Source: Curtobacterium pusillum
Lineage (GTDB): Bacteria > Actinomycetota > Actinomycetes > Actinomycetales > Microbacteriaceae
Reading direction: 5' to 3'
Length of the DNA stretch: 64,000 nt
Assembly: GCA_002025645.1 (NCBI GenBank)
Contig: CP018783.1
Coordinates: 1,240,001 to 1,304,000, forward strand
Below the pieces are notes generated by a model that made no database searches, was not told the DNA's origin, and was given only the letters and a program-made list of their open reading frames with translations. How positions within the stretch are numbered: position 1 is the first letter of the stretch; each line of letters starts with the position of its first letter. Both the position numbers and the translations under genes were made by a program. Positions 1 through 64,000 of the stretch are shown here, piece by piece.

Positions 1-1415
1 CCCGGGGTGGTGCTGGTGCCGTCGCCGACGATGCCGATCCCGTTGCCGCCGATGGTGATCGGGAGGCTGATGACCGGGGTCAGCTGGGTGCCGGAGAGGA
101 GCCCGCCGTCGCCGGAGGTCGTTCCTCCGGCAGTCGGGGTCGTGCCCGAGGAACCGGTCGTCGACGGGGTCGTCGAGCCGGTGCTCGTGCCGTCACCGAC
201 CAGGCCGATGCCGTTCCCGCCGATCGTCACCGGCAGCGAGACCACCGGCGACACCTGCGAACCCGAGGCGATCCCGTCCGAACCGGAGGTCGAACTTCCG
301 GCAGCCGGGGCAGTGCCCGTGGAACCGGTCGTCGCCGGGGTCGTCGAGCCGGTGCTCGTGCCGTCACCGACCAGGCCGATGCCGTTGCCCGACACCGTGA
401 TCGGGACCGAGACGATCGGCGCGACCTGGGTGCCCGACGCAGTGCCGTCCGACCCGGAGGTCGATCCTCCGGCAGCCGGGGCCGTGCCCGTGGACCCCGT
501 CGCCGGCGTCGTCGGCGTCGTCGAACCGGTGCTCGTGCCGTCACCGAGGAGCCCGATGCCGTTCCCGCCGATCGTCACCGGCAGCGAGACGACCGGGGAC
601 ACCTGCGAACCCGAGGCGATCCCGTCCGCGCCGGAGGTCGAGCCCCCTGCGGCCGGGGTCGTACCCGTCGAACCCGTCGCCGGCGTCGTCGAACCAGCCG
701 ACGCGCCGTCACCGAGGACGCCGATGCCGTTGCCCGACACCGTGATCGGGACGGAGACGACCGGCGCCACCTGGGTGCCCGACGCCGTCCCGTCCGAACC
801 CGACGTCGTCGGAGCCGACGACGCTGCCGGAGCGGCGGGCGTCGGTGCCGTGGCGGGCGTCGACGCCGAGGTGGCGTCTCCCCCGACCGCGATCGCGTTG
901 CCGGAGGCGGTCACCGGGGCGGTGACGTCACCGGCGACCTGCGTGCCCGACGCGATGCCGTCCGAACCGGACGTCGCCGGAGCAGCGGCCGGTGCCGGAG
1001 CGGGCGCTGCGGGTGCCGGAGCGGCAGCGGGTGCCGGCGCCGACGCAGCAGCGTCGCCGCCGACGGCGATCGCGTTGCCCGAGACGTGCACGGGGGCCGT
1101 GACGTCCGGGACGACCTGGGTCCCGGACGCGACACCGTCAGCGCCCGAGGTGGACGGAGCCGCAGCCGGTGCTGCGGGTGCCGCGGGGGTGGCTGCCGGC
1201 GCGCTGCTCGTGACCGCGGACGCCGCGTGACCGAGGACTCCGAGTGCGTTGCCGGTCGCGGACACCGGGGCGTCGATGGACGGTGCCACCTGGGTGCCAG
1301 AGGCGGTGCCGTCCGCGCCGGAGGTCGTGGCCGCGTTCGCCGCGGCAGCACCCCCGAGCGTCAGCCCGCCGACGAAGAGGGCGAACCAGAGCCCTCTGGA
1401 GACGTACTTGTTCAT
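1..1415 (-). CDS. Chaplin-like repeat surface protein (3' end outside window)
   Basis: The frame is open to the left edge, so the C-terminus is missing. The start is the ATG at 1415, preceded by an AGGGAG Shine-Dalgarno. Residues 1-26 form a signal peptide ending near AAANA. At least eight imperfect repeats follow, separated by Ala/Pro-rich linkers; each has a Ser-Gly-x-Asp-Gly start, a SGTQV-type segment and a PVTVSGNAIGVxGD-type core. The core resembles the chaplin domain (NVxVCGNxVxVIG), but no cysteine is seen. Chaplins are secreted amphipathic proteins that coat aerial surfaces, so a cell-surface role is inferred. The next upstream gene in the same direction is another secreted Ala/Pro-rich protein, 86 bp away. 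The repeats are GC-rich and near identical, so unequal recombination or assembly collapse is possible. Confidence 0.75.
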   Translation of the reverse strand, partial: MNKYVSRGLWFALFVGGLTLGGAAAANAATTSGADGTASGTQVAPSIDAPVSATGNALGVLGHAASAVTSSAPAATPAAPAAPAAAPSTSGADGVASGTQVVPDVTAPVHVSGNAIAVGGDAAASAPAPAAAPAPAAPAPAPAAAPATSGSDGIASGTQVAGDVTAPVTASGNAIAVGGDATSASTPATAPTPAAPAASSAPTTSGSDGTASGTQVAPVVSVPITVSGNGIGVLGDGASAGSTTPATGSTGTTPAAGGSTSGADGIASGSQVSPVVSLPVTIGGNGIGLLGDGTSTGSTTPTTPATGSTGTAPAAGGSTSGSDGTASGTQVAPIVSVPITVSGNGIGLVGDGTSTGSTTPATTGSTGTAPAAGSSTSGSDGIASGSQVSPVVSLPVTIGGNGIGLVGDGTSTGSTTPSTTGSSGTTPTAGGTTSGDGGLLSGTQLTPVISLPITIGGNGIGIVGDGTSTTP

Positions 1416-1501
1416 GATCGTTGCTCCCTGATCGAGATGTGAGACCGACCGCGATGGCGGCCGGTGGTGCGTGCCTGCCGTGACGGACAGGCGCACCGAT
1501 C

Positions 1502-2827
1502 TCAGTCAGGGGCGACGTCGTGCTCGCCGACGACCGACGCGGGGACGGCGTCGTCGGAGAGGGTGCCGCGTGACCCCGCGGCGAGGGAGATCTGTCCGCC
1601 GGTGGAACCGACGATGCCGACGGCGGCTGCGGCGCCGGCCGAACCCGCGGCGCTGCCGCCGAGGACTCCGGAACCGTTCCCGTCGAACGGGCCGTCACCG
1701 TGACCGGTGCCGTGCCCCTCGGGGACGAGGAGCGCGCGGCCGCCGAACGTGACGTCCTGCGCGGCGTCCGCGACCTGCGCGGCTCCGGCGACCACCGTCG
1801 CCCGCACCGCGGACGCGGAGGCGGTCTGCGCGGAGTCGGACCGCTGCGCCGCTGCGGGCGGCACCGCCGCAGCCGTGACTGCGACGCGCACACCGGTGGC
1901 CGACGTCGTCGGCCCGGACGGCGTGGTGGAGCTGCCGCCCACCGGGCCGGAGGGGACACCGGGGACGGGATCCGTGCCTCCAGGCAGGGTTCCGCCGATC
2001 ACCGGGGGGAGGCCGTCCACCACGCCGGGGAGGGAACCGACGGTCGTCCCGACGCCGCCGAGGGTGTCGTCGACCAGCCCGGTGACCGGGCGGGTGACGG
2101 TCCCGAGCGTGTCGTCACCGACGACGGCGCCGACGATCGGCAGACCGCCGAGCACCTGGTCGAGCGTGTGGACGACGGTGGTCACGGGACGCGCGTCGGT
2201 GAGCGACTGCACGGTGCCGGTGACGGGGCGCAGCACGGTCACGACCGCGTCGGTGAGCGGCCTGGAGGCACTGCTCGCGACTGTCGGATCGGCCTGCGTC
2301 GCGGGGGTGGTCGGTGCTGTCCCGGCGGCCGGCGCGTGCGAGGCGGCGGGTGCCGACGTGCTCGGTGCGGCGGGTGCCGGAGCGGCCGCCACGGGAGCGG
2401 GGCTCGACGGCGCGGCAGCCGGTGCCGGCGCGGCGGGGGCCGGCGCTGCTGCGACCGGCCAAGGTGCTGCGGGCGCCGGAGCCGGCGCCGCCGGAGCGGG
2501 TGCGGGTGTGGCAGGTGCCGGGGCAGGTGCAGCCGGAGCGGGTGCCACCGGCGCGACCGCCGTCCGGACCGGTTCCACGACGTCCTGCACGACGTGACCG
2601 ACGCCTCCGGCGACGCCGTGGACGGTGTCGCCGAGGCCCTGGACCAGGCCACCGACCAGTCCACGCTGCTGCGACTGCTGGGGCTGGGGTGCGGTCCCGG
2701 GCGTCGCGGCGGAGGCCGGGCGGGCGCCCAGGACGAGCGAGAGCAGCACGAGGGCAGCAGCGATCCCGACGCCGAGGACGGCGTACCGGACGATCGCGCG
2801 CCAGGGTGCGCGCAACGGCTGATCCAT
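1502..2827 (-). CDS. Secreted Ala/Pro-rich repeat protein
   Basis: A 441-residue protein. The ATG at 2827 is chosen because AGGAGGTG lies 6-8 nt before it; the frame extends further upstream without a better site. Residues about 10-40 hold a basic start and one hydrophobic helix ending in an ASA-type cleavage site. A Val/Gly-rich helical part (about 45-90) follows, then a long low-complexity run of Ala-Pro pairs (about 95-200), a part with repeated PVTG/LGG elements around residues 220-310, and a Gly-rich C-terminus. I recognise no catalytic domain. It sits just upstream of the chaplin-like gene in the same direction and may be cotranscribed. Role unknown; a cell-wall or surface-layer protein is the simplest reading. 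Confidence 0.7.
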   Translation of the reverse strand: MDQPLRAPWRAIVRYAVLGVGIAAALVLLSLVLGARPASAATPGTAPQPQQSQQRGLVGGLVQGLGDTVHGVAGGVGHVVQDVVEPVRTAVAPVAPAPAAPAPAPATPAPAPAAPAPAPAAPWPVAAAPAPAAPAPAAAPSSPAPVAAAPAPAAPSTSAPAASHAPAAGTAPTTPATQADPTVASSASRPLTDAVVTVLRPVTGTVQSLTDARPVTTVVHTLDQVLGGLPIVGAVVGDDTLGTVTRPVTGLVDDTLGGVGTTVGSLPGVVDGLPPVIGGTLPGGTDPVPGVPSGPVGGSSTTPSGPTTSATGVRVAVTAAAVPPAAAQRSDSAQTASASAVRATVVAGAAQVADAAQDVTFGGRALLVPEGHGTGHGDGPFDGNGSGVLGGSAAGSAGAAAAVGIVGSTGGQISLAAGSRGTLSDDAVPASVVGEHDVAPD

Positions 2828-2938
2828 GCGCTCACCTCCTGATCTCGGCTGCGCACGTAGAGTGGTTGATCGGCACGGTACGCCGCTCCGCTCCGGAACG
2901 CACCCTGTTTCGGAAGAAATCGTCAGGAAAGGCCGGTC

Positions 2939-3370
2939 TTGGTCTCGATCTTCAACGCTCCGACCCGCAACCTCGACATCGTGACGCTGCACGAGATCCT
3001 GCGCCTCCGCCAGGACGTCTTCGTCGTCGAGCAGGGGGCCGCCTACCCCGACATCGACGGGCGCGACCTCGAGCCGGGCACGCTGCAGTTCTGGGCGGGG
3101 CAGGGGTCCGTCGACGCAACGCTCCGGCTCCTCCGCGAACCTGACGGCACCGAGCGCATCGGCCGCGTCGCCACCGCTGCCGCCGCCCGCGGGCAGGGTC
3201 TCGCGGCGCAGCTGATGGAGGCCGCCATCGCCGAGGCCCGCTCCCCGCGGATCGCGATCGACGCGCAGGCACACCTCGAGCAGTGGTACGCCCGGTTCGG
3301 GTTCGTGCGCTCCGGCGAGGACTTCTCCGAGGACGGCATCCCGCACCTCCCGATGGCGCGGACGCGCTGA
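2939..3370 (+). CDS. ElaA-family GNAT N-acetyltransferase
   Basis: A 143-residue single-domain GNAT protein, normal length for ElaA. The start is a TTG with AGGAAAGG about 8 nt upstream. ElaA hallmarks are visible: RLRQDVFVVEQ near residue 25, a YPDIDGRDLE segment near residue 37, and the acetyl-CoA loop ARGQGLAAQLM near residue 80 (the R/QxxGxG/A motif). The C-terminal YARFGF segment closes the fold. The substrate of ElaA proteins is not established. It is convergent with the Lrp-family gene, with only 17 bp between the two stops. Confidence 0.85.
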   Translation: MVSIFNAPTRNLDIVTLHEILRLRQDVFVVEQGAAYPDIDGRDLEPGTLQFWAGQGSVDATLRLLREPDGTERIGRVATAAAARGQGLAAQLMEAAIAEARSPRIAIDAQAHLEQWYARFGFVRSGEDFSEDGIPHLPMARTR

Positions 3371-3387
3371 CCGTCAGGCGCTGATCG

Positions 3388-3915
3388 TCAGGCGCGCCAG
3401 CGGCGGAGTTCGTCGAACGACCGGCCCTGGTGCGCGCGGTCCGCCACGAGCCGTTCGAAGACGATGTTCGTCTGCGTCGTGGCCACCGACGGGTCCCCGC
3501 TGAGCTCGTCGGCCACGAAGTCCCGGAGCTGTTCGGTGGACGTGCAGGCGATGTGCACCAGGAAGTCCTTGTCCCCGGCGAGGAACGACACGTCCTGCAC
3601 GACGGGCACCCGGAGCAGGCGCTTCGCGAAGTCGCGGAGCTCGTGCCGTGCCGCGGCGTGCACCCGCACCGAGACCATCGCCTCGATCGCGAACCCGAGC
3701 CGGGCGACGTCCACCTCGGCGCGGTAGCCGCGGATGATCCCGGCGTCCTCGAGGGCGCGGACCCGGGTCAGGCACGTCGACGGTGCGATGCCCACCGCAG
3801 CGGCCAGCCGGTTGTTCGGGATCCGGGCGTCGGCGGCCAGGGTCCAGAGTATCCGTTCGTCGACCTCGTCGAGGCGCGGAGCGGGGTCGGGGCGGCGGAC
3901 GGGACGATCGGACAC
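3388..3915 (-). CDS. Lrp/AsnC family transcriptional regulator
   Basis: 175 residues. An N-terminal winged HTH (about 18-62, starting DERILWTLAADARI) is followed by the ligand-sensing RAM domain (about 80-155). Family members bind DNA as dimers or octamers and respond to amino acids. The start is a GTG with no Shine-Dalgarno; a TAGCGT hexamer ends 6 nt upstream, so the mRNA is probably leaderless. No amino-acid gene is adjacent, so its target is unknown. The 17 nt to the TetR stop on the same strand suggests possible read-through from the TetR gene. Confidence 0.88.
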   Translation of the reverse strand: MSDRPVRRPDPAPRLDEVDERILWTLAADARIPNNRLAAAVGIAPSTCLTRVRALEDAGIIRGYRAEVDVARLGFAIEAMVSVRVHAAARHELRDFAKRLLRVPVVQDVSFLAGDKDFLVHIACTSTEQLRDFVADELSGDPSVATTQTNIVFERLVADRAHQGRSFDELRRWRA

Positions 3916-3932
3916 GCCTCGACGCTACCGGG

Positions 3933-4529
3933 TCACTCCGCGGACCGCGCCGCGGTCGTCCCGCTGAGCAGGGCCCGCAGGGCGTCCTCGAGCGGACCGG
4001 CCACGGCCGCGGCGTCCGCGGAGGCGAGCGGTTCGACCTGCGTCGAGGTCCGCAGCATCGACATGCCGAGCACCACCGAGAGCGCGATCTCGGCGCGGAC
4101 GAGGAGGTCGTCGGTGACCTCGCGGCCGACGACACCGGCCAGGCGTTCAGCGTACCGGCGCAGCGTCTCGCGACGGATGGCGTCGGCAGCGTCGTCGCCC
4201 GAGGAGCGGAGCAGCAGCATGAGCTGCATCGAGTCCTCGTCCGTCGGGGACTGGACGATGTGCCCGATCAGGTCGCCGAGGGCACGGTCGAGGTCGGGGC
4301 CCTGTCGTTCCTCGACGTCGCCCTCCGAGCGGAGGTCGCGCACGACGCGGTCGAGGCAGGCGCGGAAGAGCCCTTCCTTCGACACGAAGTAGCGGTTGAT
4401 GAGCGCCACGTTCACCCCGGCGTCGGCAGCGATGTCCCGGACGGTGGTCGCCCGGTAGCCGTCGAACGCGAAGCGACGTCGGGCCGCCTGCACGAGCAGC
4501 AGTCGGGTGGCCGCGGCGTCCTTGCTCAT
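3933..4529 (-). CDS. TetR family repressor of the adjacent MFS exporter
   Basis: 198 residues. The N-terminal HTH (about 24-55, with TTVRDIAADAGVNVALINRYF) is classic TetR, and the recognition helix ends in the conserved YFVSKEGLF. The C-terminal helical part would bind a drug-like ligand. It is divergent from an MFS exporter across a 109-bp gap carrying two 16-bp palindromes, the usual layout for repressor and target pump. The ATG has no Shine-Dalgarno, but TACGCT lies 6 nt before it, so transcription is probably leaderless. The more distal palindrome would cover the -35 region of this promoter, implying autorepression. Confidence 0.9.
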   Translation of the reverse strand: MSKDAAATRLLLVQAARRRFAFDGYRATTVRDIAADAGVNVALINRYFVSKEGLFRACLDRVVRDLRSEGDVEERQGPDLDRALGDLIGHIVQSPTDEDSMQLMLLLRSSGDDAADAIRRETLRRYAERLAGVVGREVTDDLLVRAEIALSVVLGMSMLRTSTQVEPLASADAAAVAGPLEDALRALLSGTTAARSAE

Positions 4530-4535
4530 GGTCGA

Positions 4536-4541
4536 AGCGTA
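4536..4541 (-). promoter_or_regulatory. Predicted -10 element of the TetR gene
   Basis: On the minus strand the hexamer reads TACGCT and ends 6 nt before the ATG, placing the transcript start at or next to the start codon. The matching -35 position would fall at about 4559-4564, inside the first TetR operator. Seen in sequence; promoter activity is inferred. Confidence 0.5.
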
Positions 4542-4558
4542 CCGGCTCCGACCGCGAT

Positions 4559-4574
4559 GTAAGCAAGTGTTGAC
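4559..4574. promoter_or_regulatory. TetR operator O1
   Basis: The 16-mer GTAAGCAAGTGTTGAC is an imperfect palindrome close to GTAAACANNTGTTTAC, a shape common for TetR regulators of efflux pumps. It is flanked by CGAT on the left and ATCG on the right, extending the symmetry to 24 bp. It overlaps a TTGACA (4570-4575) that can serve as the -35 box of the MFS gene, and also the -35 region of tetR. Confidence 0.7.
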
Positions 4575-4597
4575 ATCGACGCCGAACCGCGTACCCT
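4570..4597 (+). promoter_or_regulatory. Predicted promoter of the MFS exporter
   Basis: TTGACA at 4570-4575 and TACCCT at 4592-4597 are separated by 16 bp, giving a transcript start near 4604. That start coincides with the second operator, so bound repressor would block polymerase at both -35 and start site. Inferred from sequence. Confidence 0.55.
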
Positions 4598-4603
4598 CGT
4601 CAA

Positions 4604-4619
4604 GTCAGCAACTGTTTAC
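4604..4619. promoter_or_regulatory. TetR operator O2
   Basis: GTCAGCAACTGTTTAC is a near-perfect palindrome of the same family as O1; in inverted orientation it matches O1 in 11 of 16 positions and shares the flanking ATCG. It lies at the predicted transcript start of the MFS gene, 20 bp before its ATG. Confidence 0.7.
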
Positions 4620-4638
4620 ATCGACCGTACGGAGCACG

Positions 4639-6114
4639 ATGACCGAGACCATGGCGACCCCGCGGACCGGGTCCCACCCCACCACCGACGGACGGCGGCC
4701 GAACAGCACGGCGATCATCGTCTACCTGTCCCTCGGCGGCCTGTCCTTCGCGGTGCTGCAGTCGCTCGTCGCCCCGGCGCTCTCCACGATCGGCCAGGAC
4801 CTCGGCGCCTCGACCAGCGCCACCAGCTGGGTCCTCACCGCCTACCTGCTCTCGGCGTCCGTGCTCACGCCGATCCTCGGCCGGCTCGGGGACATGGTCG
4901 GCAAGCGCAAGGTCCTCATCGTCGTGCTGTCGATCCTGCTCGTGGGCGCCGTGCTCGCCGCCCTCGCGCCGAACCTCGGCACGCTCATCGTCGGTCGCGC
5001 GCTCCAGGGTGCCGCCGGCGCGGTGATGCCGCTGTCGATCGGCATCGTGCGCGACGAGCTCCCGAAGGAGAAGGTCAGCGTCACGATCGGCCTGCTCTCC
5101 GCGATCTTCGGCATCGGCGCCGGCGTCGGCATCGTCGCCGCCGGCCCGATCGTCGAGCACCTGTCGTGGCACTGGCTGTTCTGGCTGCCCGCGGTGCTCG
5201 TCGTCATCGCGCTGCTCGGCGCGGTCTTCGGCATGCCGGAGTCCCCCGTGCGGAAGCCCGGCCGGCTCGACATGGTCGGCACGTTCGTCCTCGCGGTCTC
5301 CCTCGTGGCGATCCTCCTCGCGATCAGCGAGGGCGAGACCTGGGGCTGGGGCGACGGCAAGACCGTCGGCCTGCTGATCCTCGGCGCCGTCGCCCTCGTC
5401 GCGTTCGTCCTCGTGGAGCTCCGTGTCGCCGAACCGCTCATCGACGTCCGCCTGTTCGCGGTGCGCGGTGTCTGGACGGCCCACGTCGTCGCCCTCGTCT
5501 TCGGCTTCGCGATGTTCGGCACGTTCGTCCTCGTCCCGACCCTGCTGCAGCTGCCGACCGCCGTCGGCTACGGCTTCGGCAAGGACGTCACCGAGGCCGG
5601 CCTCTTCCTGCTGCCGACCGTCGTCATGATGATCGTCGCCGGACCGATCGCCGGCATCCTGGTCCGCAAGGTCGGGCCGAAGCCGCCGATGCTGCTCGGT
5701 GGGATCGCCATCGTCGCCGCGTTCCTCATCCCCGCGATCTCGCACGCCGCCATCGCCGAGGTCGTCGTGTCCGGCGTCCTGACCGGCATCGGCATCGGTC
5801 TCGCCCTCGCGGCGTGCTCGAACGCGATCATCGAGAGCGTCCCGGCGAACCAGACCGGCGAGGCCATCAGCGCGAACACCGTCGTCCGGACCATCGGCTC
5901 CAGCGTCGGCACCGCCGTGATCGCGGCGCTCATCACCTCGCACAGCACCCCGCAGGGCCTGCCGACCGACGACGCCTTCACGATCGGCTTCTGGGCCTGC
6001 ACCGGCGTCGCGGTGCTCGCCGTCGTCGGCGCGCTCATCGCGCCGTCGATGCGTGCGCGCCGCGCCGCGGCGGCCGCTCGCGGCATCGACGACCTGGACG
6101 AGGTCGCCTCCTGA
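4639..6114 (+). CDS. MFS multidrug exporter, DHA2 type
   Basis: 491 residues with about 12-14 hydrophobic helices. The ATG at 4639 is chosen because GGAG precedes it and because the frame upstream runs through the operators. DHA2 signs: the WVLTAYLLSASVLTPILGRLGD segment after helix 1, LGRLGDMVGKRK loop near residue 90, a motif-C-like stretch IFGIGAGVGIVAAGPI, and LSWHWLFWLPAVL after it. The family expels drugs and other hydrophobic compounds using the proton gradient. Expression is probably controlled by the divergent TetR gene through two operators. Substrate cannot be told from sequence. Confidence 0.88.
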   Translation: MTETMATPRTGSHPTTDGRRPNSTAIIVYLSLGGLSFAVLQSLVAPALSTIGQDLGASTSATSWVLTAYLLSASVLTPILGRLGDMVGKRKVLIVVLSILLVGAVLAALAPNLGTLIVGRALQGAAGAVMPLSIGIVRDELPKEKVSVTIGLLSAIFGIGAGVGIVAAGPIVEHLSWHWLFWLPAVLVVIALLGAVFGMPESPVRKPGRLDMVGTFVLAVSLVAILLAISEGETWGWGDGKTVGLLILGAVALVAFVLVELRVAEPLIDVRLFAVRGVWTAHVVALVFGFAMFGTFVLVPTLLQLPTAVGYGFGKDVTEAGLFLLPTVVMMIVAGPIAGILVRKVGPKPPMLLGGIAIVAAFLIPAISHAAIAEVVVSGVLTGIGIGLALAACSNAIIESVPANQTGEAISANTVVRTIGSSVGTAVIAALITSHSTPQGLPTDDAFTIGFWACTGVAVLAVVGALIAPSMRARRAAAAARGIDDLDEVAS

Positions 6115-6133
6115 CGCCCTGGTGGTGACCACC

Positions 6134-6178
6134 CCTGGAGGCCCGGCCCGCGTCGACGACGCGAGCCGGGCCTCCAGG
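6134..6178 (+). terminator. Long hairpin terminator after the MFS gene
   Basis: Arms CCTGGAGGCCCGGC and GCCGGGCCTCCAGG pair perfectly (14 bp), with a second inner stem CGCGTC/GACGCG. It begins 20 bp after the MFS stop. No U-tract follows. The outer arm belongs to the CCTCCAG repeat family seen elsewhere in the window. Confidence 0.65.
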
Positions 6179-6311
6179 CGGTTGCGCCCACTGCACCCGA
6201 CCCGCGCCGACCTGGGAGGTGCCCGAGCGTGCACGCAGACGACGTGACGATCCTCGGAGTCGCAGCGTCCCACGGACGGACGCGGAGCACCGCGCCCGGA
6301 CAGGAGACCCC

Positions 6312-6728
6312 ATGAGCACCACCGACCACGACGACACCACCACGACCGGCAAGCCGTCCTTCCGCGACACCGTCACCGCGGGACTCGTGCAGAAGGCCCT
6401 CGAGCCGGTGCTGCGCGCCGTGCGTGACGAGGTCGCCTCGGCGCGGCGGGAGATCTCCGAACGAGCGAACGGCGCGAAGACCGGCCTGGTGCTCGCCGGG
6501 ATCGCCGTGGGCTTCGCGCTGACGACGCTCGTCCTGCTCGCCGGGCTCGTGGTCGCGCTGATCGCCCTTGCGCTGCCGGTGTGGGCCGCGGTGGGCATCA
6601 CGTTCGTGGTGTTCGCGATCGTCACGGCGATCCTCGGCGTCGTCGGGCTCCGTGGCATCCGCCGTGGTGTCCCGCCGGTGCCCAAGGACACGATCCACGA
6701 GGCGAAGGATCGGGTGACGAACCGCTGA
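6312..6728 (+). CDS. Holin-X family (Phage_holin_3_6-like) membrane protein
   Basis: 138 residues. The ATG at 6312 follows CAGGAGA. A charged N-terminal region (1-55) contains an amphipathic helix with basic and acidic residues, followed by two strong hydrophobic helices (about 58-80 and 88-110) and a basic GLRGIRRG tail. This matches the actinobacterial putative holin-X superfamily (PF07332). In chromosomes these proteins are not phage lysis genes, and their role is unsettled. No phage gene is nearby. Its leader after the MFS terminator is 133 bp. Confidence 0.7.
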   Translation: MSTTDHDDTTTTGKPSFRDTVTAGLVQKALEPVLRAVRDEVASARREISERANGAKTGLVLAGIAVGFALTTLVLLAGLVVALIALALPVWAAVGITFVVFAIVTAILGVVGLRGIRRGVPPVPKDTIHEAKDRVTNR

Positions 6729-6740
6729 GGCCGGACGCCG

Positions 6741-7247
6741 CTACATCGCGAGCGTCATGCCGACGACGGCGACCGTCATCGCGAACACCTCGCCGCTCCG
6801 CACCGCCCGTCGGTCATCGCGCGCCCACTCGTACCGGAGCAGCCACCCGCTGAACGCCGAGTAGCCGATCACGCCGGCGCCGAGCACCGCGGTCAACGCG
6901 ATCCCGTGCCCGGCGTGTCCGTCAGCGATGCCGGTCGCGTGGCCCATCAGGAGCATGCCCGCCATCACGACCGCGGAGAGCGCGCGGTGCACGTCCATCG
7001 GCTCGGCCCGGCGGCCGTCCGCTCGACGACGGCGCATCACCGGCAGCGGGGCGAGGAGCAGGAGCAGGGTCGCCGCGAGGAGCGTCCACACGGCTCCGGC
7101 GTGCACGACGGACATCAGCATCGCGACGAGCATCACGGCCGCCGGGACGATCACACCCGGTCGCGGCCGGTAGCGGTCACCGACGATGCAGCACACCGAC
7201 GCGAACTGCGGCACGACGAGCATGGCGTCGGCGACGGTCTCGTGCAC
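6741..7247 (-). CDS. Membrane protein of unknown function
   Basis: 168 residues with four or five hydrophobic stretches (about 30-50, 50-70, 85-105, 112-132, 150-168), a basic loop MRRRRADGRR near residue 70, and several His residues in the membrane parts (VVHAG, LLMGHATG, DGHAGHG). I do not recognise the family. Convergent with the holin-X gene (12 bp between stops). Codon use matches neighbours. Confidence 0.6.
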   Translation of the reverse strand: MHETVADAMLVVPQFASVCCIVGDRYRPRPGVIVPAAVMLVAMLMSVVHAGAVWTLLAATLLLLLAPLPVMRRRRADGRRAEPMDVHRALSAVVMAGMLLMGHATGIADGHAGHGIALTAVLGAGVIGYSAFSGWLLRYEWARDDRRAVRSGEVFAMTVAVVGMTLAM

Positions 7248-7284
7248 GGCGTGTCCTCGGGTGCGGCGGCTGGTGCGGGGTGGG

Positions 7285-7674
7285 TCAGTCCTCGGCGCGG
7301 GAAGCGGCCTTCGCGGCGCGTTCCTGCTTCACGCGGGCGTTCTCGGCGTGCACGGCGGCCTGGGTCGCACGCTCACGGACGAGCCACTCGGGCTTCTGCT
7401 CGAGCAGCGTCTTGATCTCGGACGTGGTCAGCGGCTCGTCGATGCCCGCACGGGTCAGCCCCGAGATCGACACGCCGAGCTTCTGCGCCACGACGGGTCG
7501 CGGGTGCGGGCCGTCGCGACGGAGGTCCTCGAGCCAGGTCGGGGGTTCCGTGCGGAGTTCGTCGAACGCGGTCCGGCTGATCGGCGCGCTCTGGAAGGTC
7601 TCCGGGGCGGCCGCCAGCAGGATGCCGAGCTTCTTCGCGGCCGTCTCGGGCTTCATGGTCTGTTCCTGCGCCAT
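7285..7674 (-). CDS. DUF5997 family protein
   Basis: 129 residues. It matches the actinobacterial DUF5997 pattern: MKPETAAKKLGILL at the start, PPTWLEDLRRDGPHPRPVV in the middle, KLGVSISGL, then a helical, charged C-terminus. An alternative start is the ATG at 7656 (MKPET). I prefer 7674 because TACCCT ends 7 nt before it, matching the leaderless pattern of this genome. Function unknown. The head-to-head LysR-like partner gene starts only 33 bp away, a pairing I associate with this family. Confidence 0.75.
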   Translation of the reverse strand: MAQEQTMKPETAAKKLGILLAAAPETFQSAPISRTAFDELRTEPPTWLEDLRRDGPHPRPVVAQKLGVSISGLTRAGIDEPLTTSEIKTLLEQKPEWLVRERATQAAVHAENARVKQERAAKAASRAED

Positions 7675-7681
7675 ACCCCCA

Positions 7682-7700
7682 AGGGTACGGCCCCTATGCT
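7682..7700. promoter_or_regulatory. Divergent leaderless promoters of the DUF5997 and LysR-like genes
   Basis: Minus-strand TACCCT (7682-7687) lies 7 nt before the ATG at 7674; plus-strand TATGCT (7695-7700) lies 7 nt before the ATG at 7708. Both genes would be transcribed leaderless from a 33-bp gap, so their polymerase footprints must overlap and compete. Confidence 0.55.
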
Positions 7701-7707
7701 CGGTTGC

Positions 7708-8466
7708 ATGACCGCGGCCCTCACCATCGCCTTCGTACCAGGGGTGTCCCCGGCGAAGTGGGCACGCGTCTGGCGCGACCGCTTCCCCGAGATCGACCTC
7801 CGTCTCCGTCCGATCGGCGCTGCCGAGGTGGTCGACGCACTCGCCGACGAGGCCGACATGGCCTTCGCCCGAGCCCCCTTCCCGGACGGCCACAACGCCA
7901 TCCCGCTCTGGACCGAGACCGCCGTGGTCGCGGTCCCGAAGGACTCCCCGCTCGCCGACCTCGCCCAGATCGACCTCGCCGAGACCGACGTGCACGTCGT
8001 CGACGCCGGGCCCGTCCCGGCCGACGTCGATGCCGCCCTCGACCTCGTCGAGGCCAACGTCGGTGTCGTGGTGCTCCCCCAGTCCCTCTTCCGCGCGGCG
8101 AGCCGCAAGGACCTCGTCGCCCGCCCGCTCGTCGACGCACCTGGTACCCGGATCGCGCTCGTCTGGCGCGACGAGGACGCCTCCGACACGACGGAGGAGT
8201 TCATCGGCGTGGTGCGCGGACGGACCGCCAACAGTTCGCGGGGCACGCAGGACGAGCCTGGAGGCACGGATCGCGCCGCGGACGCCGGCTCACGCCCGTC
8301 GGGTGGTGGCAAGGCGACCGCTGCGAACAAGAAGACCGTCGCCAAGCGCGGAGCCACGAAGGGCACCGGTGCGAAGAGCGGCGGGGGCAAGAACTCCACC
8401 GGGCGCGGCCGGGTGCAGCGCGGCATGAAGGGCAAGCCGAAGCGCGGCTCGAAGGGCAACCGCTAG
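7708..8466 (+). CDS. LysR substrate-binding-domain protein without HTH, basic C-terminal tail
   Basis: 252 residues. Residues 1-170 resemble the effector-binding (periplasmic-binding-like) half of LysR regulators: TIAFVPGVSPAKWARVW at the start, DMAFARAPF, VAVPKDSPLA and LPQSLFR segments. No winged HTH precedes it. Residues about 190-252 form a Lys/Gly/Arg-rich tail ending PKRGSKGNR, likely to bind nucleic acid. The ATG at 7708 has TATGCT 7 nt upstream and no Shine-Dalgarno. A copy of the dispersed CTGGAGGCACGG repeat lies in the linker (8256-8275). The stop codon overlaps that of the convergent PfpI gene inside a CTAG. Confidence 0.75.
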   Translation: MTAALTIAFVPGVSPAKWARVWRDRFPEIDLRLRPIGAAEVVDALADEADMAFARAPFPDGHNAIPLWTETAVVAVPKDSPLADLAQIDLAETDVHVVDAGPVPADVDAALDLVEANVGVVVLPQSLFRAASRKDLVARPLVDAPGTRIALVWRDEDASDTTEEFIGVVRGRTANSSRGTQDEPGGTDRAADAGSRPSGGGKATAANKKTVAKRGATKGTGAKSGGGKNSTGRGRVQRGMKGKPKRGSKGNR

Positions 8467-9266
8467 CGCATCACGGCTGCGGCTGCCCGTGCGACGCGTT
8501 CGCCCCGGGCGTCCTCGGCGGCCACTCGGGCAGCGGTGACCACCCGGGTGTCAGCGCGCACGGCGGACCCGGCGTCGAACGGCGGCTGCGGGTCGTACTC
8601 GATCTGCAGCTGGATCGCCTCGGCCGCGGGCTGCCCGGCGAGCTCGGCCGCGAGCCACAGCGCCATGTCGATGCCCGCACTGACCCCGGCCGCGGTCACG
8701 ATCGCACCGTCGTCGACCACGCGGTCCTCGACGGGCTGCGCGCCGAACGCCGCGAGCATGGGCTTCGACGCCCAGTGCGTCGTCGCACGCTTCCCCGCCA
8801 GGAGCCCCGCACCGCCGAGCACGAACGCACCAGTGCAGACCGACGTCACCCACGTGGCCCGTTCGGCCTCGCGCCGGACGAACCCGATGACCTCGGGGTC
8901 GAGCATGGCGTCGAACGCGCCGTCGCCGCCGGGGACCACGAGGACGTCGGCTGGCCCGGCCTCGGCGATCGTCGTCGTCGGCACGAGCGCCAGGCCGCAG
9001 TCGCTCGGCACGGGGTCGAGCGTGGCCGCGACGTACTCGACCCGAGCGCCAGGCACGCGGGTCAACACCTGCGCCGGACCCGTCAGGTCGAGCTGCGTGA
9101 GGTCCGGGAACAGCAGGAACGAGATCCGGACCTCGTCGGGGTCGTGGTCGGGCGTGACCGCGTCGTCGACCGGCTCGGGCACCGGGACGTCGGTGTCGAC
9201 CGGCACCTCGACCACCTCGGCGTCGACCGGGTGGACGGGGCGGACGCGCGGGTTCTCGGAGCTCAT
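8463..9266 (-). CDS. DJ-1/PfpI family protein (isonitrile-hydratase-like)
   Basis: 267 residues, longer than typical because of a 45-residue acidic N-terminal extension rich in Val-Pro-Val. The class I glutamine amidotransferase-like core (about 47-240) includes LLFPDLTQLDLTGPAQVL, VVPGGDG and VTSVCTGAFVLGGAGLL; the Cys of CTGAF is the nucleophile, followed by the ATTHW segment. These features place it with isonitrile hydratase and AraC-associated PfpI proteins. The exact reaction is unknown. TAGGGT lies 6 nt before the ATG, so it is probably leaderless. Confidence 0.82.
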   Translation of the reverse strand: MSSENPRVRPVHPVDAEVVEVPVDTDVPVPEPVDDAVTPDHDPDEVRISFLLFPDLTQLDLTGPAQVLTRVPGARVEYVAATLDPVPSDCGLALVPTTTIAEAGPADVLVVPGGDGAFDAMLDPEVIGFVRREAERATWVTSVCTGAFVLGGAGLLAGKRATTHWASKPMLAAFGAQPVEDRVVDDGAIVTAAGVSAGIDMALWLAAELAGQPAAEAIQLQIEYDPQPPFDAGSAVRADTRVVTAARVAAEDARGERVARAAAAVMR

Positions 9267-9304
9267 GTCGCGACCCTAGCGCTGCGGCGAGGACCGCGTT
9301 CCGG

Positions 9305-9919
9305 TCAGGCCCAGACGCCGGAGGACCCGCGGCGGTGGCTGCCCACGAGGTGCGTGTCGACGATCCCGAGCGCCTCCATCAGGGCGTACATCGTGGTCGG
9401 ACCGACGAAGGCGAACCCCCGCTTCCGCAGCGCCTTCGACAGCGCCACGGACTCGTCGGACTTCGTGGGGACCTCGGCGTAGGAGTGCGGCTCGGGCGTC
9501 GTGGCGGGCCGGAACGACCACACGAAGTCGCTCAGCCCGCCGTGGTCACGCAGGGCGATCGTGGCGTTCGCGTTCGTGATGGTCGCGAGGATCTTCGCCC
9601 GGTTCCGGACGATGCCGGCGTCGGCCATCAGGCGTGCGACGTCGTCCTCGCCGAACCGGGCCACGGTGTCGGCGTCGAACTCCGCGAAGGCCGCACGGAA
9701 CGCCGGCCGCTTCGCCAGGATCGTGCGCCACGACAGACCGGACTGGAACGCCTCGAGCGAGAGCCGTTCGAACACACCCCGCTCGTCGCGCACCGGCATG
9801 CCCCACTCGGTGTCGTAGTAGTTCCGGAGCAGCTCGTCGGTCGACGCCCACACCGGCCGGGCGAGCCCGTCGTCCCCGACCACGAGGTCCGACGGTGGCG
9901 GTGCGGGTTCAGTGCTCAT
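9305..9919 (-). CDS. tag: DNA-3-methyladenine glycosylase I (Tag)
   Basis: 204 residues. Tag removes 3-methyladenine from alkylated DNA. Seen: YYDTEWGMPVRDERGVFERLSLEAFQSGLSW (residues 34-64; quoted in parts by YYDTEWG and LEAFQSGLSW), the KRPAFRAAFAEFD segment, and GFAFVGPTTMYALMEALG before the end. E56 occupies the base-recognition position. The zinc-snap ligands of E. coli Tag look lost: the RCGW start is RPVW, the His of YHDNEW is Tyr, and the C-terminal Cys cluster is SHRRG. Start at 9919 gives the normal N-terminus. Confidence 0.85.
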   Translation of the reverse strand: MSTEPAPPPSDLVVGDDGLARPVWASTDELLRNYYDTEWGMPVRDERGVFERLSLEAFQSGLSWRTILAKRPAFRAAFAEFDADTVARFGEDDVARLMADAGIVRNRAKILATITNANATIALRDHGGLSDFVWSFRPATTPEPHSYAEVPTKSDESVALSKALRKRGFAFVGPTTMYALMEALGIVDTHLVGSHRRGSSGVWA

Positions 9920-9966
9920 GGCACCATCCTGGCGCGGGCCGCCGACAACCGACGCCACGCCCCCGG

Positions 9967-10383
9967 TCACTCTGCGGGCGGGCCGTCCTGCGCCGCCTGC
10001 GGGTCCATCCACACGTACTCCCAGCGGTGCCCGTCCGGGTCGGCGAAGCTCCGCTGGTACATGAACCCGAGGTCCATCTCCGGGCGGTCCTCGGCGCCGC
10101 CGGACATCACCGCGGCGTCGACGATGCGGTGGACCTCGTCCTTCGACGGCGCACTGAGCGAGTTGATGACCTCGATCGTCCCCGCGTCGGCGATCGTCTT
10201 GTCGGTGAACTCGGCGAACTTGGCGTGCGTGAGCACCATGACGTAGATCGTGTCGCTCACCACGACGCACGCGGCGGTGTCGTCACTGAACGCCGGGTTG
10301 ATCGAGTAGCCGAGCGCCTCGTAGAACGCCTTCGAGCGCTCGAGGTCGGCGACGGGCAGGTTGATGAAGACCATCGTGTCCAT
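9967..10383 (-). CDS. VOC (glyoxalase/bleomycin resistance) family protein
   Basis: 138 residues, one vicinal-oxygen-chelate domain of two beta-alpha-beta-beta-beta modules. Seen: FINLPVADLERSKAFYEALGY at the start and FADPDGHRWEYVWM at the end, the usual signature of the lactoylglutathione-lyase-like subgroup. The ATG is preceded by AAGGAA. Substrate is unknown; such proteins range from fosfomycin resistance to extradiol dioxygenases. It lies 47 bp upstream of tag on the same strand and could be cotranscribed with it. Confidence 0.8.
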   Translation of the reverse strand: MDTMVFINLPVADLERSKAFYEALGYSINPAFSDDTAACVVVSDTIYVMVLTHAKFAEFTDKTIADAGTIEVINSLSAPSKDEVHRIVDAAVMSGGAEDRPEMDLGFMYQRSFADPDGHRWEYVWMDPQAAQDGPPAE

Positions 10384-10562
10384 GGGGAGGTTCCTTTCGT
10401 CGTGCTCAACCTGGCGCGCCGGAGGGCCGAGCGCAACCGTTTCATCGGCGAAGCAAGTGGAACGCAATGTACTGGACGGATGCAGCGCGCCGACGTCGAC
10501 GAGTCCGAGCCGGGCGGCGGGCGCGACCACAACCGGCACCGCGCCTCCAGGCCGTCCGTCGT
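10384..10562. other. Intergenic stretch upstream of the VOC gene
   Basis: About 180 bp without a convincing gene. It holds one copy of the dispersed repeat (CGCGCCTCCAGGC, 10540-10552) and presumably the promoter of the VOC gene. I found no clear -35/-10 pair. Confidence 0.4.
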
Positions 10563-10606
10563 GGAACGACGAAACCGCTGTCGCACGACAGCGGTTTCGT
10601 CGTTCC
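10563..10606 (-). terminator. Perfect 21-bp hairpin terminator
   Basis: Two 21-nt arms beginning GGAACGACGAAACC pair without mismatch around a CA dinucleotide. It lies 34 bp after the small membrane protein stop (10641) and probably ends the minus-strand symporter transcript. The arm contains AAA/TTT near its base, which gives a short U run (TTTCGTCGTT) in the transcript. Confidence 0.75.
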
Positions 10607-10640
10607 GGGTCGGCAGGAGCCACTCAGCCCGCCGACCGCG

Positions 10641-10970
10641 TCAGGCGAGCTCGCGCCCCTCGCCCGCGGCCTTCTGGTGTGCCTCGGCCTCGGCCTGGCC
10701 GATGATGTCCTCCGCCGGGACGGGGTTCAGCCGGTCCCAGAGGAAGAAGAGCAGCCCGCCGACGAGCATCGACAGCCCGACCCACAGGTTGATGTGGATG
10801 CCGCCGGTCTTCTCCGGGTCGGTGTTCCAGTGGACGATGCCGACGATGGTCGTGATCACGCCGTACAGGACGAACAGGCCACCGAGGATGCGACGCAGGT
10901 CGAGTCGGCGGGTGGAACGGACGAGGGCGGCCTTCTGCTCCTCGGTCATGGCGGTGTTGGTGTCGCTCAT
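10641..10970 (-). CDS. Small two-helix membrane protein next to the SSS symporter
   Basis: 109 residues: charged N-terminus (1-26), two hydrophobic helices (about 28-47 and 62-82), then a charged, Ala/Glu-rich cytoplasmic tail. The acidic HWNTDPEKTG loop lies between the helices. It follows the symporter gene by 19 bp on the same strand and is probably translationally linked. Small partner subunits occur with several solute:sodium symporters, so a helper role is inferred. I do not recognise a named family. Confidence 0.65.
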   Translation of the reverse strand: MSDTNTAMTEEQKAALVRSTRRLDLRRILGGLFVLYGVITTIVGIVHWNTDPEKTGGIHINLWVGLSMLVGGLLFFLWDRLNPVPAEDIIGQAEAEAHQKAAGEGRELA

Positions 10971-10989
10971 GGGAGATCTCCTTCGGTGA

Positions 10990-12660
10990 TCAGAGGAACG
11001 GGAGGTAGAGGACGACGCACAGCACGAGTGCGACGGTGCCGAGCAGCGCGGGCGAGCGGTACCAGGCGGTGTCGGTCGCCACGGAGTCGCCGTGCAGGTC
11101 GATCTTGCCGATGCCGTAGACCAGGCCGCCGAGTTCCTTCTCGGCCTTCGGCTTGGTGAACATCGACACGACGAAGCCGACGACGAGCACGGTGACGAAC
11201 GAGATGATCGCGCCGTACAGGGTCTCGGCGGTCGCGGTGGCGAACAGCTTCGGGTTCACGAGGTACGCGATCCACGTGATCGTCGGCGTGACGATGCCGA
11301 GGATGTAGCCCCAGAGCGCACCGGCGGTGGTCATCCGCTTCCAGAGCAGACCGAGGATGAACACGGCGAACAGCGGCGCGTTGAAGAACGAGAACAGCGT
11401 CTGCATGTACGTCATGATGTTCGACGCCTGCGCGGCGATGAACGCGGTCGCGATGCCGATGAGGACGCCGACGACGGTCACCCAGCGACCGGTCTTCAGG
11501 TAGTGCAGGTCGGGCATGTTCGGCTTGATGTACCGCTGCCAGATGTCGTACGTGAAGACCGTGTTGAAGGACGACACGTTCGCTGCCATGCCGGCCATGA
11601 ACGAGGCGAGCAGACCGGTGACCGCGACGCCGAGCACGCCGGTGGGCAGGTACATCTGGATGAGCTTCGGGATCGCGTCGTTGTAGTCCAGCGCCCCGGA
11701 GGCGAACTGGTTGCCGACGACGGCCGCGGCGATCAGGCCGGGGATGACGACGATCGCGGGGATGAAGAGCTTCGGGATCGCGGCGATGAGCGGGGTGCGG
11801 CGGGCAGCGGACATGTTCTTCGCCGAGAACGCGCGCTGGACCTCGGTGAAGTTCGTCGTCCAGTAGCCGAAGCCGAGGACGAAGCCCAGGCCGAGCACGA
11901 TGGCGAGCCAGTTCGCACCGATCGGGTTCGTGACGTCGCCGAAGCCGGTGCCGGCCCACGCCTGCAGGTGCTGGACGCCCTGCGTCTCGGTGATCGCCTT
12001 CGTCAGGCCGTTCCAGCCACCGACGCGGTGCAGACCGACGATCGTCAGCGGGATGAGGCCGGCGATGATCACGAAGAACTGCATGACCTCGTTGTAGATC
12101 GCGCTGCTCAGGCCGCCCAACGTGATGTAGACGAGCACGAAGCCGGCGGAGACCACGATGGCGAGCCACTCCGGCCAGCCGAGCATCGCCTCGATGACGA
12201 TCGCCATCGCGTAGAGGTTGATGCCGGCGATGAGGACGTTCGACACCGCGAACGCGATCGAGTTCACCAGGTGCGGGGCCTTGCCGAACCGCCGCAGCAT
12301 GAACTCGGGCACGGAGCGCACCTTCGAGCCGTAGTAGAAGGGCATCATCACGAGCCCGAGGAACACCATCGCCGGTACCGCGCCGACGAGGTAGTAGTGC
12401 AGGGTCGCCATGCCGATCTGGGCACCGTTGGCGGCCATGCCGAGGATCTCGGTCGCTCCGAGGTTCGCGGACACGAACGCCAGGCCCGTGATCCACGCGG
12501 GCATCGAGCGGCCCGAGAGGAAGAAGTCCATGCTCGTCCGGACCTGCTTCCGGGCGGTGAACCCGATCCCGATGACGACCGCGAAGTACACGATGATCAT
12601 CAGGTAGTCGACCCAGCCCAGATCGAGCCGGATCCCGTTGTTCGCTGCAGCGAGAACCAT
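10990..12660 (-). CDS. Solute:sodium symporter (SSS family), sugar-transporter-like
   Basis: 556 residues with about 14 transmembrane helices. It takes up a solute together with sodium. Seen: DFFLSGRSMPAWITGLAF near residue 44, SANLGATEILGMAANG near residue 63, FGYWTTNFTEVQRAFSA near residue 270, and PTGVLGVAVTGLLASFMAGMAANVSS near residue 340, all typical of the SglT/vSGLT branch (the ANLGATE and FxxDxxQ-like motifs). The ATG follows GGAG. Substrate (galactose, glucose, inositol or another polyol) cannot be decided. The downstream small membrane protein may be a partner. Confidence 0.87.
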   Translation of the reverse strand: MVLAAANNGIRLDLGWVDYLMIIVYFAVVIGIGFTARKQVRTSMDFFLSGRSMPAWITGLAFVSANLGATEILGMAANGAQIGMATLHYYLVGAVPAMVFLGLVMMPFYYGSKVRSVPEFMLRRFGKAPHLVNSIAFAVSNVLIAGINLYAMAIVIEAMLGWPEWLAIVVSAGFVLVYITLGGLSSAIYNEVMQFFVIIAGLIPLTIVGLHRVGGWNGLTKAITETQGVQHLQAWAGTGFGDVTNPIGANWLAIVLGLGFVLGFGYWTTNFTEVQRAFSAKNMSAARRTPLIAAIPKLFIPAIVVIPGLIAAAVVGNQFASGALDYNDAIPKLIQMYLPTGVLGVAVTGLLASFMAGMAANVSSFNTVFTYDIWQRYIKPNMPDLHYLKTGRWVTVVGVLIGIATAFIAAQASNIMTYMQTLFSFFNAPLFAVFILGLLWKRMTTAGALWGYILGIVTPTITWIAYLVNPKLFATATAETLYGAIISFVTVLVVGFVVSMFTKPKAEKELGGLVYGIGKIDLHGDSVATDTAWYRSPALLGTVALVLCVVLYLPFL

Positions 12661-12727
12661 TCAAACTCCACGTCAGTGTGTTGCGATCGACAACTCCGCC
12701 GACCCGGACGGGAACGTTACACCGATT

Positions 12728-12741
12728 TGTGACCGTTCACA
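12728..12741. promoter_or_regulatory. Palindrome upstream of the symporter
   Basis: TGTGACCGTTCACA has perfect TGTGA/TCACA arms with a 4-bp centre. It lies about 70 bp upstream of the symporter start and 60 bp upstream of aroQ. The arms look like a CRP/GlxR half-site, but those sites have 6 bp between arms, so the factor is uncertain. Confidence 0.3.
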
Positions 12742-12799
12742 TAGCCGAGGTATGCATCACGCTCGCAAGGGCCACGAGCGGCGTCGGTAGGCTCGCTCC

Positions 12800-13243
12800 A
12801 TGACCGAGCAGTCGCGCATCCTCGTCCTCAACGGCCCGAACCTCGACATCCTCGGGCGGCGCGACCCGACGCAGTACGGCACGGTGACGCTCGCCGAGAT
12901 CGAGGCGATCGTGCACACCGAGGCCGCGGTGCACGGCTTCGACGCCGACTTCCGACAGACGAACCGCGAGGGCGAGCTCGTCGAGTGGCTCCACGAGGCG
13001 CTCGACGACTTCGTCGGGGTGGTCATCAACCCCGCCGCGTACGCGCACACCTCGGTCGCGCTGCACGACGCGGTCGAGGCACTCTCGGTCCCGGTCGTCG
13101 AGGTGCACCTGTCGAACACGTGGAAGCGCGAGCCGTTCCGGCACGTCGACCACGTCGCGACGGCGGCGACCGCCGTCATCGCCGGCGCCGGCCCGGACGG
13201 CTACCGCCTGGCGGTCGCGCACGTCGCGTCCCTGCAGAGCTGA
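12800..13243 (+). CDS. aroQ: 3-dehydroquinate dehydratase, type II
   Basis: 147 residues, the normal type II length. It dehydrates 3-dehydroquinate to 3-dehydroshikimate in the shikimate pathway, as a dodecamer. Seen: LVLNGPNLDILGRRDPTQYG (catalytic Tyr26 in TQYG), the NxREGELVEWLHE segment, INPAAYAHTSVALHDA, and HLSNTWKREPFRH (catalytic His, substrate-binding Ser-Asn). The canonical NLNLLG is NLDILG here. TAGGCT ends 6 nt before the ATG with no Shine-Dalgarno, so it is probably leaderless. No other aro gene is nearby, so this may be a catabolic quinate-type copy or simply an unlinked gene. Confidence 0.92.
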   Translation: MTEQSRILVLNGPNLDILGRRDPTQYGTVTLAEIEAIVHTEAAVHGFDADFRQTNREGELVEWLHEALDDFVGVVINPAAYAHTSVALHDAVEALSVPVVEVHLSNTWKREPFRHVDHVATAATAVIAGAGPDGYRLAVAHVASLQS

Positions 13244-13248
13244 CCCCC

Positions 13249-13296
13249 ATCGGTCTGGAGGCGCGGGGCGGGCCCGCCACGCGCCTCCAGTCCGAT
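13249..13296 (+). terminator. Hairpin terminator after aroQ (CCTCCAG repeat family)
   Basis: The 17-bp stem (CTGGAGGCGCG paired with CGCGCCTCCAG, plus ATCGG/CCGAT outside) has one mismatch and a 14-nt loop. It starts 6 bp after the aroQ stop. The CGCGCCTCCAG arm is the dispersed repeat described in the findings. Confidence 0.65.
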
Positions 13297-13342
13297 GGTT
13301 GGAACGTTCCGTACGTGAGGATCTCGCGCTAGGTTCGTATGT

Positions 13343-14395
13343 ATGGACAAAGTGCGCATCGGTCTCGTCGGCTACGGCATCGGCGGACGGGCCTTCCACC
13401 GGCCGTTCCTCCTCGACGCCGAGGGCGTGGAACTGGTCGGCGTGGTGGCCCGCTCGGCCGACAAGCGCGACCAGCTCGCAGAAGACCTGCCCGGGGTCGC
13501 CGTGCACGACTCGCTCGGCGCCCTGCTGGCGGGCGGGGTCGACGCCGTCGTGATCACCACTCCCCCGTCGACGCGGCGCGACCTCGCGCTCGAGGCGATC
13601 GCTGCCGGTGTCGCGGTCGTCGCGGACAAGCCCTTCGCGCCCGACCCGGCGACCGCACGCGAGATCCGTGACGCCGCCGCAACAGCGGGCGTGGTCATCG
13701 TGCCCTTCCACAACCGGCGGTGGGACACCGACCTCACGACGCTCCGGGGCGTGCTCGACGACGGACGCGTCGGAGCGCCGCTGCGGTTCTGGTCCCGGTT
13801 CGACCTGGTCGAGCGGCACGGCATCGCGACGGGCGTCGGTGGCGGCGTGCTCTCCGACATCGGGTCGCACCTGGTCGACCAGGCGGTCTCCCTGTTCGGA
13901 CCGATCGCACGGGTGTCGTGCACGCTCGACCTCCGGGACGCCCGCGCACTCGGACGCGACCAGGACGGTGCCATCGACGCCGGGTTCACCCTGACGGCGA
14001 CGCACGTCTCCGGCGTGGAGTCCGTCCTGACGTCGAACAAGGCCGGCTGGCTGGGTGCGCGACGCCTGCGCGTGGACGGGGTCGACGGGACGTACGAGGC
14101 CTCGAGCACCGACGTGCAGGCACAGGCCGCGGTCGCGGGGCATTCGCCGTCAGACGACCGTGCCGGGTGGGGCATCGAGCCCGTCGGCGGGACGCTCACG
14201 ACGTCGTCGGGGACGGCCGAGGTCCCGTCGGCGCAGAGCTCGTACACGGACTACTACGAGCGGTTCGCCCGCGCGGTCCGGGGGCTCGGGCCGGTGCCGG
14301 TCCCCGCGGACGACGCCGTCCACGTGGTGGACGTGCTCGAGGCCGCGCGCCGGTCGGCGTCGTCGGGCGAGACAGTCGCGGTGCCCGCGCCCTGA
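13343..14395 (+). CDS. Gfo/Idh/MocA family oxidoreductase
   Basis: 350 residues. N-terminal Rossmann fold (1-120) with GLVGYGIGGRAFH as the NAD(P)-binding loop, ITTPPSTRRDLALEAIAAG, and the EKP-equivalent VVADKPFAPD near residue 95. The C-terminal substrate domain carries FHNRRWD and GGVLSDIGSHLVDQAV (catalytic Asp-x-x-x-His). It probably oxidises a sugar or cyclitol; substrate unknown. TAGGTT lies 7 nt before the ATG, so it is probably leaderless. It stands alone between aroQ and the flavin reductase. Confidence 0.88.
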   Translation: MDKVRIGLVGYGIGGRAFHRPFLLDAEGVELVGVVARSADKRDQLAEDLPGVAVHDSLGALLAGGVDAVVITTPPSTRRDLALEAIAAGVAVVADKPFAPDPATAREIRDAAATAGVVIVPFHNRRWDTDLTTLRGVLDDGRVGAPLRFWSRFDLVERHGIATGVGGGVLSDIGSHLVDQAVSLFGPIARVSCTLDLRDARALGRDQDGAIDAGFTLTATHVSGVESVLTSNKAGWLGARRLRVDGVDGTYEASSTDVQAQAAVAGHSPSDDRAGWGIEPVGGTLTTSSGTAEVPSAQSSYTDYYERFARAVRGLGPVPVPADDAVHVVDVLEAARRSASSGETVAVPAP

Positions 14396-14430
14396 CGGGG
14401 CATCGCGCGGTGCGGCCGTCGAGATCGCAA

Positions 14431-14465
14431 GAACTGCCGCTCACGTTCGGCGGGGACGGCAGTTC
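14431..14465. repeat. Inverted repeat of the GAACTGCCG family
   Basis: GAACTGCCG (14431-14439) pairs with CGGCAGTTC (14457-14465), and the flanks continue with GAG-TCGC/GCGA-CTC pairs, giving a roughly 19-bp interrupted stem. It lies between convergent genes and may terminate both. The full arm, GAGGTCGCGCGAACTGCCG, resembles arms at 29109-29161. Confidence 0.5.
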
Positions 14466-14523
14466 GCGCGACCTCGGCGACGGACCTGCGGCGTGTGGTG
14501 CGACCTCGTGGTGGGCCCGCGGC

Positions 14524-15120
14524 TCAGAAGTCGGCGGGGCGGCGGACGTCGCCGGCGCCGGCGGTGGCGAAGCCCCCGCGGATGATCGGCAGGGCGCGGT
14601 GCACGGCCTGGTCGATGCGCAGCTCGAGGTCGACGTTCGCGATGTCGTAGCCGCCCTCACGCTTCGTGAAGTCCCGCTCGTTCCCGAACACGCCGATGGG
14701 CAGCGTGGTCGACTGGAAGAACCCGAACAGCGGCCGCATCTGGTGCTCGACCAGCAGTGCGTGCCGGTCGCTCCCGCCCGTCGCGGTCAGGAGCACCGGG
14801 GTGTCGACGAGGTCGTACTGACCGATCCAGTCGAAGAAGAGCTTGAACGCTCCGGAGTAGGCGGCACGGAAGGCCGGGCTGCCCACGACGAGCACGTCAG
14901 CTGCCTCGACGGTCTCGAGGGCACGGCGGGTGCGGTCGGACATCGCCTCGCGCGACGGCGCAGCACCGAGGTCGGCGAGCAGCGGTCCGATCTCGACCGT
15001 CTCGGTCCGGGCGTCCTCGATCTCCTGGCCCAGGCGCGCCACGGTCGCAGCCACCAGGGTGGACGTCCGCGAGGGGTCCGATGGGCTGCCGCTCACGCCG
15101 ACGACGAGTTCTCCGCTCAT
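14524..15120 (-). CDS. NAD(P)H-dependent FMN reductase family protein
   Basis: 198 residues, flavodoxin-like fold. Seen: GVSGSPSDPSRTSTLV (FMN phosphate-binding loop, about 7-22), VVGSPAFRAAYSGAFKLFFDW (about 78-98), and the TGGSDRHALLVEHQMRPLFGFF segment of the SsuE/MsuE/CE1759 group. Such proteins supply FMNH2 to monooxygenases. The chosen ATG (15120) gives the normal N-terminus; an in-frame ATG seven codons upstream is possible. An LLM flavin-dependent oxidoreductase that could use such a partner lies 25 kb away. Confidence 0.82.
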   Translation of the reverse strand: MSGELVVGVSGSPSDPSRTSTLVAATVARLGQEIEDARTETVEIGPLLADLGAAPSREAMSDRTRRALETVEAADVLVVGSPAFRAAYSGAFKLFFDWIGQYDLVDTPVLLTATGGSDRHALLVEHQMRPLFGFFQSTTLPIGVFGNERDFTKREGGYDIANVDLELRIDQAVHRALPIIRGGFATAGAGDVRRPADF

Positions 15121-15209
15121 GCGATCGATCGTCACACGCATGCCGCCCGGGCGGCCCGCTTGTGACGACATGTGTCGGGTTCCAGCGCCGGCCGCGTACC
15201 GTCCTCGCC

Positions 15210-15686
15210 ATGCAGACGTTCCTGCCGTACCCGGACTTCCGCGCCTCGGTTGAGGCGCTCGACGACCGGCGGCTCGGCAAGCAGCGGGTCGAGACACTGC
15301 AGGTGATGCGTGCGCTGACGCTGCCGGACTACGGCTGGCAGCACCACCCCGTCGTCGCGATGTGGCGCGGGTACCGCCCGGCGCTGATGGCGTACCAGGA
15401 TGCCACGTGCCGGGTGTGGACCGAGCGCGGGTACGCGGACACCTGTCTCGACAAGACGCTCGCCGACCTGGGGCTCGTGCCGGAGGACCGCGACGCGTAC
15501 GACCGTGGCGACTTCCCGACACCGCCGTGGAACGACGACCCGGCCGTGCACCGGTCGCACCGATCGAAGCTCGTGCAGAAGGCGCCAGAGCACTACCGGC
15601 CGCTCTTCCCTGACGTGCCGGACGACCTCGACTACGTGTGGCCGGTCAGCCCAGGGGCGTCCACCGGGGTCCGTCGCGCCGAGTGA
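15210..15686 (+). CDS. MSMEG_6728-type protein (pyrimidine dimer DNA glycosylase-like)
   Basis: 158 residues. Seen: MQTFLPYPDF, ALDDRRLGKQRVE and WQHHPVVAMWRGYRPALMAYQ, the pattern of the Pyr_excise/MSMEG_6728 family related to T4 endonuclease V, and HRSHRSKLVQKAPEHYRPLF near the end. The family is annotated as a UV-damage glycosylase by fold; activity is unproven here. TACCGT lies 7 nt before the ATG (leaderless). Its last 41 bp overlap the convergent small gene at 15646-15936. Confidence 0.78.
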   Translation: MQTFLPYPDFRASVEALDDRRLGKQRVETLQVMRALTLPDYGWQHHPVVAMWRGYRPALMAYQDATCRVWTERGYADTCLDKTLADLGLVPEDRDAYDRGDFPTPPWNDDPAVHRSHRSKLVQKAPEHYRPLFPDVPDDLDYVWPVSPGASTGVRRAE

Positions 15687-15936
15687 CGGCAGCTGACCGG
15701 ACCTCGGCGGTGGCCGCGAGTCCGTCCGCGGCGTGCGAGGCGACGGCTTCGGCGATCTCGTCCGACGGTGCCTCGAACCGCACGACGGCGCAGGGCACGC
15801 CACGGAGCAGCTGGACGTCCTTCGCCTCGACCACGGTGAGCTCGGCGACCAGCCGAGCGGCCTCGGGCAGGACGGCGTCGGGGGTCGCACCGGGAGCGAG
15901 TGCCCCGACGGCCAGGGTCACGCGGTACGAGGGCAT
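15646..15936 (-). CDS. Small protein of unknown function
   Basis: 96 residues with alternating short strands and helices: MPSYRVTLAVGAL, a helix over residues 22-36, VVEAKDVQLLRGVPCAVVRFEAPSDEIAEAVASH. The ferredoxin-like pattern suggests a small alpha/beta fold, but I do not recognise the family. TAGCGT lies 6 nt before the ATG, in line with leaderless genes here, which supports the start. Overlaps the convergent MSMEG_6728-type gene by 41 bp. Confidence 0.6.
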   Translation of the reverse strand: MPSYRVTLAVGALAPGATPDAVLPEAARLVAELTVVEAKDVQLLRGVPCAVVRFEAPSDEIAEAVASHAADGLAATAEVRSAAVTRRDGPRWTPLG

Positions 15937-15994
15937 GCGGCAACGCTAGCGCGATCAGGAGCAGGATCCGGGGCCCGCCGTGGGCGGAGGGGGC

Positions 15995-16149
15995 GGCGTC
16001 GCACAGGGGAAGCGACGCCCACGCCCACGACGGGTCGCGGGATCCAGCGGGGCACGACGATTCAGGGGGTGCCGTGCCCCGCGCCGGACGCAGATCAGGG
16101 GGCAGCGTCCGGTCGTCGCACCGTCGGGTCCGCAGGGGGGACGGACCCG
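15995..16149 (-). ncRNA. Array of four hairpins with C-rich loops (6C-like sRNA candidate)
   Basis: Read on the minus strand, four consecutive perfect stems carry the same loop core CCCCTG. In order: stem CGGGTCCG/CGGACCCG, loop TCCCCCCTG (16149-16125); stem CCGGACGC/GCGTCCGG, loop with GCCCCCTGATC (16112-16084); stem GCGGGGCAC/GTGCCCCGC, loop with ACCCCCTGAAT (16082-16047); stem GGCGTCGC/GCGACGCC, loop TTCCCCTGT (16019-15995). C-rich loops in paired hairpins define the actinobacterial 6C RNA class, which pairs with G-rich ribosome binding sites. Neither promoter nor boundaries are certain; the opposite strand would show G-rich loops. Confidence 0.45.
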
Positions 16150-16162
16150 TCGGTGCTGGTCC

Positions 16163-16429
16163 TCAAGGGTGTTCGGTGTCCTCTCGGTACCGGTCTGTCT
16201 CGGTCGGTGCGGGCATCGACCGTCGGGCCGCCGCGGGTCGGACCATGGGGAGCAGAGCACTCCCGATGGTCGCCAGCGCACCGACGACGGCGATCAGCCC
16301 GAGCGGGGCTGTGCCGAGGTCGTGCTGTGCGGCCAGGACGAGCGCGACGACCGTCGCGGGTGCAGGGAGGAGCTGGACCGCCCGGAAGTGGTCCTCCTGC
16401 CGGACCCGAGTCGTCATCGCGTTTGCCAT
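16163..16429 (-). CDS. Small membrane protein, unknown
   Basis: 88 residues from the ATG at 16429 (an in-frame ATG at 16486 would add 19). A basic, charged N-terminus (RVRQEDHFRAVQ) precedes two hydrophobic helices (about 22-40 and 44-63); the tail is Arg/Glu-rich. A further hairpin with a G-rich loop on the plus strand (TGTCC/GGACA, 16454-16473) lies just upstream of it. It precedes the C-rich hairpin array on the same strand by 14 bp, so the array may be its 3' untranslated region. No family recognised; coding is plausible, not certain. Confidence 0.45.
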   Translation of the reverse strand: MANAMTTRVRQEDHFRAVQLLPAPATVVALVLAAQHDLGTAPLGLIAVVGALATIGSALLPMVRPAAARRSMPAPTETDRYREDTEHP

Positions 16430-16519
16430 GTGAACACTCTGACGCAGATCCGCTGTCCGCAGAAGGGGGGACACGACCCCACTCATGGAGTAGAACGTCT
16501 AGTACACCCCGAGGCTTGT

Positions 16520-17659
16520 TCAGGCGAGGGATCGCACGGCCGCGACCGACTCCGCTACGGCCGCGACCACGACGGGCACGTCCGCCTCGGTCAGGGTCGC
16601 GTCGAAGGTCAGCCGGAGTGCCGTGCGGGCGACCTCGTCGGACAGCCCGAGCGCCGTGAGCACGTGCGACGCCTCGGTGCTGCCGGCGGCGCAGGCGCTC
16701 CCCGACGACGACACGACGTCGCGCTGCTCCAGTTCGAGCAGCACCGTCTCACCGTTCACGCCGGGGAAGCAGAACGACGCGTGTCCCGGCAGCCGCGCGG
16801 TCCGCGACCCGGTGACGAACGCCCCGGGGGCGGCGGCGACCACCCCGTCGAGCACGGCGTCCCGGGTCGTGGTCGCGGCGTCGACCGCCGCGTCCCGCTG
16901 CGCAGCCACGAGCGCGAAGGCCGTCGCGACGGCCACCGCCCCGGCGACGTCCTCGGTGCCGGACCGTCTCCCCCGCTCCTGGCCGCCGCCGTGCAGGAGC
17001 GGCTCGAGCGGGATGCCCGACCGGATCGCCAGCACGCCGGTGCCCTTCGGTGCCCCGACCTTGTGCCCCGACAGTGACAGGGCGTCGACACCGAGCACGT
17101 CGAGTCCGATCGGCAGCCACGGCGCGGACTGCACCGCGTCGGTGTGGAACCGGGCGCCGACCTCGTGCGCGACCGCGGCGAGCGCCGGGAGGTCCTGCAC
17201 GGTCCCGATCTCGTTGTCGGCGTGCGCGATCGACACGAGCGTGGTGTCGGGTCGGAGGGCTTCCCGCAGGACGTCGGGGGCCACCACGCCGTCGGGGTCG
17301 ACGGGCAGGATCGTCAGGTCGAACCCGTGGAAGCGCTCGAGGTAGCGGCAGCTCTCGAGCACCGCTTCGTGCTCGATCGCACTCGTCACGACGTGCCGGC
17401 CGCGGGGCGCGGCGAGCGCGATGCCCTTCACCGCGGTGTTCGCGCCCTCGGTCCCGCCGGTGGTGAAGACGACCTCGGCCGGTCGGCACCCGAGGACCCG
17501 GGCGACGGCGGTCCGGGCGTCGGCGAGACCCCGGGCAGCCGCGTCGCCGACACCGTGCGTCGACGACGGGTTGCCGAACGTGCCCGTGAGGTACGGCCAC
17601 ATGGCCTCGAGTACCTCGCGGCGCACGGGGGTCGTCGCCGCCCGGTCCAGGTAGAACAC
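16520..17659 (-). CDS. Cysteine desulfurase (NifS/IscS-like) of the NAD operon
   Basis: 379 residues. A PLP enzyme that removes sulfur from cysteine for Fe-S cluster building. Seen: YLDRAATTPVRREV at the start, TGGTEGANTAVKG (about 63-75), HADNEIGTVQD, DALSLSGHKVGAPKGTG (PLP Lys in SGHK), GGGQERGRRSGTEDV, and SSSGSACAAGS with the nucleophilic Cys. A GTG 8 nt after the nadC stop gives this start; no strong Shine-Dalgarno is seen. Last gene of nrtR-nadA-nadB-nadC; it probably supplies sulfur for the [4Fe-4S] cluster of NadA. Confidence 0.9.
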   Translation of the reverse strand: MFYLDRAATTPVRREVLEAMWPYLTGTFGNPSSTHGVGDAAARGLADARTAVARVLGCRPAEVVFTTGGTEGANTAVKGIALAAPRGRHVVTSAIEHEAVLESCRYLERFHGFDLTILPVDPDGVVAPDVLREALRPDTTLVSIAHADNEIGTVQDLPALAAVAHEVGARFHTDAVQSAPWLPIGLDVLGVDALSLSGHKVGAPKGTGVLAIRSGIPLEPLLHGGGQERGRRSGTEDVAGAVAVATAFALVAAQRDAAVDAATTTRDAVLDGVVAAAPGAFVTGSRTARLPGHASFCFPGVNGETVLLELEQRDVVSSSGSACAAGSTEASHVLTALGLSDEVARTALRLTFDATLTEADVPVVVAAVAESVAAVRSLA

Positions 17660-17667
17660 GGGCCCGG

Positions 17668-18555
17668 TCAGACCGCGACGTCGATGTCGAGCCCGAGGTC
17701 GAGGGCCCGGGCGGAGTGCGTCAGGGCCCCGACGGAGATGACGTCCACCCCGGTCGCGGCGATCGCGGCCACCGTGTCGAGCGAGACGCCACCTGATGCT
17801 TCGACGAGCGCACGGCCGTCGACGAGCGCGATGCCCTCGACGAGCATCTCCGGCGTGAAGTTGTCGAGCATGATCGTGTCGACGCCGGCCGAGACCACGG
17901 GTTCGATCTGGTCGAGGCGGTCCACCTCGACCTCCAGGTGCACGGTGTGCCCGAGGCGCTTCCGGGCCGCCACGATGGCGTCGCCGATGGCCGTCCCGCC
18001 CGCCAGGAGCACCGCGAGGTGGTTGTCCTTGGCGAGCACGGCGTCCGACAAGGAGGTCCGGTGGTTGTGCCCACCGCCGCACCGCACCGCGTACCGCTCG
18101 ATCGCTCGGAGCCCCGGGGTCGTCTTCCGGGTGTCGACGATCCGCGCACGCGTGCCCGCGACAGCGGCGACGTAGCTGGCCGTCGCGGTCGCGATGCCGG
18201 ACATCCGCTGCGCCAGGTTCAGCGCGACCCGTTCGGCACGGAGGACGGAGCGTGCCGGACCGCTCACGGTCGCCAGGACGTCCCCGGCGACGAACCGTGT
18301 GCCGTCCGCGACGTGCAGCTCGGTGACGATCGACGGGTCGACGGCGTGCATGACCGCGGCGAAGACCCCGCCGCCGCTCAGCACGCCCCGCTCCCGCGCC
18401 GCGAGGGTCGCCGTCGCGGTCGCCTCGGCGGGGATGAGCGTCTCGCTCGTGACGTCGCCCCACGGCGCGTCCTCCTCCAGCGCGGTCTCGATCACCCGGC
18501 GGAGGGCGTGCGGCGGGATGGTCCCGGGGTCGATCGGTGCGGTGTCGACGGTCAT
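17668..18555 (-). CDS. nadC: Nicotinate-nucleotide pyrophosphorylase (quinolinate phosphoribosyltransferase)
   Basis: 295 residues, normal length. It converts quinolinate and PRPP to nicotinate mononucleotide, the third step of de novo NAD synthesis. Seen: ALEEDAPWGDVTS near residue 26, NLAQRMSGIAT, RIVDTRKTTPGLR, ERYAVRCGGGHNHR and LVEASGGVSLDT, all NadC signatures with the Arg/His/Lys phosphate and quinolinate ligands. The ATG overlaps the nadB stop as ATGA and follows AGGAGGTAC, so the genes are translationally coupled. Confidence 0.95.
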   Translation of the reverse strand: MTVDTAPIDPGTIPPHALRRVIETALEEDAPWGDVTSETLIPAEATATATLAARERGVLSGGGVFAAVMHAVDPSIVTELHVADGTRFVAGDVLATVSGPARSVLRAERVALNLAQRMSGIATATASYVAAVAGTRARIVDTRKTTPGLRAIERYAVRCGGGHNHRTSLSDAVLAKDNHLAVLLAGGTAIGDAIVAARKRLGHTVHLEVEVDRLDQIEPVVSAGVDTIMLDNFTPEMLVEGIALVDGRALVEASGGVSLDTVAAIAATGVDVISVGALTHSARALDLGLDIDVAV

Positions 18556-20171
18556 GCGGGTACCTCCTGCGGGACGGCTGCGTGCTGGGCGACCCACGCG
18601 TACGACGCGGGGGCGGTCGGGTCGGTGTCGGGGTGGTCGGTGCGGGCGTGGGCACCGCGGGACTCGGTGCGGGTCTCGGCGGCGAGCGCGACGATCCGCG
18701 CGAGGTCGAGGAGTGCCCGGTCCTCGTGGTCGCGCACCCCGGCGGGGTCCGCGACGCGCAGGGCGTCGAGTTCGCGGCGTGCGGTCGCGAGTCCGGTCGC
18801 GTCGCGGAGCAGGCCCACACGGTCCGTCATGACGGACTGGACCGCCTGGCGGACGTCCGTGACGTCGGTGTGGCGATCCGCGCCTCCAGGCAGGGTCGGA
18901 CTGGAGGCGCGGATCACGTCGGCCGCACCGCTGACGGTGGTGACGTGGAGACCTGCGTCACCCCGCAGGCGAAGTCGGCCGGGGCGCGTCGCGTCGAGCG
19001 CGTCCGCTGCCCGGACGGCGAAGACGAGCCCCTCGAGGAGCGAGTTCGAGGCGAGCCGGTTCGCACCGTGCACCCCGGTGCAGGCGACCTCGCCGACGGC
19101 GAGCAGACCGGGGAGACTGGTTCGTCCCTCGGCGTCGGTCGCGATGCCACCCATCGAGTAGTGCGCGGCGGGCGAGACGGGCACACCCTCGCGGGTCCAG
19201 TCGAACCCGGCAGCTCGGGTGGCGCGGGTGAGTCCGGGGAAGCGTCGGACCAGGAAGCCGGCGTCGAGACCGGTCGCGTCCAGCAGCACGGGTTCGCCGC
19301 CCTGGTCGCGCACCGCGGCGGCGATCCCGCGTGCCACGACGTCCCGCGGGGCGAGCTCGGCGTCCGGGTGCACGTCGGTCATGAACCGTCGACCACGGAC
19401 GTCCCGGAGCACGGCGCCTTCGCCACGGACGGCCTCGGACACGAGTCCCCCGCCGGGCACCGCGAGGCGGGTCGGGTGGAACTGCACGAACTCGAGGTCC
19501 GCGAGGACCGCTCCGGCGCGCCACGCGGCGGCCATGCCGTCGCCCGTCGCGACGAGCGGGTTCGTCGTCTCGCGGTACAGGTGTCCCGCTCCGCCGGAGG
19601 CGAGCAGGACCGCGTCGGCGTCGAGCCGCCGTGGTTCGCCGAGCAGGTCGAGGACGTCGACCCCGACCACCGCGCCGTCACGGACGACGAGGTCGGTGAG
19701 GCAGGTGCGCTCGAGGATCGTGACGTGGCGCCGGTGCAGCGCGTCGATGAGGGTGCGCTCGATCGCCGCTCCGGTGGCGTCGCCGTCCGCGTGCACCACC
19801 CGCCACCGGCCGTGCGCTGCCTCGCGACCGCGGGCGAGGTCGTCGCCGTACCGGTCGAGGCTCGACGGGTCGGCCGTGCGGTCGAACGGCACGCCGAGCG
19901 ACAGGAGGTCGCGGACGCGTGCCGGTCCGTCCGTGCAGAGCACCTCGACCGCGCGGGCGTCGGCACTGCCGGCCGCAGCGACGTGCGTGTCGGCCTGGTG
20001 GAGCGACGAGGAGTCGTCGGCGCCGAGCGCGACCGCGACGCCGCCCTGGGCGTACGCGGTCGCGCTGTCGGCGAGGGCGCCCTTCGTCACCAGGGTGACG
20101 TCGTGGCGCGCGCTCGCGCGGATCGCTGCTGTCAGCCCGGCGATGCCGGAGCCGACGATGACGACGTGCAC
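18552..20171 (-). CDS. nadB: L-aspartate oxidase
   Basis: 539 residues. It oxidises aspartate to iminoaspartate with FAD. Seen: VIVGSGIAGLTAAIRAS (FAD loop, residues 4-20), the Ser-x-x-AQGGVAVAL segment near residue 40, HADGDATGAAIERTL, and AAHYSMGGIATDAEGRTSLPGLLAVGEVACTGVHGANRLASNSLLEGLVF quoted here only by its parts AAHYSMGGI and GANRLASNSLLEG. The C-terminal helical region is present. Oddity: codons for IRASSPTLPGGADR (18875-18915) are a perfect 15-bp palindrome of the dispersed repeat family. Starts 12 bp after nadA. Confidence 0.94.
   Translation of the reverse strand: MHVVIVGSGIAGLTAAIRASARHDVTLVTKGALADSATAYAQGGVAVALGADDSSSLHQADTHVAAAGSADARAVEVLCTDGPARVRDLLSLGVPFDRTADPSSLDRYGDDLARGREAAHGRWRVVHADGDATGAAIERTLIDALHRRHVTILERTCLTDLVVRDGAVVGVDVLDLLGEPRRLDADAVLLASGGAGHLYRETTNPLVATGDGMAAAWRAGAVLADLEFVQFHPTRLAVPGGGLVSEAVRGEGAVLRDVRGRRFMTDVHPDAELAPRDVVARGIAAAVRDQGGEPVLLDATGLDAGFLVRRFPGLTRATRAAGFDWTREGVPVSPAAHYSMGGIATDAEGRTSLPGLLAVGEVACTGVHGANRLASNSLLEGLVFAVRAADALDATRPGRLRLRGDAGLHVTTVSGAADVIRASSPTLPGGADRHTDVTDVRQAVQSVMTDRVGLLRDATGLATARRELDALRVADPAGVRDHEDRALLDLARIVALAAETRTESRGAHARTDHPDTDPTAPASYAWVAQHAAVPQEVPA
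18875..18915. repeat. Palindromic CCTCCAG repeat inside nadB
   Basis: GATCCGCGCCTCCAG (18875-18889) and CTGGAGGCGCGGATC (18901-18915) pair perfectly over 15 bp around an 11-nt loop. Elsewhere in the window the same sequence serves as an intergenic terminator. Here it is translated, in frame, in a variable linker near the start of the C-terminal domain. Confidence 0.75.
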
Positions 20172-20183
20172 GGTCGCTCCGTC

Positions 20184-21455
20184 TCAGTCTCTCGGCTTCG
20201 CGGCGAGCATGCGCTCGAGGGCGACCTTGGCGTCGGCCTGGACGTCGGCGGGGACGACGATCTCGTTGAGGACCTCGCCGTCGACCAGGGCCTCGAGCAC
20301 CCACGCCAGGTACCCCGGGTGGATCCGGTACATCGTCGAGCAGGGGCACACCACGGGGTCGAGGCAGAAGATCGTGTGCTGCGGGTACTCGGCCGCGAGC
20401 CGGTTCACCATGTTGATCTCGGTGCCGATCGCGAACGTCGTCGGTTCGGTCGCCGCGGCCACCGTCTTCCGGATGAGGTCCGTGCTGCCCGCCGCGTCCG
20501 CCGCGTCGACCACGGCCATCGGGCACTCGGGGTGGACGATCACCTGGACGCCGGGGTGGTCCCGCCGGGCCTGCTCGATCTGGTCGACCGTGAAGCGGCG
20601 GTGCACCGAGCAGAAGCCGTGCCAGAGGATCACCTTCGCGTCCTGCAGGGCCTGCGCGTCGTTGCCCCCCAGGGCCTTCCGCGGGTTCCACATCGGCATC
20701 AGGTCCGAGCTGATCCCCATGGCCTTGGCGGTGTTCCGCCCGAGGTGCTGGTCCGGGAAGAACAGGACGCGCTGCCCACGCTCGAAGGCCCACTCGAGGA
20801 CGGTCGCCGCGTTCGACGACGTGCAGACGATGCCGCCGTTGCGTCCGCAGAACGCCTTGAGGTCGGCCGCGGAGTTCATGTAGGTGACGGGGATGACCGG
20901 GACGCGGCCGTCGGCGTCCGGCTCGGTGCCGTAGACCGCGGTCAGTTCGGCCCAGGCAGCCTCGACGCTGTCGATGTCGGCCATGTCCGCCATCGAGCAC
21001 CCGGCGGCGAGGTTCGGCAGGATGACGCGCTGGTCGTCCCGGGCGAGGATGTCGGCCGTCTCCGCCATGAAGTGCACGCCGCAGAACACGATCGCCTCGG
21101 CGTCGGGCTTCGTCAGCGCCGCGTTGGCGAGCTGGAAGGAGTCACCGAGGAAGTCCGCGTGCCGCACGACCTCGTCCCGCTGGTAGAAGTGCCCGAGGAC
21201 CACGACGCGGTCGCCCAGGGTCGCCTTCGCCCGCTCGATGCGCTCGTGGAGTTCGTCCACCGGCGCGTTCTTGTACTCGTCCGGGATCACGCCCTGTCGC
21301 GGCGCTGAGGTCGGGATGACGTCGGACATCGACGAGCCGGGGCCGTAGCCGGGACGGGCGTCGAAGTCCCAGGTCGGCATGGCGAGGTCGGGCGTGCAGG
21401 TGCTGCCGGCGGCCTGGCCGTTGGAGATGAGTTCGATGGTCGTTGCGATGGACAC
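20184..21455 (-). CDS. nadA: Quinolinate synthase A
   Basis: 423 residues, the long bacterial type. It condenses iminoaspartate with DHAP to quinolinate using a [4Fe-4S] cluster. Seen: VVVLGHFYQRDEVVRHADFLGDS (HFYQ), IVFCGVHFMAETADIL, LPNLAAGCSMADM, FFPDQHLGRN, VHPECPMAVVDAAD and VCPCSTMYRI; Cys in FCGVHF or AAGCSMAD, HPEC and VCPC regions are the cluster candidates. The start is a GTG at 21455 with AGGAAC upstream, overlapping the nrtR stop region. A roughly 65-residue N-terminal extension precedes the core. Confidence 0.95.
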   Translation of the reverse strand: MSIATTIELISNGQAAGSTCTPDLAMPTWDFDARPGYGPGSSMSDVIPTSAPRQGVIPDEYKNAPVDELHERIERAKATLGDRVVVLGHFYQRDEVVRHADFLGDSFQLANAALTKPDAEAIVFCGVHFMAETADILARDDQRVILPNLAAGCSMADMADIDSVEAAWAELTAVYGTEPDADGRVPVIPVTYMNSAADLKAFCGRNGGIVCTSSNAATVLEWAFERGQRVLFFPDQHLGRNTAKAMGISSDLMPMWNPRKALGGNDAQALQDAKVILWHGFCSVHRRFTVDQIEQARRDHPGVQVIVHPECPMAVVDAADAAGSTDLIRKTVAAATEPTTFAIGTEINMVNRLAAEYPQHTIFCLDPVVCPCSTMYRIHPGYLAWVLEALVDGEVLNEIVVPADVQADAKVALERMLAAKPRD

Positions 21456-21465
21456 TGCGGTGTTC

Positions 21466-22182
21466 CTATCGGTTCTGCGGTCGTGTGCCCTGCTGCAGCG
21501 GGCCGTTGTCCGCGTAGGCCAGGTCGGGGTTCGAGCGGTACAGCCGGGCCGGACGGTGCCGGTCCCCGCTCGTGGTCTCGTCGGTCGGCAGGATCGCGTC
21601 GGTCTTCTCGACCTGCCGCCGGAAGTTCGCCGGGTCGAGCGCACGCCCGAGCACCGCCTCGTACACCCCGCGGAGCTCGGCGAGGGTGAACCGGTCCCCC
21701 AGGAACGCCTGGGCGATCCGGGAGTACGACATCTTGTTGCGCAGTCGCCAGAGGGCGTACTCGACGATGCGGTCGTGATCGAACGCGAGCGGCGGGTGCT
21801 CGTCCGCCAGGAACCAGCGCACGTTCCAGTCGTCGGGCACCGAGCTCGCCTCGTCCGGGTGCACCAGCGCCCAGTACACGATCGACACGACCCGGCTCGG
21901 GGACCGTTCGACGTCGCCGAAGGCGTAGAGCTGCTCGAGGTACCGCGGCTGGACGTTCGTCGTCTCGCGGAGGCGTGCGGCGGCGGAGTCCTCGAGCCCC
22001 TCGTCCGGCTGCACCCACCCGCCCGGCAGCGCCCAGGACCCCTCGAACGGTTCGGCGACCCGGCGGACGAGCGGCATCCAGAGCGCGGGCGCCCCGGTGT
22101 CGGGGTGCGGGCGCAGCGCCACGATCACGGTCGAGACCGCGACGCGGATGCGGGGTTCGGTGGGTTCGCTGGTTTGTGTCAT
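21466..22182 (-). CDS. nrtR: NrtR-type regulator: Nudix domain fused to winged helix
   Basis: 238 residues. Residues 1-140 are a Nudix domain; its box (GGWVQPDEGLEDSAAARLRE, then TTN) lacks the catalytic EExG end, as in NrtR proteins that bind ADP-ribose without cleaving it. Residues 150-225 form the NrtR winged helix (ALWRLRNKMSYSRIAQAFLGDRFTLAELR, quoted by its ends; FRRQVEKTDAI). It heads the NAD operon, so it should repress nadABC when NAD products are abundant. The ATG at 22182 is chosen; upstream codons cross the promoter. An ADP-ribose hydrolase role is less likely. Confidence 0.85.
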   Translation of the reverse strand: MTQTSEPTEPRIRVAVSTVIVALRPHPDTGAPALWMPLVRRVAEPFEGSWALPGGWVQPDEGLEDSAAARLRETTNVQPRYLEQLYAFGDVERSPSRVVSIVYWALVHPDEASSVPDDWNVRWFLADEHPPLAFDHDRIVEYALWRLRNKMSYSRIAQAFLGDRFTLAELRGVYEAVLGRALDPANFRRQVEKTDAILPTDETTSGDRHRPARLYRSNPDLAYADNGPLQQGTRPQNR

Positions 22183-22193
22183 CTTGACTCGAA

Positions 22194-22216
22194 GTGTTCG
22201 GGTTGCAATGACACTA
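22194..22216. promoter_or_regulatory. Candidate NrtR operator and promoter of the NAD operon
   Basis: On the minus strand TAGTGT (22216-22211) fits a -10 box about 9 nt before the likely transcript start, with TTCCGT 17 bp upstream as a weak -35. AGTGT and ACACT form an inverted repeat with 13 bp between, covering the start region, a plausible autoregulatory operator. The match to known NrtR sites was not tested. Confidence 0.35.
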
Positions 22217-22286
22217 TCACCGGGTTTCACGAGACGGAAACAGCGACGAAAACTCCTGGTCGGGCCGCGCGCCTACATTGAGCCGC

Positions 22287-22568
22287 ATGACAACGGTGAC
22301 GAGGATGCACGCCGTCGTGTCGGGGACGGTCCAGGGGGTCGGTTTCCGGTACTGGACCGCGAGGAAGGCCGACGGACTGGAACTCGCCGGGTACGCGCGG
22401 AACCTGTTCGACGGGACGGTCGAGGTCGAAGCGGAGGGACCGGCCCCGGCGGTCGACGCGCTGATGGCCTTCATCCGGACCGGACCGCCCTCGGCGACCG
22501 TGACGGACGTGGCGTGCCGGCCGGTCGTGCCGCACGGTGACGTCGACGGGTTCGCGATCCTGCACTGA
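22287..22568 (+). CDS. Acylphosphatase
   Basis: 93 residues, normal length. It hydrolyses the acyl-phosphate bond. Seen: GTVQGVGFRYWTARKADGL with the catalytic Arg of GFRYW, and GYARNLFDGTVEVEAEG with the catalytic Asn of ARN. TACATT ends 7 nt before the ATG and there is no Shine-Dalgarno, which favours this start over the TTG nine bases upstream. Divergent from nrtR. Confidence 0.92.
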   Translation: MTTVTRMHAVVSGTVQGVGFRYWTARKADGLELAGYARNLFDGTVEVEAEGPAPAVDALMAFIRTGPPSATVTDVACRPVVPHGDVDGFAILH

Positions 22569-22698
22569 CGGCGCTCGGTCGATGCCCCGATGCGGATGTC
22601 GGTGCGAAGCGGAATAATCGAATCCACTCAGGCGGTTGCCCTGTCTGCGCGTTCTGCGCCACCTCGTTCCACCAGTCGTGATCCACCAGGAGCCCCGC

Positions 22699-24177
22699 AT
22701 GTCCCAGGCCGTCGATTCCGCACCCCGCACCGGGAGCGTCGCACAGCCCTCCCCCGGCGAGACCCGGCTCGTGATCGGGCTGCTCCTCGTCTCGGCGTTC
22801 GTGGTCATCCTCAACGAGACGATCATGGGCGTCGCCCTGCCCCGACTGATGGACGACCTCGACATCAGCGCGGCGACCGGTCAGTGGCTGACGACCGGCT
22901 TCCTCCTCACCATGGCGGTCGTGATCCCGATCACCGGGTTCCTGCTGCAGCGGTTCAACACCCGCCCGGTGTTCGTCTGGGCGATGAGCCTGTTCTCCGC
23001 CGGCACGCTCATCGCACTGCTCGCGCCCGGGTTCACGATGCTGCTGCTCGGCCGGATCGTGCAGGCGAGCGGGACGGCGATCATGATGCCGCTGCTCATG
23101 ACGACGGTGCTCACGCTCGTCGAGCCGGCCCACCGCGGCCGCGTGATGGGCAACATCTCGATCGTCATCTCCGTCGCCCCGGCGATCGGTCCGACGATCT
23201 CGGGCCTGATCCTCAACGCGTTCTCGTGGCGCTGGCTGTTCGGGTTCGTCCTGCCGATCGCCCTGGCCGCACTGATCCTCGGCATGGTGAAGGTCGCGAA
23301 CGTCTCGACCCCGCGCAAGGCACCGCTCGACGTGCTGTCGGTGATCCTGTCGGCCTTCGCGTTCGGCGGGATCGTCTACGGGCTGTCGAGCATCGGCGAG
23401 ATCGCGACCACCGGCCCCGTCGTGCCGATCACCGCCCTGGTCGTCGGCGTCGTCGCCCTCGCGGTGTTCGTCCTCCGCCAGACCCGGTTGCAGCGCAGCG
23501 ACAGCGCCCTGCTCGACCTGCGCACCTTCCAGACGAAGGGCTTCACGATCCCGATCGTCGCGATGGCGCTGAGCTTTATGGCGATGTTCGGCACGCTCAT
23601 CCTGCTGCCGATCTACCTCGAGCGCGTGCTCGGGCTCGAGGTACTGCAGGTCGGGCTGCTCCTGCTCCCCGGCGGGCTGCTGATGGGACTGCTCTCCCCC
23701 GTCGTCGGCCGGATCTACGACCGTCGTGGCCCGCGCGTCCTGCTCATCCCCGGCTCGATCATCGTCAGCGCCGTGCTCTGGGCGCTGTCCACGGTCGGCG
23801 TCGACACGAGCGTGTGGTTCGTCCTCGGTGCGCACGTCGTGCTGAGCATCGGGCTCGCCCTGACCTTCACCCCGCTGTTCACGGCGGCGCTCGGCGGGCT
23901 GCCCCCGAAGCTCTACTCGCACGGCAGCGCGGTCCTCGGCACGGCGCAGCAGCTCGCCGGGGCCGCGGGGACCGCCCTGTTCGTGACGCTCCTGACCATC
24001 GGTGCGTCGACGGCGGTGGCCGGCAGCGGGGCGGACGGCCTCGCGGCTGCGACTGCATCGGGCGTGAAGACGGCGTTCCTCGTCGGCGCGGTCATCTCGC
24101 TGTTCGGCATCGTGACGTCGGCGATGGTCCGGCGCCCGGCGACGCCCGAGGGCGCGTCGGCACCGTCGATGCACTGA
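22699..24177 (+). CDS. MFS multidrug exporter, DHA2 type
   Basis: 492 residues, about 14 hydrophobic helices. The ATG follows AGGAG by 7 nt. Seen: ILNETIMGVALPRLMDDL and WLTTGFLLTMAVVIPITGFL (helices 1-2), ISVAPAIGPTISGLI (motif C region), FSWRWLFGFVLP, and GRIYDRRGPR in the middle loop; this is the LmrB/EmrB pattern. Probably exports a toxic compound by proton antiport. No regulator adjoins it, and the substrate is unknown. Confidence 0.87.
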   Translation: MSQAVDSAPRTGSVAQPSPGETRLVIGLLLVSAFVVILNETIMGVALPRLMDDLDISAATGQWLTTGFLLTMAVVIPITGFLLQRFNTRPVFVWAMSLFSAGTLIALLAPGFTMLLLGRIVQASGTAIMMPLLMTTVLTLVEPAHRGRVMGNISIVISVAPAIGPTISGLILNAFSWRWLFGFVLPIALAALILGMVKVANVSTPRKAPLDVLSVILSAFAFGGIVYGLSSIGEIATTGPVVPITALVVGVVALAVFVLRQTRLQRSDSALLDLRTFQTKGFTIPIVAMALSFMAMFGTLILLPIYLERVLGLEVLQVGLLLLPGGLLMGLLSPVVGRIYDRRGPRVLLIPGSIIVSAVLWALSTVGVDTSVWFVLGAHVVLSIGLALTFTPLFTAALGGLPPKLYSHGSAVLGTAQQLAGAAGTALFVTLLTIGASTAVAGSGADGLAAATASGVKTAFLVGAVISLFGIVTSAMVRRPATPEGASAPSMH

Positions 24178-24203
24178 CCCGCGCTCGGCATCGCCCGCGC
24201 TCC

Positions 24204-24267
24204 CGGTTCGCGCCCGCTCCGGTTCGCGGCCCCTTCGGTTCGCGCCCGCTCCGTTTCGCGCCCCCTT
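24204..24267. repeat. Four 16-bp tandem repeats
   Basis: Units alternate as A-B-A-B': CGGTTCGCGCCCGCTC, CGGTTCGCGGCCCCTT, CGGTTCGCGCCCGCTC, CGTTTCGCGCCCCCTT, so the true period is 32 bp. They lie between the MFS stop and its terminator hairpin. No coding potential was seen. Confidence 0.7.
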
Positions 24268-24269
24268 CC

Positions 24270-24305
24270 GCACATCGCGCCCCGTTCCTCCGGGGCGCGA
24301 TGTGC
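24270..24305 (+). terminator. Hairpin terminator of the MFS gene
   Basis: GCACATCGCGCCCC and GGGGCGCGATGTGC form a perfect 14-bp stem with an 8-nt loop. It lies 92 bp after the MFS stop and just after the tandem repeats. No U-tract. Confidence 0.6.
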
Positions 24306-24348
24306 ATCCGGGGGCGCGATCCGAGCGGCGCGTGGCATCGTGGGCGGC

Positions 24349-25596
24349 ATGCGGTCGACGACGAGCGAACTGAACTGGTCCGGCACGGTCACGTACACGG
24401 CCGAGCGGGTCCTCCGCCCGGCGTCGATCGACGAAGCAGCCGAGATCGTCGCCCGCGAACCCCGGGTCCACGGGCTCGGGACCCGGCACTCGTTCAACGA
24501 CTCCGCCGACGCCCCCGGTGTGCTGCTCGACCTGACCGGGATCCCGACCGACCTCGAGGTCGACGCCGTCCACCGCACCGTGACGATGGGGGCGGGCACC
24601 CGGTACGGCGCCGTCGCTCCCGAGATCGACCGCGCCGGGTTCGGTCTGCACAACATGGGCTCGCTCCCGCACATCTCGCTCGGCGGGGCCATCGCGACCG
24701 GGACCCACGGCTCCGGCACCGCGCTGGGGTCGCTCAGCACCGCGGTCCGCTCGTTCGAGGTGCTCGGACCCGACGGGACCGCGCGGACGATCGACCGCGA
24801 CGACCCGTCCTTCCCGGGGGCCGTGCTGCACCTCGGACTGCTCGGCATCGTCACCCGCGTCACCGTCGACGTCGAGCCGACCTACTGCATGCGCCAGGAC
24901 TCGTACGGTCCGGTCCCGTGGGACGTCTTCACCGCGAACGTCGCCGGGATCCACGCCGCGGCCACCTCGGTCTGCTCGTACACCGTCTTCGGCGACGAGA
25001 TCAGCGAGGTCCTGCTGAAGTCCCGCGTCCCGGACGGCGCCGACGACGTCGCCGTGCCCGAGGAGCTCGTCGGCGCGCCGAAGCTGCCGGAGTCCCCGGG
25101 CGACGGCCACCACACCGCCCGGGACGGCTCGGTCGGACCCTGGTGGGACCGCCTGCCGCACTTCCCGATCGAGTCGGTGCCGAGCCACGGCTCCGAGGTG
25201 CAGAGCGAGCACTTCGTCCCGCTCCGGCACGCGGCAGCAGCGCTCGACGCCGTCCGTGGTCTCGCCGACCGCATCCAGCCGCACCTGCACGTGTGCGAGC
25301 TCCGGACGATGGCGGCCGACCCGTTCTGGCTCAGCCCGACGCAGGGCGAGGACGTGCTCTGCATCGCCTTCACGTGGAAGAAGCACCCGGCCGAGGTCGC
25401 GGCACTGCTCCCGGACCTCGAGCAGCGGCTCGCGCCCTTCGACGGACGACCGCACTGGGGGAAGATGAGCTCCCTGGGACGCGAGGCGATCGACGGGCTG
25501 TACCCGCGCCTCCAGGCCTTCCGCGACCTCGTCGCCGCAGCCGACCCGGACCGGACGTTCGCGTCGGCGTTCGGCGAGCGCGTGCTCGGGGTCTGA
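24349..25596 (+). CDS. FAD-linked alditol/xylitol oxidase-like protein
   Basis: 415 residues. N-terminal PP-loop FAD-binding domain (about 15-170): RVHGLGTRHSFNDSA, VTMGAGTRYG, GLHNMGSLPHISLGGAIATGTHGSG (quoted in pieces; the His of GTHGSG is where related enzymes bind FAD covalently). The C-terminal part has LRTMAADPFWLSP, WKKHP and HWGKM, as in AldO/XyoA. Those enzymes oxidise xylitol or sorbitol at C1 with oxygen. A GTG nine bases upstream is an alternative start. Substrate is inferred from the family. Confidence 0.85.
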   Translation: MRSTTSELNWSGTVTYTAERVLRPASIDEAAEIVAREPRVHGLGTRHSFNDSADAPGVLLDLTGIPTDLEVDAVHRTVTMGAGTRYGAVAPEIDRAGFGLHNMGSLPHISLGGAIATGTHGSGTALGSLSTAVRSFEVLGPDGTARTIDRDDPSFPGAVLHLGLLGIVTRVTVDVEPTYCMRQDSYGPVPWDVFTANVAGIHAAATSVCSYTVFGDEISEVLLKSRVPDGADDVAVPEELVGAPKLPESPGDGHHTARDGSVGPWWDRLPHFPIESVPSHGSEVQSEHFVPLRHAAAALDAVRGLADRIQPHLHVCELRTMAADPFWLSPTQGEDVLCIAFTWKKHPAEVAALLPDLEQRLAPFDGRPHWGKMSSLGREAIDGLYPRLQAFRDLVAAADPDRTFASAFGERVLGV

Positions 25597-25618
25597 CCAC
25601 GCTGCTCGTCCCGAGGCG

Positions 25619-25722
25619 GGACACCGTCCCAGCATCGAGACGCCGTCCCAGCGCCGAGACGCCGCCAGAACCAGCGGCGTCTCGCGAGCCGGGCGGTGTC
25701 TCGCGAGCGGGGCGGCGTCTCG
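25619..25722. repeat. Inverted-repeat array between convergent genes
   Basis: Three direct GRGACRCCG units on the left face three CGGYGTCTC units on the right; the inner pair GAGACGCCGC/GCGGCGTCTC (25656-25665 and 25674-25683) pairs perfectly around an 8-nt loop. It lies between the alditol-oxidase-like gene and the convergent 2H phosphoesterase, so it probably acts as a bidirectional terminator. Confidence 0.6.
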
Positions 25723-25744
25723 GACGACCAGCACGCCGCCCGGC

Positions 25745-26242
25745 TCAGCCGATCGGCGTCACCGTCCGCGTCTCACCGTCCCAGTGCCGGACCCCGGCCA
25801 CCTGCAGGGTCGGCGGCAACGGGCACTCGCGGAGCACCTCGACCGCTCGGGGCAGGTCGGCGTCGCGCACCCGGCGGGCGAACGAGACGTGCGGCGACCA
25901 CCGGCCGGGCAGCGTGGTGTCGACGGCGTCCGGAGCTGCCCGGTGCACCGCGGCGTGGAAGGCGGAGAGCACCGGGTCCGGCACGACCGACCGGACCAGT
26001 ACGGACCGGCCCGGACCGGCGGGGAAGAGCAGCACGCCGCTGAGCAGCAGCGACTCCGGCGGGGGTGCGTCGAACACCGTGGGCACCGGCACCGTCGGAC
26101 CCGCCGCGAGCGTCACGTGCGGCGCGTTCGAGGGGGACGGGTGCCGACCGAGGCTCGGCAGGTCGGCGTCGACGAGCGCAGTCCACACCGCCCGCACCGC
26201 AGCGTCGGACGAGGGCTCGAGGACGAGTTCGATGCTCCGCAC
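25745..26242 (-). CDS. 2H phosphoesterase superfamily protein (2'-5' RNA ligase-like)
   Basis: 165 residues. Two HxT/Sx motifs define the 2H fold: PHVTLA near residue 41 and PHVSFA near residue 117. Such proteins ligate or cut 2',5'/cyclic phosphodiesters. I chose a GTG at 26242, which begins the first strand (RSIELVLEP); no better ATG lies nearby. The gap to the divergent metQ is 165 bp. Exact substrate unknown. Confidence 0.78.
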   Translation of the reverse strand: MRSIELVLEPSSDAAVRAVWTALVDADLPSLGRHPSPSNAPHVTLAAGPTVPVPTVFDAPPPESLLLSGVLLFPAGPGRSVLVRSVVPDPVLSAFHAAVHRAAPDAVDTTLPGRWSPHVSFARRVRDADLPRAVEVLRECPLPPTLQVAGVRHWDGETRTVTPIG

Positions 26243-26407
26243 GTACCGAGTGAACCAATGAACCGTGTGACTGCGATGTAACACGGCGGAACGGAACTCG
26301 CACGGCGCCGGGCGGCCCGTCACACTCGACTGCACGCCGCGGACCACCGCGGTCACGGCCGCGGCCACCGCGGCACCCCCACAGCACTGCCCACGAGGAG
26401 CACCCGA

Positions 26408-27361
26408 ATGTCCGCAGCACCCGCACTGCCCGAGAAGCCGAAGGGCAAGCGCCCGATCGGCTGGATCATCGCCGCCGCGGTGGTCGTCGTCGCGATCGTC
26501 GTCGCCCTCATCGTCGGAGCCGTCCGTTCGGGCGGCAACGACGACGGAGCCGGCGCTTCCGGTGACGCGCCGAAGACCGTCACGATCGGCGTCGCGGACA
26601 AGTCGCTCTCGTACTGGAGCACCTACACGAAGCTCGCGAAGTCGAAGCTCAACGTCACGGTGAAGCTGACCAACTTCGCGGACTACTCGCTGCCGAACCC
26701 GGCGCTCAAGGACAAGCAGCTGGACCTCAACCAGTTCCAGCACATCCAGTACCTCGCGGACTACAACGTCACCTCGAACGACGACCTGCAGCCGATCGGC
26801 TCGACCGCCGTCTACCCGCTGCCGCTCTACGCGACGAAGTACGACAAGGCATCGGCGATCCCCGAGGGCTCGAAGATCGCGATCCCGAACGACTCGATCA
26901 ACCAGGCGCGTGCGCTCCTCGTGCTGCAGGGCGCGAAGCTCATCACGCTGAAGGACGGCGGCTCCGCCTTCTCGACCACGTCGGACATCGAGACGAAGAA
27001 GGTCGACGTCGAGCCGCTCGAGGCCTCGCAGACCGCGAACGCCCTGCAGCAGGGCTCCGTCGCCGGCGCCGTCGTGAACAACAACTTCGCGACCGCCGCT
27101 GGCCTCCCGACGAGCGACGTCGTGTACCAGGACGACCCCTCCAGCGCGAACGCCGCCCCGTACGTGAACGTCTTCGCCGCCCGCGACGCGGACAAGGACG
27201 ACAAGACGTACCTCGCCCTCGCGAAGCTCTTCCAGGACGACGCCGTGCAGAAGGTGTTCCTCAAGGACAACCCCGACGCGGTCGTCCGCGACGAGAGCGC
27301 CTCGTCGCTGCAGGACGAGCTCGCCAAGGTCGAGAAGGACGCGAAGGCGGCCAAGCAGTAG
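26408..27361 (+). CDS. metQ: Methionine ABC transporter substrate-binding protein (NlpA/MetQ)
   Basis: 317 residues. Binds methionine outside the membrane for MetNI. Residues 20-42 form an N-terminal membrane anchor; there is no lipobox Cys, unlike classical MetQ lipoproteins. The NlpA domain spans about 58-310: VTIGVADKSLSYW, LTNFADYSLPNPALKDKQLDLNQFQHIQYL (in parts), YATKYDKASAIPEGSKIAIPND, and NNNFATAAGLP. The ATG follows GAGGAG. The stop TAG shares its last base with the metN GTG, so the three genes are an operon. Confidence 0.93.
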   Translation: MSAAPALPEKPKGKRPIGWIIAAAVVVVAIVVALIVGAVRSGGNDDGAGASGDAPKTVTIGVADKSLSYWSTYTKLAKSKLNVTVKLTNFADYSLPNPALKDKQLDLNQFQHIQYLADYNVTSNDDLQPIGSTAVYPLPLYATKYDKASAIPEGSKIAIPNDSINQARALLVLQGAKLITLKDGGSAFSTTSDIETKKVDVEPLEASQTANALQQGSVAGAVVNNNFATAAGLPTSDVVYQDDPSSANAAPYVNVFAARDADKDDKTYLALAKLFQDDAVQKVFLKDNPDAVVRDESASSLQDELAKVEKDAKAAKQ

Positions 27362-28401
27362 TGCCGGTCCTCGTCGAACTCCGCGGCGTCTCGAAGCACT
27401 ACCGCCGCGCCGACACCGGCGAGACCGTGGTGGCCGTCGAGGACGTCTCCCTGGACGTGCACCAGGGAGAGGTCCTCGGCGTCATCGGGTACTCCGGTGC
27501 CGGCAAGTCCACCCTGGTCCGCCTCGTCAACGCCCTGGAGCTGCCTTCGGCCGGCTCGGTGACGGTGGCCGGCCAGGAGCTGACGGCGATCCCCGAGCGG
27601 GATCGCCGTCTGGCGCGTCGGCGCATCGGGATGATCTTCCAGCAGTTCAACCTGTTCCGCTCCCGCACCATCGCCGGCAACGTCGCGTACCCGCTCAAGG
27701 TCGCGGGTGTGCCGAAGGCCGAGCGTGACCGCCGCGTCGCCGAGCTGCTCGACTTCGTCGGCCTGCTCGACCGGGCGTACGCCTACCCCGAGCAGTTGTC
27801 CGGGGGCCAGAAGCAACGCGTCGGCATCGCCCGCGCGCTCGCATCGAACCCGGAGCTCCTGCTCGCCGACGAGGCCACGAGCGCCCTCGACCCGGAGACC
27901 ACCTCGGAGGTCCTCGCGCTGCTGCGCCGGGTGAACCGGGAGCTCGGCGTCACCATCATCGTCATCACGCACGAGATGGACGCCGTCCGCCAGATCGCCG
28001 ACCGGGTCGCCGTGATGGAGCAGGGCCGCGTGGTCGAGGTCGGGGACGTGTACGACGTGTTCTCGACCCCGAAGACCGACGCCGCCCAGCGCTTCGTCCG
28101 CACCGCGCTGCACGACCGGCCCTCCCCCGAGACGCTCACGCGTCTGCGGGAGCGGCACCCCGGTCGGCTCGTCACGGTGCAGATCACCGACGAGGCCGGC
28201 CTGCAGAACCGCATCGACGCCGCGTTCCGCGCCGCCGGGGTCACCGCCGAGCTCGTCTACGGCGGGGTCGGGGAGATCCGTGAGCGTCGGATCGGCTCGC
28301 TGACGTACGAGCTCAGCGCAGCCGACACGACCGCCATCGACCGGGCCGTCGCCGCGCTGCGCGCCGACGGCGTCACGACCGACGAGGAGGCAGCAGCGTG
28401 A
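27361..28401 (+). CDS. metN: Methionine ABC transporter ATP-binding protein
   Basis: 346 residues. Walker A GYSGAGKST at 43-51, Q-loop near residue 95 (MIFQQFNLF), signature LSGGQKQR at about 145-152, Walker B LLLADEATSALD at about 165-176, switch His in ITHEMD. The C-terminal NIL (ACT-like) domain (about 260-340) is present, which in MetN binds methionine and inhibits transport. GTG start overlaps the metQ stop. Confidence 0.95.
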   Translation: MPVLVELRGVSKHYRRADTGETVVAVEDVSLDVHQGEVLGVIGYSGAGKSTLVRLVNALELPSAGSVTVAGQELTAIPERDRRLARRRIGMIFQQFNLFRSRTIAGNVAYPLKVAGVPKAERDRRVAELLDFVGLLDRAYAYPEQLSGGQKQRVGIARALASNPELLLADEATSALDPETTSEVLALLRRVNRELGVTIIVITHEMDAVRQIADRVAVMEQGRVVEVGDVYDVFSTPKTDAAQRFVRTALHDRPSPETLTRLRERHPGRLVTVQITDEAGLQNRIDAAFRAAGVTAELVYGGVGEIRERRIGSLTYELSAADTTAIDRAVAALRADGVTTDEEAAA

Positions 28402-29069
28402 ACAACAGCTTCCAGAGCGTGATCGACACGTTCGACGTCTTCCTGTCGTCGATCCGCGACACCATCGTGATGTCGCTCATCTCGCTGGTGATCGCCGGGA
28501 TCATCGGGCTCGCGCTGGGCCTGCTCCTGTACGCGACCCGTCCGGGCAACCTGCTCGGCAACCGGGTGGCGTACACGGTCATCAACGTGGTCGTGAACCT
28601 CGTCCGGCCGATCCCGTTCGTGATCTTCCTCGCGGCCATCGCCCCGCTGTCACGGGTCGTCGTGCAGACCACCATCGGCGTGCCCGCGGTGACGTTCGCG
28701 ATCTCGCTCGCAGCGGCGTTCGCGGTCTCCCGGATCGTCGAGCAGAACCTGCTCGCGATCGACCCCGGCGTCGTCGAGGCGGCTCGGGCGTCGGGCGCAC
28801 ACCCGGTATCGATCCTGCTGACCGTGCTCATCCCCGAGGGCCTCGGCCCGCTGATCCTCGGCTACACGTTCATCTACATCGGCATCGTCGACATGACGGC
28901 GCAGGGTGCGCTGGTCGGTGGTGGTGGCCTCGGCGAGTACGCGATCACGTACGGGTCGCAGCGGTACGACTGGTGGATCGTCTACGTGTCGGTGGCGGCG
29001 ATCGTCGTCATCGTCCAGCTCGGCCAGTTCATCGGCAACCGCTTGGCGCGCGCGACCCTGCGTCGCTGA
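28398..29069 (+). CDS. metI: Methionine ABC transporter permease
   Basis: 223 residues, five hydrophobic helices. The EAA loop is VEAARASGAHPVSILLTVLIPEGL near residue 125, followed by YTFIYIGIVDMTAQGALVGGGGLGEYA, characteristic of MetI. GTG start overlaps the metN stop as GTGA, with GGAGG 7 nt upstream. Imports methionine as the dimeric channel. No SAM riboswitch signature is seen before metQ. Confidence 0.94.
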   Translation: MNNSFQSVIDTFDVFLSSIRDTIVMSLISLVIAGIIGLALGLLLYATRPGNLLGNRVAYTVINVVVNLVRPIPFVIFLAAIAPLSRVVVQTTIGVPAVTFAISLAAAFAVSRIVEQNLLAIDPGVVEAARASGAHPVSILLTVLIPEGLGPLILGYTFIYIGIVDMTAQGALVGGGGLGEYAITYGSQRYDWWIVYVSVAAIVVIVQLGQFIGNRLARATLRR

Positions 29070-29110
29070 CGCGAGCGTCGCGCCGCGCGACGCGCTTCGC
29101 GCATGGTCGA

Positions 29111-29161
29111 GGTCGCACGAAGTGCCGCCTCGGCCGCCGCGCGGCGGCACTTCGTGCGACC
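29111..29161. repeat. 19-bp inverted repeat after metI
   Basis: GGTCGCACGAAGTGCCGCC (29111-29129) and its complement (29143-29161) pair perfectly, with a 13-nt loop. It starts 42 bp after the metI stop and probably ends the operon. A third, single arm-like sequence lies at 29306-29324. Confidence 0.65.
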
Positions 29162-29220
29162 GTCGCGTCCACGACACGGCGCGTCCTGCGACCTCAGCAC
29201 GTGCCCTGGACGCAACCGGC

Positions 29221-29263
29221 GGGAGGCCCGGTGCCGGTTCCTGGAACCGGCACCGGGCCTCCC
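29221..29263. terminator. 43-nt perfect palindrome between metI and the EEP gene
   Basis: Two 21-nt arms starting GGGAGGCCCGGTGCC pair perfectly around one central T. It lies between convergent genes, so it can stop transcription from both. With the repeat just upstream it fills the 280-bp gap; I see no gene there. Confidence 0.65.
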
Positions 29264-29350
29264 GTGCGTGCGCTGGCGCGGGGCGCACCCATGGTGACGC
29301 GCGAACGGCGCTTCGTGCCACCTCGGCGAGGCGCCCGCGGGCGCACCGCG

Positions 29351-30127
29351 TCAGGCGGCGGGAGCCTCGGTCGTCGCGACGTTGCCCGTCGCGCCGGGGT
29401 GCTCGTAGTGCGCACGGACCAGGATCGGCCGGTGGTCGGAGATGCCCGCCGGCAGGGTCTCGACACCGGCGATGTGCAAGCCGACGCTCGTCGCGAAGTC
29501 GAAGTGGCCGGTGAACTTGCGGTAGCGCAGGTACGTCGGCTGGTCCGAGAGCGACAGCGCGAAGCCGTGCTGCTCGATCTTGCGGCGCAGGTTCGTCTGG
29601 AACCAGGGGTAGTTGAAGTCGCCGACCATGACCGCGGGGGCCTCGGTCGAGAGGTCACGGACGAACTGGTGCGCGGCCTCGATCTGCTTGCGGCGCAGGG
29701 AGTTCGTCGCGGTCAGGGGCGAGGCGTGGAAGGACGCGACGATGACCTCGGCGTCGGCCTCGGTGTCGCGCAGGTGCATCGCGATGAGCCGCTCGTGCGC
29801 GGGTGCGAGGACCCGGTCGTGCAGCGACTTCTGCAGGGAGTGGATCTTGAAGTCCTCGACCTCGAAGCGGTCGTCGCGCTTGTAGATCGCGAGCCCGAGG
29901 CGGTTCCCCTGGGTCGACGCGGCGAGGGAGAGCCCGGCAACGGAGGGTGCCAGGTCGTTGCTGTCGCACTCCTGCACGCAGATCACGTCGGCCTGCGAGG
30001 CTTCGGCCAGCGCGGCGAGCTCGCCGTTCGCGGTGTGCTCGCGGAGGTTGTAGCTGACGACACGCAGCCCGGTCGGTTCCACGGCCGTGTCGGCTGCGAT
30101 CGTCCCCTGCTGCTGTGGCGCGGCCAT
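29351..30127 (-). CDS. Endonuclease/exonuclease/phosphatase family protein
   Basis: 258 residues. The EEP fold is shown by RVVSYNLREH (about 22-31), VICVQECDSND with the metal-binding Glu of QE, IVASFHASPL, MVGDFNYPWF (catalytic Asp and Asn), and GISDHRPILV (catalytic Asp-His pair). No signal peptide, so it acts in the cytoplasm. Substrate is not evident: DNA, phosphoinositide or another phosphodiester are all seen in this family. ATG follows AGGAAGG. Confidence 0.85.
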   Translation of the reverse strand: MAAPQQQGTIAADTAVEPTGLRVVSYNLREHTANGELAALAEASQADVICVQECDSNDLAPSVAGLSLAASTQGNRLGLAIYKRDDRFEVEDFKIHSLQKSLHDRVLAPAHERLIAMHLRDTEADAEVIVASFHASPLTATNSLRRKQIEAAHQFVRDLSTEAPAVMVGDFNYPWFQTNLRRKIEQHGFALSLSDQPTYLRYRKFTGHFDFATSVGLHIAGVETLPAGISDHRPILVRAHYEHPGATGNVATTEAPAA

Positions 30128-30274
30128 GCTGCCTTCCTGTTCCGGGTGTTTCCGGTCACCCTGCCGCGGGCAACCGTACTCGGCGATCGCAAACGGATGC
30201 TGAGACTGTAGCGCGGCCCGGGTTTCGTGCGTGTGACCGTGTCGAAAACGGACGACGATGCCGGATCGGCGGCC

Positions 30275-31678
30275 TCAGGCGCGAACGCGGCGCGCGGGCC
30301 GGACCGTCTCGCCGGCTGTGCGGCTCATCAGGAGCCCCTCGACGCAGGCGACGACGAGCAGCACCGCGATCACCCAGAACGCCGCGTCGTAGGGCCCGGT
30401 ACCGCCGAGTCCGGCTGCGGCTCGGATGACCACCGCGGCGACCGCGACGCCGAAGCCCGCGGCCGTCTGCTGGAGGGTGGACGACAGGGTGTTCGCCGGG
30501 GTCATGTCGGCCTGCTCGACGTCCGCGAAGGCGATGGTGTTGTACGCCGTGAAGCCGACGGACCGCGCGGCACCGCTCACGACGAGCAGCACGGCGAGGA
30601 GCCAGAACGGGGTGTCCTCGGTCATGAAGACCATCGCCACGACACTCAGCGCAGCGATCGCACTCGACACGATGATGACCGGGCGGTACCCGAACCAGCG
30701 GAGGAACGGCGTGGTCATGGGCTTGATGCCGAGGTTGCCGACGAAGACCCAGAGGACGGCGGACCCGGCGAGCACGGCGCTCCAGCCCCAGGCGTCCTGG
30801 AAGAGCAGCGGCAGGACGAACGGCACCGCGGACACGGCCAGGCGGAACAGGCTGCCCCCGGCGTGCGACACCCGGAAGGTCTCGAGCCGGAACGAGTCGA
30901 GCCCCATGATCGGGTGCGGTGCCCGGCGGAAGTGCCAGACCGCGAGCCAGCAGCACACCGCACCGAGGACACCGAACAGGACCACGGCGACGACCGGGAT
31001 CGTGTCGAGCGCGAGCAGGGACGCCATCACGACGAGCGAACCGAGGCCGAAGCAGGCGAGCAGCGAGCCGAACCAGTCGAACGGCACCCGCTCCGCCGCA
31101 CGCTCCTGCGGGACGAGCACGAGCGCCGCGACGAACGCGATCACGCCGAGCGGGATGTTGATGAGGAAGATCCAGTGCCAGGACAGGGTGTCGACGAGCA
31201 CACCACCGACGAACGGCGCGATGATCGGTGCCGCGAGGGCCGGCCAGGTCAGGATGGCGATCGCGGTGACGAGCTGCTCCCGCCCGGCGCTCCGGAGCAC
31301 GACGAGTCGTCCGACCGGCACCATGAGCGCACCGCCGAGCCCCTGCAGGATGCGCCACAGCGTCAGGTCGACGAGCCCCGTCGAGAGCGCGCAGAGGGCC
31401 GAGGCGATGGTGAACAGGGCGATCGCGCCCGCGAACACGGTGCGGGAGCCGATGCGGTCGGTCAGCCAACCACTCACGGGGATGAACACCGCCAGCGTGA
31501 CCAGGTACGCGGTGATCGCGACGCCGACCGCCGCGGAGTCGACCCCGAGGTCGCGTCCCATCGCCGGCGCCGCCGTGGCCAGGATCGTGCCGTCCAGGAG
31601 CTCCATGAAGAAGGTGCCCGCGACGAGCACGGCCACCGCCGTACTGCCCTGTCGTCGTGTCGTCATCGTCGTCGCCAT
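30275..31678 (-). CDS. MFS transporter, DHA2 type
   Basis: 467 residues with about 13 helices. Seen: FFMELLDGTILATAAPAMGRDLGV (DHA2 helix 1, in parts), GWLTDRIGSRTVFAGAIALF (motif A), WPALAAPIIAPFVGGVL, and LSWHWIFLINIPLG. The first ATG at 31678 (MATTMTT) and an ATG four codons later are both usable. It is divergent from the amino-sugar acid operon with 121 bp between, so it could move a substrate or product of that pathway, but DHA2 members are mainly exporters. Confidence 0.83.
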   Translation of the reverse strand: MATTMTTRRQGSTAVAVLVAGTFFMELLDGTILATAAPAMGRDLGVDSAAVGVAITAYLVTLAVFIPVSGWLTDRIGSRTVFAGAIALFTIASALCALSTGLVDLTLWRILQGLGGALMVPVGRLVVLRSAGREQLVTAIAILTWPALAAPIIAPFVGGVLVDTLSWHWIFLINIPLGVIAFVAALVLVPQERAAERVPFDWFGSLLACFGLGSLVVMASLLALDTIPVVAVVLFGVLGAVCCWLAVWHFRRAPHPIMGLDSFRLETFRVSHAGGSLFRLAVSAVPFVLPLLFQDAWGWSAVLAGSAVLWVFVGNLGIKPMTTPFLRWFGYRPVIIVSSAIAALSVVAMVFMTEDTPFWLLAVLLVVSGAARSVGFTAYNTIAFADVEQADMTPANTLSSTLQQTAAGFGVAVAAVVIRAAAGLGGTGPYDAAFWVIAVLLVVACVEGLLMSRTAGETVRPARRVRA

Positions 31679-31799
31679 GTCAGGCCGAATGCTATGCCCA
31701 ACCGAGGTTTTGCACTGCAGAATGACGGGGACGAGGTCGTTGCCCCACACGACGCGACACCGCGAACGTAGGGGCACCGCACGACGCACAGGAGGTTCG

Positions 31800-33023
31800 A
31801 TGACGACCACACCCGGCACGGTCACGACGAAGGGCGCCCCCGACCCGGCGACCCCGGCGACCCGCCACGTCCTCGACCACGCGCACCTGCCCGTGATGAC
31901 GCTGCGCGAGTCCGCGTTGGCGAACAACACCGCCGTCATGCAGGCCTACGTCGAGCGGCACGGGCTCCTGTTCGCGCCGCACATGAAGACGCACATGGCA
32001 CCGGCGCTGGCCGCTCGGCAGGTCGACGCCGGCGCCTGGGGCGTCACCGTCGCGTCCGTCCAGCAGGCCATGGTCGCATGGGAGCACGGCGTGCACCGGA
32101 TCCTCGTCGCGAACGAGGTCCTCGACCCCGTCGGCCTCGCGTGGCTCGCCTCCCGTCGCGCCGCCGACCCCGCCGCGGACGTCCTCTGCTACGTCGACTC
32201 CGCCGCTGGCGTCGAGGCGGCGCGAGTCGCGCAGGCCGAGGTCGCGGGCGACCTGCACGTCCTGGTCGAGGTCGGGTTCCCCGGCGGTCGCACCGGCGTC
32301 CGCACCGCTGCCGGAGCGCACGACGTCGCCCGGGCCGCGCACGACGCCGGCCTCTCGCTCCGAGGCGTCTCGGGGTACGAGGGCGGCCTGCCCGGCGTGG
32401 ACGCCGCCCGCACCTACGTCGAGGGCGTCCTCGCCGTCGCCGCCGCGGTGCGACCGCTCGTCGATGCCCCACGTGCCCTGTTCAGCATGGGCGGGAGCGC
32501 CTGGTTCGACGGGGTGGTCGACGCCGTCGCCGCCCGCCCGGACGACCTCGACGTGCTGCTCCGGTCCGGCGCGTACCTCACGCACGACGACGGCTTCTAC
32601 GCCGAGCGCACGCCCTTCGGCCGCCACCCGGAGGAAGGCTCGCTCGTCCCCGCGATCGAGGTCTGGGGGCGTGTCACGTCGTGCCCCGAGCCCGGACTCG
32701 CGCTGGTCGCGGTCGGCAAGCGGGACATCTCGTTCGACGAGGGACTCCCCGTGGTCCGTTCCGTCCGGCACGTCCGGCGGATCCGGCCCGGAGGCGCGGG
32801 TGACGTCGTTCCGGTCATTCCGGCCCCCGGGGCGGTCACCGTCACCCGCCTCGACGACCAGCACTGCTACCTCGCGCTGGCGGACGGGGCGCCAGGGCTG
32901 ACGCCTGGCGACGTCGTCGTGTTCGGCATCTCGCACCCGTGCACGGTCTTCGACAAGTGGCGGCAGGTGGTCGTCCTGGACGACGACGAGACCGTCCTCG
33001 ACACGATCGCGACGTGGTTCTGA
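31800..33023 (+). CDS. DSD1/D-threonine-aldolase-like PLP enzyme, candidate D-glucosaminate deaminase
   Basis: 407 residues. Alanine-racemase-like PLP barrel (about 30-280) with PHMKTHMAP (the PLP Lys near residue 62) and a C-terminal D-serine-dehydratase-like domain with DDQHCYL and ISHPCTVFDKW, whose His and Cys are the usual metal ligands. The family includes D-threonine aldolase, eukaryotic-type D-serine dehydratase and D-glucosaminate dehydratase. Neighbours (KDG kinase, KDPG aldolase, N-acyl deacylase) favour conversion of 2-amino-2-deoxygluconate to 2-keto-3-deoxygluconate. ATG follows AGGAGG. Annotated function is inference. Confidence 0.75.
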   Translation: MTTTPGTVTTKGAPDPATPATRHVLDHAHLPVMTLRESALANNTAVMQAYVERHGLLFAPHMKTHMAPALAARQVDAGAWGVTVASVQQAMVAWEHGVHRILVANEVLDPVGLAWLASRRAADPAADVLCYVDSAAGVEAARVAQAEVAGDLHVLVEVGFPGGRTGVRTAAGAHDVARAAHDAGLSLRGVSGYEGGLPGVDAARTYVEGVLAVAAAVRPLVDAPRALFSMGGSAWFDGVVDAVAARPDDLDVLLRSGAYLTHDDGFYAERTPFGRHPEEGSLVPAIEVWGRVTSCPEPGLALVAVGKRDISFDEGLPVVRSVRHVRRIRPGGAGDVVPVIPAPGAVTVTRLDDQHCYLALADGAPGLTPGDVVVFGISHPCTVFDKWRQVVVLDDDETVLDTIATWF

Positions 33024-33874
33024 TGCGCGCCACCACCCCGGTCGCACCCGTGACGGACGACGGCGACCCCACGCCGGCCCGGAACGCCGCACTGTCGCTG
33101 CGCCGCGGCCTCCGACTGCTCGACTGCATCGCCGACCGCACCAGGAACGGCGAGCTCGCGGTGTCACTCACCACGCTCGCGGCGGAGCTCGGCACCTCGA
33201 AGTCCACCGTGCTCCGGTTGACCGCCCCGATGGTCGAGAACGACCTGCTGCGCCGGACGCCCGACGCGGGCTTCACGCTCGGCCTCGGGGCACTGCTGCT
33301 CGGGCAGAGCTACCTCGAGGGCATCGACCTCCGCTCGGCTGCCGCACCGTTCCTCCGTCGGACCGCCGAGCAGACGGGGCTCACCTGCCACCTGGTCGTC
33401 CCGGACGGCACGGACATCGTCTACGTCGACAAGGTCGAGATGCGCGGGACCGTGCGGATGGGCTCCCGGATCGGCAACCGCCTGCCGATGCGCAACACCG
33501 CGTCCGGCAAGGCGATGGTGGCGTTCGGCGAGCCGGAACTGCTCGAGCGGGTACTCGCGGAGCCGGCGACCGCGATGACCGAGCACTCGATCGTCGACGA
33601 CGACCGCTGGCGTGCGGAGGTCGACCGGACGCACGGCCGCGGGTACGGCATCGACGACCGCGAGAACGAGCCGGACATCCGGTGCGTCGCCGCTCCCGTG
33701 CTCGACCACGCGAACCAGGTCGTCGGCGCGATGAGCATCTCCGGCCTGGCCTCCCGGTTCCCCGCCGCGGCCGTCCGCGAACTCGGCGACGGTGTCGTCC
33801 GGACCGCGCTCGAGATCTCCGTCGCGCTCGGGTCGTCCTCGGCGCAGCTCGCCCTGTCGAAGGGCACCCGGTGA
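33023..33874 (+). CDS. IclR family regulator of the amino-sugar acid operon
   Basis: 283 residues. Winged HTH (about 25-95) with AVSLTTLAAELGTSKSTVLRL; effector domain (about 105-270) with CHLVVPDGTDIVYVDKVE, NTASGKAMVAF and DDRENEPDIRCVAAPV. IclR members sense small metabolites such as KDG or KDPG in pectin operons (KdgR). Its ATG overlaps the upstream stop as TGATG, so it is cotranscribed with the enzymes it probably controls. Confidence 0.88.
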   Translation: MRATTPVAPVTDDGDPTPARNAALSLRRGLRLLDCIADRTRNGELAVSLTTLAAELGTSKSTVLRLTAPMVENDLLRRTPDAGFTLGLGALLLGQSYLEGIDLRSAAAPFLRRTAEQTGLTCHLVVPDGTDIVYVDKVEMRGTVRMGSRIGNRLPMRNTASGKAMVAFGEPELLERVLAEPATAMTEHSIVDDDRWRAEVDRTHGRGYGIDDRENEPDIRCVAAPVLDHANQVVGAMSISGLASRFPAAAVRELGDGVVRTALEISVALGSSSAQLALSKGTR

Positions 33875-34860
33875 GCGGGGACGGCGTCGGTCGCGTCCTG
33901 ACCTTCGGCGAGACGATGCTGCTCCTGACCGGCCGGGACACGGGCGCCGTCCCCGACCTCGAGCACATGCGCGTGGACACCGGCGGTGCCGAGAGCAACG
34001 TCGCGATCGGCCTCGTCCGCGCCGGCGTCCCGACGACGTGGATCGGCCGCGTGGGCACCGACCCCGCCGGCGACCGCGTCACACGTGACGTCCGGAGCGA
34101 GGGCGTCGACGTCGTCGCCGTGCCGGACCCCGACCGGTCGACGGGCATCATGATGAAGGAGCGGCTGGCCGACGGACGCACCCGGGTGACCTACCACCGT
34201 CGGGGTTCGGCGGGCTCGGCCCTGCGGGCGTCCGACCTGCCGGCGAGCATCGTCGAGCAGGCGGCGCTCCTGCACGTCACCGGCATCACGCTCGCGCTGT
34301 CCGACGAGGCCCGCGCGACCGTCGAGTCGGCGATCGACCGCGCCGACGCCGCCGGGGTGCCGGTGTCCTTCGACGTGAACCACCGGCCGAAGCTCATCGA
34401 CGCCGACACCGCACGGGAGCGCTACCGGGCCGTCGCCCGGCGCTCCTCGATCGTGTTCGCCGGCGACGACGAGGCTCGACTCGTCCTCGGGCTCGCCGAC
34501 GACGAGAGCGACGACGAGACACTCGCGCACGACCTCGCGGCGCTCGCCCGGGGCCGCGCCGTCGTGAAGCTCGGGTCGCGCGGCGCGGTGGCGTCCGTCG
34601 ACGGGGTGTTCCTCCGTCGCCCGGCCACCCCGGTGCGGGTCGTCGACCCCGTCGGTGCCGGCGACGCCTTCGTCGCCGGCTGGCTCGCGGCGGCCCTCTC
34701 GGGTGCCACCACGGCCGATGCCCTCGACCGGGCAGCCGACGCCGGCGCGCTCGCGTGCACCGTCGAGAGCGACTGGCGCCGACCGGACCCGGCCGCGCTG
34801 CACGACACCACCACCCCCTCGGACGTCGACCACGCCGTCCACGACCGCGTCGACCGCTGA
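33871..34860 (+). CDS. kdgK: 2-keto-3-deoxygluconate kinase (PfkB family)
   Basis: 329 residues. PfkB fold: LTFGETMLLLTG at the start, GGAESNVAIGLVRAG (PfkB signature 1, about 34-48), and VDPVGAGDAFVAGWL (signature 2, about 256-270) with the catalytic Asp. MKERLADGRTRVTYHRRGSA resembles KDG kinases, which recognise 2-keto-3-deoxygluconate. Start is GTG overlapping the IclR stop as GTGA. The adjacent KDPG aldolase supports KDG as substrate. Confidence 0.85.
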   Translation: MSGDGVGRVLTFGETMLLLTGRDTGAVPDLEHMRVDTGGAESNVAIGLVRAGVPTTWIGRVGTDPAGDRVTRDVRSEGVDVVAVPDPDRSTGIMMKERLADGRTRVTYHRRGSAGSALRASDLPASIVEQAALLHVTGITLALSDEARATVESAIDRADAAGVPVSFDVNHRPKLIDADTARERYRAVARRSSIVFAGDDEARLVLGLADDESDDETLAHDLAALARGRAVVKLGSRGAVASVDGVFLRRPATPVRVVDPVGAGDAFVAGWLAAALSGATTADALDRAADAGALACTVESDWRRPDPAALHDTTTPSDVDHAVHDRVDR

Positions 34861-34890
34861 CCGGTCCCGCTGACCACGAGGAACGAGCAC

Positions 34891-35547
34891 ATGACGAACA
34901 CCACCAGCACAGACCCCGCCGCTCCCGTCCGGCACCGGCACGCCGCCGGCCCGGCGATCGCGATCCTCCGCGGCGGCACCGGCGAGCACGTCGAGGACGT
35001 CATCGCCACGCTCGTCGAGGCCGGCGTCCGGGCGATCGAGATCACCACGAACACGCCGCGCTGGCGGGAGGGCATCGCCTGGGCCGCCGACCGGTACGGC
35101 ACGGCGGCGTCGATCGGCGTCGGCACCGTGCTCGAACCGCGGCAGCTCGACGAGGCAGCAGCGGCCGGGGCGGTCTTCGCGGTGAGCCCGCACCTCGACG
35201 CCGGCATCGGGGAACGCGCGCACGAACGCGGCCTCGGCTGGTACCCGGGTGCGGCGACCCCGACCGAGATCGTCCGCGCCTGGCAGCTCGGCGCCCGCGC
35301 GGTGAAGGTGTTCCCGGCCGCACAGCTCGGCGGCCCGGCGTTCCTCAAGCAGGTCCTGGCACCGCTCGACTTCGTGGACGTGATCCCCACGGGCGGCATC
35401 GGTGTCGACGACGCGTCCGACTACCTCGCGGCCGGAGCGGTCGCGGTCGGGCTCGGCTCCCCGCTCGTCGGCGACGCCCTGGCGAGCGGTGACCTCGACG
35501 CCCTCCGGACCCGCGCCGAACGACTCGTGGCCGGGCTCGCACGGTGA
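34891..35547 (+). CDS. eda: KDPG/KHG aldolase
   Basis: 218 residues. Class I aldolase that splits 2-keto-3-deoxy-6-phosphogluconate into pyruvate and glyceraldehyde-3-phosphate. Seen: AIAILRGG, VRAIEITTNTP (catalytic Glu in IEIT), GVGTVLEP, YPGAATPTEI and ARAVKVFPA with the Schiff-base Lys at about 137, and DVIPTGGIGVDDA. ATG follows GAGGAACG. It sits directly downstream of the kinase that would make its substrate. Confidence 0.92.
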   Translation: MTNTTSTDPAAPVRHRHAAGPAIAILRGGTGEHVEDVIATLVEAGVRAIEITTNTPRWREGIAWAADRYGTAASIGVGTVLEPRQLDEAAAAGAVFAVSPHLDAGIGERAHERGLGWYPGAATPTEIVRAWQLGARAVKVFPAAQLGGPAFLKQVLAPLDFVDVIPTGGIGVDDASDYLAAGAVAVGLGSPLVGDALASGDLDALRTRAERLVAGLAR

Positions 35548-37133
35548 CCGACCCGGCGCAGGTCCTCCTCCGCGGTGGCAGCGTCGTCGGGGCGGACGGT
35601 GCCGTGCGCGCCGACGTGCTCGTCGCGGACGGCCGCATCGTCGCCGTCGGCACCGACCTCGACGTCCCGACCGACGTCGCCACGATCGACTGCGGCGCGC
35701 GCCTCGTGCTCCCCGGGTTCGTGGACGCGCACTCGCACGGCGGGTCGCTCGTGTTCGACGAGGCCGTGCAGACCGCGCTGCTCCGGCAGGGCGTCACGAC
35801 GATCGTCACCGGGCAGGACGGCGTCGGCCCCGCTCCGGGCGACGGCAGCTACGCCGACCGGTACTTCGCGGCGATCGACGGACCCCACCCACGGTACGAC
35901 GGTGGTGGCGTCGGAGCGCTGCTCGGGACGTACGACGGCACGACGCCGGTCAACGTGGCGACCCTGGTGCCCGCCGGCACGGTCCGGCACGAGGTCATCG
36001 GCGACGACGACCGGCCCGCGACCCCGGCCGAGCTCGAGGCCATGCGTGCCCTCGTGCGCCAGGGCCTGGCCGAGGGTGCGGCAGGGCTCGCGACCGGTCT
36101 CGACTACGTGCCGGGCCTGTACGCCGACACCGCGGAACTCGCGGCGCTCTGCACGGAGGTCGCGGCCGCCGACGGGCTCTACGTCTCGCACATGCGCGGC
36201 GGCTACGAGGGGAACGCCCGCGCCGGGCTGGACGAGATCGCCGAGATCGTCCGGGCCTCCGGCGTGCGGGCACACGTCTCGCACCTGCACGCCCCGGTCG
36301 AACTCGCTGTCGCCGCCCTCGCCGAACTCGCGACGGCCGGGGCACCGATGTCGTTCGACGCCTACCCGTACTCCCGCGGCTGCACGATCCTGTCGATGCT
36401 GCTGCTGCCCGCCGAACTCGCGCGGCCCGGCACCGAGGACCTCGCCCTGGCGCTCGCCGACGATGCCGGCCGCCACCGGGTCCGGGGTGCCGTGCTGGCA
36501 CGGGTGCTCGGTCGCGCCGACCTCGGGACGGACTGGGCGGACCAGATCACGCTGTCGCACGTGCCGGCCGCCGAGTTCCACGCGCTGCAGGGCCGGACGC
36601 TCGCCGAGGCCGCTGCGGCCACGGGCACCGACCCGGTGGACCTCGCGCTCGACGTGCTCGTCGACTCGGCACTGCAGGTCACCGTCGTGATGCGGGTCCC
36701 CCGGCCCCGGACCGCGGACGAGCTCGCGCCGCTCTTCCGGCTCCCCGGGCACACGGCGGGGTCGGACGGCATCTTCGTCGGGACGCACCCGCACCCGCGG
36801 GCGTACGGCACGTTCGCGCGGTACCTGCACGAGTACGCGGTGCCCGGGCGACTCGGCTGGTCGGAGGCCGTCCGGCACCTGTCCACCACGAGCGTCGAGC
36901 GTTACCAGCTCGGGGACCGCGGCGAGGTCCGGGCCGGAGCGGTCGCGGACCTGGTGGTGGTCGACCCGGCCGGGGTCACGGCGGGCTCGTCGTACGCGGA
37001 GCCGATGCGGCTGGCCGAGGGCATCGACGACGTCCTCGTCGCGGGGGTCCCGGTGCTCGCCGACGGCACCCTGACGCACGCGACCCCCGGCGCGGGGCTC
37101 CGTCGGGACGGCTCCGGCACCGGGGGTCGGTGA
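35544..37133 (+). CDS. D-aminoacylase-like amidohydrolase, candidate N-acetyl-D-glucosaminate deacetylase
   Basis: 529 residues. Amidohydrolase barrel with a small beta-sandwich: VLPGFVDAHSHGG (metal-binding HxH near residue 62), VSHMRGGYEGN (His near 216), VSHLHAP (about 245), PGHTAGSDG with the catalytic Asp near 406, and LSTTSVERYQLGDRGEVRAGAVADLVV near the end. The closest pattern is N-acyl-D-amino-acid deacylase. In this operon the likely substrate is an N-acetylated amino-sugar acid. GTG start overlaps the eda stop. Confidence 0.8.
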   Translation: MTDPAQVLLRGGSVVGADGAVRADVLVADGRIVAVGTDLDVPTDVATIDCGARLVLPGFVDAHSHGGSLVFDEAVQTALLRQGVTTIVTGQDGVGPAPGDGSYADRYFAAIDGPHPRYDGGGVGALLGTYDGTTPVNVATLVPAGTVRHEVIGDDDRPATPAELEAMRALVRQGLAEGAAGLATGLDYVPGLYADTAELAALCTEVAAADGLYVSHMRGGYEGNARAGLDEIAEIVRASGVRAHVSHLHAPVELAVAALAELATAGAPMSFDAYPYSRGCTILSMLLLPAELARPGTEDLALALADDAGRHRVRGAVLARVLGRADLGTDWADQITLSHVPAAEFHALQGRTLAEAAAATGTDPVDLALDVLVDSALQVTVVMRVPRPRTADELAPLFRLPGHTAGSDGIFVGTHPHPRAYGTFARYLHEYAVPGRLGWSEAVRHLSTTSVERYQLGDRGEVRAGAVADLVVVDPAGVTAGSSYAEPMRLAEGIDDVLVAGVPVLADGTLTHATPGAGLRRDGSGTGGR

Positions 37134-37157
37134 GGCTTCACTCAGCCAGCGCGGGGG

Positions 37158-37559
37158 TCACTCCGCGGTCGGCAGCACCGCGACGACGTCGATCTCGACG
37201 AGGATGTTCGCGAGGTGCGACTGCACGGTGGTGCGGACCGGGTACGGCTGCGAGAAGTGCTTCGCGTACTCCTCGTTGAAGGCCGGGAAGTCACGGTCGG
37301 AGTGCTCGAGGTGCACGGTCGACTTCACGACGTCGTCCAGGGTCGCACCGTGCTCGGCGAGGACTGCGGCGACGTTCGCCAGCACCTGGGCGGTCTGACC
37401 GGCGACGTCGTCGGCGATCGCACCCGTGGCCGGGTCCTGCGGGCCGAAGCCGGCGGTGTAGATGAAGCCGTTCGCCACGATCCCCTGGCTGTACGGGCCG
37501 GCGGGCTTCGGGGCGTTGTCGGTCACGATGGCGGTCTTCGGCGCGGTGTTGTCCGGCAC
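37158..37559 (-). CDS. RidA family enamine/imine deaminase
   Basis: 133 residues. Seen: NAPKPAGPYSQGIVANGFIYTAGF (start, quoted in parts by PAGPYSQG), TAQVLANVAAVLAEHG, and PVRTTVQSHLANILVEID (the Arg of PVRTT and Glu of VEID are the substrate-binding and catalytic-water residues). RidA clears reactive 2-aminoacrylate-type enamines made by PLP dehydratases. It is convergent with the amino-sugar acid operon (24 bp), whose PLP enzyme would release such intermediates. Confidence 0.88.
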   Translation of the reverse strand: MPDNTAPKTAIVTDNAPKPAGPYSQGIVANGFIYTAGFGPQDPATGAIADDVAGQTAQVLANVAAVLAEHGATLDDVVKSTVHLEHSDRDFPAFNEEYAKHFSQPYPVRTTVQSHLANILVEIDVVAVLPTAE

Positions 37560-37708
37560 GGTGGCTCCTCACGGGTCGGTGGACGTGACCTCCAGGCTAG
37601 GCGGCGGCGCGGCGGTGGACCCGGCCGTGCACCCAAGCCGTTCCGTCCTGCACAACGCGATCCGTGCCTCCAGGCCGCGTGGTGAGGAACCCAGAAGCCT
37701 CGCGCGTC

Positions 37709-37762
37709 TACGCTCGTACCGTGCCCCCTGCCATGCCCGGACATCGCGGAGAGCCGCGGTGA
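37709..37762 (+). promoter_or_regulatory. Leaderless 13-codon ORF coupled to the glycosyltransferase
   Basis: TACGCT (37709-37714) lies 6 nt before a GTG (37721) that opens a 13-codon ORF, MPPAMPGHRGEPR. Its TGA (37760-37762) overlaps the next gene's GTG (37759) as GTGA. The spacing matches leaderless genes in this window, so the short ORF probably captures ribosomes and passes them on. Alternatively the GTG may simply be a second start in another frame. Confidence 0.45.
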
Positions 37763-39003
37763 GTCGACTGGACGGGACCCTGACGGAGTCGATCGCGAGC
37801 GGCCGTCGTCGGCTGCTCGACCTCGTGACGAGCCTGCCGGCGTGGACCGCCGTGCTCCTCGTGTGGACCGGCGGACGCATCGTGTCGACGTTCTGGCTCG
37901 CACTCGCCTTCCCCCTCATCGGCCGTGCGCTGCCGGAGAACGCGATCTGGGGGAACGACCACGGCTTCCTCAACTTCCTGACGGCGTGGGACGGCCAGTA
38001 CTACGAGCAGATCTCGGTGCACGGCTACCCGACGGCCCTCCCCCTCGACGCCGCCGGGCACGTCGCGCAGAACGCGTGGGCGTTCCTGCCGGCGTTCCCG
38101 TTCACGATCCGGATGCTCACCGCCTCGACCGGTGTGCCGTTCGACGTCGGTGCGCCCGCGATCGCCCTGCTCGCCGGACTCGTCGCGACGTACCTGCTGC
38201 ACCGGCTGGTCCGCGACCGCGCCGGGTCCTCGGCGGCGATGTGGGCGGTGTTCTTCTTCACCTGTGGGCCGTTGTCGTTCCTGCTGCAGGTCGGGTACGC
38301 GGAGAGCACGTTCCTCGCGCTGACGTTCGGGGCACTCCTCGCGCTCGAGCGTCGGCGGTACGGCCTGCTGACCGTCCTCGGGGTCGTCGCCGCCTTCACC
38401 CGGCCCGGGGCGCTCGCGATCCCGCTCGTGCTCGGGGTCGTCGCCCTCGTGCGGTGGATCAGCGCCCGGCGGACCGCCGGTGTCCGCTCCCTCGACGTGT
38501 TCCCGGTGGCCGAACGCCTGCGGGTCGTCGCGGCCGGCGTGGTGATGGTGGCCGCCGGGTTCGCCTGGCCGCTCATCGCCGCGCACGTGACGGGTTCGCC
38601 GAACGCCTACCTCGAGACCGAGATGTCGTGGTGGGTGAACTTCATCGGGCGGGTCGACTTCACGCCGCTCACCCCGTGGTTCCTCATCGCCGCACGGTGG
38701 CTCGGCGTGGGCGGGGTGCTCATCGTGGTGTTCCTGCTCGTGGCGTACCCGGTGTGGCTGCTCCGTCGGTCCACCCGTCGGCTGGGGTTCACGACCGTGG
38801 TGTTCTCGGCGGCGTACGCGCTGTACATCTTCGCGGTGTCGCTGCCGATGGCCTCGACGCCCCGGTTGCTGATGCCGCTCGCGCCGCTGTTCGGCTCACC
38901 GGAGCTCGTCGCGAAGCCGTGGATGCGGTGGACGTTCGTGGTCTGCGCCGTGCTCGGGCAGCCGGTTCTCGTCGCCGTGCTGTGGCTGCTCGGCCCGCCG
39001 TGA
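37759..39003 (+). CDS. PIG-V-like (GPI mannosyltransferase family) polytopic glycosyltransferase
   Basis: 414 residues with about 9-10 hydrophobic helices. The extracytoplasmic loop WDGQYYEQISVHGYP (about 75-90) carries the Asp-Gly-x-Tyr-Tyr motif of the PIG-V/mannosyltransferase group; LQVGYAESTFLALTFGALLA follows. Such bacterial proteins transfer sugars from lipid-linked donors to cell-surface glycans; donor and acceptor are unknown. I chose the GTG at 37759, which overlaps the short upstream ORF. A hairpin terminator overlaps its stop codon. Confidence 0.78.
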   Translation: MSRLDGTLTESIASGRRRLLDLVTSLPAWTAVLLVWTGGRIVSTFWLALAFPLIGRALPENAIWGNDHGFLNFLTAWDGQYYEQISVHGYPTALPLDAAGHVAQNAWAFLPAFPFTIRMLTASTGVPFDVGAPAIALLAGLVATYLLHRLVRDRAGSSAAMWAVFFFTCGPLSFLLQVGYAESTFLALTFGALLALERRRYGLLTVLGVVAAFTRPGALAIPLVLGVVALVRWISARRTAGVRSLDVFPVAERLRVVAAGVVMVAAGFAWPLIAAHVTGSPNAYLETEMSWWVNFIGRVDFTPLTPWFLIAARWLGVGGVLIVVFLLVAYPVWLLRRSTRRLGFTTVVFSAAYALYIFAVSLPMASTPRLLMPLAPLFGSPELVAKPWMRWTFVVCAVLGQPVLVAVLWLLGPP

Positions 39004-39020
39004 CGCACGGGCCGAGCAGC
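38985..39020. terminator. Hairpin terminator overlapping the glycosyltransferase stop
   Basis: GCTGCTCGGCCCG (38985-38997) and CGGGCCGAGCAGC (39008-39020) form a perfect 13-bp stem; the TGA stop sits in the 10-nt loop. The convergent PNPOx gene ends 6 bp further on, so the stem probably serves both. Confidence 0.65.
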
Positions 39021-39025
39021 GCTCG

Positions 39026-39517
39026 CTAGAGCTCGACGGTGCCGTGGTCGCCGGTGTCCGGCTGGCTCTGCTTGCCGAGCGCGGCCTTGAGGGTCTGCAC
39101 GAGGCTCCCCACCGGGCCGGTGTCCTGCGTCCAGTACTCGACCGAGTCACCCTCGACGGTCAGCAGCCGGATCGTCGGGTCCTCGCGGCCGTCCGGGAAC
39201 CAGGCCTCCGCGAACGGTGACCACAGTTCGTCGATGACCGTGTCGTCCTGGGTGACCGTGGCGGTGCCGGCGATGGACAGGTAGCCGCCCTGCGACTCGA
39301 TGGCGACGTTGACGTGCGGGTTCCGGGCGATGTCCTCGACCTTCTCGCTGCCGTCCTGCACGAGGAACCGGAGCGTGCCGTGGAAGGTCTTGTCCTGCAC
39401 GGCGAGCGGCCGTGCGTGCAGCTGGCCGTCCTCGCTGACGGTCGTCAGCAGGGCCGTGTGGGCTCCGTGGACGATGTCCGAGATGGCTGCGCGCTGGTCT
39501 GCCTCTGTGTCGGTCAT
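39026..39517 (-). CDS. Pyridoxamine 5'-phosphate oxidase-fold general stress protein
   Basis: 163 residues. Split-barrel flavin-binding fold: AHTALLTTVSEDGQLHARPLAVQD (in parts), LRFLVQDGSEKVEDIARNPHVNV, YLSIAGTATVTQDD, and FAEAWFPDGREDPTIRLLTV, the general-stress-protein-26 pattern. It probably binds FMN, FAD or F420; a PdxH role is unlikely because the substrate loop is missing. ATG follows AGGAG. Confidence 0.85.
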   Translation of the reverse strand: MTDTEADQRAAISDIVHGAHTALLTTVSEDGQLHARPLAVQDKTFHGTLRFLVQDGSEKVEDIARNPHVNVAIESQGGYLSIAGTATVTQDDTVIDELWSPFAEAWFPDGREDPTIRLLTVEGDSVEYWTQDTGPVGSLVQTLKAALGKQSQPDTGDHGTVEL

Positions 39518-39648
39518 GGTGCTCCTCTCGCGTCGTGCGCCCCGTTGTGCTCGACGTGCGGCCGGGTCTCCCCGGGGCGCGTTCCGTTCCCGCCAGTCTG
39601 CCCCTCGATGCTGGGCGCGTCCGGGTGGGCGCTGCGGGTGCTCCGCGG

Positions 39649-40278
39649 TCAGGCGGGCTCGCGGATGGTCGTCTCGACGTCGACGACCTGCGGGATCCGC
39701 GGCATCGACGCGAACCCGAACGCCACGGGCGGGTCGAGCGGCGCCAGGGACCCCAGCGACTCCCCCGCCCAGGTTCCCCGCACGCCGGTGACGTCGTGCG
39801 CCCCGGTCACGCCGTAGTACTCGCGTCGGCCGTTCCCTGCGGAGCCCGCGGTGCCCGACCCCGGTGCCAGCAGCCGCGCCACGGGGTCGATCACCGCGAG
39901 CCACCGGGGGTCGCGGGCGATGGACTTCGGGACGATGCGGAGCACCCGGCCGAGCGGGGAGATCGTGCCGACGTCGATCGAGGCCTGCAGCGCACCGGCG
40001 GAGAGCTCGATGCCGCTGGCGGTCCGACGGGCGGACACGTCGACGACGGAGACCGTGTCGAACCGGTAGGTGCCGGACACGTACGCGGCGACGATCTCGT
40101 CGGGGGCGAGCAGGACGCTCGTGCCGTCGGGCAGCTCGAGGAACACGTCGGTGAACGCACCGAACGGCGAGCGCTCCCACATGCCGACGACGATGCGCAC
40201 GCCGGACGTCGTGCCGACGCCCGTGATCCGGCCGCGGAACCGACGCTCGACGGGGGACGGGGCGGGGGTGGGCGACAT
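39649..40278 (-). CDS. Hypothetical protein
   Basis: 209 residues, no membrane segment. Residues 10-95 are strand-rich (RRFRGRITGVGTTSGVRIVVGMWERSPFG quoted by ends; FLELPDGTSVLLAPDEIVAAYVSGTYRFD), and the rest forms a loosely conserved tail. No named family is recognised. TACGGT ends 7 nt before the ATG, so the start is supported by the leaderless pattern. It is followed by a short gap to the PNPOx gene on the same strand. Confidence 0.6.
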   Translation of the reverse strand: MSPTPAPSPVERRFRGRITGVGTTSGVRIVVGMWERSPFGAFTDVFLELPDGTSVLLAPDEIVAAYVSGTYRFDTVSVVDVSARRTASGIELSAGALQASIDVGTISPLGRVLRIVPKSIARDPRWLAVIDPVARLLAPGSGTAGSAGNGRREYYGVTGAHDVTGVRGTWAGESLGSLAPLDPPVAFGFASMPRIPQVVDVETTIREPA

Positions 40279-40388
40279 GCCCTGGACCGTACCCGGCGCC
40301 CCCGTGAGCCACGTCGGCGGGGCGAGGCGCGCCTCCAGGCCGGACACGGCCCGCGCGCCCGACGCGGCCAGCGCCGCGACGGGCCCCG

Positions 40389-41498
40389 CTACGCGACCGG
40401 GACGGGCTCCGCCAGCAGCTCCCGCACCCGCGGGGCGACCTGCGTGCCGTACAGCTCGATCGACCGCATCATGTCCTCGTGCGGCAGGCGACCCGTCGCG
40501 TACCGCATGTCGAAGCGGGTGACACCGAGGATCCGCATGTTCCGTGCGATCTTCCGTGCGACCGTCTCCGGCGACCCGACGTAGAGCGACCCGCCGGCCG
40601 ACAGGCCCGCGCGGTACCCGGCCACGTCGAGGGGCGGCCAGCCGCGCTCGGCGCCGAGCCGGTCGGTGACGGCCTTGTGGTACGGCCAGTAGCGTTCGGC
40701 CGCCTCCTCATCGGTGGCGGCGACGAACCCGGGCGAGTGCATCGCGATCGGCTGCTGCGGCAGGTCGAGCTGCGCGAGCGCCTGGCGGTACAGCCGCGAG
40801 AACGGGGCGAACTGCGCGGGCTGCCCGCCGATGATCGCGAGGAACAGCGGCAGACCGTACGACGCGGCACGGATGACCGACTGCGGCGAGCCACCGACGC
40901 CGACCCAGGTGGGGATGGCGCCGTGCTCGAGCTTCGGGAAGACGTCCTGGTCGGTGAGCGGTGCGCGCTTCGTGCCGGACCAGGTGACCGGGTCGCCGCC
41001 GCGGAGTGCGGCGAAGAGCTGGAGCTTCTCCTCGAACAGGACCTCGTAGTCGGCGAGGTCGTAGCCGAACAGCGGGAACGACTCGGTGAAGGACCCGCGG
41101 CCGAGGATGACCTCGGCGCGGCCGTTCGAGAGCGCGTCGACGGTGGCGAACCGCTCGTAGACGCGGACCGGGTCGTCGCTCGACAGCACGGTCACCGCAC
41201 TGCCCATCCGGATCCGCGAGGTCCGAGCGGCGATCGCGGCGAGGACGACCTCTGGTGCGCTCACCACGAAGTCGGCGCGGTGGTGCTCCCCCACACCGAT
41301 GAAGTCGATGCCGACCTGGTCGGCGAGGACCGCCTGGTCGACGACGTCGCGGATGCTCTGCGCGTCCGACTTGACGCCGCCGTCGGGGAGCTCGGTGACG
41401 TCACCGAACGTGTCGAGGCCGAGCTGCACGGGGCCGACCCGCTCGGGTGCGGGCGGCGGCACGTCCGAGGGGCGGTCGGTGCCGAATGCGTTGCTCAT
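40389..41498 (-). CDS. LLM class flavin-dependent oxidoreductase
   Basis: 369 residues, luciferase-like monooxygenase barrel. Seen: VDQAVLADQVGIDFIGVGEHHR, VVLAAIAARTSRIRMGSAVTVL, and WVGVGGSPQSVIRAASYGLPLFLAIIGG. The C-terminal YVGSPETVARKIARN is typical. It probably oxidises an organic substrate with FMNH2 from a separate reductase. ATG follows AGGAGG. Divergent from the SDR gene by 107 bp. Confidence 0.87.
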   Translation of the reverse strand: MSNAFGTDRPSDVPPPAPERVGPVQLGLDTFGDVTELPDGGVKSDAQSIRDVVDQAVLADQVGIDFIGVGEHHRADFVVSAPEVVLAAIAARTSRIRMGSAVTVLSSDDPVRVYERFATVDALSNGRAEVILGRGSFTESFPLFGYDLADYEVLFEEKLQLFAALRGGDPVTWSGTKRAPLTDQDVFPKLEHGAIPTWVGVGGSPQSVIRAASYGLPLFLAIIGGQPAQFAPFSRLYRQALAQLDLPQQPIAMHSPGFVAATDEEAAERYWPYHKAVTDRLGAERGWPPLDVAGYRAGLSAGGSLYVGSPETVARKIARNMRILGVTRFDMRYATGRLPHEDMMRSIELYGTQVAPRVRELLAEPVPVA

Positions 41499-41605
41499 GG
41501 ATCCTCCTGCTGGCTGCGAACGTGGCCGTCGCTGCTTTCATGCGTTTGCATAAAAATAGCACGCGCGCCACGCCACCACCAGGGTCCGCGTGTACGGTCC
41601 CCCGC

Positions 41606-42514
41606 ATGCCGCAGATCCCCGACCAGACCGGCCGCCGCATCGTCGTCACGGGCGCGAACAGCGGAACCGGCAAGGAGACCGCCACCCGCCTCGCCGCCGC
41701 CGGGGCGTCCGTCGTCCTCGCCGTCCGCACGCCGTCGAAGGGCGAGGACGCAGCCGCCGCCATCCGGTCGGCCCACCCGGGCGCCGACGTCGAGGTGCGC
41801 GAGCTCGACCTCGCGGACCTCGCGAGCGTCCGGCGGTTCGCGTCGGGCATCCTCGCGGAGGACCGAGCCCTCGACGTCCTCGTCAACAACGCGGGCGTGA
41901 TGGCGCCGCCGAAGCGCTTCGAGACCGTCGACGGCTTCGAGCTGCAGTTCGGCACGAACTTCCTCGGCCCGTTCGCCCTGACGAACCTGCTGCTCCCCGC
42001 ACTCCTCCGTTCGCCCGACTCCCGCGTCGCGACCATGTCGAGCATCGCCGCCGTCCCCGGGCGGATCCGGTTCGACGACCTGCAGTGGGAGCGCGGCTAC
42101 AACGGCTGGCGCGCCTACGCCCAGTCGAAGCTCGCCGACCTCCTGCTCGCGCTGCACCTGCACCGGCTGTCCGTCGAGCTCGACTGGCCGCTCACGAGCA
42201 CGGCGGCGCACCCCGGCTACACACGGACGAACCTGCAGTCGGCCGGGCGGTCGCTGGGGCGGTCGCAGCCCGTGAAGTCCCGGAACCTCGCCCTGCCGTT
42301 CACCCAGGACGTCGAGCAGGGCTCGGAGCCGCTGCTGTACGCGGCCGTCGGCCCGAACGCGACCGGAGGTGCGTACTACGGGCCGTCGGGTGCGTTCGGG
42401 TTGACCGGTCCGACCACCACGGCGTCCGTCCCGAAGTCGGCTCGGAAGGCCGACCTGGCGCGGTCGCTCTGGGCCGTGGCCGAGGACCTCACAGGGACGA
42501 CGCCGCCCGCCTGA
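41606..42514 (+). CDS. SDR family oxidoreductase (retinol-dehydrogenase-like)
   Basis: 302 residues. Classical SDR: VVTGANSGTGKETATRLAA (TGxxxGxG loop near residue 15), DVLVNNAGVMAPP (NNAG near 93), active site SSIAAVPGRI with catalytic Ser and YAQSKLADLLLALHL with the YxxxK motif. The pattern is that of the WWOX/RDH branch common in actinobacteria. TACGGT lies 7 nt before the ATG (leaderless). Substrate unknown. Confidence 0.88.
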   Translation: MPQIPDQTGRRIVVTGANSGTGKETATRLAAAGASVVLAVRTPSKGEDAAAAIRSAHPGADVEVRELDLADLASVRRFASGILAEDRALDVLVNNAGVMAPPKRFETVDGFELQFGTNFLGPFALTNLLLPALLRSPDSRVATMSSIAAVPGRIRFDDLQWERGYNGWRAYAQSKLADLLLALHLHRLSVELDWPLTSTAAHPGYTRTNLQSAGRSLGRSQPVKSRNLALPFTQDVEQGSEPLLYAAVGPNATGGAYYGPSGAFGLTGPTTTASVPKSARKADLARSLWAVAEDLTGTTPPA

Positions 42515-42586
42515 GCCGCCGTCGTGCGGTCCGTCGGTGTCGGCGAGCGTCGGCCTGGAGGCGCGGGTCGGCTCCGCCCCGCTGCG

Positions 42587-43318
42587 TCAGAACCGCACGT
42601 GGTCGCGTGCGAAGGCCGTGCGCACCGCCGCCTCGATCGCGCGCTGCCCGCGGGCAGTGGGGTGCACGTCGTCTGCCTGCATCCAGTCCGCGTGCCCGCG
42701 GAGCGGCTGCCCGACGTCGACCGAGGTCCCGCCGTCCCGCTCGACGGCGGACCGGAGCGCCGCCGAGATCGTGGCGAGTTGGGCGGGCGGAGCGTCCTCG
42801 TTCCAGATCGCGCTGAGGCCGACGACGCGGGCGCGGGGCAGGAGACGGTGGACCTCGGCGACGAGCTGCTCGGTGGCACCGGCGAGTTCGTCGTCGTCCT
42901 GCCCGAGGTCGTTCGAGCTCGCCTGCACGAGGACGACCGCGGGCCGGAGGTCCACCGCGCGTTGGACGAGTTGCTCGTACGTGCTGCCGCAGTCGTCGTC
43001 GTCCCCCTCGGTCAGCACGCCGGCGCCGTCGCACGACAGGTTGGTCAGCTGCCACCGCTCGCTCCGGGCGAGGAGCTCGGGCCAGGCCTGCTCGGCGGAC
43101 AGCCCGTGCCCGCCGCTGATCGAGTCGCCGATCACGACGACGCGGGCACCGGGAGCGTCGTCCCACGCCCGGGCGGTGCGCGCGGCCGACGTCGGCGTCG
43201 GTGCCGCGACCGACGTCGGAGCCGCCGCGACGGACGCGTCCTCGGAGCACGCGGCCAGTCCGAGCACCGCGACGACCGCCACGACGGCGGTCAGCACGGA
43301 ACGCGTCCCGGAGAGCAC
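42587..43318 (-). CDS. SGNH/GDSL hydrolase lipoprotein
   Basis: 243 residues. A lipoprotein signal with lipobox LAAC at about 21-24, so it is anchored outside the membrane. Catalytic blocks: VVVIGDSISGGHG (Ser in GDS), DGAGVLTEGDDDDCG, ASSNDLGQDD (Asn), and DDVHPTARGQRAIEAAV (Asp-x-x-His). It is an esterase, acyl-hydrolase or lysophospholipase; exact substrate unknown. GTG start at 43318 has TAGCGT 6 nt upstream. Confidence 0.86.
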   Translation of the reverse strand: MLSGTRSVLTAVVAVVAVLGLAACSEDASVAAAPTSVAAPTPTSAARTARAWDDAPGARVVVIGDSISGGHGLSAEQAWPELLARSERWQLTNLSCDGAGVLTEGDDDDCGSTYEQLVQRAVDLRPAVVLVQASSNDLGQDDDELAGATEQLVAEVHRLLPRARVVGLSAIWNEDAPPAQLATISAALRSAVERDGGTSVDVGQPLRGHADWMQADDVHPTARGQRAIEAAVRTAFARDHVRF

Positions 43319-43374
43319 ACCCGGACGCTACGCGCGGCGGCCATGACGCGGCCGGTCACCCGCTGTGGGCCGGT

Positions 43375-44163
43375 TCAGGCGTGGTGCAGCTCCACCGAAC
43401 CGTCGAGTCGCCCCGGTTCGGTGAGCCGCGCGTGCTGCAGGACCGTGCGCTCGGGTCCGACCGCCGCCGCCACGATCGAGAGCGTCGCGAAGTGGCCGTC
43501 CCGTTCGTGCGCGTCGCGGAGGATCGCGTCCGGGTCGTCCGCGGGCAGCACGGCCGACTCGGCGAGCAGCCCGAACCACCCGCTCCACCCGTCACCCGCG
43601 TCGTCGCCGGCGTCCGCGGTGCGGAGCTCGTCGAACGGCCCGAGCACGGGCGGACCGGTCGGCGCCTCGACGCGCCGGAAGGCCTCGAGCCACGGGCCGA
43701 TGCGGGGCGCCGCGGGGTCGTCGGGTTCGCCGTGCGTGACCATGTGCACGCCCGGTCCGAGCTCGGTCGTGCGGACCCGGGAGCCGTCCCACGTCAGGAC
43801 CTCGGCGCCCGAGGCCGTCGCGCGCACCAGGTTGAACGCCCGCGTGGTCGGCACCGTGCCGTCGTGCCCCGGGAGCACACCACCGACGGCATCGAGCGGC
43901 ACGATCCCGCGGGTCGCCCAGGTGCCGTCGACGCTCGGGACGTCCTCGCCGCGGTTCAGGACGACCGCGAGCCCGGCGCGGTCGGACGCCGCGAGCCACG
44001 CACCCCCGGCCGAACGGTCGCGGACGCCGCGGATCCCCGGGTCGCGCTCCGGCCACCACGCCGCCGGCGGGTCCCACGGACGCTCGGGCGACTCGTCGCG
44101 GAGGGCGAGCATCGTGACGGGCCACGCGGACCCCGGGTCGACGCGGACGACGACGGTGCACAT
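43375..44163 (-). CDS. NRDE (TANGO2-like) family protein
   Basis: 262 residues, Ntn-like fold. Starts MCTVVVRVDP with Cys2, the typical mature N-terminal nucleophile of this family; LALRDESPERPWDPPAAWW is the NRDE motif with D in place of N, and GAWLAASDRAGLAVVLNRGEDV follows. TANGO2 homologues are linked to haem or lipid handling, though bacterial roles are unclear. ATG follows AGGAT. Divergent from coaBC with 41 bp between. Confidence 0.82.
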   Translation of the reverse strand: MCTVVVRVDPGSAWPVTMLALRDESPERPWDPPAAWWPERDPGIRGVRDRSAGGAWLAASDRAGLAVVLNRGEDVPSVDGTWATRGIVPLDAVGGVLPGHDGTVPTTRAFNLVRATASGAEVLTWDGSRVRTTELGPGVHMVTHGEPDDPAAPRIGPWLEAFRRVEAPTGPPVLGPFDELRTADAGDDAGDGWSGWFGLLAESAVLPADDPDAILRDAHERDGHFATLSIVAAAVGPERTVLQHARLTEPGRLDGSVELHHA

Positions 44164-44204
44164 GGCATCGATCCTCGCACGCCGCTCCGGGTAGCGTGAC
44201 GGGC

Positions 44205-45476
44205 GTGAACGCAGCAGCAGAGCGCCGCCTGACCGTCGTCGTGGGGATCACCGGGGGCATCGCCGCCTACAAGGCCGTCGGCGTCGTCCGCGACCTCGTC
44301 AAGCGCGGCCACGACGTGCACGTCGTCCCGACCGAGGGCGCGCTGCGGTTCGTCGGCCTGCCCACGCTCGAAGCGCTCAGCCGGAACCCGGTCACCACGA
44401 GCGTCTTCGAGGACGTCGCCGAGGTCCGGCACGTGTCGCTCGGCCGGCGCGCGGACCTGATCGTCGTCGCCCCAGCCACCGCGGACACCCTCGCCCGGAT
44501 GACCGCGGGTCTGGCGGGCGACCTGCTCGGCACGACGCTCCTGGCCACCGAGGCACCCGTCATCGTGGCGCCCGCGATGCACCCGCAGATGTGGGAGCAC
44601 CCGGCGACGACGGCCAACGTGGCGGTGCTCCGGGAGCGTGGCGTCCGGTTCGTCGGCCCGGTCGTCGGCGCCCTGACCGGGGACGACGCGGGCATCGGCC
44701 GGATGGCGGAGCCGGAGGACATCGTCGACGCCGCGCTCGCCGTGGTCGGGGACGACCCGGGTTCCCCGGCCGCACCCTCCGGCACGGTCGCACGGGGCGA
44801 TCAGGGCGACCTCGCCGGCGTGCGCGTGGTCGTCAGCGCCGGCGGCACCCGGGAACCGTTCGACCCGGTCCGCTTCGTCGGGAACCGCTCGAGCGGACGC
44901 CAGGGGCTCGCGATCGCCGCCGACGCTGCCGGGCGCGGCGCCACGGTGACCGTGGTCGCGGCCAACGTCGACGCGGGGCTCACCGAAGGTCTCGACGCGA
45001 CGATCGTGCCCGTCGGGTCGGCGCTCGAGCTCGCCGAGGCGGTGCACGCGGCAGCCGCCGACGCCGACGTCGTCGTGATGACCGCGGCCGTCGCCGACTA
45101 CCGCCCGGCCGAGGTCCGCCCGGACAAGCTCAAGAAGGAGGCGCAGGGCGACACCATGACGCTCGAGCTCGTCCGGAACCCCGACGTCCTCGCCGACCTC
45201 GTCGCCGCTCGGCGCACCGGGCAGATCATCGTCGGGTTCGCGGCCGAGACGGAGCCCGACCGCGCCGCGCGTCTCGAACTCGGCCGCGCCAAGATCGCCC
45301 GGAAGCCGGCCGACCTGCTCGTGGTGAACCACGTCGGATGGTCGGCGGGCTTCGAGCGCGAGGAGAACGCCATCGAGGTGCTCGTACCAGGCGGCGAGGT
45401 CGTCCGGGAGACCTCGGGCACGAAGGCCGAGGTGGCCACGGCGATCCTCGACCTCGTCGCGACCGCGCTGACCTGA
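44205..45476 (+). CDS. coaBC: Bifunctional phosphopantothenoylcysteine decarboxylase / phosphopantothenate-cysteine ligase
   Basis: 423 residues. CoaC domain (about 8-185) with GITGGIAAYKAVGVVRDLVKRG, VRHVSLGRRADLIVVAPATADT (catalytic His) and APAMHPQMWEHPAT; CoaB domain (about 200-415) with VVVSAGGTREPFDPVRFVGNRSSGRQGLAIA (in parts), MTAAVADYRPAE and KLKK. Converts phosphopantothenate plus cysteine to phosphopantetheine for CoA synthesis. GTG at 44205 has TAGCGT 7 nt before it. Stands alone; no dfp neighbour such as priA or gmk is seen. Confidence 0.93.
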   Translation: MNAAAERRLTVVVGITGGIAAYKAVGVVRDLVKRGHDVHVVPTEGALRFVGLPTLEALSRNPVTTSVFEDVAEVRHVSLGRRADLIVVAPATADTLARMTAGLAGDLLGTTLLATEAPVIVAPAMHPQMWEHPATTANVAVLRERGVRFVGPVVGALTGDDAGIGRMAEPEDIVDAALAVVGDDPGSPAAPSGTVARGDQGDLAGVRVVVSAGGTREPFDPVRFVGNRSSGRQGLAIAADAAGRGATVTVVAANVDAGLTEGLDATIVPVGSALELAEAVHAAAADADVVVMTAAVADYRPAEVRPDKLKKEAQGDTMTLELVRNPDVLADLVAARRTGQIIVGFAAETEPDRAARLELGRAKIARKPADLLVVNHVGWSAGFEREENAIEVLVPGGEVVRETSGTKAEVATAILDLVATALT

Positions 45477-45536
45477 GCACGCACCGACCTGAGCGCTCTC
45501 CGGACGCGTCGAGGGTCGCACGGGCACGATGGGTGC

Positions 45537-45935
45537 ATGCGACGACGCGAGCGCCAACGACGCGCCACCCGGACCGCCACCCTCCTCGCCGTCGTGCTGG
45601 GCGGGGCCGGCGTCACCCACTTCCTGCGGCCGAAGGGCTACGACCGGATCGTGCCGGACACGCTGCCCCCACGCCTGACCACGCTGGCCTCCGGCGCAGC
45701 CGAGCTCGGCATCGCGACCGGCCTCGCGATCCCCGCGACGCGTCGGGCCGCGGGGTGGGCCGCGGCGGCGCTGTTCCTGGCCGTCTTCCCCGCGAACGTC
45801 AAGATGGCGAACGACCTCCTCGACAGCCCCCGTTCGACACAGGCAATGCGACTCGTGTCCGTCCTCCGGCTGCCGCTGCAGGCACCCCTCGTCGCCTGGG
45901 CCGTGCGCGTCGGCCGCCACGCGCCGAAGCGGTGA
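45537..45935 (+). CDS. DoxX-like small membrane protein
   Basis: 132 residues with an Arg-rich N-terminus, a GGAGVTHFLRPKGYDRIVPDTLP segment after the first helix and two further helices (about 55-75 and 80-100). This matches the actinobacterial DoxX-like subgroup. Function not established; DoxX proteins have been linked to thiol or oxidative stress. It overlaps the next gene by GTGA. Confidence 0.72.
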   Translation: MRRRERQRRATRTATLLAVVLGGAGVTHFLRPKGYDRIVPDTLPPRLTTLASGAAELGIATGLAIPATRRAAGWAAAALFLAVFPANVKMANDLLDSPRSTQAMRLVSVLRLPLQAPLVAWAVRVGRHAPKR

Positions 45936-46720
45936 CCGAGCCGGCGCGTGCCCGGGCCGCGGTGCCGTTGCTGCACCGCCCCGTCACGGTGCACGCCTGG
46001 GAGGACATCGTGTTCGCGCACTGGCGGCACGACCCGGAGTCCCTCGCACGACTGGTCCCGCGCGGCACCCGCCCGGACGTGGTCGACGGCAGTGCCTGGG
46101 CCGGGCTGTCGGCGTACGTCTTCCGCGAGACCCGCGTGCCGCCGTTCCCGCCGTCGGGTCGGCTCGGCACGATGACCGAGGTCACGATCGAGATCCTGAC
46201 GATCGACGACCGCGGGCGACGCGGGGTCGCCTACCGCACCGTGGACACCGCGAACGTGCCCGCCATCGTCGCCGCGCACGCGCTGCTCGGGGTTCCGTAC
46301 ACGTTCGCGCACGCCCGGGCACGCCGTCGTGGGGACACCATCGCGCACCACTCGGTCCGGCACCCCGCGCGTGCGCTGCACCCGATACGTTGGCTGCGCG
46401 GCCACGGGACACGGCCGGGAGGCACGGTGCAGCCCCGCCACGAAGCCACCGTCCGCGTCGTGGCCGGTCCGGCCGTCGACACGCCACTCGCCACGGAGCT
46501 CACGACGCGCGAGGGCATCCACGCACGGCACCTCGCGCAGACCGTCTTCTGGCAGCGCCAGCACCCGCCGCTCGAGATCCGGTCGGCGCGGCTCGAACGA
46601 CTCGAGGGCGACCTGCCGGACGCCGTCGGCATGCCCGGGCTCCTCGACCGCGCCCCGGACTCGCTGCTCGTCGTGGACCGCACCACCGTCCGGTACGGCT
46701 GGGGAGACGTGGTCCGGTGA
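45932..46720 (+). CDS. DUF2071 (YqjF-like) family protein
   Basis: 262 residues. Seen: DIVFAHWRHDPESLARLVPRGTRPDVVDGSAWAGLSAYVFRETRVPPFPP (cited by HWRH, LVPRG and VDG) and RGVAYRTVDTANV, the DUF2071 pattern. No catalytic residues are recognised. GTG start overlaps the upstream stop as GTGA, and the downstream DUF1810 gene overlaps again, so three genes form an operon. Confidence 0.8.
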   Translation: MTEPARARAAVPLLHRPVTVHAWEDIVFAHWRHDPESLARLVPRGTRPDVVDGSAWAGLSAYVFRETRVPPFPPSGRLGTMTEVTIEILTIDDRGRRGVAYRTVDTANVPAIVAAHALLGVPYTFAHARARRRGDTIAHHSVRHPARALHPIRWLRGHGTRPGGTVQPRHEATVRVVAGPAVDTPLATELTTREGIHARHLAQTVFWQRQHPPLEIRSARLERLEGDLPDAVGMPGLLDRAPDSLLVVDRTTVRYGWGDVVR

Positions 46721-47151
46721 CCGACGACCCGCACCACCTCGAACGGTTCGTCCGTGCGCAGGACGGTGTGCACGACACCGCGCTCGCCGAGCTCGGGCAG
46801 GGCCGGAAGACCTCGCACTGGATGTGGTTCGTGTTCCCGCAGCTCAGCGGGCTCGGCCGCAGCCCGATCGCACAGCAGTACGCCATCGACGGCGTCGCGG
46901 AGGCCCGCGCGTACCTGGCGCACCCCGTCCTCGGCCGACGGCTGCTCGAGGCGACCGATGCGGCGGCGACCGCACCGGCGCGGTCGGCCGACGAACTCCT
47001 CGGGGGCGTCGACGCGCTGAAGCTCCGGTCGTCGATGACGCTGTTCGCCCGGTCGGCCGACGATCCCGAGCCGTTCCGCGCCGTCCTGGCACGCTGGTAC
47101 GCCGGGACCGAGGACCCGGTGACGCTGCGGCTGCTGCGCCTCGACGAGTGA
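46717..47151 (+). CDS. DUF1810 family protein
   Basis: 144 residues. LERFVRAQDGVHDTALAELGQGRKTSHWMWFVFPQLSGLG marks the family (cited by FVRAQ, KTSHWMWFVFPQ), with HPVLGRRLLEAT and DALKLRSSMTLFA later. The family is annotated as ADP-ribosylation-related in some databases; function here is unknown. GTG overlaps the DUF2071 stop. Confidence 0.85.
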   Translation: MTDDPHHLERFVRAQDGVHDTALAELGQGRKTSHWMWFVFPQLSGLGRSPIAQQYAIDGVAEARAYLAHPVLGRRLLEATDAAATAPARSADELLGGVDALKLRSSMTLFARSADDPEPFRAVLARWYAGTEDPVTLRLLRLDE

Positions 47152-47206
47152 GGTCGGCCGGTCTGGTGACACTCCCCGATCCGAGCGGAACGCCGTTCTT
47201 ATATCA

Positions 47207-47231
47207 GGTACGGTGAACATGCGTCCGTACC
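47207..47231. promoter_or_regulatory. Palindrome at the predicted GntR transcript start
   Basis: GGTACGG (47207-47213) and CCGTACC (47225-47231) are perfect inverted arms with 11 bp between. A TATAT-containing -10-like stretch lies just before. It lies 55 bp upstream of the GntR start and is a candidate autoregulatory operator. Confidence 0.4.
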
Positions 47232-47285
47232 GAACGGTCGGTCGCCCAACCCGACCCCTTCCACCACGATCCCGGAGGAACCCGC

Positions 47286-47936
47286 ATGCCGGTCCCCAGC
47301 AGCGCACCGACCGAGCACCAGCTGCTCCGCGACACCGTCCGTCAGAAGATCCACGACGCGATCATGGACGGCACGCTGGAGCCCGGTGAGCGTCTCAACG
47401 ACGACGAGCTCATCGCGTGGCTCGGCGTCTCCCGCACCCCCATCCGTGAAGCCCTGAGCCAGCTCGCACGAGCCGGCCTCATCGAGATGGCACCGAACCG
47501 CTACACGCGCGTCACGACGCCGAACCCGACCGAGGTCGTCGAGGCGCTGCAGACGCTCGGCGTGCTGTTCGGCGGGGTCGTCCGCCTGGCCGTCCCGCTG
47601 CTGGGCGCGAGCGCGAAGAAGAAGATCCTCGCCCAGCTCGACGCCACCATCAAGGACTACGAGACGCACGACATCAAGGCCGTCAACCACGACGCGCTCG
47701 GGGTGTTCGCCCTCTACGTCGACGAGTGCGGCAACGAGAACCTGCAGCGCGTCTGCCGGGACACGATGGACGGGCTCGCGTTCCGCCTGCGCCTGCCGAA
47801 CCTCGACGAGCTCGTCGACTGGGACCAGATGACCGAGGACTTCCGCCGTCTGCGCGAGGCAACGGCCTCCGGCGACAACGTCGCGGCGGAGCTCGCGACC
47901 GAGGCGATCCACCTCCTGCCCGGTGAGAAGCGCTGA
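47286..47936 (+). CDS. GntR family regulator with FCD-type domain
   Basis: 216 residues. Winged HTH (about 10-72) with IMDGTLEPGERLNDDELIAWLGVSRTPIREALSQL (cited by EPGERLND, SRTPIREAL). The C-terminal helical part (75-205) resembles an FCD ligand domain but its usual metal-binding His residues are not obvious. ATG follows GGAGGA. No adjacent catabolic genes, so target unknown; likely autoregulated. Confidence 0.85.
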   Translation: MPVPSSAPTEHQLLRDTVRQKIHDAIMDGTLEPGERLNDDELIAWLGVSRTPIREALSQLARAGLIEMAPNRYTRVTTPNPTEVVEALQTLGVLFGGVVRLAVPLLGASAKKKILAQLDATIKDYETHDIKAVNHDALGVFALYVDECGNENLQRVCRDTMDGLAFRLRLPNLDELVDWDQMTEDFRRLREATASGDNVAAELATEAIHLLPGEKR

Positions 47937-48109
47937 TCGGCTGAACAGCCGCACAGGAACCCGCCCGTCTCGCCCACGCGAGGCGGGCGGTCCTCGTTCC
48001 CCGCGCCTCCAGGCAGTCACCGTCCGCGCCTGCGCGACGCTCCCAGTCATGCGCTCCGGCGAGCCGGTAGCATCGGCGCGACCGCCTGCCCGACCACCCG
48101 GAGCACCGC

Positions 48110-48571
48110 ATGAGCAACCGCCAACCGGACCGTACCGAGATCGCCGCGCGCCTCGCCGCAGCGGTCGGCCGGATCAGCCGACGGGCGCGCACCGACTCGG
48201 CCGCGCTCGGCTACGGGATCGTCTCCGCACTCGCCACGATCCAACGCGAGGGCCCCCTGCGCCCCGGCGACCTGTCGCGGATCGAGGTCGTCACGAAGCC
48301 GACGATGACGCGGATCCTGACCGAGCTCGAGCAACGGGGGTTCATCGAGCGCGAGGCCGACCCACGGGACGGTCGGGCCTTCATGGTGACCGCCACACCG
48401 GAGGGCATCGCCGCCGTCGAGCGCGCCCGCTCCGACCGCACCGGGATCGTCGCCGAACTCATCGCGGAGCTCCCCGAGCCGGACGTCGACGCGATCGCTG
48501 CGGCGCTCGACGCCCTCGAACGCGTGGCCCAGGGCGACCGCACCCAGGAAGCTCACACCTCTCAGGCCTGA
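48110..48571 (+). CDS. MarR family regulator
   Basis: 153 residues. Winged HTH core (about 35-100): LGYGIVSALATIQREGPLRPGDLSRIEVVTKPTMTRILTELEQRGFIEREADPRDGRAF in pieces (RPGDLSR, KPTMTRIL, EADPRDGR). Responds to small ligands; targets unknown. ATG follows GGAGCACCGC. Followed by a 282-bp leader of the transglycosylase gene. Confidence 0.86.
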   Translation: MSNRQPDRTEIAARLAAAVGRISRRARTDSAALGYGIVSALATIQREGPLRPGDLSRIEVVTKPTMTRILTELEQRGFIEREADPRDGRAFMVTATPEGIAAVERARSDRTGIVAELIAELPEPDVDAIAAALDALERVAQGDRTQEAHTSQA

Positions 48572-48853
48572 TCAGGTCGTTACCGAACCGTTACGAACGG
48601 GTGGACGGACGGTTCTGCCAGTCAGTCTGGACGGTGCGTCCAGGATGACGGGTCATCGTGTCGTCTTCGCCCATCGGCGGCCACCCCACGGTCGCCGGCC
48701 GGCGGACGGACGGGCCCCACACCACCGTCCGGTCCTCCCCCGGCTCGCGAGCTCTGACGAAGGACGTCCCACGTCCGACACCCCTGCGCGCTCCCATCAC
48801 CCGCGTGCACCGTCCCGAGCTGCGCACCACGAGCCGGCCGACCACCGGAATCG
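48572..48853 (+). promoter_or_regulatory. Long leader of the transglycosylase-like gene with a possible MtrA site
   Basis: 282 bp without a gene. Near its start, CGTTACCGAACCGTTACGAA has two direct GTTAC elements 11 bp apart, the type of repeat recognised by MtrA upstream of actinobacterial cell-wall hydrolase genes. Further on, GGACGG...CCGTCC (around 48706-48733) forms a short hairpin. A c-di-AMP riboswitch was considered but its conserved 3' block is absent. Binding and start site are inferred. Confidence 0.35.
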
Positions 48854-49717
48854 ATGACAGGACGCAACACCGACCTCCCCACCACCACGGCCTCGACCCG
48901 ACGTGAGGCCCTGAACTCCCCCAACCGGCGACTCCGCCGTGCACTCCGCCGCCCCGCCACGTTCATCGTGGGCGGAGCAGCGGTCCTCGCGGTCGCCGGC
49001 GGCATCGCGACCGTCGGCACACAACCGGCGATCGGCGAAGCCCTCGGGATGCCGACCGCCAGCGCCACCTCCGCACCGGCACTCGAGGGCACCGCGCTCG
49101 ACCGGGCCCAGGCCGCCGCGACCATCGCCACCGCGCAGACCATCGTCGAGACCGCGAACGACAAGACCGACACGGCGACCCTCGAGCGGCGCATCGACTC
49201 GCTGGACGATTACCGCAAGCTCTCCGGAGCCGCGCTCACGTCGCGGATCTCCTCGACGGTCGACGCCACCACGGACGTCGCGAACGCCAGCGCCACGCAG
49301 GACAAGCGCGACGCCGACGCGAAGGCGGCAGCCGAAGCCGCGGCACGGAAGGCCGCAGCCGAGCGTGCAGCGGCAGCCGAAGCGGCACGCAAGCAGGCCG
49401 CCGCGAACACCGTCGAGGGCGCGAAGGCCACGGCCAGCTCCCTCGCCGCGTCGAAGTACGGCTGGGGTTCCGACCAGTTCCAGTGCCTCGACAACCTGTG
49501 GACCAAGGAGTCCGGCTGGAACTACCAGGCCGTCAACGCGAACGGTGGCGCGACCGGCATCCCGCAGGCGCTCCCCGGCTCGAAGATGGCGACGATCGCC
49601 GCGGACTGGCGCACCAACGCCACGACGCAGATCACGTGGGGGCTGCAGTACATCAGCGCCTCCTACGGCACGCCCTGCGCGGCGTGGGCGCACTCGCAGG
49701 CGTCGAACTTCTACTGA
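48854..49717 (+). CDS. Secreted transglycosylase-like cell-wall protein
   Basis: 287 residues. A basic start and one hydrophobic helix (about 36-56) form a signal or anchor. A helical, Ala/Lys-rich coiled-coil region (about 75-195) follows. The C-terminal lysozyme-like part (about 210-287) contains KYGWGSDQFQCLDNLWTKESGWNY (Glu in KES is the likely catalytic acid), NANGGATGIPQALPGSKM and WGLQYISASYG, as in actinobacterial transglycosylase-SLT-like proteins. Acts on peptidoglycan outside the cell. ATG at 48854; no clear Shine-Dalgarno. Confidence 0.85.
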   Translation: MTGRNTDLPTTTASTRREALNSPNRRLRRALRRPATFIVGGAAVLAVAGGIATVGTQPAIGEALGMPTASATSAPALEGTALDRAQAAATIATAQTIVETANDKTDTATLERRIDSLDDYRKLSGAALTSRISSTVDATTDVANASATQDKRDADAKAAAEAAARKAAAERAAAAEAARKQAAANTVEGAKATASSLAASKYGWGSDQFQCLDNLWTKESGWNYQAVNANGGATGIPQALPGSKMATIAADWRTNATTQITWGLQYISASYGTPCAAWAHSQASNFY

Positions 49718-49747
49718 CGCTTCGCCTGAGCAGCACGCACAAGACGG

Positions 49748-49767
49748 CCCCGGGATCGCTCCCGGGG
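49748..49767 (+). terminator. GC-rich terminator after the transglycosylase gene
   Basis: CCCCGGGA/TCCCGGGG, a perfect 8-bp stem with a TCGC tetraloop, flanked by ACG/CGT pairs and followed by TTCGTCGTG. It lies 30 bp after the stop and just before the LtrA-like gene. Confidence 0.7.
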
Positions 49768-49791
49768 TCGTTCGTCGTGTAGGCATACCGG

Positions 49792-50940
49792 GTGACCACC
49801 ATCGGACTCCGCCGCATGGCGCCCCGGGACCCCGCCGAGGGACACCGCGCCGCCAGCCCCCTCGAGCTCCTCTTCGACCTGGTGTTCGTCGTCGCCGTCG
49901 GGTTCGCCGCCTCGAACCTGCACGAGATCGAGGCGGAGGGGCACGTCTCGTCGGCCGTGGTCTCGTACGCCTTCGTGTTCTTCGCGATCTGGTGGGCCTG
50001 GCTGAACTTCACGTGGTTCGCCACCTCGTTCGACACGGACGACTGGCTCTACCGCGTGATGACGTTCGTGCAGATGGCCGGCGTGCTCGTGCTCGCCGCC
50101 GGGGTGCACGCCGCCATGGTGGAGGGGTCGACCACGATCGTCGTGGTCGGCTACGTGGTGATGCGGCTGGCCCTGGTCGGCCAGTGGCTCCGCGCCGCAG
50201 CGTCCTCGCCCGAGTACCGACGCACCGCACTCCGGTACGCCGCGGGGATCGTGGTCGTCCAGGTCCTGTGGGTGCTCGCGCTGCTGCTGCCGCACGACGT
50301 GGGGTGGGCGGTGATCCCGGTGCTCATCCTGCTCGAGGTGCTCGTGCCGCCGTTCGCGGAGACGGGTGCCCGCACCACTCCCTGGCACACGCGGCACATC
50401 GCCGAGCGGTACTCGCTCTTCACGCTCATCGTCCTCGGCGAGGGGCTCGTCGCCTCGGCCAACGCCGTCATCGACGGCATCGCGCACGCCGACCACCTGG
50501 CGTCGCTCCTGGTGCTCGCCGCGTGCGGGCTGGTGATCGTCGCCGGCCTCTGGTGGATCTACTTCTCGCGGGAGCAGCACGACCACATCCGCTCACTGCC
50601 GACCGCGCTCGTCTTCGGGTACGGCCACTACCTCGTGTTCGCCGCCGCCGGTGCGCTGCCCGCCGGCATCGAGGTCGCCGTCAGCGCCGACGCGGGCGAG
50701 GCGGACCTGTCGCACACGACCGTCGCCGCCACCATCGCGGTGCCGGTCGCGGTGTTCGTGCTCGCGATCTGGGCACTCGCGCTCCGACCGTCGCTGCGCA
50801 CCGGGTGGAACGTCGTCGTCGTGGTGCTCGCGCTCGCGGTGCTCGCGAGCATCGCCGTGCCCGCGATCTCACTGGTCGCGACGGCAGTGCTGGTCACGGC
50901 GACCGTGGTGGTCCTGGAGGTCGCGGACCGCGGGCGGTGA
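49792..50940 (+). CDS. Low-temperature requirement protein A (LtrA) family membrane protein
   Basis: 382 residues with about 10 helices. Seen: ASPLELLFDLVFVVAVGFAAS (LFDLVFV marks LtrA), IWWAWLNFTWFATSFDTDDWLYRV, HIAERYSLFTLIVLGEGL and WWIYFSREQHD. The name comes from Listeria growth at low temperature; the molecular role is unknown. GTG start; TAGGCA lies 6 nt upstream, close to the leaderless pattern. Confidence 0.86.
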   Translation: MTTIGLRRMAPRDPAEGHRAASPLELLFDLVFVVAVGFAASNLHEIEAEGHVSSAVVSYAFVFFAIWWAWLNFTWFATSFDTDDWLYRVMTFVQMAGVLVLAAGVHAAMVEGSTTIVVVGYVVMRLALVGQWLRAAASSPEYRRTALRYAAGIVVVQVLWVLALLLPHDVGWAVIPVLILLEVLVPPFAETGARTTPWHTRHIAERYSLFTLIVLGEGLVASANAVIDGIAHADHLASLLVLAACGLVIVAGLWWIYFSREQHDHIRSLPTALVFGYGHYLVFAAAGALPAGIEVAVSADAGEADLSHTTVAATIAVPVAVFVLAIWALALRPSLRTGWNVVVVVLALAVLASIAVPAISLVATAVLVTATVVVLEVADRGR

Positions 50941-51005
50941 CCCGGTGACGGACGGGAGGAACGGTGCGGTGCCGCCCCGCGCCTCCAGTCCGCACGGTGG
51001 TGACG

Positions 51006-51314
51006 TCAGCCGACGCGCGCGACCCGGACGTCCACGCGGCTGAGCGGCAGACCGTGTGCGGTCGCCGCCGCGAGCGCCGCGAGGTGCGCCGCACGTGCCG
51101 TCTCCGGCGCGGGGACCGAGCCGTCGGTGCCGATCACGATGCGGAGGACGTCGTCGTCGAGGACGACCCGCGCGATCGTCGACCGGGTCGCGAGGTTCTT
51201 CGCCGCGGTCACGGTGCTCCCGAGGGTCGGGCGGGCGCGGTAGAGGTCGGCCACACCGGGGACGGCCAGCACGGCTTCCTCGACGGCTGCGAAGGTCTCG
51301 TCGTGGGAACTCAT
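51006..51314 (-). CDS. Small Asp23-like protein
   Basis: 102 residues: AVEEAVLAVPGVADLYRARPTLGSTVTAAKNLA and strands matching half of the Asp23/Gls24 fold (VLRIVIGTDGSVPAPETARAA). ATG overlaps the preceding Asp23 stop as ATGA. Family members in Microbacteriaceae occur as such short tandem copies; role is probably linked to envelope stress. Confidence 0.7.
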   Translation of the reverse strand: MSSHDETFAAVEEAVLAVPGVADLYRARPTLGSTVTAAKNLATRSTIARVVLDDDVLRIVIGTDGSVPAPETARAAHLAALAAATAHGLPLSRVDVRVARVG

Positions 51315-51988
51315 GCCGGGTCCTCCTCGGTGTTCTCCGGTGCGGCGGTGTCCTCTGGTGCGGCGGTGTCCTCTGGTGCGGCAGTGTCGTCGCTCGTCGG
51401 GGGCGGCAGCAGGTCGCGGACCACCACGTCGACGGCCTCGACCAGCAGGTCGGTCTGGGTGGCGAGCACCTGCCCGACGGTCTCGCGGACGTCGGCGGCG
51501 ACCCGCTGGATCGTCGAGCCGGCACGCACCGCGATCTCGACGACGATGTGGACCGGGGCCCCGAGCTCGGTGACGTCACCCTCGAGCGTGCACCGCGCGA
51601 TGAGCGCATCGGGGACGGCGTCTCCGGCCGTCCGGACGAGGGAGCGGATGGCACCCTCGGTCATCACGGGCCGCTCGGTCGGCGCCGCCGGACGGAGCGG
51701 GACGTCGCGACCGGCACGGGCCTCGAGCGAGATGTTCGCGAGCACCCCGCTGATCCAGGACTCGTCGGCTGGTGCTTCCTGCTCGGCTGCGGCCTCGAGC
51801 GAGCCGAGCGAGGAGTGCCGGAGCCGCACGATCGCGGCGAGGGCGTTCTGGCAGGCTGCGGAGTCGTCGATGCTCGGGTCGGCCGGCTGCATGCCGGCGT
51901 CGAGGTAGTCGGCGAGCTCGTCGATCGTGTGCCCGTCGAGGTCGTCGGGCTCGAGCGACTCGAGCCGGACGGTGTCGCGGTCGGTCAT
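51311..51988 (-). CDS. Asp23/Gls24 family envelope stress protein
   Basis: 225 residues. The Asp23 domain is at about 105-195 (MTEGAIRSLVRTAGDAVPDALI, VHIVVEIAVRAGSTIQRVAADVRETVGQVL). The N-terminal 50 residues contain a zinc-free helical DELADYLDAG stretch. The C-terminus holds tandem TAAPED repeats encoded by an 18-bp repeat. ATG at 51988 overlaps the sigma stop and follows GGAGGG by 6 nt; the ATG six bases earlier is too close. Asp23 proteins form scaffolds at the membrane under stress. Confidence 0.82.
   Translation of the reverse strand: MTDRDTVRLESLEPDDLDGHTIDELADYLDAGMQPADPSIDDSAACQNALAAIVRLRHSSLGSLEAAAEQEAPADESWISGVLANISLEARAGRDVPLRPAAPTERPVMTEGAIRSLVRTAGDAVPDALIARCTLEGDVTELGAPVHIVVEIAVRAGSTIQRVAADVRETVGQVLATQTDLLVEAVDVVVRDLLPPPTSDDTAAPEDTAAPEDTAAPENTEEDPA
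51331..51384. repeat. Three 18-bp tandem repeats in the Asp23 gene
   Basis: TGTTCTCCGGTGCGGCGG, TGTCCTCTGGTGCGGCGG and TGTCCTCTGGTGCGGCAG are in tandem, encoding the TAAPED/TAAPEN hexapeptide in frame on the minus strand. Copy number can vary without breaking the frame. Confidence 0.8.
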
Positions 51989-52539
51989 CGCCATCCCTCC
52001 ATCAGACGGATCATGTTCTTCCTCGCCCGGGACAGCAGTCCGCGGACCGTCGAGGCGGGGAGGTCCAGTTCCTCCGCGATCGCCTCGTACGAGTACTCGA
52101 GCACTTCCTTCATCACCCAGCACCGTCGCTGCGCCTCGGGCAGCTCGGCGAGCGCCGTCTCCACCGCCTCTTCGCGGGAGCGTGCTTCGGCGACGCGTTC
52201 CGGGGCGTCGGCGGCCGGTGCGGCGACCTCGAGCTCGGTGACGTCGTCGTGGAACCGGCGAGCCCGGATCCGGTCGATGCACTTCCGGCTGAGGATGCGC
52301 ATGAGCCAGGCCTTGACGCGTGCGCCGTCGTCGAGCCGGTCGAGCCGGTTCCACGCGGTGATGAAGGTCTCCTGCACGACGTCGTCGAGTTCGTCGGTCG
52401 ACCCGAGGGTCCGTCGTGCGTAGGCGCGCAGCAGCGGTGTGTACCGGCGGATGAGGACCTCGAACGCCCGGACGTCGCCGTCGGACGAGCGACCTGCGAG
52501 GACGGCGTCGTCGAGATCGGTGAGGGGCTGGTGGTGCAC
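51985..52539 (-). CDS. ECF-type RNA polymerase sigma factor
   Basis: 184 residues. Sigma2 (about 20-90): AFEVLIRRYTPLLRAYARRTLGSTDELDDVVQETFITAWNRL with the VVQETF motif; sigma4 (about 122-175): LAELPEAQRRCWVMKEVLEYSYEAIAEELDLPASTVRGLLSRAR. No Cys-based anti-sigma (zinc) protein is adjacent; the neighbours are the small gene upstream and Asp23 genes downstream. GTG at 52539 follows AGAAGGAAAGC. Confidence 0.9.
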   Translation of the reverse strand: MHHQPLTDLDDAVLAGRSSDGDVRAFEVLIRRYTPLLRAYARRTLGSTDELDDVVQETFITAWNRLDRLDDGARVKAWLMRILSRKCIDRIRARRFHDDVTELEVAAPAADAPERVAEARSREEAVETALAELPEAQRRCWVMKEVLEYSYEAIAEELDLPASTVRGLLSRARKNMIRLMEGWR

Positions 52540-52548
52540 GCTTTCCTT

Positions 52549-52707
52549 CTACTGGTGGTGGATGGGGTTCAGCTGGGCACGGACGACCTTCATCGGTCCG
52601 ACGGGCCTCGCCGAGAGCGCGCGGACCCGGGCCTGCGCGAGCAGGTGCTGTGGTGCGATCCGTCCGTGGGACGTCGTGTGGCGCGCATCGGTGTCGGTGT
52701 CGGGCAT
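52549..52707 (-). CDS. 52-residue gene at the head of the sigma/Asp23 operon
   Basis: 52 residues, hydrophilic and Arg/His-rich, with a helix-prone stretch IAPQHLLAQARVRALSARPVG and no cysteine or membrane segment. A clear AGGAGC lies 6-8 nt before the ATG at 52707, and its stop is 9 bp before the sigma start, so it looks like the first gene of the operon. No family recognised. It could be a small regulator of the sigma factor, but that is a guess. Confidence 0.5.
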   Translation of the reverse strand: MPDTDTDARHTTSHGRIAPQHLLAQARVRALSARPVGPMKVVRAQLNPIHHQ

Positions 52708-52816
52708 CTGGGCTCCTCGGGTGGACCGCGCGTTCGGGGTCCGTCACCGATGAGACGTGCGCCGGAGGTGGATCGTCACACTTCTGCGCTCGTCGATTCT
52801 GCGGCAGGCTGGGGGC

Positions 52817-53479
52817 ATGTCCCTCGTCACCGCCGTCTGCCGCGTCGACCGCCTGCTGCCCGACTCGGGCACGATCGGCATCACCGCGATCGACAAGCGT
52901 CCCGTCGACGGTGCCGTCCGCGTGCGTCCGCTCGGGCTGTACGCCGACGTGCAGGCCGACCGGAAGCACCACGGCGGCGAGGACCAGGCGGTGTACGCCT
53001 ACGCCGACGAGGACGCCGCGTACTTCGCGCAGCTGCTCGACCGCGAGGTCCCACCCGGGCTGTTCGGCGAGAACCTGCGGACCTCGGGCATCGACTGCAC
53101 CGGCGCCGTCACGGGCGAGCGCTGGCGGATCGGGGAGACCCTCGAGCTCGAGGTCACGATCCCGCGGAACCCGTGCGGCACGTTCGCCCGGCGCATGCGG
53201 GTCGACAAGTGGGTCAAGCGGTTCACCGAGGAGGGGCGCCCCGGGGCGTACCTCCGGGTGCTGCACTCCGGACCGGTCTCGGCCGGCGATCCGATCGTCG
53301 TCACACACCGGCCGGACCACGGCGTCACGATCGGGCAGATCTTCAGCGGGTTGACGCCCGAGCAGGCACAGGCGGTGCTGTCGTCCGGCCGTGGGTCCGG
53401 CGGCGGGCCGGGCACGGGTGGACTCGCCCCGAAGGTGGTCCGGGACGTGTCGAAGGTGCTCGCCCGCGCTCGCGCCTGA
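52817..53479 (+). CDS. MOSC domain protein
   Basis: 220 residues. Seen: DKRPVDGAVRVRPLGLYADVQADRKHHGGEDQAVYAYADED (with the HHGG/ED motif), PPGLFGENLRTSGID, and RNPCGTFARRM, whose Cys is the conserved MOSC sulfur-carrying residue. YiiM-like. MOSC proteins use molybdenum cofactor to reduce N-hydroxylated compounds; substrate here unknown. ATG at 52817 gives the normal N-terminus. Divergent from the sigma operon. Confidence 0.87.
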   Translation: MSLVTAVCRVDRLLPDSGTIGITAIDKRPVDGAVRVRPLGLYADVQADRKHHGGEDQAVYAYADEDAAYFAQLLDREVPPGLFGENLRTSGIDCTGAVTGERWRIGETLELEVTIPRNPCGTFARRMRVDKWVKRFTEEGRPGAYLRVLHSGPVSAGDPIVVTHRPDHGVTIGQIFSGLTPEQAQAVLSSGRGSGGGPGTGGLAPKVVRDVSKVLARARA

Positions 53480-53500
53480 GTGCCCGCGCCCGCGGTCTGG

Positions 53501-53884
53501 TCATCCGCCCTGCGTGCGTCGGAGCGGGTCGATCGGACGCTTCGCCCTCGGCAGTCCCGCGACCACCAGCTCGTAGGCGTTGGCGACGAGGTCCTCCACC
53601 AGCGTCTCGTCGATGCCGTCCCCGGGCGACAGCGTGATCCAGTGCTGCTTGTTCATGTGCCAGCCCGGCGTGATCTCGTCGTGGTCGCGCACGAGCGAGG
53701 CACCGTGTGGCGGCGCGCACTTCAGGTTGACGATCGGCACGCCCCGCAGCTCGGACGTCATCACGAACATCTTCCCGACGACCTTGTAGACGAACGCGCC
53801 CTCGCCGAAGGGCTGCGTCTCCGCCACCGCGGGCAGGCCCATCGCGGTGCGGGCCGCGACCTCGTGCAGGGTCTCGCCGTCCAT
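53501..53884 (-). CDS. MmcQ/YjbR family DNA-binding-like protein
   Basis: 127 residues. GAFVYKVVGKMFVMTSELRGVPIVNLKCAPPHGASLVRDHDEITPGWHMNKQHWITLSPGDG (cited by VYKVVGKMF, LKCAP, MNKQHWI) marks the family. The fold resembles a double-wing DNA-binding domain. Function unproven. Convergent with the MOSC gene by 21 bp. Confidence 0.85.
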   Translation of the reverse strand: MDGETLHEVAARTAMGLPAVAETQPFGEGAFVYKVVGKMFVMTSELRGVPIVNLKCAPPHGASLVRDHDEITPGWHMNKQHWITLSPGDGIDETLVEDLVANAYELVVAGLPRAKRPIDPLRRTQGG

Positions 53885-53946
53885 GCGTCCAGCATGCCTC
53901 GTTCTGGGGTGGGAGGAGTCCCGCGTTGCTGACGTACCCTCAGGCC

Positions 53947-54261
53947 GTGAACCTCACCCGATCCCGTCTCGTCCGCTCGCTCGGCATCGCCGCCGCCACG
54001 ACCGCACTCGCCGCCTCCGTCGTCCTCGGCGGGGCCTCGACCGCGCAGGCTGCTCCGACCGTCTACAAGAACTGCACCGCCGTGCAGAAGGTGTACTCGG
54101 GCGGGATCGCGAAGAAGTCGGTCACGAAGAACAAGGTGACCTCGAAGGGGAAGACCACCTACCGCGCGCTCAAGGGCACCGTGAAGAAGGACGACGCGCT
54201 CTACAACGCGAACAAGAAGATGGACGCGGACGCCGACGGGATCGCCTGCGAGAAGAGCTGA
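53947..54261 (+). CDS. Secreted excalibur-domain protein
   Basis: 104 residues. Signal peptide (1-32) ending AQAA. The rest is Lys-rich and ends with an excalibur domain: YKNCTAVQKVY and a D-x-D-x-D-G-x-x-C calcium loop, DADADGIACEKS. Such proteins are secreted and bind calcium; function unknown. GTG start with TACCCT 6 nt upstream (leaderless). Confidence 0.87.
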   Translation: MNLTRSRLVRSLGIAAATTALAASVVLGGASTAQAAPTVYKNCTAVQKVYSGGIAKKSVTKNKVTSKGKTTYRALKGTVKKDDALYNANKKMDADADGIACEKS

Positions 54262-54310
54262 CGGCCGCGGTCGCGCGCCGCTCCGGGTCGGGGCCGCGCC
54301 GGGCCGCCCG

Positions 54311-54891
54311 TCAGAGGGTCGGGACGCCCTCGTGCCCCGAGCGTGGGCGCGCCGTCCCGGCCACACCGGTGACGACCGAGCCCGCGGGCACGTCCTTCGT
54401 CACCACGGTGTTCGCACCGACGACCGAGTCCGCGCCGACTGTGATCGCCCCGATGAGCGACGAGCCGGCACCGAGCACGACCCGATCCCCCACCGCGGGG
54501 TGCCGGCGAGCGCCCGGTCCGTGGTCGCCACCGCGGCCGCCCAGCGTCACACCGTGGAACAGCACCACGTCGTCGCCGACCACCGCGGTCTCCCCGATCA
54601 CGACCCCCATGCCGTGGTCGATGAAGAAGCGTCGGCCGATCCGGGCGCCGGGGTGGATCTCGATGCCTGTCACCGACCGTGCGACCTGACCGATGACCCG
54701 CGCCGCGAACCGCGACCCGGGCAGCCCCCGGGCGATCCACAGCCGGTGCGTCAGCCGGTAGGTCCAGATGGCGTGCAGCCCCGAGTACACGATCGCGTTC
54801 TCGAGGTCGCCGCGGGATGCGGGGTCACCGCGGCGTGCTGCGGCCAGGTCCTCCCGGACAGAACGCAGCACGCCTCGTCGGACGGGACGGC

Positions 54892-54895
<4 letters not shown>
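54311..54895 (-). CDS. cysE: Serine O-acetyltransferase
   Basis: 194 residues, the short actinobacterial type. Left-handed beta-helix hexapeptide repeats span about 70-175: [40 protein letters not shown] (catalytic His in IDHGMG). Makes O-acetylserine for cysteine synthesis. Its ATG overlaps the cysK stop as ATGA, so both genes are cotranscribed. No C-terminal CysK-binding tail is obvious; the C-terminus ends VPTL. Confidence 0.93.
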
Positions 54896-55830
<935 letters not shown>

Positions 55831-55857
55831 CGGTACCGTCCTCTTCGGGTCAGGTCG

Positions 55858-55881
55858 CGTGCCTCCCCCACTGGAGGCACG
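55858..55881. repeat. Hairpin upstream of cysK (CCTCC repeat family)
   Basis: CGTGCCTCC (55858-55866) and GGAGGCACG (55873-55881) pair over 9 bp with a 6-nt loop. It lies 28 bp before cysK in the likely 5' untranslated region, so it may modulate cysK-cysE expression or merely be a member of the dispersed family. Confidence 0.45.
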
Positions 55882-55981
55882 GCGTGCGCTGTGATCCTAG
55901 CGATCCGACCCAGCGTGTCCCTGTCCGGTGACGCACGCGCGTTCCGCGCGTACCGTGCTCCGCAACGACGAGGAGGTCGCC

Positions 55982-56653
55982 ATGTCCAAGGAACAGCAAC
56001 CCGACGTCGCCCCACCGGTCGTCGATCGCGCCGCGTTCGACGAGGCGCTCGCCGCGCAGGTGCAGGACGAGAAGGAACTCACGCGCCACGGCGACCGTGT
56101 CTCAGCGGCCCGACGGCGGCTGCCGATGGTCCGCGTCGACGACTACGAGTTCGCCGGCCCCGACGGCCCCGTGCGGCTCACCGCGCTGTTCGGGGACAAG
56201 TACCTGCTCCTCGTCCAGAACGTCATGTACGGACGGGACTGGGACGCCGGGTGCCCGAGCTGCACCTGGGCCGTCGACAACCTGCCCGCCGACATGGGCC
56301 GACTCGACGACGAGGGGATCGCGTTCGCGATGGTCTCCGAGGGGCCGGTCGAGAAGCTCGAGGCCTGGCGGGCGGAGCACGGATGGTCGCACACGTGGGT
56401 GTCCTCGGGCGCGACGAGCTACCACGACGACTGGGGCTGGACCGTGCACAGCGACGACTGGGACGGCCCGGTGCCCGGCTACTCGTACTACCTGCTGCGG
56501 GACGGCGTGCCGTACCTGACGTACGCGACCGGTTCGCGCGGCACGGAGGCGATCCTGCCCGTGGCGCACATCATGGACCGCACGGCGTACGGGCGGCAGC
56601 AGGACTGGGAGGACAGTCCCGAGGGCTGGCCGCAGTACCCCACCTACGGCTGA
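55982..56653 (+). CDS. DUF899 thioredoxin-like protein
   Basis: 223 residues. Thioredoxin-like fold: LLVQNVMYGRDWDAGCPSCTWAVDNLPADM (CPSC, a redox Cys pair) and DDWGWTVHSDDWDGPVPGYSYYLLRDGVPYLTYATGSRGTEAI. Family role unknown, probably redox. ATG follows GAGGAGG. Confidence 0.86.
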   Translation: MSKEQQPDVAPPVVDRAAFDEALAAQVQDEKELTRHGDRVSAARRRLPMVRVDDYEFAGPDGPVRLTALFGDKYLLLVQNVMYGRDWDAGCPSCTWAVDNLPADMGRLDDEGIAFAMVSEGPVEKLEAWRAEHGWSHTWVSSGATSYHDDWGWTVHSDDWDGPVPGYSYYLLRDGVPYLTYATGSRGTEAILPVAHIMDRTAYGRQQDWEDSPEGWPQYPTYG

Positions 56654-57012
56654 CCCGGTCGGTCGCCCAGGACCACCGCAAACGGTCCACACCCTGTGGA
56701 CCAATTGACTCTCCCTCGAGCTGAGGCCGTGCGGTCAGCTCCGTGACGGGTCCGCCTGGCTCGGCGCACCGCAAAGCGACACAATCCCGTCGAACTGTCG
56801 CGTGCCACTGTCGCCTTTGCGGGACGGGCCGCGACCAGACCAGGGAAGCTGTCGCTTCGACGGGAACGAACGACGGATCGATCAGCCGTGTGAGCAAGCC
56901 CCGTGAGCGCCGTGATGTGCCCCCTGGCAACCGCTCCGACGTTCGCGCTGAGCGACAGTCCTCGCGATCAGGGGCCAGAGAAGTGTCGCTCCGCGCGAGA
57001 CTGGCCAGCGCG
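56654..57012. other. 359-bp region without a gene, repeat-rich
   Basis: It starts with a hairpin (56684-56702). Then six TGTCGC/GCGACA elements occur within about 250 bp. Two inverted pairs stand out: CCGCAAAGCGACA with TGTCGCCTTTGCGG, and CCCGTCGAA with TTCGACGGG. GC is visibly lower than in genes. I find no start codon with a Shine-Dalgarno and a credible ORF. It may be an sRNA gene or mobile-element remnant. Confidence 0.5.
56684..56702 (+). terminator. Hairpin terminator after the DUF899 gene
   Basis: GGTCCACA/TGTGGACC, perfect 8-bp stem with CCC loop, followed by AATTG. It lies 30 bp after the DUF899 stop. Confidence 0.55.
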
Positions 57013-58050
57013 TCAGCGCACGAACGCCGTGCGCGCGAACCGCTCGTCGGTCGCCTCGAGCACCCGCAGCACGTTGCCGCCCGCCAGCGCCCGAAGATCC
57101 CTCTGACCCCACCCGCGCCGCCGCATCTCCGCCGCGAGCACCGGGTACCGCGACACGTCCCGCAGGTCCGGCGGCAGCACCGGGGTGCCGTCGAAGTCCC
57201 CACCGAGGCCGACGTGCGCCGCGCCGGCCACGTCGCGTGCGTGCTCGACGTGGTCCGCGACGTCGGAGACGGTGACGGGCGGCGCGTCCTCGGACGACCC
57301 GGCGGCGAACCACTCCGCGTACGCCGCGGAGACGAACTGCGGCACGAACGTGATCATCACGACTCCGCCGTTGTCCGCCAGCCTGCTGAGCACGTCGTCG
57401 GGCACGTTCCGCGGGTGGTCGTTCACGGCGACGGTCGAGGAGTGGCTGAAGACCACGGGCTGCGTCGCGACGTCGAGGGTGTCGCGCATCGTGGTCGGCG
57501 CGGTGTGGGACAGGTCGACGAGCATGCCGATCCGCTCCATCTCGGCGACGATCTCGCGCCCGCGGTCCGTGAGTCCGCCGTGCGGGTGCGACCCGGTCGC
57601 CGAGTCGGCCCAGGGGGTGTCGTCGTTGTGCGTCAGGGTCATGTACCGGACGCCGAGCCGTGCGAGGTCGCGCAGGACGGCCAGGTCGTCACCGATCGAG
57701 TGCCCGCCCTCGGCGCCGAGGAGCGAGGCGATCCGGCCGGAGTCGATCGCCGCACGCACCTCGGCTGCGGTCCGGGCGAGCGCGAGGGTGTCCGGGTAGC
57801 GCTCGATGATCCGGTGCGCGACGTCGACCTGCTGCAGGGTCGCCCGCACCGGATCGGGTTCGTCGCACGGCACGAACACCGACCAGAACTGTCCGACGAC
57901 CCCGCCAGCACGGAGCTTGGGCAGGTCGGTGTGGAGTGAGCCCGCTTCGGAGTCGATGCCCTCCACCCCGGAGTCGTGGGTCTCGCGGCGTTCCCAGGGA
58001 AGGTCGTTGTGGCCGTCGATGACCGGGAACGGGAGCGCGTCGAACGTCAT
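57013..58050 (-). CDS. Membrane dipeptidase-like protein (peptidase M19)
   Basis: 345 residues. Zinc amidohydrolase-fold: VIDGHNDLPW (HxD), LLGAEGGHSIGDDLA (metal-bridging Glu of AEGGH), LVDLSHTAP and VFSHSSTVAVNDHPRN (His ligands), HVGLGGDFDG. Cleaves dipeptides, in this family often with D-residues. No signal peptide, so cytoplasmic. TACCGT lies 6 nt before the ATG (leaderless). Divergent from the GNAT gene with 38 bp. Confidence 0.9.
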   Translation of the reverse strand: MTFDALPFPVIDGHNDLPWERRETHDSGVEGIDSEAGSLHTDLPKLRAGGVVGQFWSVFVPCDEPDPVRATLQQVDVAHRIIERYPDTLALARTAAEVRAAIDSGRIASLLGAEGGHSIGDDLAVLRDLARLGVRYMTLTHNDDTPWADSATGSHPHGGLTDRGREIVAEMERIGMLVDLSHTAPTTMRDTLDVATQPVVFSHSSTVAVNDHPRNVPDDVLSRLADNGGVVMITFVPQFVSAAYAEWFAAGSSEDAPPVTVSDVADHVEHARDVAGAAHVGLGGDFDGTPVLPPDLRDVSRYPVLAAEMRRRGWGQRDLRALAGGNVLRVLEATDERFARTAFVR

Positions 58051-58088
58051 CCCCCGACGGTACCGTCCGTCGTCGTTAGGCTCGGCGG

Positions 58089-58664
58089 ATGGACCCCGTG
58101 ACGCTCCGCACCGAACGGCTCGTGCTCTCGGTACCGGAACCCTCCGACGCCGAGGACGTCGTGGCCTACGCGAACGACCCGGACGTCATCGCGTACACCC
58201 CCGTGCCGGTTCCGTACGGCCACGCCGAGGCCCGGCAGTGGATCACCGAGGTGGTCCGCACGGGCTGGGCGGCCGACACCCGGTACGACTTCGGGATCCG
58301 TCGGGCGGACGACCCACGGCTGCTCGGCACGATCGGCTTGTTCGGCTTCGTCGACGGTGCGGCGGAGATCGGGTACGCGATGCACCCCGACGGGCGCGGC
58401 CACGGGTTCGTGACCGAGGCCGCAGCTGCCGTCCTCGAGTGGGCGTTCGCACCGGCACCTGACGGCCTCGGCCTCGTGCGCGTGCAGTGGCGCGCGATCG
58501 CGACGAACACGCCGTCGGCCGCGATCGCCCGGCGCCTCGGCCTGCGCTACGAGGGACGGCTCCGGTCCGGCGTGCACCACCGCGGGCAGCGCCACGACCA
58601 GCTCATCGCCGCCGCGCTCCGCGACGACGACCGGTCGACGCCGACGCTCTGGCCGACGTCGTGA
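58089..58664 (+). CDS. GNAT family N-acetyltransferase (RimJ-like)
   Basis: 191 residues. TERLVLSVPEPSDAEDV at the start, IGYAMHPDGRGHGFVTEAAAAVLEWAF (acetyl-CoA loop), RVQWRAIATNTPSAAIARRLGLRYEGRLRSGV, the RimJ/RimL pattern. Substrate unknown. TAGGCT lies 6 nt before the ATG. The next gene starts inside its stop (GTGA). Confidence 0.88.
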   Translation: MDPVTLRTERLVLSVPEPSDAEDVVAYANDPDVIAYTPVPVPYGHAEARQWITEVVRTGWAADTRYDFGIRRADDPRLLGTIGLFGFVDGAAEIGYAMHPDGRGHGFVTEAAAAVLEWAFAPAPDGLGLVRVQWRAIATNTPSAAIARRLGLRYEGRLRSGVHHRGQRHDQLIAAALRDDDRSTPTLWPTS

Positions 58665-59167
58665 CGGTGTCGTTCCGGGTCGTCACCGAACTGGACGCCC
58701 CGCCGGAACGCGCGTTCGCGCTGTCGCTCGACATCGGCGCGCACGAACGCTCGATGGCCGCCACCGACGAGCGCGCCGTGGCCGGCACGACCGCCGGCAC
58801 GATCGGGCTCGGTGAGAGCGTCACCTGGCGCGCGCGGCACTTCGGGATCGTCTGGCGGATGACGAGTCGGATCACCGCCCTGGAGGCACCACACCGGTTC
58901 GTCGACGAACAGGTGCGTGGGCCGTTCGCCCGCTTCCACCACGTCCATCGCTTCGAGCCGTCGGCTCGCGGCACACGGATGGTCGACGAGATCGAGTTCC
59001 GCGCCCCGCTCGGGCCGCTCGGCGTGCTCGCCGAACGGATCGCGCTCGCGCGGTACCTGCCCCGGCTCATCGCCGAGCGGAACGCCTCGCTCGCGACCGA
59101 GCTCCGTGCGGACGGGCACGGCACCGACGACGGTCAGGGCGCGGCGAGCTCGCCGAGCGCCTCGTAG
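58661..59167 (+). CDS. SRPBCC family protein
   Basis: 168 residues. START/polyketide-cyclase-like fold: FRVVTELDAPPERAFALSLDIGAHERSM, ITALEAPHRFVDEQVRGPFARFHHVHRFEP, MVDEIEFRAPLGPLGVLAERIALARYLPRLI. Binds hydrophobic ligands; role unknown. GTG overlaps the upstream stop. Its last 34 bp overlap the convergent RpiR-type gene. Confidence 0.82.
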   Translation: MTVSFRVVTELDAPPERAFALSLDIGAHERSMAATDERAVAGTTAGTIGLGESVTWRARHFGIVWRMTSRITALEAPHRFVDEQVRGPFARFHHVHRFEPSARGTRMVDEIEFRAPLGPLGVLAERIALARYLPRLIAERNASLATELRADGHGTDDGQGAASSPSAS

Positions 59168-59967
59168 GCCGTCGCGACCGCGTCGACCCGCGTCCGTCCA
59201 CCCGGACCGGACGCCTCGTAGACGTCGTTCGCGATCGCCGCGACCACCGCGAAGAGCGCCGCCATCGAGTCGAACGCCGACGGTGAGTCGACCGGGCACA
59301 GGATCGCGGTGTTCGCAGGCGCCGCGATGACGGCCGCGGTCGGGTCCCCGAGGACGACGACGTCGGCACCCGTCGAGACGCAGTGCCGTACGGCCCGGTC
59401 CACGCCGGCCGCGTGCCGCCGCACCGTGACGAGGACGACGAGGTCGCGGCGGTCGAGGTCTGCCACCTCTTCACCGAGGCGCTGGCCCGGAGACGGCCCG
59501 ACCCGCACGTCCGGTCGGACCTGGGCGAGCTGCGCACGGAGCTGCAGGGCGACCGGGTACGCGCCACGCTCCCCGATCACGAGCACGCGACGGGCGCGGA
59601 CGATGCGCCGCGCGAGCCGGGGCCGATCGGCGCGGGCCAGGGACGCGAACGCGGCGTCGAGGTTCCGCGACTCGACGGCCCGCTGGTCGACGTGGGAGGC
59701 GTCCTCGGCCGCCCACGGCAGTCCGGTGCCCCGCGCCGACATGAGGTTCTGGCGGACCTCGGCGGCGTCCTGGAACCCCAGGGAGCGGACGAGCCGCGAG
59801 ACCGTGGCCTTCGAGGTGCCGGACTCGGCGGCGAGTTCGGCCGAGGTCCCGACGAGCAGGAGCTCCGGGTCGTGGCGCACCATCGCGGCGACGCGGCGCT
59901 CGGCGGGCGAGAGCTGCTCCCAGACCGAGTCGATGCGGGCCCGGACGTCGGTGCCGGCGGTGCTCAC
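59134..59967 (-). CDS. MurR/RpiR-type regulator of the allantoin operon
   Basis: 277 residues. HTH-RpiR domain (about 10-80): VWEQLSPAERRVAAMVRHDPELLLVGTSAELAAESGTSKATVSRLVRSLGF. SIS domain (about 115-240) with VLVIGERGAYPVALQL and VLVTVRRHAAGVDRAVRHCVSTGADVVVLGD, which senses a phosphorylated or small ligand. GTG start overlaps allC by GTGA. Probably controls its own operon; allantoate or allantoin could be the signal, which is inference. Confidence 0.85.
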   Translation of the reverse strand: MSTAGTDVRARIDSVWEQLSPAERRVAAMVRHDPELLLVGTSAELAAESGTSKATVSRLVRSLGFQDAAEVRQNLMSARGTGLPWAAEDASHVDQRAVESRNLDAAFASLARADRPRLARRIVRARRVLVIGERGAYPVALQLRAQLAQVRPDVRVGPSPGQRLGEEVADLDRRDLVVLVTVRRHAAGVDRAVRHCVSTGADVVVLGDPTAAVIAAPANTAILCPVDSPSAFDSMAALFAVVAAIANDVYEASGPGGRTRVDAVATAYEALGELAAP

Positions 59968-61223
59968 GCCCGGGCCACCCGTTCGACCGCGACGGCGAGG
60001 GCGTCGAGTCCGAGGGCGATGTCCTCCGTGGAGACGAACTCGTCGGGGTGGTGGCTGATGCCGTCCGGGTTGCGGAGGAACAGCATGGCGACGTCGGTGA
60101 TCAGCCCGAGCGACATCGCGTCGTGGCCGGCACGCGAGAACAGCTCCATCGGGGCTGCTTCGCCCGTCGACTCGATGCCCGCGCGGACGGCGTCCATCAG
60201 CCGCGGCGCACAGAACACGGCGGGCGCCCGGTGCACCTCGGTGGGCTCGACGCTGACCCCGCGGCGCTCCCCGATGAGGGCGAACGCCTTGGTGATCTCG
60301 TCCCAGACCTCGTCGCGGCCTTCGTCGAACTCCCCACGGAGGTCGACCGAGAACCGTGCGAGCCCCGGGACGACGTTGACCGCACCGGGCTCGACGGTCA
60401 TGGTGCCGACCGTCCCGACGTGCTGCGCGGCCCGGCAGATCCGTTCCACGGCGAGCGCGGCCTCGGCTGCGGCGAGCAGTGCGTCGTGCCGTCGCTCGTA
60501 CGGGGTGCCGCCGGCGTGCCGGGCCTCGCCCACGGCCTCGACCGTGAAGCGCCGGGCGCTCGCGATGCTCGTGACGACGCCGAGTGCCTGCCCGGCCTGC
60601 TCGAGGTACGGCCCCTGCTCGATGTGGGCCTCGAGGTACCCCGCGAGTGCGGCCGGGTCTGCCGCTGCGTCGCCGACCCGCGACGGATCGAGCCCGAAGT
60701 CCTCGAACGCCCGGCGGAGGGTGACCCCGTCGCCGTCGGCCAGGTCCCACCACGACTCGTCCCAGACGCCCGCGACGGCCGAGGACCCGAGCAGCGCCTT
60801 GCCGAACCGTGTGCCCTCCTCGTCGGAGAACGCGATGACCTCGAGCGCGACGGGCAGCGGCCCGGCGGCGGTCAGTCGGGCGACGGTCCGGACGGCCATC
60901 AGGACCCCGACGATCCCGTCGTACCGTCCGGCGTCGACCACGGTGTCGAGGTGCGAGCCGAGCAGGAGCACCGGGGCGTCCGCCGTGGCCCCGGCGACGC
61001 GGCCGTGCAGGTTGCCGGCGGCGTCCTGCCAGGTGGTGAGCCCGGCGTCCTGCATCCACCCGGCGACGATCGCGTTCACCCGGGCGTGCTCGGGCGACAG
61101 GTAGACGCGGGTGATGCGGCCGGTCTCCTCGGTGACCAGGGCGAGTTCGTCGCACCAGCGCGCGACGAGCTCGGCGTCGGCGGTGGCGTGCTCGGTGGCG
61201 TGCACCGCTGCCGCGGCGCTCAC
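59964..61223 (-). CDS. allC: Allantoate amidohydrolase
   Basis: 419 residues. M20/M28-type zinc enzyme that cuts allantoate to ureidoglycine, ammonia and CO2. Seen: LLLGSHLDTVVDAGRYDGIVGVLMA (metal ligands His and Asp), VIAFSDEEGTRFGKALLGSSAVAG (EE pair), YLEAHIEQGPYLEQAG (His), and RAGHDAMSLGLITDVAMLF. Starts with GTG overlapping the pucG stop. N-carbamoyl-amino-acid hydrolase is an alternative, but the operon favours allantoate. Confidence 0.87.
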   Translation of the reverse strand: MSAAAAVHATEHATADAELVARWCDELALVTEETGRITRVYLSPEHARVNAIVAGWMQDAGLTTWQDAAGNLHGRVAGATADAPVLLLGSHLDTVVDAGRYDGIVGVLMAVRTVARLTAAGPLPVALEVIAFSDEEGTRFGKALLGSSAVAGVWDESWWDLADGDGVTLRRAFEDFGLDPSRVGDAAADPAALAGYLEAHIEQGPYLEQAGQALGVVTSIASARRFTVEAVGEARHAGGTPYERRHDALLAAAEAALAVERICRAAQHVGTVGTMTVEPGAVNVVPGLARFSVDLRGEFDEGRDEVWDEITKAFALIGERRGVSVEPTEVHRAPAVFCAPRLMDAVRAGIESTGEAAPMELFSRAGHDAMSLGLITDVAMLFLRNPDGISHHPDEFVSTEDIALGLDALAVAVERVARA

Positions 61224-62452
61224 GCGGGCACCCCGACGGGCGAGCCCGCGTAGACGTCCAGCGCCGCGTCGACGCCACCGCCCTGCGGCACCGCGTGGCC
61301 GGCCCGGCGCAGCGCGTGCTCGAGCGCGGCGAGCGTCGTCACGACGGCGTCCTTCCGAGCGTTGTAGCCCATGGTGCCGATCCGCCAGACCTTGCCGTGC
61401 AGCGGTCCGAACGACGTCCCGATCTCGATGCCGTGGTCGTCGAGCATCGATGCCCGGACCTGGTCGCCGACGACGTCGGACGGGATCTCGACCGCGACGA
61501 CGTTGTGCATCTTGTGCCCGAGGTCACCGAAGACCCCGAGTCCGAGGGCCCGCACGCCGGCGAGCATCGCGCTGCCGGCGGTCTCGTGCCGGGCGATGAC
61601 GGCGTCGCGGCCTTCCTCGAGCAGGATGCGGGCGCACTCGTTCGCGGCGTAGAGCATCGACGCCGCCTCGGTGTGGTGGTTGAGCCGGCGCGGGCCCCAG
61701 TAGTCGAGGATCATCGCCAGGTCGAGGTAGTTCGAGCGGATCGGTTCGTCGGACACGTCGTCACCGGGTTCACGGATGCCGGCCTCGACGCTGCGGCGCT
61801 GGTCGAGGACCTCCACCGCGTGCGGCGACACCGTGAGCGGCGCACTGCCGGACGGGCCACCGAGGCACTTCTGCAACCCGGCGCTCACCGCGTCGATCCC
61901 CCAGGCGTCGACCTCGAGCGGGTTGCCCCCGATGGTCGCGGTGGCGTCGGTGTAGAACAGCACACCGTGCCGGTCGCAGATCGCACCGAGCTCGTCGAGC
62001 GGCTGGTTCATCGTCGTCGAGGTGTCGCCCTGCACGATCGCCAGGACCTTCGGACGGACCCGGACGATCGCGTCCTCGATCGCGGACGGCGTGAACACCT
62101 GCCCCCAGTCGGTCTCGATCGTGTGGACCTCTGCTCCGGCGCGCCCGGCGATCTCGGCGAGCAGGTGTCCGAAGCGACCGAACACCGGCACGAGCACGCT
62201 GTCCCCCGGAGCGAGCAGCGACACCAGTGCCGCTTCGATCCCGGCGCGCGAGGTCCCGTCGACGAGGACGGTCGCCTCGTTCGCGGTGCCGAACACCCGC
62301 CGGTACAGCTCCTGCGTCTCGTTCATCGTGGTCGTCATCCACGGGTCGTACTGCCCGACGAGCGGGGTCGACAGGGCACGGAGCACCCGCGGGTCGGCGG
62401 TGATCGGCCCCGGCCCCATGAGCAGACGGGCGGGTGGGTTCACAGGGAGCAT
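61220..62452 (-). CDS. pucG: (S)-Ureidoglycine-glyoxylate aminotransferase
   Basis: 410 residues. Class V PLP aminotransferase: RLLMGPGPITADPRVLRALSTPLVGQYDPW, VDGTSRAGIEAALVSLLAPGD, IVQGDTSTTMNQPL, and DAVSAGLQKCLGGPSG with the PLP Lys of QKC. Transfers the amino group from ureidoglycine to glyoxylate, forming glycine and oxalurate. Family members include serine-glyoxylate aminotransferase; the operon supports ureidoglycine. ATG follows AGAGGA. Confidence 0.86.
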   Translation of the reverse strand: MLPVNPPARLLMGPGPITADPRVLRALSTPLVGQYDPWMTTTMNETQELYRRVFGTANEATVLVDGTSRAGIEAALVSLLAPGDSVLVPVFGRFGHLLAEIAGRAGAEVHTIETDWGQVFTPSAIEDAIVRVRPKVLAIVQGDTSTTMNQPLDELGAICDRHGVLFYTDATATIGGNPLEVDAWGIDAVSAGLQKCLGGPSGSAPLTVSPHAVEVLDQRRSVEAGIREPGDDVSDEPIRSNYLDLAMILDYWGPRRLNHHTEAASMLYAANECARILLEEGRDAVIARHETAGSAMLAGVRALGLGVFGDLGHKMHNVVAVEIPSDVVGDQVRASMLDDHGIEIGTSFGPLHGKVWRIGTMGYNARKDAVVTTLAALEHALRRAGHAVPQGGGVDAALDVYAGSPVGVPA

Positions 62453-62476
62453 GTTCGGTCCTCTCGTTCCGGTGGA

Positions 62477-62494
62477 GATCGTATCGGAACGATC
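62477..62494. promoter_or_regulatory. Palindrome between allB and pucG
   Basis: GATCGT and ACGATC are perfect inverted arms with a 6-bp spacer (ATCGGA). It lies 25 bp before the pucG ATG and 2 bp after the allB stop. It could be an RpiR-type operator or a weak attenuator. Low confidence. Confidence 0.3.
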
Positions 62495-62495
62495 G

Positions 62496-63950
62496 TTACA
62501 ACGGTGTTTCGACGGGTGCGGTGACCGGACGCGCGACGAGCTGGCCCGCGACGGACGTGACGCCCGTGTCCGCGGAGGCGACCAACTGCCCGCGCAACCA
62601 GGTCTCGGTGACGCGGCCCCGTGCCTCCAGGCCGGCGAACGCGGAGACCGGGTTGCGGTGTTCCAGCCCGGCCACGTCGATGACGGCCGTGGCGGACGGG
62701 TCGAACACCGCGAAGTGGGCGAGCGCACCGGGTGCGATGCGGCCGCGGTCGGCGAAGCCGGCGAGCGCCGCCGGGCCCGTCGTGAACAGCGGGAGCAGCT
62801 GCTCGAGCGGGACGCCGCGACGGACTCCTTCCGTCCACACCGCGCGGAACCCGACCTGCAGACCCGCGATCCCGCCCCACGCGAGCCCCCAGTCGTCGGT
62901 CTTCAGGTCCGCCGTGGAGGGCGAGTGGTCGGACACGATCATGTCGATCGTGCCGTCGAGCACGCCCTCCCAGAGGGCGTCGCGGTTCGCGTCGTCACGG
63001 ATCGGCGGGCAGCACTTGTACTCGGTCGCGCCGTCCGGGATGGTGCCCGCCTCGAACGCGAGGTAGTGCGGACAGGTCTCGACCGTGATCCGGACCCCGT
63101 CCGCCTTGGCCGCACGGATCATCGGCAGCGCCCCGGCGTCGGACAGGTGCAGGATGTGGACGCGCGCCCCGGTCGCACGTGCACCCTCGATGACCCGCGC
63201 GATCGCGGACCGCTCGGCGTCGACCGGCCGGGTGGCGAGGAAGTCCTCGTAGTGGCCGCCGAGCGCGTCGTGGCCGACCAGGAACTCGGGGTCCTCGGCG
63301 TGCACGATGAGCAGGGCGTCGATGCGGGCGACCTCGTCGATGGCGGCGCGCAGCTGCGAACCGTCGAGGTGCGGGAACTCGTCGACACCGGACGGTGCCG
63401 TGAAGCACTTGAACCCGAAGACGCCGGCGTGGTGCAGCTGGTCGAGGGAGCCGAGGCTCGCGGGGATCGCTCCGCCCCAGAAGCCCACGTCGACGGCGAC
63501 CCGCCCCTCGGCGCTGGCGCGCTTGACGTCGAGTGCGTCGACGGTCGTCGTCGCCGGGATCGAGTTGAGCGGCATGTCGATGATGGTCGTCACGCCGCCG
63601 AGCGCGGCGGCCCGGGTGGCGGAGGCGAAGCCCTCCCACTCGGTGCGCCCGGGCTCGTTGACGTGCACGTGGGTGTCGACGAGGCCCGGGAGCAGTACCT
63701 GCCCGTCGGGCACGCGACGGTCGTCGCGGGCGGCGACGTCGGCGTCGAACGGCAGGACGTCGGCGACGCGGCCGTCGCGGACGACGACCGCGGCGGGGCG
63801 GAAGGCGCCCTCGACCCAGGCGCGTTCGGCGCGCAGGACGAGGTCGGCGCGGTCGGCGTTGTCGGCCTGGGCCCACGCGGGCCGGTTCCCGTGCGCCGCG
63901 GAGCCTGCGGAGCGGCGTTCGGGCCGAGCCCGTGGGGAGAGGCGCGTCAT
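62496..63950 (-). CDS. allB: Allantoinase
   Basis: 484 residues. Cyclic amidohydrolase with DTHVHVNEPGRTEWEGF (HxH pair), FGFKCFTAPSG (carbamylated Lys), LIVHAEDPE, HILHLSDAGALPM, TCPHYLAF, DMIVSDHSPSTADLK (catalytic Asp) and GIAGLQVG. Opens allantoin to allantoate. A CTGGAGGCACGG repeat copy encodes GLEARG near the C-terminus (62619-62632). ATG overlaps an upstream gene's stop as ATGA. The charged N-terminal 30 residues look like an extension. Confidence 0.92.
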   Translation of the reverse strand: MTRLSPRARPERRSAGSAAHGNRPAWAQADNADRADLVLRAERAWVEGAFRPAAVVVRDGRVADVLPFDADVAARDDRRVPDGQVLLPGLVDTHVHVNEPGRTEWEGFASATRAAALGGVTTIIDMPLNSIPATTTVDALDVKRASAEGRVAVDVGFWGGAIPASLGSLDQLHHAGVFGFKCFTAPSGVDEFPHLDGSQLRAAIDEVARIDALLIVHAEDPEFLVGHDALGGHYEDFLATRPVDAERSAIARVIEGARATGARVHILHLSDAGALPMIRAAKADGVRITVETCPHYLAFEAGTIPDGATEYKCCPPIRDDANRDALWEGVLDGTIDMIVSDHSPSTADLKTDDWGLAWGGIAGLQVGFRAVWTEGVRRGVPLEQLLPLFTTGPAALAGFADRGRIAPGALAHFAVFDPSATAVIDVAGLEHRNPVSAFAGLEARGRVTETWLRGQLVASADTGVTSVAGQLVARPVTAPVETPL

Positions 63951-64000
63951 GCGCCCGCCCCGACCGTCGCGTCCGCCGCCGGGTGGCGTTCGAACCCTGC
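63947..64000 (-). CDS. 3' end of an upstream gene of the allantoin operon
   Basis: The last 17 codons and stop of a minus-strand gene, ending AGFERHPAADATVGAGA. Its TGA overlaps the allB ATG, so it is translationally coupled to allantoin degradation. An allantoicase or uricase-pathway gene would fit the context, but 17 codons cannot show which. Confidence 0.6.
   Translation of the reverse strand, partial: AGFERHPAADATVGAGA

Follow-up and report, generated by a model that had tools for sequence, protein, structure and literature searches.

A 183-nt array of four hairpins with CCCCUG loops was found on the minus strand of Curtobacterium pusillum, at positions 15974-16156 of the 64,000-nt stretch of DNA analyzed here (the window). 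Its structure, likely strand, loop motif, genus range and synteny were obtained by computation. Taken together, the sequence comparisons point to a conserved multi-hairpin RNA of the genus Curtobacterium with CCCUG loops, that is, to an undescribed regulatory RNA that would work through its loops.

Anatomy of the array

The initial annotation, made from the sequence alone, had described four tandem hairpins with stems of 8-9 bp and a shared CCCCTG loop core on the minus strand. All four stems and loops were present where it had placed them, and the stem lengths stood with the exception of hairpin 3, whose stem is longer (12 bp including one G-U pair). Hairpin 1 reads cgggtccg-TCCCCCCTG-cggacccg (16149-16125), hairpin 2 ccggacgc-TGCCCCCTGATCT-gcgtccgg (16112-16084), hairpin 3 gcggggcacggc-ACCCCCTGAATC-gtcgtgccccgc (16082-16047) and hairpin 4 ggcgtcgc-TTCCCCTGT-gcgacgcc (16019-15995); the C-runs of their loops have lengths of 6, 5, 5 and 4 in this genome.

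We also observed an outer 6-bp extension of hairpin 1 (16118-16156) and the P4 helix around hairpin 4, both absent from the initial annotation. The fifth C-rich stretch, located inside P4, contains CCCUG in 42 of the 62 aligned rows and not in this genome. The minimum free energy (MFE) fold of this genome lengthens P4 by a few outer pairs, which were excluded from the tested structure. The coordinates are given in Table 1.

Table 1. Coordinates of the array and of the elements preceding it (positions of the window).
Feature	Coordinates	Strand	Description and basis
Structured RNA array (hairpins 1-3 and domain P4)	15974..16156	-	MFE fold; pair counts in 28 relatives; RNAalifold on the same alignment; covariance model, 61/66 genus genomes
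Hairpin 1	16118..16156	-	Loop CCCCCCUG; CCCUG in 24/62 aligned rows, least conserved
Hairpin 2	16084..16112	-	Loop CCCCCUGAU; CCCUG in 59/62 rows
Hairpin 3	16047..16082	-	Loop CCCCCUGAA; CCCUG in 60/62 rows
Hairpin 4, within P4	15995..16019	-	Loop CCCCUG; CCCUG in 56/62 rows (two rows end before hairpin 4 does, one row is spurious)
P4	15974..16034	-	13-bp helix, 16034-16022 with 15986-15974; encloses hairpin 4 and a fifth C-rich stretch
Small ORF	16163..16429	-	88 aa; range in relatives, 75-100 aa; visual inspection shows two hydrophobic stretches
Putative promoter of the small ORF	16436..16464	-	17-bp spacer; conserved hexamers in 35/35 loci
Imperfect inverted repeat, operator-like	16455..16473	-	TGTCCCCCCTTCTGCGGAC; overlaps the -35 candidate; conserved
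20-bp block, operator-like	16486..16505	-	GTACTAGACGTTCTACTCCA; identical in 31/35 loci, one-base variant in the others

Chance occurrence and folding stability

Such a four-hairpin array greatly exceeds what chance would give. A search for CCCCTG loops on stems of 7 or more base pairs yielded the four hairpins of the array and none in the rest of the window, while 400 kb of the same genome, searched on both strands, contained four single ones, none with a neighbor within 150 nt. Relaxing the loop to CCC+TG gave 44 single hairpins in a 400-kb sample of that genome, and in none of three 400-kb samples did two of them lie within 150 nt of each other. Among 20,000 dinucleotide shuffles of the region, 19,057 had no such hairpin, 931 had one and 12 had two; three or four were observed in none of them. 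The MFE of the minus strand had a z-score of -6.4 (0 of 200 shuffles were equally stable), compared to -4.3 for the plus strand.

Covariation and the RNA strand

BLASTN detected the region in 28 of the 36 genus genomes, our own included, with E below 1e-11; among 23 genomes of other families some had short weak matches, the best at 5e-5. The 28 relatives were aligned by sequence alone (alignment A1), and the alignment was evaluated with the fold obtained from the window sequence. Changes on both sides were present in 24 of the 56 pairs, and all five measures of the pair scoring exceeded all 500 shuffles. The number of cells with changes on both sides was 101, compared to 41.2 +/- 6.1 in the shuffles, a gap that is to be read with the caveat that kinship alone can lift sequences above shuffles without any structure. 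Similarly, 90.3% of the cells were paired, compared to 32.7-48.1% with the partner slid, and here a structure derived from one of the aligned sequences favors itself over the slid versions. The percentage of paired cells was 94-98% in hairpins 2 and 3 and in P4, 87% in hairpin 4 and 82% in hairpin 1. Since the shuffle and slide tests carry these biases, the needed independent support came from RNAalifold, which, run on A1 with no structure supplied, produced 46 pairs forming the same main helices, 22 of them with changes on both sides.

As to the strand, 55 G-U cells (9+25+8+13) were counted in hairpins 2-4 and P4 versus 21 A-C cells (6+7+6+2), the latter being would-be G-U pairs of the opposite strand. 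When hairpin 1 and one lone pair were counted as well, the numbers became 88 and 45. The gap is modest and the sequences are related; still, G-U pairs outnumber A-C pairs, and the minus strand is therefore likely the RNA.

Distribution across genomes

A covariance model built from A1 detected one copy per genome in 61 of 66 Curtobacterium genomes. In a family sample of 249 genomes, searched with strict filters and with nine candidates scored per genome, four genomes had a match, all from the same genus, and there was no match outside it, a negative that is weak given how few candidates entered the scoring. In its own genome the model found this locus only (E<=0.001). Three further matches there, considered as possible members of a wider family, had E of 0.6-3.3, which is chance level.

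The initial annotation had read unrelated stems with a fixed loop as a mark of selection on loop and structure, and the relatives bore this reading out: the stems are preserved by compensatory changes and the loops stay CCCUG without drifting from it. The same is seen in two very divergent genomes, Curtobacterium sp. Leaf261 and MCBD17_013, whose arrays are an exact match to none of the 61: their stems differ, the loops are the same, and the hairpins occupy the same position behind nadS.

A scan independent of the model looked in 109 nadS loci for hairpins with a CCCCTG loop and 6 or more stem pairs, up to 1500 nt behind the gene. None of the 73 loci from other genera had two such hairpins; one had a single hairpin on the sense strand (L137) and two had one on the opposite strand (L143, L155). 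Among the 36 loci of the Curtobacterium group, where L168 and L169 repeat L096 and L094 and are counted twice, 29 had two or more hairpins, five had one and two had none; in L113, L096 and L168 one of the counted hairpins lies outside the array. One of the two loci with no hairpin, L106, ends after 387 nt. The other, L089 (strain Leaf183), seemingly comes from the same genome as L074, and the array of L074 runs into Ns. In L069 the array is followed, in the next 60 nt, by a partial repeat of hairpin 4 and of the 3' strand of P4, which looks like a duplication of the array's end.

The loop motif

The model alignment (A2) has 62 rows, all of which were counted, including one spurious match on the plus strand (L026) and two rows that are cut off (L074, L080). 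The loops were surveyed in 64 arrays, two of which are repeats by sequence (L104, for example, repeats L058); the 61 arrays with a model hit make 60 distinct sequences.

In the hairpin loops of the 64 arrays, UG directly followed the C-run in 167 of 214 cases, although the runs were picked regardless of what follows, and the C-runs of the relatives mostly had 3-5 C. Of the 187 CCC+TG hairpins, 172 had A or T ahead of the C-run and 163 had A or T following UG. The stems, on the other hand, vary, with 58 distinct six-base stem ends among the 187 hairpins. In these alignments the conserved loop is thus [A/U]CCC(C)UG[A/U] and not a pure C-run. Equal loops are repeated on free stems, and the loop would therefore be the recognized part.

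Gene neighborhood and putative promoter

The genes are arranged on the minus strand in the order nadB-like FAD protein, QRPTase (nadC), nadS, small ORF and array. The gene names were assigned here; nadS denotes a cysteine-desulfurase-like aminotransferase V gene beside the nadB-like and nadC genes. Within the nadB-like coding sequence there is a 17-bp hairpin with a CCCTG-containing loop (18873-18917, minus strand); one relative out of 35 has a weaker one of 10 bp.

In this genome, 6 nt separate the stop codon of the small ORF from hairpin 1, and the ORF, which has a conserved QLLPAP motif, precedes the array in 35 of 35 loci (33 distinct and two repeats). No Pfam or NCBIfam family matched its 88-aa product. 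Synonymous single-nucleotide codon differences were 1.7-fold above nonsynonymous ones over all pairs of the 35 loci, pairs that are not independent.

Candidates for the -35 and -10 elements are TTCTGC (16464-16459) and CAGAGT (16441-16436), the latter 6 nt before the ATG. All 35 loci had an nAnnnT hexamer 6-7 nt before the ATG and a TNN(T/C)GC hexamer 17 bp upstream of it. The inverted repeat was present in the exact form TGTCCCCCCTTYTGCGGAC in 29 of the 35 loci, and the conserved blocks between nadS and the small ORF keep a fixed distance to the ATG (74 nt in 32 loci and 75 nt in three). No second copy of the 20-bp block was found in this genome at up to three mismatches. From this arrangement we infer a leaderless mRNA of the small ORF and a regulated promoter.

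In the samples of G000, G035 and G166, TAGGCT was strongly enriched just before predicted starts (12 vs. 0.4 expected in G000), a pattern that fits -10 boxes of leaderless genes. The region downstream of the array differs in content among genomes. In the window it holds, at 15632-15937 of the minus strand, an ORF for a protein of 101 aa (MPSYRVTLAVGAL...) that matched neither a Pfam nor an NCBIfam family; only some of the Curtobacterium genomes have it behind the array.

Comparison with known RNA families

CsrB/RsmZ-type RNAs consist of many hairpins with a repeated GGA loop motif on free stems and titrate CsrA. The array resembles them in having many hairpins, one repeated loop motif and free stems, whereas their loops are GGA and their protein is CsrA; the repeated GGA loop that defines this type does not occur in the array, whose loop core is CCCUG. 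RNAIII is also an mRNA, and its layout differs from that of the Curtobacterium array.

RNAIII and the related UCCC-loop RNAs of Staphylococcus aureus use C-rich loops to target ribosome binding sites (cited in PMC3771888). The same paper describes sX13 of Xanthomonas as having three stable hairpins with 4C/5C loops, which act on G-rich motifs near starts without Hfq; through these C-rich loops it represses mRNAs with G-rich sites near the start (PMC3771888). The array likewise has several stable hairpins with C-rich loops, but in sX13 the base after the C-run differs between loops 1 and 2 (U/A), whereas UG is nearly fixed in the array. Moreover, sX13 comes from another phylum, and the likeness proposed is one of working alike.

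The initial annotation had taken the C-rich loops as a signal of actinobacterial 6C RNA and had proposed running the Rfam covariance models. Run on the window, neither 6C nor any other Rfam family gave a match at the gathering score. Besides, 6C had no match in 15600-16600 at E<=10 nor in the whole genome at E<=0.001. The only Rfam matches at E<=10 were mir-3158, Xoo2 and H19_2, which were weak, far below the cut-off, and were discarded. The same 6C model (RF01066) matched 69 of 118 class genomes at E<=0.01, 52 of them over the cut-off. Among the Microbacteriaceae of the class sample, 6C matches were listed in two genomes of one genus (G166, G228), weak and below the cut-off; judging from these model searches, the family may lack 6C RNA or have it in a degenerate form.

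A membership of the array in 6C, even as a degenerate form, thus appears highly improbable. It would suit an actinobacterial RNA with tandem hairpins and C-rich loops, of which mycobacterial B11 is an example, and in some 6C RNAs CCCCCCCTGG is the sequence of the second hairpin. Yet architecture, length and loop core are all different. According to PMC4046766, 6C RNA is about 75-100 nt long with two hairpins whose loops typically have six C, and the ten 6C sequences that we compared had two hairpins with six or more C. The array is 183 nt long, with three hairpins and an enclosed fourth; just one of its C-runs in this genome reaches six, and it lies behind a small ORF. Its conserved core, C3-5 followed by UG, also makes "C-rich" an incomplete description of the loop. 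In mycobacteria, the C-rich loops of B11 (6C) pair with ribosome binding sites and repress mRNAs with G-rich sites near the start (PMC10470900).

Search for mRNA targets

Start codons were predicted by a simple script, which makes the target test a crude one. Around predicted starts, CAGGGG was seen 6 times versus 3.1 expected in our own genome (464 kb including the window, 294 genes), 3 versus 2.7 in G035 (223 genes) and 9 versus 2.1 in G166 (252 genes), which belongs to another genus and has no array behind its nadS (L189). There was therefore no clear enrichment at starts in the two Curtobacterium samples, and more in a relative without the array. Other G-rich hexamers were mildly enriched near starts, for example AGGGGA (6 vs. 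1.8 in G000) and AGGGGT (5 vs. 1.7 in G035).

The pattern TCAGGGG-N4-9-ATG occurred 15 times in G000 (control 10) and 21 times in G032 (control 7). We examined 30 of these 36 loci (all 15 and 15 of the 21), and the 24 ORFs of at least 50 aa among them share no homolog; in a shorter pair (L295/L296), both ORFs lie antisense to one permease-like gene, and their sites differ in position. Neither the CAGGGG enrichment nor the TCAGGGG-ATG sites in the two genomes yielded a convincing conserved mRNA target.

The best candidate was a second cysteine desulfurase gene, which has TTCAGGGGG before its start in this genome. In 12 of 28 genomes the start is preceded by CAGGGGG, and in most of the remaining ones by a different G-rich site; we rejected the gene as a conserved target, the G-rich site being of varying sequence. 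In Curtobacterium this gene also has a TATCCT box before its start in 27 of 28 loci. Pairing of the loops with G-rich ribosome binding sites, as suggested in the initial annotation, is possible, but the target tests gave it no support.

Discussion

The reading that we put forward, tentatively and at somewhat less than even confidence, is that of a leaderless mRNA of a small membrane protein whose 3' array acts in trans by loop pairing. A dedicated promoter block behind nadS would drive the leaderless mRNA for the 88-aa membrane protein; the 3' part of this mRNA would fold into three hairpins and an enclosed fourth, all of which display [A/U]CCC(C)UG[A/U]. The array might then act as a 3'UTR-derived or dual-function regulatory RNA, with several equivalent loops offering the same short seed to its partners. 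These would most likely be mRNAs with CAGGG(G) near the ribosome binding site, the translation of which would be repressed upon pairing, as is done by mycobacterial 6C/B11 and Xanthomonas sX13. In this chain, the promoter, the leaderless start, transcription, release of the 3' part, action in trans and the type of target are what we infer. Pairing is ranked first, with low confidence, because of the precedent of B11 and sX13. The fixed UG exceeds what a plain anti-G seed needs, and this counts against pairing.

The same UG, a non-C element in a fixed loop with A/U preferred on both sides, on equivalent hairpins with free stems, is what one would see if the CCCUG loops bound and titrated a sequence-specific RNA-binding protein, and the complementary CAGGGG has no clear enrichment near starts. 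The analogy is with CsrB-type RNAs, which titrate CsrA with repeated GGA loops, the protein and the motif being other ones here. With a candidate protein that is purely hypothetical, we regard such titration as rather doubtful. It is unlikely that the array is a genus-specific sponge in the full sense, with three to five CCCUG loops capturing a putative actinobacterial RNA-binding protein, its own promoter and a link to a small membrane protein, a Csr-like system without CsrA. We would give a similarly small chance to an element acting in cis, that is, a 3'UTR stabilizer or a processing or termination structure of the small ORF mRNA, with P4 ending transcription or blocking exonucleases. The array does start shortly after the small ORF's stop codon and finish with a GC-rich 13-bp helix, with variable content downstream; however, a stabilizer or terminator needs no fixed CCCUG in three or four loops, and no U-run follows P4 in this genome. 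Action at the DNA level, as a cruciform or as binding sites in single-stranded DNA, is very improbable: the plus strand also folds better than its shuffles (z-score -4.3), but the z-score is better on the minus strand (-6.4), G-U is preferred over A-C (55 vs. 21) and the array keeps its place behind an ORF of the same strand.

Among the matches listed in a search of the open-licence literature, there was no paper on a regulatory RNA of Curtobacterium or its family, and regulatory RNAs of this genus and family seem to be little studied. By its likeness to described systems, the array would be a multi-hairpin C-loop regulatory RNA, which is a known kind, with this Curtobacterium representative being new. 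A single-copy RNA with much covariation and one loop motif makes a clean system for comparing mRNA pairing with the holding of a protein. A CCCUG-binding protein, if there is one, would represent a type of regulator new to Actinobacteria.
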